From: a virus
DNA: 25,350 nucleotides
IMG/VR virus record: IMGVR_UViG_3300018481_000068
Coordinates: 1 to 25,350 of that record
Direction: 5' to 3' (one strand)
In this document: positions 1 to 25,350 of the stretch, one piece after another
Position numbering within the stretch: the first letter of the stretch is position 1
How the letters are laid out: each line of letters begins with the position of its first letter
Translations under genes and position numbers: made by a program
Notes under the pieces: model-generated
Database searches by the model: none
What the model saw: only the letters and a program-made list of their open reading frames with translations
What the model was told of the DNA's origin: nothing

Positions 1-1706
1 GCGACATCGGCGAACAGGCGGCGGCGGTCGCGCACGCGCTCGGCGATGATGTCCTCGCGCACCGTGGCGATCGGCAGCCCGCGCACGCCGCAGTAGGCGA
101 TCGGCGGCGTCGGACCATCCCAGACCGTCTTGGCGTTGGGCGACGACAGGCTGGCGAGAAGGTCATCGACCGCCTCGGCCTGCTCGGCATGGGTGAGCTT
201 CAACTCCCGCGCCACCGCGATGAAGGCGGTCCAGTAACCCGTCGAAGAGCCGAAGCGCGAGACGAGCCCGACATCGATCTCTGCCGCGAGCTTGTCGGCC
301 TGTTTCTGTTTGGCGACGACCAGCTTCATCCCCGCGCGGTAGTCCTCCAGCACGGTGATCGCCGCATCGAAGGTCGCTGGGACAGCGAACGCCGCTTCCG
401 GGTCCGCCTTGCCCTCGGCATAGACCGACGCCGCCTTGCCGATCGTCTCGACCCGCACCATCTCCTCGGCAACCGACGCCTTGGGCAGAAGGTCAGCGAA
501 AGCCTTGCGGGCGGTGGCGAGCCACGCGAGATCGTGGTCGGGTGCCACCTCCCGCTCCCAAGTGACGGCCTTGAGCATTGCGGCCAGCGCCGCGTCTGCC
601 TGCGTGGCGATCTTGCTCGCGGCCTTGCGCCACTTCACCACCGCCTCGGCTTTGGTCTTCGCTGCGGCCTCGGCCTTCTGGTCGGTGGTGAGCTTCGCAT
701 CGGCCTTCTTCTTGAGCTTGGCCAGAGCCTCGAAGGGCTCGGACAGGTCCGGTAACACCACAGGCGCGAGGAAGTCGTCGTCGGTCAACGCCTTGAGCTT
801 GGCATCGACTTCGGCGAGCACGGCGTCGGCCTTACCCTTTGCCGCGCGATCGGCATTGTCGAGCGTGTTGAAGAGCTTCAGGTTGAAGAGATTTCGTGCG
901 ATTTCGATCTTGGCGCGGAAGACCGCCACAGGCCCACGGTTAGCCTTGATCGTCGCGTCGCGCTTCTGCGCGGCCTTCATCTTGGCCCCATGAGCATCGA
1001 GCGCCGCCTGTGCCCACGGGGAGGTTTTTAGCTCTTTCAGCGTAGCGCCTGCGCTCGTTTCCTTGAGACCAGCCCCGACAAAGCGGGTAATCGCCCGCCG
1101 CGACACGCCGACCTCAAAACCGTTAGACCCTGCGTCACGCCCGTTGCGCTGGTCGAGGTAGTTCTGCGCGGCGGTCTCCCATTTGCCGTCCGCTGCAAAT
1201 ACATCGATCAGGCGTGAGCGATCGACATTCCCGGAGGGGTGGTCGCCAGCGACCACCCCCTCGAAAAACGCCATCGCCCCCTCATCGGCGAGCACAGCGT
1301 CGAGGGTCTCGTGATCGGGGAAGATGCGCTCCTCGATGAAATCACGAACCTTATCAACGACAAGCTGCACATGGCTGGCCTGAACGTTGTAGTTCTCGCC
1401 GTTCTCGCTCGCCATCAGGCGCAGCATTTCGGCGTCGTTGATCTGGCAGACCTTCACCCGCAGGAAGGGCAGGCCCTCGGCCTTGATCGCGCCCAGCAGG
1501 TGGTGGCCGAAAGCGATCTCGATCGCGCCACCCTTGGCGGCGCGGCCATATACACGGTCAAGCTGGCCATGCTGGCGCACCGAACGGCGAAGCTCTTCGA
1601 CGCGGGACTCCTGCAACGGGTATTGCTCAAGGTCGCGGTGCGGGTTGGGCCGCACCGATGCGAGCGGCACTTCCTGCCACTCGCCGGGAATGTTGATCTC
1701 AGGCAT
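1..1706 (-). CDS. Large ParB N-terminal domain protein (partial, 3' end beyond window)
   Basis: The frame is open for 568 codons from ATG at 1706 to the left edge, so the C-terminus is missing. Residues about 12-107 look like a ParB/RepB/Spo0J nuclease-type domain: an N-terminal VPLASVRPNPHRD strand and turn, then a FGHHLLGAIK stretch (residues 67-75) where ParB proteins have their GHRR-like box, then LMASENGENYN (98-107). The rest is Lys/Ala-rich and probably helical, and does not match a classic ParB helix-turn-helix plus dimer domain. The start is fixed by a near-perfect Shine-Dalgarno AAGGAGG five bases upstream. It is the last gene of the leftward operon but has its own upstream motif (1766-1779). 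Known role of the domain: CTP-dependent DNA sliding clamp or nuclease. Inferred role here: DNA partition, modification or regulation by the phage. Open reading frames on the opposite strand are shadows. Confidence 0.8.
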   Translation of the reverse strand, partial: MPEINIPGEWQEVPLASVRPNPHRDLEQYPLQESRVEELRRSVRQHGQLDRVYGRAAKGGAIEIAFGHHLLGAIKAEGLPFLRVKVCQINDAEMLRLMASENGENYNVQASHVQLVVDKVRDFIEERIFPDHETLDAVLADEGAMAFFEGVVAGDHPSGNVDRSRLIDVFAADGKWETAAQNYLDQRNGRDAGSNGFEVGVSRRAITRFVGAGLKETSAGATLKELKTSPWAQAALDAHGAKMKAAQKRDATIKANRGPVAVFRAKIEIARNLFNLKLFNTLDNADRAAKGKADAVLAEVDAKLKALTDDDFLAPVVLPDLSEPFEALAKLKKKADAKLTTDQKAEAAAKTKAEAVVKWRKAASKIATQADAALAAMLKAVTWEREVAPDHDLAWLATARKAFADLLPKASVAEEMVRVETIGKAASVYAEGKADPEAAFAVPATFDAAITVLEDYRAGMKLVVAKQKQADKLAAEIDVGLVSRFGSSTGYWTAFIAVARELKLTHAEQAEAVDDLLASLSSPNAKTVWDGPTPPIAYCGVRGLPIATVREDIIAERVRDRRRLFADV

Positions 1707-1742
1707 CGCTCCTCCTTAGAGGAAATGGGTTAAGGTTTTCCC

Positions 1743-1779
1743 GCAATATGTGCGATTCGGAGTGGTGTCAAGGGCAATT
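1743..1779 (-). promoter_or_regulatory. Putative promoter/operator of the ParB-like gene
   Basis: On the minus strand AATTGCCCTTGACA occupies 1779-1766 and ends in a perfect -35 hexamer TTGACA. TATTGC lies 17 bases downstream (1748-1743), a weak -10; CATATT at 15-base spacing is an alternative. The motif abuts the TAA stop of the upstream gene. The same 14-mer recurs at 4485-4498, so it may be an operator as well as a promoter. Confidence 0.45.
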
Positions 1780-2286
1780 TTACGCATGGACATTCCTCCT
1801 GTGGATCTTGCGCAGCGCGGCAAGCTGCTTCTCGGTGAGCCAGCCCCGGTTGGCGAACTGCTTGCCGACGGAGACAACAAATTCCTCGATGCTCGGCGGC
1901 ATGTCGGTGGCGAGAAGCTCGGAGAGCATCTGTACGACCTCGGGTGCGAACTCCCAGCGGGCAGCCGCCTCGGCCTCCCGCCGGCGGGCCTCAGCCGCTG
2001 CCGCCGCCTTGGCAGCCGCAGCGCGCGCCGCATCCTGCGCCGCCGCTGCGGCTTGCGCGGTCTTCAGATCATCGGCCCACTTCCATTCTGCTGGCTTCAC
2101 GCCGGCCCAGTGCGACGAGGTGAGCCCGGAGCCGTGCCCCGCCAGCACCTCGGCCCAGTTGAGCTTGGCCTCGGCGAGAATCTTCTGGGCCATCCTGAGT
2201 GCAGCCAGCGCCTCGCCATCGCTGTCGGACGCGGTGAGCATCATCAGGCGGGTGAGCTTCTCGATCTGCTTGGGGGTGAGCTTCAT
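1780..2286 (-). CDS. DUF2786-like protein
   Basis: A 168-residue protein. I chose ATG at 2286 because it overlaps the stop of the upstream gene by four bases (ATGA). A longer upstream frame exists but is a shadow of that gene. The first 45 residues (KIEKLTRLMMLTAS-type helix, then EALAALRMAQKILAEAKLNW) match the helical pattern of DUF2786, a family of unknown function found in phages and bacteria. Residues about 75-108 form an Ala/Arg/Glu-rich helix, probably a coiled coil. The C-terminal part (LLATDMPPSIEEFVVSVGKQFANRGWLTEKQLAALRKI, given here only as a region) looks like a small helical domain seen in phage proteins. It sits between a zinc-ribbon protein and the ParB-like gene. The function is unknown. 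Confidence 0.7.
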   Translation of the reverse strand: MKLTPKQIEKLTRLMMLTASDSDGEALAALRMAQKILAEAKLNWAEVLAGHGSGLTSSHWAGVKPAEWKWADDLKTAQAAAAAQDAARAAAAKAAAAAEARRREAEAAARWEFAPEVVQMLSELLATDMPPSIEEFVVSVGKQFANRGWLTEKQLAALRKIHRRNVHA

Positions 2287-2951
2287 CGCCCACCACGCCG
2301 TCGGTGCAGGTCGATGGACTTGCGCATGGCGAACTGCACTGTGCGGAATCTCTTCGGCATCCGTGCGGCCATGACGTGGGCGGCGAGCACCGCCTCCGCG
2401 ATCTGCGGCAGCAAGGTGGTGGTGCGCTCCTCGTAGGTCAGCAGGTGCGCCTCGGCGAAGATATCCGCCGCCGACGCGCAATCGGCGCAGCGGTAGGGCT
2501 TGGGTTCGTGGATGTTCCAGTTCAACTCCGGCAGCGTCGTGGACGCACCGCAGATCCAGCATGGCGCGGGCGGCATCAGCACCTTTGCGCGCATGTCGAG
2601 ACCCCGGAAGTCCCAGACCATCGTCTCGCGCCTGCTTAGCCCGAAAGGCCTGTGGCGCTCGGCGTAGAAATTGAAAGAAAACTGATCGTAGTAGTGTATC
2701 AGAGATGTGTAGATTCGGCGGATGGGGGTTCTGCCCACCTGCCGCTCGACACTGACCGCAAACGCGACTTCACGCCGCCCGCCCGCGTACAGGCCATGGC
2801 GGTTGGTGGTCAGGTCTTCGCGCTCCCACTCTTTCAGGATGGCAAAGAACCGCCCGCGCAGCGGCGCGAGGCCTTCGAAGCTGCGCAGGTAATGCACCGC
2901 CTCGGTGCGGGTCAGCAGCCACCGCTTGTTGGTGTCGCGCTCAACCTTCAT
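2283..2951 (-). CDS. Zinc-ribbon protein of unknown function
   Basis: A 222-residue protein starting MKVERDTNKRW. ATG at 2951 is preceded by GAGGAG seven bases upstream and overlaps the upstream gene by 11 bases; a longer in-frame extension is a shadow of that gene. The N-terminal half is rich in aromatic and basic residues. The middle has two cysteine pairs, CWICG and RCADC, about 25 residues apart, a typical zinc-ribbon spacing. The C-terminus is strongly basic (RKSIDLHRRRGGR), suggesting nucleic acid contact. I do not recognise the family. Position in the early leftward operon suggests a DNA-binding or host-modifying role, but this is inference. Confidence 0.65.
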   Translation of the reverse strand: MKVERDTNKRWLLTRTEAVHYLRSFEGLAPLRGRFFAILKEWEREDLTTNRHGLYAGGRREVAFAVSVERQVGRTPIRRIYTSLIHYYDQFSFNFYAERHRPFGLSRRETMVWDFRGLDMRAKVLMPPAPCWICGASTTLPELNWNIHEPKPYRCADCASAADIFAEAHLLTYEERTTTLLPQIAEAVLAAHVMAARMPKRFRTVQFAMRKSIDLHRRRGGR

Positions 2952-3291
2952 CGTCCGGCTCCTCGGGATTTTCCGGCTGCTCCGGCTCCTCGGGATTTTC
3001 CGGTTCATCGACCACCTCGGCGTCTTCCGCCTCGGCATCATCCGCGCCGTGCAGTGCCAGAGGCGGCAGCCCGTGGTGCATGGCACCAAGTTCCTTCACC
3101 ACCTGAAGCTCGACATGCAGCGACGCCACGATGACCTCTCCGATCCGGGCGGCGGCATTCGCCTGCGTCGATCCGATCTTTCCCGCGCGCATATCCTGCA
3201 ACACCTCGTAAAGCTGGCGGCGCAGATCGTCCGTGCCGCGCATGGTCTGGCCGGCGATTGTGGTGATGATCTCTGGTAGCTGGTTACTCAT
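2941..3291 (-). CDS. Small protein with acidic Pro-Glu-Asn repeat tail
   Basis: A 116-residue protein. ATG at 3291 has AGAGGA upstream. Residues 1-75 are predicted helical (MSNQLPEIITTIAG onward, with a hydrophobic IGEVIVASLHVELQVVKEL helix). From about residue 83 the chain is almost entirely Asp, Glu, Pro and Asn, with a repeated PENPEEPE unit. The DNA under the tail carries CGGGATTTTCCGG twice on the plus strand (2964-2976 and 2991-3003). Acidic tails like this occur in DNA mimics and in protein-binding regulators, but nothing specific supports either. Function unknown. Confidence 0.65.
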   Translation of the reverse strand: MSNQLPEIITTIAGQTMRGTDDLRRQLYEVLQDMRAGKIGSTQANAAARIGEVIVASLHVELQVVKELGAMHHGLPPLALHGADDAEAEDAEVVDEPENPEEPEQPENPEEPDDEG

Positions 3292-3313
3292 TTGTTTTTC
3301 CTCTTAAAAATTA

Positions 3314-3553
3314 TCATCGCGCCGGCCTCACGTCGTGCCACTGGCAGACGCGACGGTGGCCATCAGCGAATGCGACGGTGATCGTGCGCGCGCCCCTTGC
3401 GACGACGGTGGCCGGCAGCCAGACCTCCTCCACCGCGACCTCCTCGTCCTTCGGAAGCGGATGGCGCCAGTCGATGACGGTGATGCAGTGCAGGGTGCGC
3501 ACCTCGACCGGGTCGCCGATGCCGAGGCCGCTAGAAATCGCCAAGGTACACAT
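3314..3553 (-). CDS. Small beta-rich protein of unknown function
   Basis: A 79-residue protein. ATG at 3553 overlaps the end of the upstream gene by 23 bases, with a modest AAGG just before it. The sequence alternates hydrophobic and polar residues (EEVWLPATVVARGARTITVAF then DGHRRVCQWHDVRPA), which suggests an SH3-like small barrel. The family is not recognised. It is placed in the operon by spacing: 22 bases separate it from the next gene. Confidence 0.5.
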   Translation of the reverse strand: MCTLAISSGLGIGDPVEVRTLHCITVIDWRHPLPKDEEVAVEEVWLPATVVARGARTITVAFADGHRRVCQWHDVRPAR

Positions 3554-4415
3554 CCTTGACCATCGCCTTGGCCTCTTCGAGGTCGAAGGCCTTCTCCTTG
3601 GCGAACTCCAGCGCCCGGCGCGCCCGCTCCGCCGCCTCCTCGTAGTTGAAATAGGCGACGGTGGGCACGAGGCCGTCGACGTCGAGCGGCTGCATGCCGT
3701 CGACCAGCGCCATGCGGATGGCGTGCTCGAAGCGAAGCTCGGGGGTGTCGTAATCCGCCGGCGGGGTCCACGGGTGGGGGATGTGCATGGAGACAGCCTC
3801 CATCGCCCACGAGAAGACGCCCTGCTGGTAGACCAAGGAGGCCACCTCTATCACCTGCGCCGGGTTGAGCCCGCCCTTCTTGGCGCGCTCCAAGGCCTTG
3901 CGCAGCGCGGCGACCTTGCCGACGGCTGGGGTCGGTGGATGGGGGAGAAGGTCAAGTGCCTGCGACGTGGCATAGCCCACCGCGCCCTCGGCCTCCGCCT
4001 CGGTGCAGAAGGTCTCGTTCATGACGTGATGCACCGCCGTCGCGAAGCTCACCCCGGCACCGGCCCAGTCCTTCGCCGACTTCACCAACAGCAGGCGCCA
4101 CGCGGCGCGCACCGCGCGCGGGTTGGAGATCGCCACCGGGACAAGTGCCGCGCAGAGGGGAAATTCGGCCATCCATATGCAATCGGAACGCGAAGACGCG
4201 GTGGCGAGGCCGGGGATACTGCTGATGCCCTCGCCCTTGATCCACGCCCCGAAATGCAGCGGGGCGTCAGGGAACTGCCCGCGCGCCTCCAGCAGCGCCT
4301 CGCCGACGGCCACCCAGCCGGCACGCTCATCCTTGCCGCGTGCAAGCAATTCCTGCATCGCCGACTTGATGGTGCCGGAAATACGCTTCAGGGTCTGCTT
4401 GAAATTCTGAGCCAC
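3531..4415 (-). CDS. DUF3102-like helical protein, first gene of the leftward operon
   Basis: The protein is 294 residues from GTG at 4415, or 299 from GTG at 4430. I prefer 4415 because GGGGAA lies about eight bases upstream; the 4430 GTG has no ribosome-binding site. Residues about 33-80 (VGEALLEARGQFPDA, then FGAWIKGEGIS, then a helical stretch ending with ISNPRAVRAAWR) resemble DUF3102, a helical domain common in phage and plasmid proteins whose role is unknown. The C-terminal third is helical and charged. It heads the minus-strand operon and faces the primase operon across a 350-bp control region, which is where an early regulator often sits. DNA binding is inference only. Confidence 0.6.
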   Translation of the reverse strand: MAQNFKQTLKRISGTIKSAMQELLARGKDERAGWVAVGEALLEARGQFPDAPLHFGAWIKGEGISSIPGLATASSRSDCIWMAEFPLCAALVPVAISNPRAVRAAWRLLLVKSAKDWAGAGVSFATAVHHVMNETFCTEAEAEGAVGYATSQALDLLPHPPTPAVGKVAALRKALERAKKGGLNPAQVIEVASLVYQQGVFSWAMEAVSMHIPHPWTPPADYDTPELRFEHAIRMALVDGMQPLDVDGLVPTVAYFNYEEAAERARRALEFAKEKAFDLEEAKAMVKDVYLGDF

Positions 4416-4435
4416 GACGAAATTCCCCACAGGCT

Positions 4436-4498
4436 TGTCAAGGGCGAATGTCTAACACCGTTGCCTTTGCCGGGCAAGGGTGTTTGTCAAGGGCAATT
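4436..4498 (-). promoter_or_regulatory. Two CCCTTGACA motifs ahead of the leftward operon
   Basis: Read on the minus strand, GCCCTTGACA occurs at 4445-4436 and 4494-4485, 49 bases apart. The outer copy extends to AATTGCCCTTGACA (4498-4485), identical to 1779-1766. Both contain a perfect -35 hexamer, but no good -10 element lies at 16-18 bases, so an operator role is as likely as a promoter. Confidence 0.45.
4454..4484. repeat. Imperfect copy of the CCCTTGCC hairpin family
   Basis: Arms AACACC and TTGCC (4454-4459 and 4461-4465) pair with GGCAA and GGTGTT (4473-4477 and 4479-4484), with one G-G mismatch and a 7-base loop. The right arm GGCAAGGGT is the same as in the two perfect copies at 9192-9216 and 12431-12455. 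Here it is intergenic. Confidence 0.55.
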
Positions 4499-4530
4499 CT
4501 CTGGGGGTCGGCGGCGCCTGTGGGCAAGCC

Positions 4531-4558
4531 TGTGGATAACGGGGATAACGGGGATAAC
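4531..4558. other. DnaA box plus tandem 9-bp repeats, candidate replication origin
   Basis: TGTGGATAA at 4531-4539 is the exact complement of the DnaA box consensus TTATCCACA. It runs straight into three tandem 9-mers: GTGGATAAC (4532-4540) and GGGGATAAC twice (4541-4549, 4550-4558). This iteron-like array lies just upstream of the primase and helicase genes. An origin is inferred from layout and motif. Confidence 0.5.
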
Positions 4559-4683
4559 CGCCGGTCTGGGCGCCAGTCGGCAAAGTAGCATCTGGCCCGA
4601 GCCGGGGGGCGGGTGTTAAAGTGGGGCGACGGCGCGATGACGGCGCCGTGACGGTATGCTTTTTCTTTGGAGATTCATGAGGC

Positions 4684-4721
4684 CCGAGGGCGGCAGGGTG
4701 TGGTGCCCTCACCGCCCTCGG
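4684..4721. promoter_or_regulatory. Perfect inverted repeat upstream of the primase
   Basis: CCGAGGGCGG (4684-4693) pairs perfectly with CCGCCCTCGG (4712-4721) around an 18-base loop, which can itself pair AGGG with CCCT. It sits about 50 bases before the primase start. It could be an operator, a leader-RNA hairpin or part of the origin; there is no U-tract, so an intrinsic terminator is unlikely. Confidence 0.4.
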
Positions 4722-4773
4722 ACAAGACCCACCCACATCCCGGCGAGGAACAGAGGAGCAGGATCCATGTTAA

Positions 4774-5718
4774 ATGTATGACAAGGCGCGGCCTATTGGC
4801 AAGTGGCAGCGGCTGGCGACCGAGAGTGCGCTGCCGATTTTTCCCATCCGTGTCTACAAGGACGCCGCCGGCAAGTGGCAGAAGGTGCCGCTGACCGAGC
4901 ACGGCCACCTCGACGCGAGCTTCGACGCTAACAGGTTTTGCTGGGATGGCGCCAACGGCTTTGGCGTCCGCATGGGCGAGGTGGCATCGCGCATCGGCTG
5001 GTACTGCCTCGACGTCGATGATGCCTCGCCAGACGGCCCGCCGGCAGGCTGGCTGGCGCGCTGGCGGGTGCCGATGCGGACGCGGCAGGTGGCGACGATC
5101 AGCGGCGGGCTGCACCTCATCTACATGCTCCCCGGTGCGCATGTACGCCTGCCCAGCCGGGCCAACATCGTGCCGGGCCTCGATGCCAGAGGCGAGGGCG
5201 GCTGGATCGCCTTTGCGGAAGGGTACGGGCTGGTGCGCGACCTCGCCCCGGCGGTGCTGCCGGAGGCCGTCTGCGCCGAGCTACAGGCCGGCTGGAAGGG
5301 CGGGGAGGGTGCAGGCCTCGGCGGAGAGGTGAAGCTCTCCTACGCCCCTCCTGATGGCGCTGGCGTGGAGGAGAAGCTCACCCGCAAGCTCAAGGTCGCC
5401 AACGAGGGCCTGCTGAAACGCTGGCGGCTGGGCCGGAAGCCCGGCGGCGACCAGAGCGCCAGCGGGCTGGATATGTCCGTGGCGCGGCTTTTCGCCGATA
5501 TGGGGATGACGCAGGACGAAATCACTTGGGTGTTGACCAACCGCTTTGAGCACGGCGTCGTCCACCGCGACGGGCTGAACAACCGCACGCTCAGGGCGGC
5601 AATCCGCTGCGCGGCAAAGGCAGTGGCGGCGTCTGCCGCCGAGCGCGCGGCGCGGAACACCGGGGAGAGCACCATCAGCGATCGTGCAGTGTCTGGGGCC
5701 AGAGCAGCATTTAAATAA
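4774..5718 (+). CDS. Bifunctional primase/polymerase (Prim-Pol domain)
   Basis: A 314-residue archaeo-eukaryotic primase-like protein that should make primers and extend them for phage replication. Residues about 15-165 carry the Prim-Pol signature: LDVD (79-82, metal-binding Asp80 and Asp82), GGLHLIY (111-117, His114), and GLDARGEGGWI (136-145, Asp137). The C-terminal 100 residues (DMSVARLFADMGMTQDEI and following) resemble the helical PriCT-type region. A stop codon (TAA, 4771) lies directly upstream in frame, so ATG 4774 is the earliest ATG. GGAG and AGGA lie 10-19 bases before it, and a five-codon leader (4767-4781) overlaps the start. It is the first gene of the rightward operon and is followed after 21 bases by the helicase, its usual partner. 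Confidence 0.88.
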   Translation: MYDKARPIGKWQRLATESALPIFPIRVYKDAAGKWQKVPLTEHGHLDASFDANRFCWDGANGFGVRMGEVASRIGWYCLDVDDASPDGPPAGWLARWRVPMRTRQVATISGGLHLIYMLPGAHVRLPSRANIVPGLDARGEGGWIAFAEGYGLVRDLAPAVLPEAVCAELQAGWKGGEGAGLGGEVKLSYAPPDGAGVEEKLTRKLKVANEGLLKRWRLGRKPGGDQSASGLDMSVARLFADMGMTQDEITWVLTNRFEHGVVHRDGLNNRTLRAAIRCAAKAVAASAAERAARNTGESTISDRAVSGARAAFK

Positions 5719-5739
5719 ACCCAAAGGGATACAGGCAAA

Positions 5740-7287
5740 ATGGAGAATGAAGACCACACACAGGAGTGGCTGCTGGATGAGATCGCCAAGCTCCTGAAAG
5801 AGACCAACCCGATCGAGCAGAACAAGCGGTTCTCCGAACTCGCCAAGCTCTGCAAGCACCTGCCCGGCGTGACCTTGAGCACGATCAAGGCGACCTTCAA
5901 GGCGATGAAGGACACCGCCAAGGCCGAGGCGAGGGTCGAGGCGGCGGAGAACATGGCCCCGCACCTCGCTGTCATGAACGACCGCCACTTCCTCTGGCGC
6001 AACGGCTCGAAGATCCGCATCGGGGAACTGATGGAGCGGCAACTGAACGGGCACACCTACATCGACCTCGTCGGCTACACCGCCCCTGACTTCCGTGTCG
6101 CCTGCGCCAACCAGATCTTCATGGGCGACGCGGTGGCGGATATGTGGCTGGCCTCACCCGACCGCCGCGAGATCACCGGCACCACCCTCAGCACCAAGCA
6201 TGCGCCGTTCACCATCGTGGGCGAGCGGATGAACATCTGGCAGGGCTTCGGCGTAGAGCCCGAGGCGGGGGACCACGTCTGGTTCACCAAGCACATCCTC
6301 AAGCTCATCGGCCCGAAATATGCCGGCTACCTGCTGAGATGGATCGCCTACGGCTTCCAGCATCCTGAGCGCCCGATCGGCACCGCCATCATGCTGATTG
6401 GCAAGCCGGGAACAGGAAAAGGGTTGCTATGCAATACCTTACGATCAATGTGGGGGCCACATGGCCAGACGATCTATACCCCGGAAGCTCTCACCGGAAA
6501 GTTCAACGCCCACCTGCGGCACTGCTGCTTTGCCTTCCTCGATGAGCCACCGTGGGCCGGTGAGAAGCGCGGCGTCGACGTGCTCAAGCATATCATCACC
6601 GAGCCGACCATCCGGGTTGAGCCTAAAGGTCTCGACAGCGAGGAGGTCGACAACCGCCTGAAGATTATTGCCGCCACCAACCACCAATGGGTGGCGCAGA
6701 TCGAGCAGTCCGACCGCCGTTTCGTCGTCTTCGAGGTGAACGAGGAACTGCACGGCGACGAGACCTACTTCACTGAACTGGCTACCAAGGCCGATGATCC
6801 AGCCTGCAAAGCGGCGGCGCTGCACTACCTGCTCAACCTCGACCTCTCAGGCTTCCGCCCAGAGCGCGACAGGCCCATGACCAGAATCTACGCCCAGCAG
6901 AAGGCGTCGTCGCTCACCGGCGACTGGCTCTTCTGGCGTCGGGTGATCGAGGCGGGGAGCTTCAACATCATCAGGGGCGGACAGGCTAAGTTCGCGATTC
7001 CAGACAGTGATATGGGTGGCCAATTCGGCCCCGGCGCTGAGCACACGAAACCCCAGATCTACCGCTGTTACACCGAGTGGCACGACTTCGTCGGACGTGG
7101 CAGCGCGGTGATCCCCGACGTGTTCTGGAAGAACTTTCACCGCTGGGCAGGCAAGGTCAACACTCGGCGTGATCAGTACGTGGCGGGTGGAGAGCGGCAG
7201 AGCTACATCACGCTTCCACCGCTGAGCGTGCTCGGGCGCCGTCTCAGGGAGCACCTTGGAGAAAAGTTCGAGGATGGTGATGAGTGA
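5740..7287 (+). CDS. SF3/D5-type replicative helicase (DUF5906-like)
   Basis: A 515-residue protein, usual length for phage D5-like helicases that lack their own primase domain. Walker A is GKPGTGKG (221-228), Walker B is CFAFLDE (263-269), the sensor is IIAATNH (309-315, Asn314), and Arg326/Arg327 are arginine-finger candidates. The N-terminal 110 residues are helical with a dimer-like KAEARVEAAE segment. It should unwind DNA at the fork, with the Prim-Pol protein just upstream supplying primers. AAAGGG lies upstream of the ATG. The two genes form the core of the replication module; a DUF5906-type assignment comes from motif pattern and layout. Confidence 0.88.
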   Translation: MENEDHTQEWLLDEIAKLLKETNPIEQNKRFSELAKLCKHLPGVTLSTIKATFKAMKDTAKAEARVEAAENMAPHLAVMNDRHFLWRNGSKIRIGELMERQLNGHTYIDLVGYTAPDFRVACANQIFMGDAVADMWLASPDRREITGTTLSTKHAPFTIVGERMNIWQGFGVEPEAGDHVWFTKHILKLIGPKYAGYLLRWIAYGFQHPERPIGTAIMLIGKPGTGKGLLCNTLRSMWGPHGQTIYTPEALTGKFNAHLRHCCFAFLDEPPWAGEKRGVDVLKHIITEPTIRVEPKGLDSEEVDNRLKIIAATNHQWVAQIEQSDRRFVVFEVNEELHGDETYFTELATKADDPACKAAALHYLLNLDLSGFRPERDRPMTRIYAQQKASSLTGDWLFWRRVIEAGSFNIIRGGQAKFAIPDSDMGGQFGPGAEHTKPQIYRCYTEWHDFVGRGSAVIPDVFWKNFHRWAGKVNTRRDQYVAGGERQSYITLPPLSVLGRRLREHLGEKFEDGDE

Positions 7288-7628
7288 GCGAAAACCTGCC
7301 ACGTGTGGCTGGTATGGCGGGTTTGCGATGGCCCGAGGTCGGATTCCATACCATCCAACCTCACCACCCGCCAGCCAAGCGATTTCGCAAGTGTTTGTTT
7401 TAAAACGAAATACCCGCCAAACAGCCCTACCACCCCCAAAACCCCCAAATCGCTATATGAAAAAGAATCACACACACTGGAGGAACTCGCTTCACCCCTC
7501 GCGTATACGAGATAATAGGTTGGTATGGTTGGTAGGATGGTATTGGTAGGGATTTCAAAAAGTTAGCCCTACCAGCCTCCCCCGCTTGGGCGGTTGGTGG
7601 CTGGTAGGAGAGCCAAAGGAGAGAGAAG
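7288..7628 (+). promoter_or_regulatory. Long leader with competing stem-loops and TTGGTA repeats
   Basis: I see no convincing gene in these 341 bases. TTGGTA occurs at 7520, 7529 and 7543, and related TACCA/TGGTA copies occur throughout. CCTACCAGCC (7568-7577) pairs perfectly with GGCTGGTAGG (7599-7608). TGGTAGGG (7544-7551) pairs with CCCTACCA (7567-7574). The two stems share bases and cannot coexist, as in an attenuator or riboswitch. ATACCATCCAACC (7348-7360) can also pair, with a 4-base bulge, with 7527-7543. Ends just before the ribosome-binding site of the next gene. Confidence 0.45.
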
Positions 7629-7937
7629 ATGGTGACCAAGAAAGACCCCCTCTCCCCACCCCAGCGGGTGAGGGCGGACAGGCGCGGAGCAGCCGATCTC
7701 GGCTGGCTCGACCTGAAGCGCGAGGCCGCGAAGCTGGGCGAGGTGGAGATCGTGAGCGCCCTTGACCAGCAGATGCGGCTCAAGCACGCTTCCGGGCCAG
7801 AAATTAAGCTCTGGCGGGCCAGCGAGTTCTACTTCGGCGTCGCGGTCGACGGAGTGCTGCTCGGCAAGGGGTATGGTGCGCTGGAGGCTCTGGATAGGGC
7901 GGCAGGTTACGTGAAAAAACAAGGGGGTGGCGGATGA
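7629..7937 (+). CDS. Small phage protein of unknown function
   Basis: A 102-residue protein with a strong ribosome-binding site (AAAGGAG) nine bases before ATG 7629. It is basic at the N-terminus, then has a helical DLGWLDLKREAAKLG stretch and a beta-like YFGVAVDGVLLGKGYG stretch, ending in Gly residues. The family is not recognised. It overlaps the nuclease gene downstream by four bases (ATGA), so the two are translationally coupled. It follows the structured leader directly, so any leader control would act on this gene and the nuclease. Confidence 0.65.
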   Translation: MVTKKDPLSPPQRVRADRRGAADLGWLDLKREAAKLGEVEIVSALDQQMRLKHASGPEIKLWRASEFYFGVAVDGVLLGKGYGALEALDRAAGYVKKQGGGG

Positions 7938-8341
7938 AGGAGAGCGATCTGAGTGCCAAGATCGCCGACTGGGCGGCCAAGCACGGCGTGTTCTGGCAGC
8001 GGTTCGAGGACGCGGCGCAGCGGGGCATTCCTGACGGCTACCTCGGCGTCTCCGGGCTGGGCGCTGGCTGGGTCGAACTGAAGCGCACCGACAGCCCCAC
8101 GGAGAGGCCGCGCTACGGGCCGGGCCAGCTTGCGTGGGCAGTGAGAGCCCGCGAGCTTGGACAGCGCCCCACGACGCTCTGCGCGGTCGGGGAGGGCGAG
8201 TTCCGGGTGCTGGACACAGCGGCGATCGGGCGGGCCGAGGTGCTGGGCCGCGACTGGCCGATGCCGATCTCGACCAGCTTCGACCTCGACGCCGCCCTGA
8301 TTGCCTGCATGGGCCTGAAGAGGCTGCCGTGGCTGCCGTAG
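7934..8341 (+). CDS. VRR-NUC-like PD-(D/E)XK nuclease
   Basis: A 135-residue protein with the core of a restriction-like nuclease fold. GIPDGYLG (31-38) supplies Asp34 and WVELK (46-50) supplies Glu48 and Lys50, the E-x-K pair. GPGQLAWAVRARELG (63-77) holds Gln65 in the position that VRR-NUC domains conserve. VRR-NUC is a short, often solo, phage family thought to act on branched DNA, such as Holliday-junction-like structures, during replication or recombination. Size and context in a replication module fit. Start and end overlap neighbours by 4 and 13 bases. The exact substrate is inferred from the family. Confidence 0.8.
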   Translation: MKESDLSAKIADWAAKHGVFWQRFEDAAQRGIPDGYLGVSGLGAGWVELKRTDSPTERPRYGPGQLAWAVRARELGQRPTTLCAVGEGEFRVLDTAAIGRAEVLGRDWPMPISTSFDLDAALIACMGLKRLPWLP

Positions 8342-8682
8342 GACTCTCGGGCACCAGACTGCCAGCAGAGGCCGGCAAGGCCCTCAGCGACGAGCTTATG
8401 GGCGCGGAGGGCCTGTTTGGCCCCGATGGCCGCGACATCGCGGTGGTCGCCACTATCGATGACCGCGACAGCAACCGCTGGCGGGCGTCCGGGCTCTACC
8501 GGGTGCGCACCAAGGTGCGGCTGCGGGTGGCCACAGGAGTCGGACAGGCGGCGGCACTGGCCGCGCTGATGCAGTTCTTCGTCCGCAACCATGCCGGCAG
8601 GCGCTGGCGGCTGCTCGGGCTGGAGCCTATGGCCGGCAAGGTGACCAAGGCGCGAAGGCGTCGAAAGAGGGAAGAACCATGA
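8329..8682 (+). CDS. Small phage protein of unknown function
   Basis: A 117-residue protein starting at GTG 8329, chosen because AAGAGG lies just upstream and because an earlier in-frame ATG (8134) would add a sequence that is only a shadow of the nuclease gene. ATG 8398 (MGAEGLFGP) is an alternative. The centre (GRDIAVVATIDDRDSNRWRASGLYRVRTKVRLRVA) looks beta-rich, followed by a helix and a very basic C-terminus (KARRRRKREEP). It overlaps the methyltransferase by four bases (ATGA), so they are coupled. I do not recognise the family. Confidence 0.6.
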   Translation: MAAVGLSGTRLPAEAGKALSDELMGAEGLFGPDGRDIAVVATIDDRDSNRWRASGLYRVRTKVRLRVATGVGQAAALAALMQFFVRNHAGRRWRLLGLEPMAGKVTKARRRRKREEP

Positions 8683-9944
8683 AGACCGAGCCTCGCGACC
8701 CCCACACCCTGACCCCGCACCCACGCAACAGCCGTCTGCACTCCAACGAGCAGATCACCGCGCTGGGCCGGGCAATGGTCGAGTTCGGCTTCCACCAGCC
8801 GGTGGTGATCGATGAGGGAGGGACCATCCTTGTCGGCCACGCCCGCACCCTCGCGGCGATCGACATCGGCCTGAAGCAGATCCCGTGTGTTATCGCCAGC
8901 AATTTCAGCGAGGCGCAGAAGCGCGCCCTTGTTATCGCGGACAACCGCCTGCACGAGTTCGGCGCCGGCTGGGATGAAGACATCCTGACCGACGAACTGC
9001 GGGCGCTGATGGCGCAGGGCATCGACGTGAGCCTGACCGGGTTTGACGTGCCGGAGCCCATCGTCAAGCCACGCGCCGATGAGGACGCCGTGCCACCACC
9101 CCCGGATCAGCCCACATGCCGGCTCGGCGACGTCTGGGAGATGAACGGCCACCGGCTGGTCGTCGGGGACAGTCGCGACCCTGCGGTAATAACCCTTGCC
9201 TGCGGTGGGCAAGGGTCATCACGGGAGCGCGATGTACCGTTTATAGGCCTAGACAAAACGCCGAATCTCATGGTCACCGATCCGCCCTACGGTGTCGACT
9301 ACGACCCACAGTGGCGGGTGGACGCGATCCCCGACGGCACCAAGCGCGCCACCGGCAGGGCGATGAACGACCACATCGCCGACTGGCGCGAGGTCTGGGC
9401 GCTGTTCCCCGGAGACGTGGCCTACGTCTGGCACTCGGACCTCTACGCCTCCACCTGCGACGAGAGCCTGCGCGCGGCGGGTTTTTTGCCCTTGACCCAG
9501 ATCATCTGGGCCAAGCCCCGATTCGCGATCGGTCAAGGGAATTACCACTGGCAGCACGAGCCGTGCCTTTACGCTGTCAGGGGCAAACGCAAGGGCAAAT
9601 CAAAAATAGACTGGCAGGGCGGCGTGCAGTCGACGGTGTGGAACGTGGGCCATCGCCGGCTGGCCTACGGGCATGGAAGCCAGAAGCCAGTTGAGGTTAT
9701 GAGGCGTCCTATCCTCAATCACACACGCCCCGGCGACGTGGTGCTCGACCCTTTTCTGGGCACTGGCACTACGATAATTGCCGCCCAGACATGCGCCCGC
9801 AGGTGCGTGGGTGTCGAGTTGAACCCGCGCTACGCAGATGTTATCGTGACGCGCTACCAGTCGTTCACTGGCCAAGGAGCAACACTAGCCTCCACAGGCC
9901 TGTCGTTCGCAGATGTGGCCGAGCAGCGGCTGGTAGCGCCCTGA
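8679..9944 (+). CDS. ParB-domain DNA methyltransferase (DPPY type)
   Basis: A 421-residue fusion. Residues 7-100 are a ParB-like N domain (LTPHPRNSR, VGHARTLAA). The methyltransferase follows: DPPYG (201-205, catalytic motif IV) comes before a FLGTGTT loop near residue 370 that binds S-adenosylmethionine. That order is typical of beta-class N6-adenine or N4-cytosine methylases. The HEPCLYAVRGKRKG segment matches this phage family. The enzyme should methylate phage DNA, for example to avoid host restriction. GAGGGAAG lies before ATG 8679. Residues about 170-191 form an insert containing a palindrome (9192-9216) that is absent from the paralogue at 10779. The target base and site are not deducible. 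Confidence 0.88.
   Translation: MKTEPRDPHTLTPHPRNSRLHSNEQITALGRAMVEFGFHQPVVIDEGGTILVGHARTLAAIDIGLKQIPCVIASNFSEAQKRALVIADNRLHEFGAGWDEDILTDELRALMAQGIDVSLTGFDVPEPIVKPRADEDAVPPPPDQPTCRLGDVWEMNGHRLVVGDSRDPAVITLACGGQGSSRERDVPFIGLDKTPNLMVTDPPYGVDYDPQWRVDAIPDGTKRATGRAMNDHIADWREVWALFPGDVAYVWHSDLYASTCDESLRAAGFLPLTQIIWAKPRFAIGQGNYHWQHEPCLYAVRGKRKGKSKIDWQGGVQSTVWNVGHRRLAYGHGSQKPVEVMRRPILNHTRPGDVVLDPFLGTGTTIIAAQTCARRCVGVELNPRYADVIVTRYQSFTGQGATLASTGLSFADVAEQRLVAP
9192..9216. repeat. Perfect 25-bp hairpin inside the methyltransferase gene
   Basis: Arms ACCCTTGCC (9192-9200) and GGCAAGGGT (9208-9216) are perfectly complementary, with loop TGCGGTG. The same element occurs at 12431-12455 with the loop reversed, so one is the inverse of the other. 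It is in-frame and lies in a segment that the paralogue lacks. Confidence 0.75.
9489..9539. repeat. CCCTTGACC inverted pair flanking a palindrome, inside the methyltransferase gene
   Basis: CCCTTGACC (9489-9497) and GGTCAAGGG (9531-9539) form a perfect 9-bp inverted repeat. Between them CCCAGATCATCTGGG (9496-9510) is a perfect odd-length palindrome, overlapping the left arm. The bases encode conserved methyltransferase residues, so part of the pattern is due to protein constraint. Confidence 0.4.
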
Positions 9945-9948
9945 TTTT

Positions 9949-9975
9949 CACGCCGCGTTCCACCCATGCGGCGTG
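9949..9975 (+). terminator. Hairpin after the methyltransferase gene
   Basis: CACGCCGC (9949-9956) pairs with GCGGCGTG (9968-9975) around an 11-base loop, five bases after the methyltransferase stop. There is no U-tract after it, so it may be an RNA-stability hairpin, not a true terminator. The following gene has its own TATAAG-like -10 (10023-10028). Confidence 0.45.
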
Positions 9976-10039
9976 GGCATCAGGCACTGAGGGGAGACTG
10001 CTCGGGTGGTCTGAGCGGCTCATATAAGGGGTACTTTGA

Positions 10040-10552
10040 ATGAACCTGTTGAAATATCTGTTTGTGGCCACCTTCCTGCCGATGGCAGCGCAGGCCGCGC
10101 CGCTGATCGAGGGCGGCAACACCGTCATCAATGCGGGCGTGCTCTACGAATACGACGAGACGCTCGTCAATCTCGCCGCTGGGTCGCACGTCCTCACCTT
10201 CGGGCTGACGACGATGGCGTCTCCCGGCAACGCGCTGACAACCGAGATCAGCCTCGGGGCCAACGACATCACCTACGACTTCTTCCGCGTTACCGGACCC
10301 AACGGTACCTTCAATGCCACCGAGGTGGTCGAGGGCTCTGGCGGCAACGGTTTCCTCGCCTTTATCGAGGACATCCCGTTCGTTCTCGGCGGACTGTACG
10401 ACCTCGAACTGGGCTTCACTCTCGACAACGCTGCCAATGTGCTGGCGAATGTTCAGGTGAACGCCATCCCGCTGCCGGCGGCTGGCTTCCTGCTGCTCGG
10501 TGCGATCGGTGGCCTCGGCGCACTCGCCCGCCGTCGCTCGCTGACGGCCTGA
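10040..10552 (+). CDS. Secreted protein with VPLPA/PEP-CTERM-type sorting signal
   Basis: A 170-residue protein. Residues 1-20 form a signal peptide (basic-hydrophobic start, AQAA at the probable cleavage site). The middle is beta-rich and Gly/Asn-rich. The C-terminus has IPLPA (143-147), a hydrophobic span, then ARRRS. This is the architecture of VPLPA-CTERM proteins, which exosortase-like enzymes process in Rhodobacterales and relatives. Such proteins are usually surface or matrix proteins of bacteria, so finding one in a phage is unusual. RBS AAGGGG is eight bases before ATG. TATAAG at 10023-10028 and a strong hairpin at 10561-10590 frame it as a separate cassette, a likely moron. No exosortase is visible here; the host would supply it. 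Confidence 0.85.
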   Translation: MNLLKYLFVATFLPMAAQAAPLIEGGNTVINAGVLYEYDETLVNLAAGSHVLTFGLTTMASPGNALTTEISLGANDITYDFFRVTGPNGTFNATEVVEGSGGNGFLAFIEDIPFVLGGLYDLELGFTLDNAANVLANVQVNAIPLPAAGFLLLGAIGGLGALARRRSLTA

Positions 10553-10560
10553 CACCGAGC

Positions 10561-10590
10561 GGAGGGCGGGCGCGTCATCGCCCGCCCTCC
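10561..10590 (+). terminator. Strong GC-rich hairpin after the VPLPA-CTERM gene
   Basis: GGAGGGCGGGCG (10561-10572) pairs perfectly with CGCCCGCCCTCC (10579-10590) over a 6-base loop, eight bases after the stop codon. It is a strong stem, but no U-tract follows, so it may act as a barrier or stabiliser. Confidence 0.6.
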
Positions 10591-10669
10591 ACGAGACCTC
10601 GACCACCTGACCACACCTCGGGAGGAGCCATCATAGGCCGGGGTGCAGGCGGTCGGGAAGGAGGGGTCG

Positions 10670-10798
10670 GTGGCGCGCGCTACAAAACCTTATCCGGGTT
10701 ACCCCCGCGCGTTGCCGGCCCCCAGTTCACCCCCAGAGCAGAGGTTGGCTCCAATGGTGAGTTCGCGAGGGCCGCACAGTGAAAATCGAAATGATTGA
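10670..10798 (+). CDS. Possible small Pro-rich protein (low confidence)
   Basis: An unannotated 42-codon frame starting at GTG 10670, with AAGGAGG upstream at ideal spacing, ending at TGA 10796. The product starts MARATKPYPGYPRALPAPSS and is proline-rich. It overlaps the next gene by 20 bases. Only the good ribosome-binding site supports it. The 190-base gap would otherwise be empty. Confidence 0.28.
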   Translation: MARATKPYPGYPRALPAPSSPPEQRLAPMVSSRGPHSENRND

Positions 10799-11915
10799 GA
10801 TTGAACGTCTTTCTCCACACCCACGCAATTCCAGAACGCATTCACGCGAACAAATTACCGCCATAGGTCGAGCACTACGAGAGTGGGGTTTTACGCAGCC
10901 GGTGGTCGCTGACGAGAACCTCGTCATCCTGATCGGCCATGGCCGCGTCGAAGCCGCCAAGGCGATCGGGCTGAAGACCGCGCCGGTGCTCATCCGCAAG
11001 GGGCTCTCCGACGAGAAGAAGCGCGCGCTGCTGCTCAGCGACAACCGTCTGGCCGAGCTTGGCTCATCGTGGGACGACGGCATCCTGAACGACGAGTTGC
11101 GCTACCTGCTCGACAACGACTTCGACCTGACCCTCACCGCCTTCGACCTCCCGGAGATTCCGCCCGACCGGCTTCCGCCCGCCCCCAAGCCAGACCCTGA
11201 GCCCATCGTCACCGTGCCCGGCGACGTCTGGCACATGGGCGATCACCACCTCGCCTGCGGCAACCCCGGCGCGCAGGCGCAGGTGCTCGACGCGGCACCG
11301 GACCTTCTGGTCACGCAGGCCTTCCAGAGCGACGTGGAGGCGCTGGCAGCGGCGCTGGGGGCGACCGAGGCGCCAGTGGCATACGTCTGGCACACCCCCG
11401 AGATCGGGGCGCTGGTGGCCCGCCTGCTGGAGGCTGCGAGCTTCGAGATACGCTGCCAGATCATCAACGTGCGCGAGCAGACCGGCAGCGGGCGACCCTA
11501 CGCCCTGCAGCACGATCCCTGCTGGTACGCGGTGCGCAAGGGCGCCAAGGCGAGCTTCCATGGCGGGCGCACGCAGTCGACGCTCTGGAAGGCCGGGAAA
11601 ATCCCGGCGTCCGGGGCAGGGCGCTGGCTGCCGATCGAGTGCTGGAAACGGGCGATCATCAACCATACCACCCTCGGGGCCAGCGTGGTGCTCGACCCGC
11701 TCGCCGCCGGCGGCAGCGTCTTCATCGCCGCCCACCAGATCGGGCGCCGGGCAGCCGGGGTGGAAATGGAGCCGTCGATGTGCGATTTTGCAGTGCGGCG
11801 CTGGGAGAACTTCACCGCACGGGAGGCACGACATGGCGGAACAGGGCAAACCTACCGGGAGGTCGCAGAAGAGCGCGGCGCCGGGACCGAAGCCGAGGCC
11901 GAGGCCGAAGCCTGA
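10779..11915 (+). CDS. ParB-methyltransferase paralogue with lost catalytic motifs
   Basis: A 378-residue paralogue of the 8679-9944 protein. The ParB-like N domain is intact (LSPHPRNSR at 11-19, LIGHGRVEAAKAIG at 51-64). Its methyltransferase half keeps the surrounding residues (HDPCWYAVRKG, QSTLWKAG), but motif IV, expected as DPPYG after DLLVT, reads QAFQS (180-184), and the S-adenosylmethionine loop reads LDPLAAGGSVF (305-315) where FxGxG is expected. So it is probably enzymatically dead. The C-terminus is an EAEAEA run that overlaps the small terminase start by 83 bases. GTG 10779 is the start; ATG 10791 is an alternative. It may be a DNA-binding regulator, or serve by sequestering the same sites, but this is inference. 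Confidence 0.82.
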   Translation: MKIEMIEIERLSPHPRNSRTHSREQITAIGRALREWGFTQPVVADENLVILIGHGRVEAAKAIGLKTAPVLIRKGLSDEKKRALLLSDNRLAELGSSWDDGILNDELRYLLDNDFDLTLTAFDLPEIPPDRLPPAPKPDPEPIVTVPGDVWHMGDHHLACGNPGAQAQVLDAAPDLLVTQAFQSDVEALAAALGATEAPVAYVWHTPEIGALVARLLEAASFEIRCQIINVREQTGSGRPYALQHDPCWYAVRKGAKASFHGGRTQSTLWKAGKIPASGAGRWLPIECWKRAIINHTTLGASVVLDPLAAGGSVFIAAHQIGRRAAGVEMEPSMCDFAVRRWENFTAREARHGGTGQTYREVAEERGAGTEAEAEAEA

Positions 11916-12372
11916 GCCGCAGGCGAAGATCCACCAGCTACGTCCGCCGCTGGAGCCCGACCACCCGGAATACAACGACCCACAGCCGGGGCCGGATGGC
12001 GACCCTCGCCCGATGATCCAGAAGCTGGCCGGGATAGGCCTACGCACGCAGGAAATCGCCTACATCGTCAACATCCCTCACACCAAGCTCCTCACCGACT
12101 ACGACCACGACATCAACAGCGGCATCTCGAAGGCCAACATGCGCGTGGCCAACGCGCTCTGGGAGACCGCCTCCGACCGCAAGCACAAGAGCCACGCCAC
12201 CGCGTCGATCTACTGGACCAAGGCGCGCATGGGCTGGGCCGAGACGGCGGCGCGCTCCGCCGACGAGGTGCCAGAGGGTGGCGTCGCCGCCGACGCCAGC
12301 CACCTGACCGACGAGCCGACCAAGGTGCGCTTCGCCGAGACCATGAGCGCCCTGCGCAATGTCCGACGGTGA
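11833..12372 (+). CDS. terS: Terminase small subunit
   Basis: A 179-residue protein. ATG 11833 is preceded by GGGAGG at six bases, and an upstream extension of the frame is a shadow of the preceding gene. Residues 1-60 are Pro/Lys-rich and disordered. Residues 67-92 (GIGLRTQEIAYIVNIPHTKLLTDY region) form a helix-turn-helix, followed by DINSGISKANMRVANALWETAS and an ATASIYWTKARMGW stretch, the pattern of phage small terminases that recognise packaging sites. It overlaps the methyltransferase-like gene by 83 bases and the large terminase by 14 bases. It should bind the packaging site and pass DNA to the large subunit. Confidence 0.75.
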   Translation: MAEQGKPTGRSQKSAAPGPKPRPRPKPEPQAKIHQLRPPLEPDHPEYNDPQPGPDGDPRPMIQKLAGIGLRTQEIAYIVNIPHTKLLTDYDHDINSGISKANMRVANALWETASDRKHKSHATASIYWTKARMGWAETAARSADEVPEGGVAADASHLTDEPTKVRFAETMSALRNVRR

Positions 12373-13999
12373 CCCGGAAAATCCCGACGTCTGGGATGAC
12401 CCGGAAAATCCCGACGAGGAAAACCCCGAGACCCTTGCCCACCGCAGGCAAGGGTATATCCGTCGCGACCCTGTTACTGGCAAGCGACTCCGCCGGCTGA
12501 TCACCCCCAACGAGGCCGCGACCTTCAAACGACGTCCCATGCGTCAGGCGCGGCAGGACGACTTCTACATCGTATGGGACGAGAACGCCGAGCCGCCACC
12601 CGAGGGGGCATCTCTCGCCGCCGTCTACGCCGCAGCAGCCCCGCTGAGCCGGCGGGCGCTGCGCCACCGGCTGATGCCCGGCGCCACCATGGATGAGTTC
12701 GAAGACTGGATCATGACCAGCCTACCGTGGCAGTTCTTCGCCCGTCGGGATCAGCTACCACCACCCGGCGACTGGCAGATATGGCTGATGCAGGCGGGCC
12801 GTGGTGCCGGCAAGACCCGCGCTGGCTCGGAGTGGGCCTTCGAGCAGGCAGTGGCTCACCCCGGCTGGCACGTCGGTGTGCTGAGCCCCACCAACGACGA
12901 CCTCAACCGCGTGACCTTCGATGGACCCTCCGGCCTCATGCGGCTGGTGGAGCGGTTCCCGCAACTGGTGCGCAAGGTGGCCCGGCGCCCGTGGCAGATC
13001 GAGTTCCGCAACAGCAGCCGGATCCAGAGCTTCACCGGCGAGGCCTACGAGCGCCTGCGTGGGCCGCAGCATCATGCCTTCTGGGCCGACGAACTGGCCG
13101 GCATGGCGCGGGTGGCTGATGCCGCCTTCGAGCAGGTGATGTTCGGCCTGCGTCTGGGCCGCAACCCGAAGGTGCTGCTCACCTCGACCCCTCGGGTGAT
13201 CGCGCTCTTCCAGCGGCTGAACGAGCGGTTCGCGCAGGGCGATCCGGTGGTGGCGATGACCCGCGCCTCAACCATGGACAACGCCGCCAACCTGTCGCAA
13301 CTGGCCATCGATGAACTGCGGGCCTCCTACGAGGGCACCCGCCTCGGCGAGCAGGAACTCTACGGCAAGCTCTTGCTCGATGTGCCCGGCGCGCTCTGGC
13401 GGGATGAGTTCTTCCAGCAGGTGTCGATGCCCGATCACCTCGACCGCATCGTGGTGGGCGTCGACCCCTCCGGCGCCGCTGATGCCAAGAGCAAGTCCGA
13501 CGAGATCGGCATCGTGGTGGCTGCCCTCCGCAAGGGGCGCACCAAGGCCGACGACCGCTACTACATCATCGAGGACGCCACCATGATCGGCAGCCCGCAG
13601 GCATGGGGCACGCGCGTCGTCACCGCCTTCGACCAGTGGGAGGCCGACCGCGTGGTGGCAGAGGTTAATTTCGGCGGGGCGATGGTGGAGGCGACCATCA
13701 AGCAGTCCGATGACAGCGTGCCGGTCACGCTGGTGACCGCCAGCCGAGGCAAGGCGATCCGCGCCGAGCCGATATCGGCCCTCTACGAGCAGGGCCGCGT
13801 GTTCCACGTCGGGCGCACCTTCGCCAAGATGGAGGCGCAGTGCTGCCACATGACCTCCTCGGGCTATGTCGGCGACGGCAGCCCCGACCGCCTCGACGCT
13901 ATGGTCTGGGCGATGACCGAATTGACCGGCGGCATGCGCGCGGTGCGCGCGGAGATCGGCAGCGCCGACCGACCGAGCCACTGGCTGCCAAATGTTTAA
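12359..13999 (+). CDS. terL: Terminase large subunit (ATPase and nuclease)
   Basis: A 546-residue packaging motor. The ATPase has Walker A QAGRGAGKT (145-153), Walker B FWADE (241-245) and coupling LTSTPR (274-279). The nuclease has VVGVDPSG (366-372, Asp369), VVAEVNFGG (432-440, Glu435) and RLDAMVWAM (511-519, Asp513). The order and length fit the Terminase_6-type large subunits of Caudoviricetes. Residues 1-60 are an unusual Pro/Glu/Asp-rich N-terminal extension that contains the PENPD repeat and the 25-bp hairpin. The start at ATG 12359 overlaps the small subunit; the ribosome-binding site is weak, so translation is coupled. Confidence 0.92.
   Translation: MSDGDPENPDVWDDPENPDEENPETLAHRRQGYIRRDPVTGKRLRRLITPNEAATFKRRPMRQARQDDFYIVWDENAEPPPEGASLAAVYAAAAPLSRRALRHRLMPGATMDEFEDWIMTSLPWQFFARRDQLPPPGDWQIWLMQAGRGAGKTRAGSEWAFEQAVAHPGWHVGVLSPTNDDLNRVTFDGPSGLMRLVERFPQLVRKVARRPWQIEFRNSSRIQSFTGEAYERLRGPQHHAFWADELAGMARVADAAFEQVMFGLRLGRNPKVLLTSTPRVIALFQRLNERFAQGDPVVAMTRASTMDNAANLSQLAIDELRASYEGTRLGEQELYGKLLLDVPGALWRDEFFQQVSMPDHLDRIVVGVDPSGAADAKSKSDEIGIVVAALRKGRTKADDRYYIIEDATMIGSPQAWGTRVVTAFDQWEADRVVAEVNFGGAMVEATIKQSDDSVPVTLVTASRGKAIRAEPISALYEQGRVFHVGRTFAKMEAQCCHMTSSGYVGDGSPDRLDAMVWAMTELTGGMRAVRAEIGSADRPSHWLPNV
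12374..12413 (+). repeat. Direct repeat CCGGAAAATCCCG in the large terminase start
   Basis: CCGGAAAATCCCG occurs at 12374-12386 and 12401-12413. The same 13-mer occurs twice on the opposite strand at 2964-2976 and 2991-3003 in an unrelated gene, and a close relative, CCGGGAAAATCCCGG, lies at 11593-11607. In both genes it encodes PEN. Confidence 0.6.
12431..12455. repeat. Perfect 25-bp hairpin inside the large terminase gene
   Basis: ACCCTTGCC (12431-12439) and GGCAAGGGT (12447-12455) pair around loop CACCGCA. It is the exact inverse of 9192-9216 and is in-frame in the poorly conserved N-terminal extension. Confidence 0.75.
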
Positions 14000-14029
14000 C
14001 GAAAAACAGCAGCAATTCCAATAAGTTAG

Positions 14030-14048
14030 GAGGGGCCCGGACCCCCTC
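14030..14048 (+). terminator. Small GC hairpin after the large terminase
   Basis: GAGGGG (14030-14035) pairs with CCCCTC (14043-14048) around a 7-base loop. No U-tract follows. It lies about 30 bases past the terL stop and just before a promoter-like site, so it may separate the two transcripts. Confidence 0.35.
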
Positions 14049-14059
14049 GCAGCGAACCC

Positions 14060-14087
14060 TTGTCCCGCAGCCGATTTCAGGCATAAT
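14060..14087 (+). promoter_or_regulatory. Putative late promoter before the portal gene
   Basis: TTGTCC (14060-14065) and CATAAT (14082-14087) are separated by 16 bases. The second matches TATAAT at five of six positions. It is 30 bases before the portal ATG (14118), which has AGAGG upstream. Confidence 0.5.
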
Positions 14088-14117
14088 CCGGCCATCGAGC
14101 ACATAGAGGCGTTAAAC

Positions 14118-15686
14118 ATGCCCACCGTAGACGACCGACAGGTGCCCGTGGCGCGCGCCGCAGAGCGCGTCCCCATGGGGGAAGCGATCGGCGTCACCGG
14201 GCTGAGGCAGTTCTCTGGCTACGTCCGCGAGGAGTTCCTCGTCCAGCTTGATGGGCTGAAGGGGCGCAACACCTTCGAGGAGATGGCCAAGAACGACAGC
14301 ACCTGCGGGGCCGTCCTCTTCGCCATCCGCAACATGCTGCGCAGCCTTGAATGGCGGGTGGTGCCCTCCGAGGCCAGCGACGCCCGCTCGATCGAGTCCG
14401 CCGAGCTTGTCGAGGGGATGCTGTTCAAGGACATGCAGCAGACGTGGCCCGAGTTCATCGAGGCCTGTTGCAGCCAGTTCACCTACGGCTTCGCGATCCA
14501 CGAGATCCTGTGGAAGAAGCGCAAGGGGCTCAACGCCAGCAAGCCATGGATGTCGAGCGACTTCGATAACGGGCTCTGGGCGCCGCGCGCCTTCGCACCG
14601 CGCAGCCAGAAGACCATCATGCGCTGGATCTTCGACGCCGAGCAGAACCTGATCGGCTTCGAGCAGACGCCCTACACTCAGGGCTCCATCGTGGTGCCCA
14701 TCCGCCGTTGCCTGCACTTCCGCACCACCGCCGAGCTTGACAACCCCGAGGGCGTCTCACTGCTGCGCACCGCCTACCGAAGCTGGTACTGGCTGAAGCG
14801 GCTTCAGGAGATCGAGGGCATCGGCACCGAGCGCGACCTCGCGGGCTACCCCGTCCTGAAGGTGCCCGGCGAGATGCTCGACCCCTCCGCCAACGCCGAC
14901 CCGAGCATGCGCATGGCGCGCGCCGGCTACGAGGAGTTCCTGCGCAAGGTGCGCCGCGACCAGAACGAAGGCGTGCTGCTGCCGTCCGACCGCGATGACA
15001 AGGGCAATCCCTACTACGAGTTCAGCCTCGTCTCCTCCGGCGGCACCCGCGCGCTCCGCATCGATGAGTCGATCAGCCGCTACCAGAAGGACATCGCCCG
15101 CAGCGTGCTCGCCGACTTCATCTTCCTTGGCGCCGACGGCGGTGGCAGCCTCGCGCTGGGCCGCTCCAAAATTGCATTCTTCATCGAGGCGCTGAAGGCC
15201 TATGCGCAGGCGATCACTCACCAGATCAACGAGGTGGCGATCCAGCAGATCTGGCGTCTGAACGGCTTCGACATGGAGCTTATGCCGCGCCTTGAGCCGG
15301 GCGAGATCGAGAAGGAAGACCTCGCGGCACTGGGCACCTACCTCGGCGCGCTCAACACGGCAGGCTTCGACCTCGCCACCGACACCGAGCTTGAGAACCA
15401 CCTCCGCCGCGCCGCCGACCTCCCCGACGCGCCCGACCGCACCCAAGACGACGACTTCGTGGAGATGCCGTCCGGGCGCGCCGTGCGCACCACCGTCCCC
15501 GGCTTCGACGCCGACGGCAACCCGATCCCGCCGGATGAGATGGTCGGGGGTGAACCCGGACCCGATGGCAAGCCAACACCCAAGAAGGGCGAGGACGAAG
15601 ACGAGTCCGAGGCACTGGGCAAGGCGCTGCGCGAGCGGTTCGGTCTCGACCTCGACCGGGTGATAAGGGCGATCGAACATGGCTGA
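14118..15686 (+). CDS. Portal protein (DUF935 / Mu gp29-like)
   Basis: A 522-residue protein. It forms the ring at the capsid vertex through which DNA enters. Evidence is order (directly after the large terminase) and family-like segments: FEEMAKNDSTCGAVLFAIRNMLRSLEWRV, the GTERDLAGYPVLKVPG turn, and DFIFLGADGGGSLALGRSK, typical of DUF935 portals. The C-terminal tail (residues 440-500) is acidic, Asp/Pro-rich, like other portal tails. The end overlaps the next gene by 8 bases. The start has a usable AGAGG. Portal assignment is firm; the exact subfamily is inferred. Confidence 0.85.
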   Translation: MPTVDDRQVPVARAAERVPMGEAIGVTGLRQFSGYVREEFLVQLDGLKGRNTFEEMAKNDSTCGAVLFAIRNMLRSLEWRVVPSEASDARSIESAELVEGMLFKDMQQTWPEFIEACCSQFTYGFAIHEILWKKRKGLNASKPWMSSDFDNGLWAPRAFAPRSQKTIMRWIFDAEQNLIGFEQTPYTQGSIVVPIRRCLHFRTTAELDNPEGVSLLRTAYRSWYWLKRLQEIEGIGTERDLAGYPVLKVPGEMLDPSANADPSMRMARAGYEEFLRKVRRDQNEGVLLPSDRDDKGNPYYEFSLVSSGGTRALRIDESISRYQKDIARSVLADFIFLGADGGGSLALGRSKIAFFIEALKAYAQAITHQINEVAIQQIWRLNGFDMELMPRLEPGEIEKEDLAALGTYLGALNTAGFDLATDTELENHLRRAADLPDAPDRTQDDDFVEMPSGRAVRTTVPGFDADGNPIPPDEMVGGEPGPDGKPTPKKGEDEDESEALGKALRERFGLDLDRVIRAIEHG

Positions 15687-16575
15687 CGACGCGGAGACCG
15701 AGTTCGGCAAGCGGCTGCGGGCCACCCTCGACGCTGCTGCCAAGGCAGCGGCGCAGGCGGTTGTCGAGAAGCGGTTCGAGGCGTTCGGCAGCGACGTTGT
15801 GGGGTGGTCCCAGCGGGCTGCGCGCGAGGCGGTGATGGCGTCCATGCTGGAGGCAGTGCAGCCCGTACACGCCGCTCTGGGGCGGCTGGAGGGGCAGCTT
15901 GCCGGCGCCGAGGCCAAGCTCGCCAAGCAGGCGGAGCTTCTCGCTGCCGTCGACGCGGCGAGGCTGCGCAACGACCGGGATGAGCTTGAGGTCACCCAAG
16001 GCCGACTTGAGAAGGCCCGAGGCGACATCTTGGCGGAGATCCGGGCGGCGTCTTCCGAGGTTGCCAAGGAAGCCGATCAGGCCCGAAAGCTGGTCGGCAG
16101 CCTGCTTATCGAGCGTGACGATGTAGCCAGTCTGGCAGCGTCGATCGCCGCCCGGATCGAGGCCCTCCACGGGGACGTGGCGAAGGAGGCCGAGACGGCT
16201 GCCGTCGCCGCCACCGAGCGGCTGAAGGGCGACCTTCTCGGTGAGATGGACGCCTTCAGCGAGACCCTGCGCGAGATCACCGCCGAGGACGTGAAGAAGT
16301 TCCGCGCCGAGTCCGCCGGCGTGCTCAGCCGTGCCCGCGCTGAAATGGCCAGTCACCTCGACGCCATCCGCAAGCGCCACAGCGAGAGCGCCGGCCTGCT
16401 GCTGGCGCGCTTCCGTGGCCCCCACGAGGCGGGCGAGTCTTATGCCAAGGGCGACGTGACCGTCTTCCGGGGCTCGACGTGGATTGCCAAGCGCGCGCCC
16501 GATGGCACCCTGCCGTCCGCCGACCCGAAGGGGCCGTGGGCGCTGTTCGCCGCCGGCGTGGTCGGTAAGGGATGA
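15679..16575 (+). CDS. Coiled-coil protein with carbohydrate-binding-like C-terminus
   Basis: A 298-residue protein. Residues 1-245 are almost entirely helical with Ala, Glu, Lys and Arg in heptad-like order, a long coiled coil. The last 54 residues (YAKGDVTVFRGSTWIAKRAPDGTLPSADPKGPWALFAAG region) look like a small carbohydrate-binding module of the chitin-binding (family V/XII) type: GD-V, GS-W, P-PW. The layout (stalk plus small sugar-binding tip) suggests a trimeric fibre or spike. It is placed directly after the portal, an odd place for a tail fibre, so a head-decorating fibre is also possible. The 3' end overlaps the next gene by four bases. Confidence 0.65.
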   Translation: MADDAETEFGKRLRATLDAAAKAAAQAVVEKRFEAFGSDVVGWSQRAAREAVMASMLEAVQPVHAALGRLEGQLAGAEAKLAKQAELLAAVDAARLRNDRDELEVTQGRLEKARGDILAEIRAASSEVAKEADQARKLVGSLLIERDDVASLAASIAARIEALHGDVAKEAETAAVAATERLKGDLLGEMDAFSETLREITAEDVKKFRAESAGVLSRARAEMASHLDAIRKRHSESAGLLLARFRGPHEAGESYAKGDVTVFRGSTWIAKRAPDGTLPSADPKGPWALFAAGVVGKG

Positions 16576-16919
16576 CCACTGACGGTCCCACCCCCGCCCC
16601 CAAGGGCTGGTTCGACACCCAGACGATGGTGATCTTGGGCGGCGTCGGGGTGACGCTTGTCGGCTGGGGCTACGTGTTCAGCGAGGTGCAGAGCGACACC
16701 AACCGCAATACGGCGGCGGTGATCGAGCTATCGACCCGACTGGAGCGCAACGACAGCGCCACCGCCCTGCTCGACACACGGGTGGGGGCGCTGGAGAACA
16801 TCGCGCAGGATGCGATCATGCTCAGGCGCGAACTGGAGGGCACGGTCGGCAGCTTCAGGTCAGACATCGCCGTGATCAAGGAGATTCTGGAGCGGATGGA
16901 TCAGGAGGCTCAGCCATGA
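16572..16919 (+). CDS. Small membrane protein with coiled coil, possible lysis accessory
   Basis: A 115-residue protein. A hydrophobic span at about residues 18-36 (VILGGVGVTLVGWGYVF) is followed by a helical region with heptad spacing. This layout is common in phage spanin- or holin-accessory proteins. The neighbours (a second small membrane protein and the M15 endolysin) support a lysis role, but no family is recognised. Overlaps by ATGA with both neighbours. Confidence 0.6.
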   Translation: MTTDGPTPAPKGWFDTQTMVILGGVGVTLVGWGYVFSEVQSDTNRNTAAVIELSTRLERNDSATALLDTRVGALENIAQDAIMLRRELEGTVGSFRSDIAVIKEILERMDQEAQP

Positions 16920-17128
16920 CCATGCCAGCAAGCCCCGACGATGGGGTGGTCAGCGACCTCATCCACGCGATGAAGAACAACCCCTCCTGTCTGGCAGCCA
17001 TCCTGCTGGCGGCGCTATTCGCGGTGCTGACCTACTTCGCCTTGCAGGCCGACGCTGACCGCAGGGCGAAGATCATCGAACTGATGCTGACGAGGTGCTT
17101 CGATCAGGTGCAGGGGCTGGAGCCATGA
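16916..17128 (+). CDS. Small single-span membrane protein, holin-like candidate
   Basis: A 70-residue protein with one hydrophobic span at residues about 24-44 (SCLAAILLAALFAVLTYFAL), a short cytosolic N-terminus and a charged C-terminus (DRRAKIIELM). Size, span and place directly before an endolysin with an ATGA overlap fit a holin. No family is recognised and class III-type topology is only inferred. Confidence 0.6.
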   Translation: MTMPASPDDGVVSDLIHAMKNNPSCLAAILLAALFAVLTYFALQADADRRAKIIELMLTRCFDQVQGLEP

Positions 17129-17643
17129 GCGCAAGAGATGTCCTTGAGTGGCAGGAGACGCTCCAAGCGGCAGGCTTCCCGCCGGGCGACATCGACGGCG
17201 TCTTCGGACCTGACACCCTCACGGCCAGCATGGCCTCGATCAAGGACCAACTGGCAGCGACGCCACCCGTCGTGGAGGGCTACCCGCCGGGCTATTTGTC
17301 CGAGCATTTCACGGCGTGGGAGTTCTGCTGCAAGCACTGCGGCACGCTGCCAGCCGACGGCATCGCGCCCGAATTGATCCTCCTGCTGGAGGACGTCCGC
17401 GCCCAGTTCGGCCAGCCCGTGATGATCAACAGCGGCTACCGCTGCCCGACCCACAACGCCAATGTCGGAGGGGTCGTGGACAGCCAGCATGTCGACGGCG
17501 AGGCTGCCGACTTCGTCGTCGGCGAGACCTCACCCGCCAAGGTGTACGCCTACCTCGACCCGTGGCACGATGGCGGTCTGGGCAAATACGACACGTTCAC
17601 GCATGTGGACGTGCGGGGGCATCGTTCCCGCTGGGAGGGCTGA
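17125..17643 (+). CDS. Endolysin: peptidoglycan-binding plus M15 peptidase
   Basis: A 172-residue protein from ATG 17125. A longer upstream start is rejected because the ATGA overlap fits the coupled pattern. Residues 1-45 (LQAAGFPPGDIDGVFGPDT) form a peptidoglycan-binding domain. Residues 55-172 form an M15-type peptidase: SGYRCPTHN (103-111), SQHVDGEAADF (120-130, His122 and Asp129 as zinc ligands) and THVDVRG (159-165, His160, Asp162). It should cut peptide cross-links in the cell wall. It lies after two small membrane proteins, together making a compact lysis cassette. Confidence 0.88.
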   Translation: MSARDVLEWQETLQAAGFPPGDIDGVFGPDTLTASMASIKDQLAATPPVVEGYPPGYLSEHFTAWEFCCKHCGTLPADGIAPELILLLEDVRAQFGQPVMINSGYRCPTHNANVGGVVDSQHVDGEAADFVVGETSPAKVYAYLDPWHDGGLGKYDTFTHVDVRGHRSRWEG

Positions 17644-18045
17644 ATGACCGAAGAGATCGAGTTCACCCGCCTTCAACTGGCCAACGCCATGGCCAAGGCG
17701 TACAGCAGCAGGCAGCCACGGGTGACCTCCGGGGATAAAGGCGGTCAGTGGACCAGCGGAGGCTTCAGCGGCAGCAGCGGTGGCGCGGCGGGGCGCGCCG
17801 CCGACGAGGCAGGCGCCGCAGCCGGGATCCGCATCAAGCCGGGCCGGGGCGACGTTTCGTTCAAACAGGACGCCGACGCCGGCACCGTGATCGGCAGCGC
17901 CCACACCGAGAAGGGCAAGTCCGCGCTGGAGGCAGCCAAGCCCAAGACGGCGCTCGGGGTGGCGCTGATGAAGCCCATCGACGCCTATAAATTCACGATG
18001 GCCGCGCGGAAGCAGGGCCTGAACATCATCGCCCCCGGTGAGTGA
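17644..18045 (+). CDS. Small virion-type protein of unknown function
   Basis: A 133-residue protein with GGGAGGG just before ATG 17644. Residues 25-41 (PRVTSGDKGGQWTSGGF) match the short G-x-G-G-Q-W/F-T motif seen near phage head proteins. The rest is Ala/Gly-rich with a helical C-terminus. It follows the endolysin without a gap. The function is not known. Confidence 0.6.
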   Translation: MTEEIEFTRLQLANAMAKAYSSRQPRVTSGDKGGQWTSGGFSGSSGGAAGRAADEAGAAAGIRIKPGRGDVSFKQDADAGTVIGSAHTEKGKSALEAAKPKTALGVALMKPIDAYKFTMAARKQGLNIIAPGE

Positions 18046-18302
18046 TGCTGCCGCATAAACCGAAGAGGAGGCGCGGACGTGCGCTGTTACCGCAAGTGAG
18101 GACGTGCCATATCGGGCTGCGGGTGACCCCGGAGCTTCGCGCGATCATCGAGCAGATTGCCGGTGAGCACAACGTGGGCATCAGCGAGGTGATACTGAAG
18201 TTCGTGATCGACCGACTGGTAGCGGAGGGCTACGTCGCAAAGGAGAGGACCGACAATGACCGTCGAAATGCCGGGCACGCGCCCGTGGCTGCGAACCCTT
18301 AA
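18045..18302 (+). CDS. Ribbon-helix-helix (Arc/CopG-like) protein
   Basis: An 85-residue protein from ATG 18045; GTG 18042 is an alternative and overlaps the previous stop. The N-terminus is basic (PHKPKRRRGRALLP). Residues about 20-65 (HIGLRVTPELRAIIEQIAGEHNVGISEVILKFVIDRLVAEG) have the strand, helix, turn (GIS), helix pattern of Arc/CopG DNA-binding proteins. It could repress or activate a phage promoter. Finding such a regulator within the late operon is unusual. The 3' end overlaps the next gene by 47 bases. Confidence 0.65.
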   Translation: MLPHKPKRRRGRALLPQVRTCHIGLRVTPELRAIIEQIAGEHNVGISEVILKFVIDRLVAEGYVAKERTDNDRRNAGHAPVAANP

Positions 18303-18768
18303 GGCCGAGTTCACCACTCCGGCGCTGCCGGCGTCGGTGGGCATCCCACTGGGCGGGAAGCTGCACAACACGGTTATGGGCACCAAGATCAAGCCCGGAA
18401 CCCGCGCCTACCGCGCCAAGCTGCGCACCGAGGCTGGGCTGTCGATCCTGACGCGGGTCGAGGAGGAGGTCGGCCCGCTGACCATCACCACCCCGACGGC
18501 AGGCGCGACCGTGCCGCCGGTGCATGACATCACCGGCAGGGGCGCAGTTCCCGGCTCCAACGTCGAACTCTGGTACGTCGAGGGCGACCAGATGGTCGCC
18601 ACCGCCGCCGCCGACGTCGAGGGCAACTGGCTTTTCGGCGGCGACACCCCCGCCGCTCTCGGCACGGTTACGTGGCAGGTGCGGCAGGGGCCGAGGGTCT
18701 CCGCCGAGGTGACTGTCACAGTGCAGGAACCCGTCGGCATGGCCACGGGCAAGCGCCATGGCAAGTGA
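18256..18768 (+). CDS. Ig-like domain protein, possible virion decoration
   Basis: A 170-residue protein with GGAGAGGA upstream of ATG 18256. Residues about 73-157 (LTITTPTAGATVPPVHDITGRGAVPGSNVELWYV and on to VSAEVTVTV) have the alternating beta pattern of bacterial Ig-like folds used on phage surfaces. The N-terminal 70 residues are basic and Pro/Gly-rich. It probably projects from the head or tail, but no specific partner is visible. It overlaps its neighbours by 47 and 11 bases. Confidence 0.6.
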   Translation: MTVEMPGTRPWLRTLKAEFTTPALPASVGIPLGGKLHNTVMGTKIKPGTRAYRAKLRTEAGLSILTRVEEEVGPLTITTPTAGATVPPVHDITGRGAVPGSNVELWYVEGDQMVATAAADVEGNWLFGGDTPAALGTVTWQVRQGPRVSAEVTVTVQEPVGMATGKRHGK

Positions 18769-18919
18769 GTTCCCGTGGGACGCGATGACCTCGCACGACG
18801 AAGTCGATGATTTCCTCGATGACGAGATCGGCGACCAGCCGGAAGGCTGGGACAGGATGACGCTCGCCGAGAAGAAGACTTGGCTGGATGAGAACTACCC
18901 AAAACCGGAGGAGACCTGA
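18758..18919 (+). CDS. Small acidic protein (53 residues)
   Basis: A short gene that overlaps the Ig-like gene by 11 bases. ATG 18758 to TGA 18917-18919 encodes 53 residues starting MASEFPWDAM. It is acidic (DDFLDDEIGD, EKKTWLDENYP) and helical. AAGCGCC precedes the start, a poor ribosome-binding site, but coupling is likely. The downstream gene's ribosome-binding site (GGAGGAG) lies at its 3' end. Function unknown. Confidence 0.6.
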   Translation: MASEFPWDAMTSHDEVDDFLDDEIGDQPEGWDRMTLAEKKTWLDENYPKPEET

Positions 18920-18920
18920 A

Positions 18921-19250
18921 GTGGCTGATAACACACCGAAATCCGACCAGCAGAACCCGCCGTCGGTAGATCCGAAGACGACCAACCCGAGCAACCCGAG
19001 CCCCAGCGGCCCGGACATCCGTGTCGGTGAGGGCGGCGGGCCAGTGCCGGGCGAGGCTGCTGGCACCGAGCCCTCGGGCAACAGCGCCCCCTCGACGGTG
19101 CCGACCACCGCGTCGGCGGAGCCCAAGCTGGAAAGCACCAAGCCGAAGCCGACGCACCCCAACCCCAACTACCCTGACCAGCAGCTTCCTGCTGCCGAGA
19201 TCGAGGCGATGGAGGCGCAGAAATCGAAGACGAAAGTCTCTGAACGCTGA
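18921..19250 (+). CDS. Pro/Ser/Thr-rich disordered protein
   Basis: A 109-residue protein from GTG 18921, fixed by GGAGGAG seven bases upstream; a longer ATG start at 18888 is rejected because it lacks such a site and overlaps the 53-residue gene. The sequence is low-complexity (Pro, Ser, Asn, Thr, Lys), ending in a charged helix EIEAMEAQKSKTK. It may be a linker or scaffold-like virion protein. It begins MADN, like the next gene. Confidence 0.6.
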   Translation: MADNTPKSDQQNPPSVDPKTTNPSNPSPSGPDIRVGEGGGPVPGEAAGTEPSGNSAPSTVPTTASAEPKLESTKPKPTHPNPNYPDQQLPAAEIEAMEAQKSKTKVSER

Positions 19251-19280
19251 TCCCCACCCTATCCAAAAGGACTATCCAAA

Positions 19281-19706
19281 ATGGCAGACAACTACAGCAC
19301 CGTGGCGTTCACGGTCGGTGGCGTCACCGTCACCGCTTCGAGAGCCAAGAGCGGCAGTGCCGCCGATCGTCTGGAGGCGGTCCTGAAGTGGATCGGCGAG
19401 CAGATCGAGGCCGGCCTGCCGGGCATCGACAACACCCTGCCCGGCTCACAGCCCCGTCCCGATCAGGGCCTTCCGGGCGCGCAGCCGGGGCCGGATAACA
19501 CCCTACCCGGCGACCAGCCGAAGCCAGACCAAGGCCTTCCCGGTTCACAGCCCCGTCCCGATCAGGGCCTTCCGGGCGCGCAGCCGGGCGTTGACAACGA
19601 GCTACCGCTGGACGAACTGGCTGATTTCCTGAACAAGCACGCCAAGGAGATCGCCGCCGCGATCCTCAAGGACACCGCCTGCGATCCGGCGCAGCCGAAG
19701 AAGTAA
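19281..19706 (+). CDS. Protein with five 11-residue Pro/Gly/Asp repeats
   Basis: A 141-residue protein with AAGGA before ATG 19281. A beta-like N-terminus (TVAFTVGGVTVTASR) and a helical stretch (LEAVLKWIGEQIE) lead into five tandem units of GxQPxPDxxLP (residues 55-109), then a helical C-terminus (DELADFLNKHAKEIAAAIL). The DNA has a 44-bp exact repeat. The repeats could form an extended, hydrophilic linker or a sugar- or calcium-binding stalk. I recognise no family. It lies in the virion operon before the head-morphogenesis gene. Confidence 0.7.
   Translation: MADNYSTVAFTVGGVTVTASRAKSGSAADRLEAVLKWIGEQIEAGLPGIDNTLPGSQPRPDQGLPGAQPGPDNTLPGDQPKPDQGLPGSQPRPDQGLPGAQPGVDNELPLDELADFLNKHAKEIAAAILKDTACDPAQPKK
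19443..19607 (+). repeat. Tandem 33-bp coding repeat, five units
   Basis: Five 33-base units encode 11 residues each. A 44-bp stretch at 19446-19489 recurs exactly at 19545-19588, 99 bases (three units) downstream. The conserved codons and exact copy point to recent unequal exchange. Confidence 0.8.
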
Positions 19707-19710
19707 GGCC

Positions 19711-21135
19711 ATGGCGGCGAAGACTTCGGCTCAGAAGGCTTGGGAGATCGCGTCCAAGTACGAGCCGAAGCTCGCCGCCGCCATTCGGCAGGCGCTGGCC
19801 ACCTTCAAGGGCAAGGCCAGCGCCGCCCGCATCGAGGCCTACGTCATCAGCGGCGACCTCACCGGCCTCACCCACTACCTGCTGGGAAATTTCGGCGCGT
19901 CGGTGGGGCCGATCGTCATGGTGCTCGATCAGGCAGTCAACGAGGCAGGCCTCGCAGCCGCCACCGAGATCAACGCTGCGCTCAAGCCATTCGGCGTCAA
20001 CGTGCGCACGCAGCTTCCCTTCCCGACCGACGTCCCCGCCGGCATCGTCTTTCAGGGCGTGACCCCGGAGTTCGCCTACAACCCGGTGAACCCCAAGACC
20101 ATCACCGCCGTCCGCACATGGCAGGGCAACCTGATCCAGCAGATGAGCACGAACGCCCGCGCGGTGATCATGGACAACATCCGCGCCGGGCTGGTGGCCG
20201 GCGACAACCCCCGCACCATCGCGCGCGCCGTGCGCAACGGCCTGCCGCTGACCCAGAGCCAGAACCGCGCCGTCCAGAACTTCGACAACGACCTCAAGCG
20301 CATCATCGAGCGCGGCATCGGCAGTGCGCAAAGCTGGGGCATCTACACCCCGCGCCAGATTGCAGAATTGAAACTGGCAAACCCCAAGGTCTACCGGCAA
20401 CTGAACTTCACCCCCGCCGAGGCGCTGCAAGGCCGGCGCTGGGCGAAGATCAGCCGCGCCGCCGGCACCCTCCAGTTCGACCCCAAGACCGGCCTGAAGG
20501 CCAGCAAGCCCGTGGGCTTCGTCGCCCCGCCCGGCACCCAAGGCGGCGAGAACGCCTACCGGCTGACCGCTGACGGCAGGCCTGTCGATGCGATGACCGA
20601 GTGGCGACTGCGCGACAAACGCTTCGATCCGAAGATCTACGCCGTGGTCGAGGCGGAGGAGACTCTTGGCGATGCCCGCAGGAGCGCCGCAGGAGCCCGT
20701 ACAGCGGCGGAGAAGGACGCTGCGGCCAAGGTACTGGCCAAGGCGCAGAAGGCCAAGGAGGAGGCCTTGCAGGCGCTGGAGGCGGCACGCGGCGAGATGG
20801 TCGAGGGCTACAACGCACGCATGGTCAAGCACCGCAGCCAAGTGATCGCCCGGACGGAGTCGCTGCGCGCCGCCAACCTCGGCAGCTACGAGGCATGGCG
20901 GCAAGCGATGGACGACAGCGACCTCTTCGAGCCCAACGAGCTTCGCCGCATCTGGATCACCGCCAAGGATGACCGGGTGCGCATGACCCACCGCATCGCC
21001 TCGGGCCAGAAGACCGGGATCACCGAGCCGTTCATGGTGGACGGCGTCGGGGTGATGTTCCCGCCATCCGGGCCGAACTGCCGCTGCACGGTGGGCTACG
21101 AGGCCAACCTCGGCGGCTTCCCTGCGGGCACCTGA
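19711..21135 (+). CDS. Mu F-like head morphogenesis (minor capsid) protein
   Basis: A 474-residue protein. The C-terminus holds the classic F-like signature: RRIWITAKDDRVRMTH (412-427), then FMVDGVGVMFPPSGPNCRC ending at Cys457 and Cys459. This family (phage_Mu_F) is a minor head protein involved in assembly. The N-terminal 300 residues are helical and lack a known enzyme motif. A helical linker (residues 310-365, Ala/Lys/Glu-rich) joins the parts. ATG 19711 follows AAGG closely. It ends in TGATG, a one-base overlap with the next gene. Confidence 0.85.
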   Translation: MAAKTSAQKAWEIASKYEPKLAAAIRQALATFKGKASAARIEAYVISGDLTGLTHYLLGNFGASVGPIVMVLDQAVNEAGLAAATEINAALKPFGVNVRTQLPFPTDVPAGIVFQGVTPEFAYNPVNPKTITAVRTWQGNLIQQMSTNARAVIMDNIRAGLVAGDNPRTIARAVRNGLPLTQSQNRAVQNFDNDLKRIIERGIGSAQSWGIYTPRQIAELKLANPKVYRQLNFTPAEALQGRRWAKISRAAGTLQFDPKTGLKASKPVGFVAPPGTQGGENAYRLTADGRPVDAMTEWRLRDKRFDPKIYAVVEAEETLGDARRSAAGARTAAEKDAAAKVLAKAQKAKEEALQALEAARGEMVEGYNARMVKHRSQVIARTESLRAANLGSYEAWRQAMDDSDLFEPNELRRIWITAKDDRVRMTHRIASGQKTGITEPFMVDGVGVMFPPSGPNCRCTVGYEANLGGFPAGT

Positions 21136-21377
21136 TGTCGTGGAAAGGCCCCGCTCCGCACCACGGCCCCGCCCCCTCTTGGGTCCGGGTGGTCTGCCCC
21201 GACTGCCAGAAGGCTCGCTACATCAACGGCGCGCAGTTTCGGGCGTCCAGCCACCTGCGGTGCAAGTCCTGCACCTACAAGCGGACGCTCGCCCGTCTGG
21301 CTAAGGAAAAAAGAGGCCCGGCTCAGGGGGAAGTAGAGGGGTGGGTCTCGGGAGCCGGGCCGTCTGGAGGTTGTTGA
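21135..21377 (+). CDS. Small zinc-ribbon protein
   Basis: An 80-residue protein overlapping the F-like gene by one base (TGATG). CPDC and CKSC, 21 residues apart, form a likely zinc ribbon, with basic residues around (KRTLARLAKEKRG). The last third is encoded by the hairpin DNA at 21315-21361 and may be a tail without function. Such small zinc-ribbon proteins, like phage Com, regulate translation or bind nucleic acid. Here the function is not known. Confidence 0.55.
   Translation: MSWKGPAPHHGPAPSWVRVVCPDCQKARYINGAQFRASSHLRCKSCTYKRTLARLAKEKRGPAQGEVEGWVSGAGPSGGC
21315..21361 (-). terminator. Hairpin with U-rich tail on the minus strand
   Basis: GGCCCGGCTC (21315-21324) pairs with GAGCCGGGCC (21352-21361). 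On the minus strand a TCTTTTTTCC tract follows, as in an intrinsic terminator, though the 27-base loop is long. On the plus strand it would be a plain hairpin before the Acb1-like gene, perhaps separating that gene. Confidence 0.4.
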
Positions 21378-21483
21378 GGTCGAGCAGTGATCTCTCACAC
21401 AGCCCGGCCAGCATGCCAGAACCTCTGTCGTGGCGCAACCGCCTGTGGTAGCGTGACCGCAACCTGCACCGAAAGAGAGTGCC

Positions 21484-22014
21484 ATGCTCGATGCCATCCG
21501 CGCCCGCCTCGGGCTGCAAACCTCCATCGAGCGCGTTCGCAAGTACGCCATGCCCTCCACCCTCTACGTCCACCGCCCGCTGCTGAACGGAGCCGAGGTG
21601 GTGCGCTGGGCCAAGAAGGCAGGCTTCCCCTCGACCATCCCCGCCGCCGACATGCACGTCACCGTGGCCTTCTCGCGCCGCCCGGTGGACTGGATGAAGG
21701 TGGGCGCCGGCTATCCGCCTGAACTGCCCAACGTCGACGTGGCCGAAGGCGGGCCGCGCAACCTCGCGGTCTTCGGTGAAGGCGCGGTGGTGCTCCAGTT
21801 CGCCAGCGCCGCGCTGATGTGGCGGCACGAGGACATCCTCGCCGCCGGCGCATCGTGGGACTGGCCCGAGTACCTGCCGCACGTCACCATCACCTACGAC
21901 CCCGGCGAGGTGGAGGTCGATCGGATCGAGCCCTACCAAGGCGAGCTACATTTCGGCCCGGAGAAGTTCGAGCCGGTGGACGAAGACTGGAAGACAAACA
22001 TCAAGGAAGGATGA
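21484..22014 (+). CDS. acb1: Acb1-like 2H phosphoesterase, predicted anti-CBASS protein
   Basis: A 176-residue protein with two H-x-T motifs, MHVTVAFS (His58, Thr60) and PHVTITYD (His133, Thr135), which mark the 2H phosphoesterase superfamily. STLYVHRPLLN (25-35, Tyr28), RRPVDWMKVG (65-74, Trp70), SWDWPEYLPH and GELHFGPE (153-160) match the Acb1 group, including T4 gene 57B. Known Acb1 proteins cut the cyclic nucleotides that CBASS defence makes, so the phage escapes abortive infection. CTGTCG and TAGCGT, 18 bases apart (21425-21454), could be a weak promoter; AAGAGAG precedes the ATG. It lies among late genes like a cargo gene. Predicted, not proven: other 2H proteins ligate or cut RNA. Confidence 0.78.
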   Translation: MLDAIRARLGLQTSIERVRKYAMPSTLYVHRPLLNGAEVVRWAKKAGFPSTIPAADMHVTVAFSRRPVDWMKVGAGYPPELPNVDVAEGGPRNLAVFGEGAVVLQFASAALMWRHEDILAAGASWDWPEYLPHVTITYDPGEVEVDRIEPYQGELHFGPEKFEPVDEDWKTNIKEG

Positions 22015-22019
22015 CCTAA

Positions 22020-22457
22020 ATGGCTGATTTCGTGTTCAATATTGCCAAAGGCGCAGCCGCTGAGATGGTGCGCGACGCACCTGCCAACCTTGGCGTCATG
22101 CTGCTGAAGACCGCCGAGGCCGAGGCCACTCTGAAGGATCGCGCCGACCTCGCGGCGGTGCTCGCCAACGGCAGCGTCGAGTGCGACTTCACCTCCTACG
22201 CCCGCAAGACGGCGATCACGGGCACCATCAACGTCGACAACACCAACGACAGGGTCGACCTCGACTTCCCCGACCAGACGTGGGCACCCGCAGGCGGGGC
22301 GACCAACAACTCGGTCGTGCGTTCCATCGTCTTCTACCAGAACACCGCCGCCGATTCCGGGCGCGTGCCGCTCACCTGCCACGACTTCATCGTGACCACG
22401 GATGGCAGCGACCTGACCCTTCAGGTCAACGCAGCCGGGTTCTACCGGGCCGCATAA
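22020..22457 (+). CDS. Small virion-type protein
   Basis: A 145-residue protein with AAGGAAGG before ATG 22020. The pattern (LGVMLLKTAEAEATLKDRADLAAVLANGSVECDFTSYARKTAI, then a beta-rich part VDNTNDRVDLDFPDQTW) resembles small proteins found near tail-fibre and head-decoration genes of other phages. No catalytic motif. It directly precedes two surface-type paralogues, with no gap. Probably a structural or adaptor protein. Confidence 0.6.
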   Translation: MADFVFNIAKGAAAEMVRDAPANLGVMLLKTAEAEATLKDRADLAAVLANGSVECDFTSYARKTAITGTINVDNTNDRVDLDFPDQTWAPAGGATNNSVVRSIVFYQNTAADSGRVPLTCHDFIVTTDGSDLTLQVNAAGFYRAA

Positions 22458-23282
22458 ATGCTCTGGCTCCCCACCGCAGGGGGTCCAAGGGCCATCACCA
22501 ACCTCGTGGCGGCGGCGACGCTCACGCCGGGCACACCGCTGCCCGGCAGCGCAACGACAGACGTTCCCGGAGCGGTGACCGAAGTGATCACCGCTGTCCA
22601 GAACACGCAGCACTCGTGGGGCATCGCCATCAACATCGGCGCGACCGGATTCGGCGCAGTAGACTCACGGGCGGTCGTGGACATCCTCGTCGGTGGGGCC
22701 ACCGACGACCTGTTGATCCCCCGCCTGATCTGCGGCCATACCTCGCCGGGCGCTGGCGGCATGGGGTTCGTCTATTTCTTCCCGCTGCACATCCCGAGGG
22801 GTGTCAGGATCGCGGCGCAGTTGACCGACGCGCGCCCCGATACCACCGCGCGGATCGCCGTCACGCTCTTCGGCGGCAGCCCGCCGCCATGGCGGGTCGG
22901 GCGCAAGGTGGTCGCCTATGGCACGGGGCTCTACGGGCAGGCCCTCACCGTCTCCTCCAGCGGAGCGGCGGCGGGCGTCACCGAACTGGCTGCCGCCACC
23001 GCCGAGGATCTCATCGCCTTCATGCCGGGGTTCCAGACGGGGGCCACCGTCTTCACGGCGCTGATGTTCAACGTCGGCATAGGCGTCGGTGCCGCACCCG
23101 AGGAGCGCATCGGGACGTGGTGGTGGGGGCATGAGGTGACCAACAGGCTCATTGTCGGCCCGCACCTGCCGTGGCCTGTCTTCCGCGACGTGCCTGCGGG
23201 TTCACGCCTGACGATGATGGCAAGCTCAAGCGGGGCGGTGGTGCTCCCCTACACGGGGCTGATCTATGGGGTGGTGCCATAA
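22458..23282 (+). CDS. Virion surface protein, paralogue A
   Basis: A 274-residue protein starting at ATG 22458, directly after the previous stop. It is beta-rich with Gly, Thr and Val, and has FPLHIPRGVR (108-117), PPWRVGRKV (143-151), AFMPGF, EERIGTW and FRDVPAGSRL, all shared with the next gene. The layout fits a virion surface or tail-tip protein. I recognise no family beyond the pair. Ends TAATG, overlapping its paralogue. Confidence 0.65.
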   Translation: MLWLPTAGGPRAITNLVAAATLTPGTPLPGSATTDVPGAVTEVITAVQNTQHSWGIAINIGATGFGAVDSRAVVDILVGGATDDLLIPRLICGHTSPGAGGMGFVYFFPLHIPRGVRIAAQLTDARPDTTARIAVTLFGGSPPPWRVGRKVVAYGTGLYGQALTVSSSGAAAGVTELAAATAEDLIAFMPGFQTGATVFTALMFNVGIGVGAAPEERIGTWWWGHEVTNRLIVGPHLPWPVFRDVPAGSRLTMMASSSGAVVLPYTGLIYGVVP

Positions 23283-24112
23283 TGCTGCTACATCCGGGCA
23301 CGGGCGGCGTGAAGAAGATCACCAACGCTGGGCTGGTCGGCACGCTGTTTCCGGGCACCCCACTGACTCCGGGCATCACCACCTTTCCTGCCCCGACGGA
23401 GGTGATCTCGGCAGCCCAGAACGTTCAGGATTCTTGGGGCATCGGGATCTGGATCTACGGCACGGGGCTGAATGGCTTCGCCACCGAGGCTGCCGCCAAC
23501 ATCTACATCGGCGGCGTGACCGACAGCCTGCTGATCTCTTCACTGCTCTGCGGCTACGCCCTCGAACTCCCGCAGGGTCAGGGATGGCACTGGCTGTTCC
23601 CGCTGCACATCCCGAGGGGCGTCAGGCTCGCGGCATCGATCTCGTCCATCCTGAGCCCGGTCAGCACCAAGGCTGGCATCGTGATCGAACTCTACGGCGG
23701 CTGCCTGCCACCGTGGCGGGTCGGGCGCAAGGTGACGACCTACGGCGTCAAGGTCAACAACAACAGGGGTCAGGCGGTGACGCCCGGAACGAGCGGGGCG
23801 ATCTCGATCCAGCAGATCGTGGCGGCGACCACCGAGGCGCACTTCGCCTTCATGCCCGGCTTTAACGCTGGGGGCGACACCACCCTCGCCCAAGCATTTG
23901 TGAACGTAACCATCGGGATCGGCGCGTCGCAAGAGGAGCGGATCGGGACGTGGGCGATCGTCAAGCCGTCGACCGAGGACATGGGCGGACCGTTCCCCAT
24001 GCTGCCCGCCTTCCGCGACGTGCCTGCCGGGACGCGGCTGAGCCTGCTCCTGTCGCACTCCAATGCGTCGAACGACACCAGCTACAGCGGCCACATCTAC
24101 GCCGTCAGTTAA
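23282..24112 (+). CDS. Virion surface protein, paralogue B
   Basis: A 276-residue protein from ATG 23282. An upstream in-frame start at 23171 is rejected because it lies inside the previous gene and the TAATG overlap fits. It shares FPLHIPRGVR (106-115), PPWRVGRKV (143-151), AFMPGF, EERIGTW and FRDVPAGTRL with its neighbour, and the same overall length. The copies are now diverged elsewhere, so the duplication is not very recent. Confidence 0.7.
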   Translation: MLLHPGTGGVKKITNAGLVGTLFPGTPLTPGITTFPAPTEVISAAQNVQDSWGIGIWIYGTGLNGFATEAAANIYIGGVTDSLLISSLLCGYALELPQGQGWHWLFPLHIPRGVRLAASISSILSPVSTKAGIVIELYGGCLPPWRVGRKVTTYGVKVNNNRGQAVTPGTSGAISIQQIVAATTEAHFAFMPGFNAGGDTTLAQAFVNVTIGIGASQEERIGTWAIVKPSTEDMGGPFPMLPAFRDVPAGTRLSLLLSHSNASNDTSYSGHIYAVS

Positions 24113-24125
24113 GGAGGAAAGCGCC

Positions 24126-24476
24126 TTGGCGATCAGCGAGCCATACGAACTTGACGGGGTCGTGATCGGCCTCACTGAACTTTCGATCTGCTCTGGCACG
24201 ACCACGCTGGCGACGATCACCGACGACGGGGTCTACCAGCTATGGCTCGACGCAGGGACCATGATAAAGGGCGACGAGTTCATCGTCCGCGCCTACGAGA
24301 AGGTGGAGGGGACGGGCGGCGTCAAGAAGATCTTTGCTCAGTGGTCGCTGATGGGCGTCCAGAGCGAGATCTTCGTCACCCCGACCTTCGTGCTGATCAA
24401 CGGCTGGGACTTCACCATCCAGAGGCTGGCGGGGGCTGACCGCGCCTTCGACGCCTCGATCAGGAAGGTGGCATGA
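24126..24476 (+). CDS. Small beta-rich virion-type protein with TTG start
   Basis: A 116-residue protein. I set the start at TTG 24126 because AAGGAGG lies eight bases upstream; an ATG-based extension from 24063 lies in the previous gene. The pattern (VVIGLTELSICSGTTTLATITDDGVYQLWLDAG, KGDEFIVRAYEKV, FVLINGWDFTIQRL) is beta-sandwich-like. It overlaps the next gene by ATGA. Probably virion-associated; no family is recognised. Confidence 0.6.
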   Translation: MAISEPYELDGVVIGLTELSICSGTTTLATITDDGVYQLWLDAGTMIKGDEFIVRAYEKVEGTGGVKKIFAQWSLMGVQSEIFVTPTFVLINGWDFTIQRLAGADRAFDASIRKVA

Positions 24477-25350
24477 GCTTTTTCGTCTGGTTCACTGGCG
24501 CGACCGAGGCTTCGGGCACACCGTCGGCGGCAGGAACGCCGATCGGGCTGCCTGCCGAGGCCGACAGCGCCACTGCACTGGGCAAAGCCAAGGTCAAGGC
24601 GATAGGCCTCGCCACCGAGATCGACACCCCCTCCGCTTTCGGCCACGGCTCCAAGGAGATCGGGCTGCCGTCGAGCGCCCACACCGCGCTGGCGCTGGGC
24701 AGGAAAAGGACACGGTCGATCGGCCTCGCCACCGAGACCGGCACCGCCATCGTGGCTCGCCCCGTCAGGGCGACAGCGATCGGCCTCGCTCCTAACAATC
24801 AGTTCGTCATCGGCCTTCGCCGCGTGAGGACACACAAGGTCGGCCAGCCGTCGACCACCACCAGCGCGCTGCCGATGGTGCCCGCTCTCAGCGGCGGTGG
24901 TGGTGCCCTGTGGACCCCCGCGCAGATCACCGCAGGCATGGTAAGCTGGCTCGACGCCGCCGACGCTCCGCAACTGGTGTTCAGCGGCTCCAACCTCACG
25001 CAATGGAAGGACAAGTCGCCCGCCGCCAATCATGCGGTGCCGTTTGTGACGGGGCCGACGCTCACCTCGATCAACAGCCTTGGGTCGCTGGCATTCAGCG
25101 CGCAGGGCCTGCACGCGGGGGCGGCGATCTCGCTCGGCGACTTCACGGTCTTCGCGGTGTTCAAGGCGCTGTCGACAGGCTCGTTCGAGCGCCTTGTCGA
25201 TCAGGACTTCGCCAACGGCTTCTGGCTTGGCCGCAATGCCACCGCCGCAGCATGGGGCGGCGGCGTCCGCAACGTCACCGACCCCTACGGCTACTACGTC
25301 ACGCTGGCGGACGGCGAGACGCATCAGGTGATGACCCGCCGCAGCGGCGC
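24473..25350 (+). CDS. Repeat-bearing LamG-like protein (partial), candidate receptor-binding or tail protein
   Basis: The frame is open for 292 codons to the right edge, so the C-terminus is missing. After a 22-residue start come five units of about 20 residues with an IGLAtE-x-x-TA-x-x-LG-x-x-K pattern (residues 23-121), then a Gly-rich hinge. From residue about 147 (LWTPAQITAGMVSWLDAADAPQLV and so on) the chain has the beta pattern of a LamG/concanavalin-like sugar-binding domain (WKDKSPAANHAV, SLGDFTVFAVFKA, ERLVDQDFANGFWLGRN). That layout suits a host-contacting tail protein. The ATGA overlap with the previous gene indicates coupling. Confidence 0.7.
   Translation, partial: MSFFVWFTGATEASGTPSAAGTPIGLPAEADSATALGKAKVKAIGLATEIDTPSAFGHGSKEIGLPSSAHTALALGRKRTRSIGLATETGTAIVARPVRATAIGLAPNNQFVIGLRRVRTHKVGQPSTTTSALPMVPALSGGGGALWTPAQITAGMVSWLDAADAPQLVFSGSNLTQWKDKSPAANHAVPFVTGPTLTSINSLGSLAFSAQGLHAGAAISLGDFTVFAVFKALSTGSFERLVDQDFANGFWLGRNATAAAWGGGVRNVTDPYGYYVTLADGETHQVMTRRSG
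24539..24835 (+). repeat. Five 19-20-residue coding repeats in the LamG-like protein
   Basis: Units start PIGLP, AIGLA, EIGLP, SIGLA, AIGLA at residues 23, 43, 62, 82 and 102. The protein pattern repeats; the DNA has diverged. Similar short Gly-Leu-Ala-Thr-Glu repeats occur in other phage virion proteins. Confidence 0.65.

Follow-up and report, generated by a model that had tools for sequence, protein, structure and literature searches.

A gene carried by a phage (10040–10552) encodes a protein that ends in a bacterial exosortase-type sorting signal, and it is the only gene of its kind in the window, the 25,350-nucleotide stretch of viral DNA analyzed here (coordinates are those of the window; the gene, its parts, the hairpins, and the methyltransferase, terminase, and portal genes described below are on the plus strand). 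The gene is probably a phage moron whose product is a single-protein substrate for XrtD, the VPLPA-specific exosortase (profile TIGR04152), of the host, and its likeliest use would be in changing or shielding the surface or exopolysaccharide (EPS) of the host. The sorting signal, the phage context, an association of such tails with XrtD in the likely host order, recurrence in phages, and signs that some related phage-borne genes are under purifying selection are the observations from which we infer processing, localization, and function.

The open reading frame at 10040–10552 is real and encodes 170 amino acids, with an ATG start and a ribosome-binding site (AAGGGG, 10026–10031) located 8 nt 5' of it. 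Residues 1–20 (10040–10099; MNLLKYLFVATFLPMAAQA, followed by A) resemble a Sec signal peptide in which AQA precedes the cleavage site, as judged by eye from the n-, h-, and c-regions and by hydropathy. The tail IPLPAAGFLLLGAIGGLGALARRR (residues 143–166; 10466–10537) consists of IPLPA, a hydrophobic helix, and RRR, and aligns to positions 1–24 of the TIGR03370 VPLPA-CTERM profile with a score of 32.8 bits (E 5e-8), above the curated cut-off of 25.35 bits. The sequence-only reading had called an exosortase-type tail, and the profile places it in the XrtD class. No other ORF in the window has a tail of this type; shuffled ORF proteins yield 0.003 per window, and the DNA pattern of the tail has one match in the window and none in 100 shuffles.

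Between signal peptide and tail, the body (residues 21–142; 10100–10465) has no convincing homolog. It has no Cys, no Lys, and one Arg in 123 residues, and is composed of 9.8% Thr, 9.8% Asn, and 3.3% Ser. PEP-CTERM proteins have fewer basic residues, low Cys, and raised Thr, Ser, and Asn (PMC1569441), and the body is close to them in composition except that Ser is not raised. Searches with the full-length protein found no homolog in viral contigs, genome contigs, phage records, or plasmids, and no PHROGs or Pfam family scored above cut-off. The protein has neither a lipobox, as its body is free of Cys, nor an above-cut-off match to a known family of exclusion proteins. A single-sequence AlphaFold model has a pLDDT of 34, too low to be of use in judging the beta-rich body proposed in the sequence-only reading.

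Hairpins flank the gene as had been read from the sequence, one upstream (9940–9984; folding versus shuffles, z −2.66) and one downstream with a perfect 12-bp stem (10561–10590; z −4.24). Neither has a T-run, and a role as terminator is only putative. The same reading had also placed a −10-like box ahead of the gene. This promoter candidate was rejected: TATAAG (10023–10028) overlaps the ribosome-binding site, and site scoring of the region around the gene found no sigma-70-type promoter.

The gene lies approximately 10 kb inside the contig, and there are phage genes at both contig ends. Immediate neighbors are a ParB-N/N6_N4 DNA methyltransferase gene (8679–9944) and a ParB-N/methyltransferase-like paralog (10779–11915) that is 39% identical to the upstream one. 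Primase and helicase genes are located to the left, and to the right are genes for a terminase large subunit (12359–13999), a Mu-type portal protein (14118–15686), an endolysin-type peptidase, a Mu F-type head protein, and an RNA-ligase-like protein. Phage genes on both flanks bear out the claim that the gene is phage-borne. The gene matches its neighbors in G+C and in third-position G+C, and there are no spike or tail genes beside it. The second paralog is probably inactive as a methyltransferase with its ParB-like domain retained, because DPPY is absent and DPLAAGGS aligns to DPFLGTGT of the first. Elsewhere in the window, two adjoining ORFs of no known family (22458–23282, 274 aa; 23171–24112, 313 aa) look like tandem paralogs, and a 141-aa ORF (19281–19706) contains LPGSQPRPDQGLPGAQPGPDN-type repeats.

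Relatives of the phage lack the gene. None of 57 portal-related viral loci has such a tail, and a phage from Manatee Spring, whose genes run in the order methyltransferase, DNA-binding protein, terminase, and portal, does not have it either. The gene is thus an addition to an otherwise ordinary packaging region, and in this respect, being absent from the same module in relatives, it fits the pattern of a moron.

VPLPA tails recur in other viral contigs. A strict tail pattern matched 14 stretches in IMG/VR, of which six are true C-terminal tails and five of these six records pass TIGR03370. The sequence-only reading had proposed a search of other phages and prophages for VPLPA-CTERM or PEP-CTERM genes, and it returned these six further VPLPA loci and 67 PEP-CTERM-type stretches. 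Several of the VPLPA loci have genes for lysis, tail, or virion proteins on one or both sides. In one record (G001), the gene is between an endolysin gene and tail genes, and in a second (G005), from the same isolate by contig name, it adjoins tail genes, and an Rz-like spanin gene lies at a greater distance. In a third (G002), it lies amid virion genes on a contig with a major head protein gene and has an in-frame TAG. The VPLPA-CTERM gene with a TAG amid virion genes (L022, 6821–7329, plus strand) has a good signal peptide ahead of the in-frame stop, which could reflect a decayed gene, a sequence variant, or recoding. Two prophage records (L021 and L025), assigned to a single isolate from their contig names, have VPLPA genes that are alike in signal peptide and tail and differ in body, which hints at body swapping. 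The VPLPA gene of L032 lies past an apparent host gatB gene and was left out of the phage-borne count. No match came from searching cultured phages with the short tails, for which, being brief and hydrophobic, tblastn has little power.

In two prophages of sequenced Rhodobacteraceae isolates, Phaeobacter sp. 22II1-1F12B (G004) and Albibacillus kandeliae J95 (G006), the VPLPA gene is convergent with and directly adjoins a gene with a PKD-like domain. The two neighbors are homologous (31% over 662 aa). A homolog in an uncultured Roseobacter is two genes downstream of a gene for an RCAP_Rcc01079-family spike base protein, and adjoins genes for an EPS-type glycosyltransferase and an XrtA/PEP-CTERM-type amidotransferase. 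The spike base gene and the homolog (L029, 4403–7923; G010 contig 8) are on the same contig as xrtD. Given the spike base and EPS genes in the neighborhood of the homolog, the partner gene in the two prophages is plausibly a polysaccharide-binding spike. The host of the second prophage, A. kandeliae J95, has an XrtD scoring 680 bits.

PEP-CTERM tails are far more common than VPLPA tails in viral contigs, with 67 stretches found by a strict pattern; when a simple rule of length and charge is applied, 68 of the 69 matches qualify as C-terminal tails. Their placement in phages rests on the records checked, a subset of the 67 stretches. In 15 of 15 records examined, the PEP-CTERM gene is at least ∼5 kb from either end and in most far more. 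One lies close to a tail-tube gene, 54 kb from the start of a contig of 113 kb. Neighbors of others encode resolvases like RuvC and RusA, a DNA primase, a protein like RecT, and a protein that weakly matches terminase. Five loci (L133, L144, L165, L190, and L186) come from a single, syntenic lineage of phages and have their PEP-CTERM genes in a shared region. Values of dN/dS are 0.16–0.18 among L133, L144, and L190, and 0.17 for L162 versus L174, implying that these phage-borne PEP-CTERM genes are maintained as functional proteins. Two members of the lineage (L133 and L165; records G733 and G734) each have two tandem PEP-CTERM genes.

The gene could instead be a passenger, that is, a host VPLPA-CTERM gene acquired by chance that does nothing for the phage and is bound for loss. 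There is ample source material, with 13–19 VPLPA-CTERM genes per genome in three Rhodobacterales genomes, and both the absence of the gene from phage relatives and the in-frame stop in the copy of G002 are as expected of a passenger. But such genes recur in unrelated phages, the phage-borne PEP-CTERM genes share a region in one lineage and show the low dN/dS noted above, and the copy in the window is intact, has a ribosome-binding site, and resembles its neighbors in codon composition. We consider a passenger unlikely.

The distribution of exosortases is consistent with a host enzyme acting on the tail. Relatives of the terminase are in Dinoroseobacter and Roseobacter phages, plus others at an equal level, and the closest portal protein (47% identical) among 337 genomes of the class searched is in genome G032, which is also in our Rhodobacterales sample. 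The protein matches 62 of 391 Rhodobacterales genomes, mainly via its tail. XrtD is above cut-off in 55 of these 62 genomes versus 54 of the 329 others (Fisher test), a difference that is expected if the tail is an XrtD signal, making it likely that the host of the phage carries XrtD. The sequence-only reading would have foundered had exosortase been absent from every plausible host; in the order to which the host probably belongs, XrtD is common, present in 109 and absent from 282 of the 391 sampled genomes. No exosortase is encoded on the 25,350-base record of the window or on any of 21 other viral records with such tails (22 of 22). As several matches adjoin xrtD, we considered whether the protein is a dedicated substrate encoded beside this gene, but rejected it since similarity is mostly in the tail and the bodies of the neighbors differ. 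A draft genome of Phaeobacter sp. 22II1-1F12B (G008) has 19 VPLPA-CTERM genes and no exosortase was found in it, which may reflect an assembly gap or processing by another enzyme.

The same association bears on whether the protein only resembles an exosortase substrate and is a membrane-anchored phage protein, such as an unprocessed lysis or inner-membrane exclusion protein. A C-terminal helix and Arg cluster suffice for anchoring in the inner membrane and lysis genes are near some of the prophage cases, but the helix is accompanied by a PLPA motif, the profile match is above cut-off, and the tail type tracks XrtD across genomes, all of which make an anchored protein improbable. Least probable of all is an assembly chimera in which host DNA was wrongly joined to phage DNA, which the sequence-only reading had named as grounds for abandoning it: the contig is from a metagenome, searches turned up no near relative sharing the junctions, and the genes on either side are paralogs. 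But phage genes alike in kind and strand lie on both flanks, so that two errors would be required, and the ∼64% DNA identity of the paralogs is too low for assembly to be misled. Composition is also even throughout the region, and similar genes are found within other phages, among them prophages in sequenced isolates.

In favor of a substrate for host XrtD, we counted the tail score, the phage flanks, recurrence, the XrtD association, the lack of a phage-encoded exosortase, the closest portal being in a genome of the Rhodobacterales sample, the shared region and dN/dS of 0.16–0.18 in the PEP-CTERM cases, the spike-type neighbors, and the XrtD of A. kandeliae. Against it, we counted a body without a homolog, the genomes lacking XrtD (282 of 391), portal relatives without the gene, the TAG in G002, the draft genome of a prophage host (G008) in which no exosortase was found, and the position of the gene in the window away from spike or tail genes.

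As a substrate of host XrtD, the protein would be exported by Sec and its signal peptide removed. The C-terminal helix and Arg cluster would retain it in the inner membrane with IPLPA at the periplasmic face, where host XrtD is predicted to cleave at IPLPA and hand the body on, so that in infected or lysogenic cells it reaches the surface or the EPS layer. The phage would supply the substrate only, and the enzyme would be that of the host. Once displayed, the body may mask a receptor, exclude superinfection, or change adhesion. Receptor masking or superinfection exclusion is our leading guess, though unproven; masking of a receptor or EPS is favored by the spike-type neighbors in two prophages and by the role in exclusion of surface lipoproteins like Ltp. 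The position of the gene in the window offers no clue in this regard.

Llp of phage T5 is a phage-encoded surface lipoprotein that acts in superinfection exclusion. Ltp of phage TP-J34 is another (PMC3952083), and like both, the protein described here is small, secreted, and part of the phage cargo, and would be expected on the surface of the host. They differ in that Ltp and Llp have an N-terminal lipid anchor, whereas this protein has a C-terminal exosortase tail and its role in exclusion is only putative. The protein is also like the VPLPA-CTERM (TIGR03370)/XrtD (TIGR04152) proteins, found mainly in Rhodobacterales, which have a signal peptide (a likely one in the protein here), a Cys-poor body low in basic residues, PLPA, a helix, and an Arg cluster, and whose bodies are diverse, as they are among the phage-borne cases. 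Unlike cellular VPLPA-CTERM/XrtD systems, the gene is phage-encoded, in single copy, and on a record without an exosortase. The protein also resembles those of the PEP-CTERM/EpsH system in its tripartite C-terminus and proposed route to the surface or EPS, but with the motif PLPA rather than PEP (Haft et al. 2006, PMC1569441). In the model for PEP-CTERM proteins, export and removal of the signal peptide are followed by anchoring of the helix, recognition of the motif by exosortase at the periplasmic face, and sorting to the surface or EPS (PMC1569441).

Phages and viruses are nowhere mentioned by Haft et al. (2006; PMC1569441). We found no literature linking VPLPA-CTERM with phage, in a search that most subscription journals lay outside of. 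Likewise, by title and abstract, no paper concerns phage-borne substrates of PEP-CTERM exosortases, with the exception of a line on TIGR03118 proteins with an exosortase-interaction domain (n = 13) in Yellowstone virus contigs (PMC11003980). In the passages on them, the proteins receive a brief mention as one of several sets of cellular genes gained by horizontal transfer, and neither sorting nor the host enzyme is analyzed.

More tentatively than for this one gene, we suggest that many phage lineages may carry exosortase substrates with differing bodies, displayed via host XrtD or PEP-CTERM exosortase to remodel the surface or EPS, and in some prophages paired with an adjoining polysaccharide-binding spike. 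To our knowledge, the phage proteins known to alter the host surface are mainly lipoproteins, membrane proteins, and glycan-modifying enzymes, and exosortase function is still poorly known. If the reading of the gene as an XrtD substrate is true, phages would have a new means of rewriting the surfaces of environmental biofilm bacteria and would be tied to exopolysaccharide assembly. Phage proteins would also become test substrates for exosortases, and their tails a clue to host, as the type of tail should match the exosortase of the host.

What the first reader, a model, noticed from the sequence alone, without database searches (positions are those of the whole stretch)
21484..22014. Acb1-like anti-CBASS candidate placed as cargo in a virion operon
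Seen: two H-x-T motifs, with Tyr28, Trp70 and a C-terminal Glu region arranged as in Acb1. Known: Acb1 (T4 gp57B type) degrades the cyclic nucleotide signals of CBASS. Inferred: this phage neutralises CBASS, and the hairpin and weak promoter on the left side mark it as a movable cargo gene. Its presence also implies that hosts of this phage often carry CBASS.
Basis: partly seen in the sequence, partly recalled or inferred. Interest (0 to 1): 0.72.

Follow-up and report, generated by a model that had tools for sequence, protein, structure and literature searches.

The report
Stand-alone Acb1 anti-CBASS enzyme, phage operon
The gene is a real, apparently intact member of the known Acb1 family of phage enzymes that destroy the alarm molecules of a bacterial defence system (CBASS), and its closest relatives are mostly built into parts of the virus particle, which makes it testable whether such phages carry the enzyme into the cell ready-made.

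Summary
Window 21484-22014 (+) encodes a 176-aa 2H phosphoesterase of the Acb1 family. It hits Pfam PF23474 at E 1e-42. The AlphaFold model (pLDDT 93) matches the FBB1 Acb1-cGAMP structure best (Z 17.1, rmsd 1.9 Å; LigT about 11). Both HxT motifs, Tyr28, Trp127, Glu163 and Trp169 align with T4 Acb1 H44/T46, H113/T115, Y12, F107, E141 and W147. The left-side hairpin is not unusually stable, no promoter-like site was found, and base composition matches the neighbours, so 'movable cargo' is unsupported.
The context is more telling. 79 of the 80 closest viral relatives are C-terminal domains of portal-type ORFs (the other is cut by its contig end). Others are fused to prohead proteases, and in sister phages the domain heads a ~1640-aa protein with Nudix and other effector domains at the corresponding site. 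The catalytic tetrad is nearly always kept. In the solved Pam3 portal the equivalent domain is absent from the atomic model. Head packaging of such 2H domains was already proposed (PMC5512222, PMC9503650). Verdict: a new, detached member of a known family; anti-CBASS chemistry very likely, virion delivery plausible but unproven.

The parts
21484..22014 (+). Acb1-family 2H phosphoesterase, 176 aa, stand-alone; catalytic H58/T60 and H133/T135; pocket-equivalent Y28, W127, E163, W169
   Evidence: Pfam PF23474 E 1.1e-42; model against 7t27 Z 17.1; residue columns
21465..21483 (+). leader with a purine-rich GAAAGAGAG stretch just upstream of the ATG, probable ribosome-binding site
   Evidence: sequence read directly; not tested
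21135..21377 (+). small CxxC zinc-ribbon-like ORF, 80 aa, immediately after MuF
   Evidence: weak Pfam DUF7836 E 2e-5, just below cut-off
19711..21135 (+). MuF-domain head morphogenesis protein; the same gene precedes the Acb1-bearing giant ORF in sister phages
   Evidence: Pfam PF04233, PHROG 3517; 53-54% identity in the alignment with L087-L089
14118..15686 (+). Mu-type portal protein, without a fused Acb1 domain
   Evidence: Pfam PF06074 E 9e-32; about 60% identical portals in L087-L089
12359..13999 (+). terminase large subunit
17644..18045 (+). 133-aa ORF carrying the QPRVTSGDKGGQW motif found directly after the Acb1 domain of the sister giant proteins; possible relic or second virion effector
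   Evidence: phmmer E 1.7e-11 to the L089 giant ORF and motif scan; leader similarity shuffle p 0.001-0.01
22020..22457 (+). next gene, starts 5 bp after the Acb1 stop; PHROG 26662, function unknown
   Evidence: relatives fetched carry no Acb1 nearby

Best explanation
The gene makes an active Acb1-type 2H phosphoesterase, produced with the head and virion proteins. It opens the cyclic di- and trinucleotide signals of CBASS (3'3'-cGAMP, cUA, cAAA) on the 3' side of an adenosine by metal-independent acid-base catalysis with the H58/T60 and H133/T135 tetrad, so the CBASS effector is not switched on. It is a detached member of a clade in which the same domain is normally built into head proteins (portal, prohead protease, or a multi-effector protein beside MuF). 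Shown here: family, fold, catalytic residues, operon position, fusion patterns of relatives. Inferred: substrate and anti-CBASS action (from tested family members), late expression, and any association with the virion head.
For: Pfam Acb1 145.7 bits, against 21.6 and 20.9 bits for the generic 2H families, both below their cut-offs. Solved Acb1 7t26 E 1.9e-9 and Pam3 portal C-terminus E 5e-31 by sequence. Model pLDDT 93; best folds 7t27 Z 17.1 and 7t26 Z 16.1, against LigT about 11. Tetrad and pocket columns Y28, W127, E163, W169 kept. T4 Acb1 and nine further Acb1 proteins tested in PMC9117128 all cleaved 3'3'-cGAMP and cAAA. Catalytic Hx[TS]/Hx[TS] is kept in 164 of 165 portal_3-fused, 7/7 HK97-portal-fused, 10/10 polyvalent and 8/9 XkdF-fused copies (repeated contigs counted), so activity appears to be under selection across architectures. 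Virion operon and corresponding site in sister phages L087-L089.
Against: No activity was measured. T4 W74, one of the stacking aromatics, is Ala95 here and Glu/Asp in most of the clade, so substrate preference could differ. Whether any of the nine further Acb1 proteins tested in the literature belonged to the portal-fused clade could not be determined. The window is a fragment of unknown host, so CBASS in its host is unknown.
Confidence: 0.82

Rival explanations
1. Virion-delivered version of the above: the protein is packaged in the head (by itself or bound to head proteins) and enters the cell with the DNA, so that CBASS signals are destroyed from the first minutes, before phage transcription.
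For: Relatives are fused to head proteins: three portal families, several prohead proteases, and a giant protein with Nudix and ADP-ribosyltransferase domains next to MuF. In 8hds the Pam3 portal chain is modelled for 442 of 621 residues and the match ends at residue 431, so the Acb1 domain (465-619) is absent from the model, as expected for a flexible or removed domain. Relatives of the giant's other parts are annotated 'phage particle associated' in Yersinia phage fHe-Yen8-01. Proposed for 2H domains in PMC5512222 and PMC9503650.
Against: The window copy is not fused and has no shown packaging signal; its N-terminal leader is not significantly like that of the giants (p 0.05-0.10). A domain missing from a model may be disordered, cleaved or lost. 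Fusion to a late protein can also serve only expression or position.
Confidence: 0.3
2. A 2H enzyme of RNA repair or RNA end processing (LigT-like, 2',3'-cyclic phosphate or 2'-5' linkages) rather than an anti-CBASS enzyme.
For: Same superfamily; weak hits to 2_5_RNA_ligase2 and LigT_PEase; PHROG 755 is labelled 'RNA ligase', the same old label as T4 57B.
Against: Acb1 profile and structures win by a wide margin; the Glu141 and lid Trp147 equivalents are present. PMC5512222 reports that these 2H types were never seen associated with RNA ligases.
Confidence: 0.1
3. A relic or purely structural domain left from a fused portal or giant protein, no longer working as an enzyme.
For: Sister phages carry it as the head of a giant protein; here only the first domain remains, while a motif-bearing ORF lies 3 kb upstream.
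Against: Full-length domain, complete tetrad, normal codon composition (GC3 0.881), tight spacing to the next gene; no other giant-protein parts follow it.
Confidence: 0.05

Closest known systems
Acb1 (T4 gp57B / FBB1 Acb1; Pfam PF23474; PDB 7t26, 7t27; PMC9117128)
   Same: Same fold (Z 17), HxT/HxT tetrad, Y12/F107/W147/E141 equivalents, similar length, stand-alone gene
   Different: 29% identity in the structural alignment; W74 replaced by Ala; lies in a virion operon after MuF, not beside ipI; falls with virion-fused forms rather than T4-like proteins in the tree
Portal-fused Acb1 domains (PF06381-PF23474, e.g. phages Pam3, phiPSA1, Ssp-JY40)
   Same: Closest sequences, up to about 58% identity
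   Different: Those are C-terminal domains of ~600-aa portals; here the domain is free and the phage's own portal is of the Mu type
2H domains of polyvalent or MuF/portal-fused phage proteins (PMC5512222, PMC9503650)
   Same: Same superfamily and same kind of context; sister phages L087-L089 show an Acb1-Nudix-HipA-like protein, with an ADP-ribosyltransferase domain detected by Pfam in L087
   Different: The passages read describe fused forms and propose RNase or nucleotide-signal degradation without naming Acb1; the window copy is single-domain
E. coli LigT and other 2H phosphoesterases
   Same: Fold superfamily and HxT motifs
   Different: Z about 11, rmsd 3.3-3.9 Å; no Acb1 profile match

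Membership tests
Acb1 (PF23474) | Match to the family profile over its curated cut-off | tested here: met
   145.7 bits against cut-off 27, model positions 2-143 of 144
Acb1 (PF23474) | HxT/HxT catalytic tetrad (T4 H44, T46, H113, T115) | tested here: met
   H58, T60, H133, T135
Acb1 (PF23474) | Aromatic base-stacking set (T4 Y12, W74, F107, W147) | tested here: inconclusive
   Y28, W127 and W169 present; W74 position is Ala95. W70 is in another column; whether it takes over the role in space was not tested
Acb1 (PF23474) | Glu that reads the adenine N6 (T4 E141) | tested here: met
   E163, gap-free with the lid Trp apart from nothing between them
Acb1 (PF23474) | Best fold match to solved Acb1 rather than LigT | tested here: met
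   7t27 Z 17.1, 7t26 Z 16.1, LigT about 11
Acb1 (PF23474) | Cleavage of 3'3'-cGAMP / cAAA and protection from CBASS | not testable with these tools
   needs purified protein and infection assays
Polyvalent / head-delivered effector (PMC5512222) | Several effector domains in one polypeptide | tested here: not met
   window gene has one domain only; sister phages meet it
Polyvalent / head-delivered effector (PMC5512222) | Encoded among virion genes | tested here: met
   TerL, portal and MuF upstream on the same strand
Polyvalent / head-delivered effector (PMC5512222) | Protein present in virions and ejected | not testable with these tools
   needs virion proteomics
Movable cargo (moron) gene | Own promoter and terminator and atypical composition | tested here: not met
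   no sigma-70-like site; hairpin z -1.19; GC and GC3 as neighbours. Non-sigma-70 promoters were not covered
LigT / 2_5_RNA_ligase2 | Profile score over the curated cut-off | tested here: not met
   20.9 against 23.3 and 21.6 against 27

The most novel reading that the evidence does not exclude
A CBASS counter-enzyme carried inside the virion: an Acb1 domain repeatedly joined to head-interior proteins (three portal families, several prohead proteases, a MuF-adjacent multi-effector protein), and freed as a separate gene in this phage, so that the phage enters with the enzyme that removes the alarm signal already loaded.
Probability: 0.3. Interest if true: 0.75.

Novelty: new member of a known kind. 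Interest (0 to 1): 0.42.

Why it matters
Acb1 is usually described as a free enzyme made in the infected cell. In the clade around this gene it is mostly part of the virus particle's own assembly proteins, with its active site kept. If it travels in the head, phages disarm CBASS before making any protein, which changes how the timing of CBASS defence and counter-defence is understood. Portal-Acb1 phages are already isolated (Pam3, phiPSA1), so the idea can be tested by virion proteomics and an activity assay. It also means many 'portal proteins' and 'prohead proteases' in databases carry an easily overlooked counter-defence domain.

Tried and rejected
Movable cargo: rejected on hairpin z-score, promoter scan and base composition; no Rfam or tRNA feature in the window.
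Trp70 = Trp74: rejected by alignment.
N-terminal leader as a relic of the giants' leader: not significant (p 0.05-0.10), so not claimed.
Broken giant protein: the ORFs after the Acb1 gene show no similarity to the rest of the giants.
Genome scan with the MuF alignment for hosts: no relative, so the host stays unknown.
Relatives of the next gene, 22020-22457 (63 loci): none has an Acb1 domain nearby, so they are not a fixed pair.
Pam3 portal 8hds did not appear among fold matches of the isolated Acb1 model, although its sequence contains the domain; the portal model shows why, since only 442 residues are modelled.
The tree does not resolve the window's exact sister: it sits in an open fork of mixed architectures, so 'derived from a portal fusion' is likely but not shown.
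Literature searches for Acb1 or anti-CBASS with portal, capsid, virion or ejection found no paper stating the Acb1-portal link by that name in the open library held; the 2H-portal/MuF link is in PMC5512222 and PMC9503650.

Full report
Observation. The ORF at 21484-22014 (+) is real and encodes 176 aa. The whole record is a 25,350-bp IMG/VR contig without a named host. Pfam places the protein in PF23474 (Acb1) at E 1.1e-42, with only sub-threshold hits to generic 2H families. PHROG 755, labelled 'RNA ligase', is the best PHROG, and the C-terminus of a portal PHROG is second. By sequence the solved relatives are the C-terminus of the Pam3 portal (8hds, residues 465-619, E 5e-31) and Acb1 itself (7t26, E 2e-9).

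Residues. Aligned to T4 gp57B, the active-site pairs are H58/T60 and H133/T135. Y28, W127, E163 and W169 match T4 Y12, F107, E141 and W147, whose roles are described in PMC9117128.

Structure. The AlphaFold model made from an alignment of fetched relatives has mean pLDDT 93.4. Its best match is FBB1 Acb1 in complex with 3'3'-cGAMP after reaction (7t27, Z 17.1, 134 residues, 1.9 Å), then apo Acb1 (Z 16.1), a Burkholderia phage phosphodiesterase (Z 14.0), and LigT about 11. Activity cannot be tested here, but T4 Acb1 and nine further family members were all active in PMC9117128.

Cargo claim. The inverted repeat exists but is no more stable than shuffles (z -1.19). No sigma-70-like promoter was found. 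GC and GC3 equal those of the head genes around it. Nothing marks it as a recent insert.

Relatives. Of the 80 best viral loci, 79 have the domain at the C-terminus of a portal-type ORF (most about 600-650 aa); in the remaining one, L024, the contig begins 35 codons before the match, so its N-terminal part is missing. Pfam checks on examples show fusions to PF06381 portals, Mu-type portals (L093, L094, L174, L204) and HK97-type portals (L071, L179, L190), to XkdF-like proteases (L095, L103, L104, L131, and at or near the cut-off in L107, L110, L202), to the HK97 prohead protease PF04586 (L187), and to DUF2213 (L098, L171). Across 207 ORFs, repeated contigs included, 165 matched a home-made portal_3 profile. 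Complete stand-alone forms in this set are the window and the T4-like proteins. The search was seeded by the window, so the many T4-like stand-alone genes (one search lists 1424 phage records, mostly enterobacterial) are under-represented.

Sister phages. Three contigs (L087, L088, L089; L099 is a fourth carrying the same giant ORF) have a Mu-type portal about 60% and a MuF protein about 48% identical (best segment) to the window's. About 1-2 kb after MuF they carry a giant ORF of up to 1646 aa that begins with an Acb1 domain (44-46% identical) and continues with Nudix and a weak HipA-like kinase match; an ADP-ribosyltransferase domain is called by Pfam in L087. The motif QPRVPSG..GGQW follows the Acb1 domain and recurs before the kinase region. 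The same motif stands in window gene 17644-18045. Parts of the giant match genes that a Yersinia phage record annotates as particle-associated. The window therefore has, at the corresponding place, only the first domain of this protein as its own gene. The tree puts the window among mixed virion-fused forms and far from T4-like proteins, without resolving its sister.

Mechanism. Catalytic Hx[TS]/Hx[TS] is kept in nearly every fused copy, which argues that the enzyme works while attached to head proteins or after release from them. In the solved Pam3 portal the chain is modelled for 442 of 621 residues, and a model of a portal-Acb1 protein aligns to residues 11-431 only, so the domain is flexible, cleaved or lost in the particle studied. 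A portal's C-terminal region and the prohead protease both face the head interior (established knowledge of portals and proheads), which fits packaging. That idea is not new: 2H domains fused to MuF or portal were proposed to be head-packaged and to attack host nucleotide signals (PMC5512222; PMC9503650). For the window's free copy, cytosolic action during late expression is the simpler reading, and delivery in the head is a real but unproven alternative.

CBASS link. In 50 bacterial genomes that carry the domain, 18 have a SMODS match over the cut-off. In one family sample, 5 of 16 Acb1-positive and 29 of 282 negative genomes have one (p 0.025). Genome size, completeness and kinship were not controlled. 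One prophage (L197) appears to carry both a SMODS/SLATT-like pair and a portal-Acb1.

Verdict. The finding is right about the family, wrong about W74 and the cargo signals, and silent on the more interesting context. It is a new member of a known kind.

Noticed in passing
L197:3348-8441 (Mesorhizobium sp. YIM 152430 contig): A SMODS/CD-NTase ORF (PF18144, 95 bits) and a weak SLATT-like 2TM ORF (PF18186, below cut-off) lie on the minus strand directly next to a TerS-like ORF and the portal-Acb1 gene: a prophage that may carry its own CBASS together with the matching counter-enzyme.
   Followed up: partly
L088:9080-13996, L087:6899-11839, L089:11858-15349: Giant ORFs (Acb1, Nudix, HipA-like kinase; C-terminal ADP-ribosyltransferase called by Pfam in L087) with a repeated QPRVPSG..GGQW/RW linker motif; a multi-effector protein beside MuF.
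   Followed up: partly
window 17644-18045: 133-aa ORF next to an endolysin carries the same linker motif (QPRVTSGDKGGQW) and a similar leader; possible second head-linked effector or targeting tag.
   Followed up: partly
L068:4564-7503 and L205:6375-9047: Portal-Acb1 proteins with further C-terminal extensions; in L068 an ADP-ribosyltransferase domain (PF03496 E 1e-24).
   Followed up: no
L202:7311-10472: Nudix, Acb1 and a borderline XkdF-like protease in one 1054-aa ORF (Rhodocyclaceae MAG), another effector and prohead protease combination.
   Followed up: no
window 8679-9944 and 10779-11915: Two ParB-like/N6-N4 methyltransferase fusion genes in one phage, both matching PHROG 498; the second has a truncated-looking methylase match.
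   Followed up: no
window 24338-25324 (-): 328-aa minus-strand ORF at the contig end without any family match (a fragment of it resembles L216:9951-10352, 29%); may be spurious.
   Followed up: no
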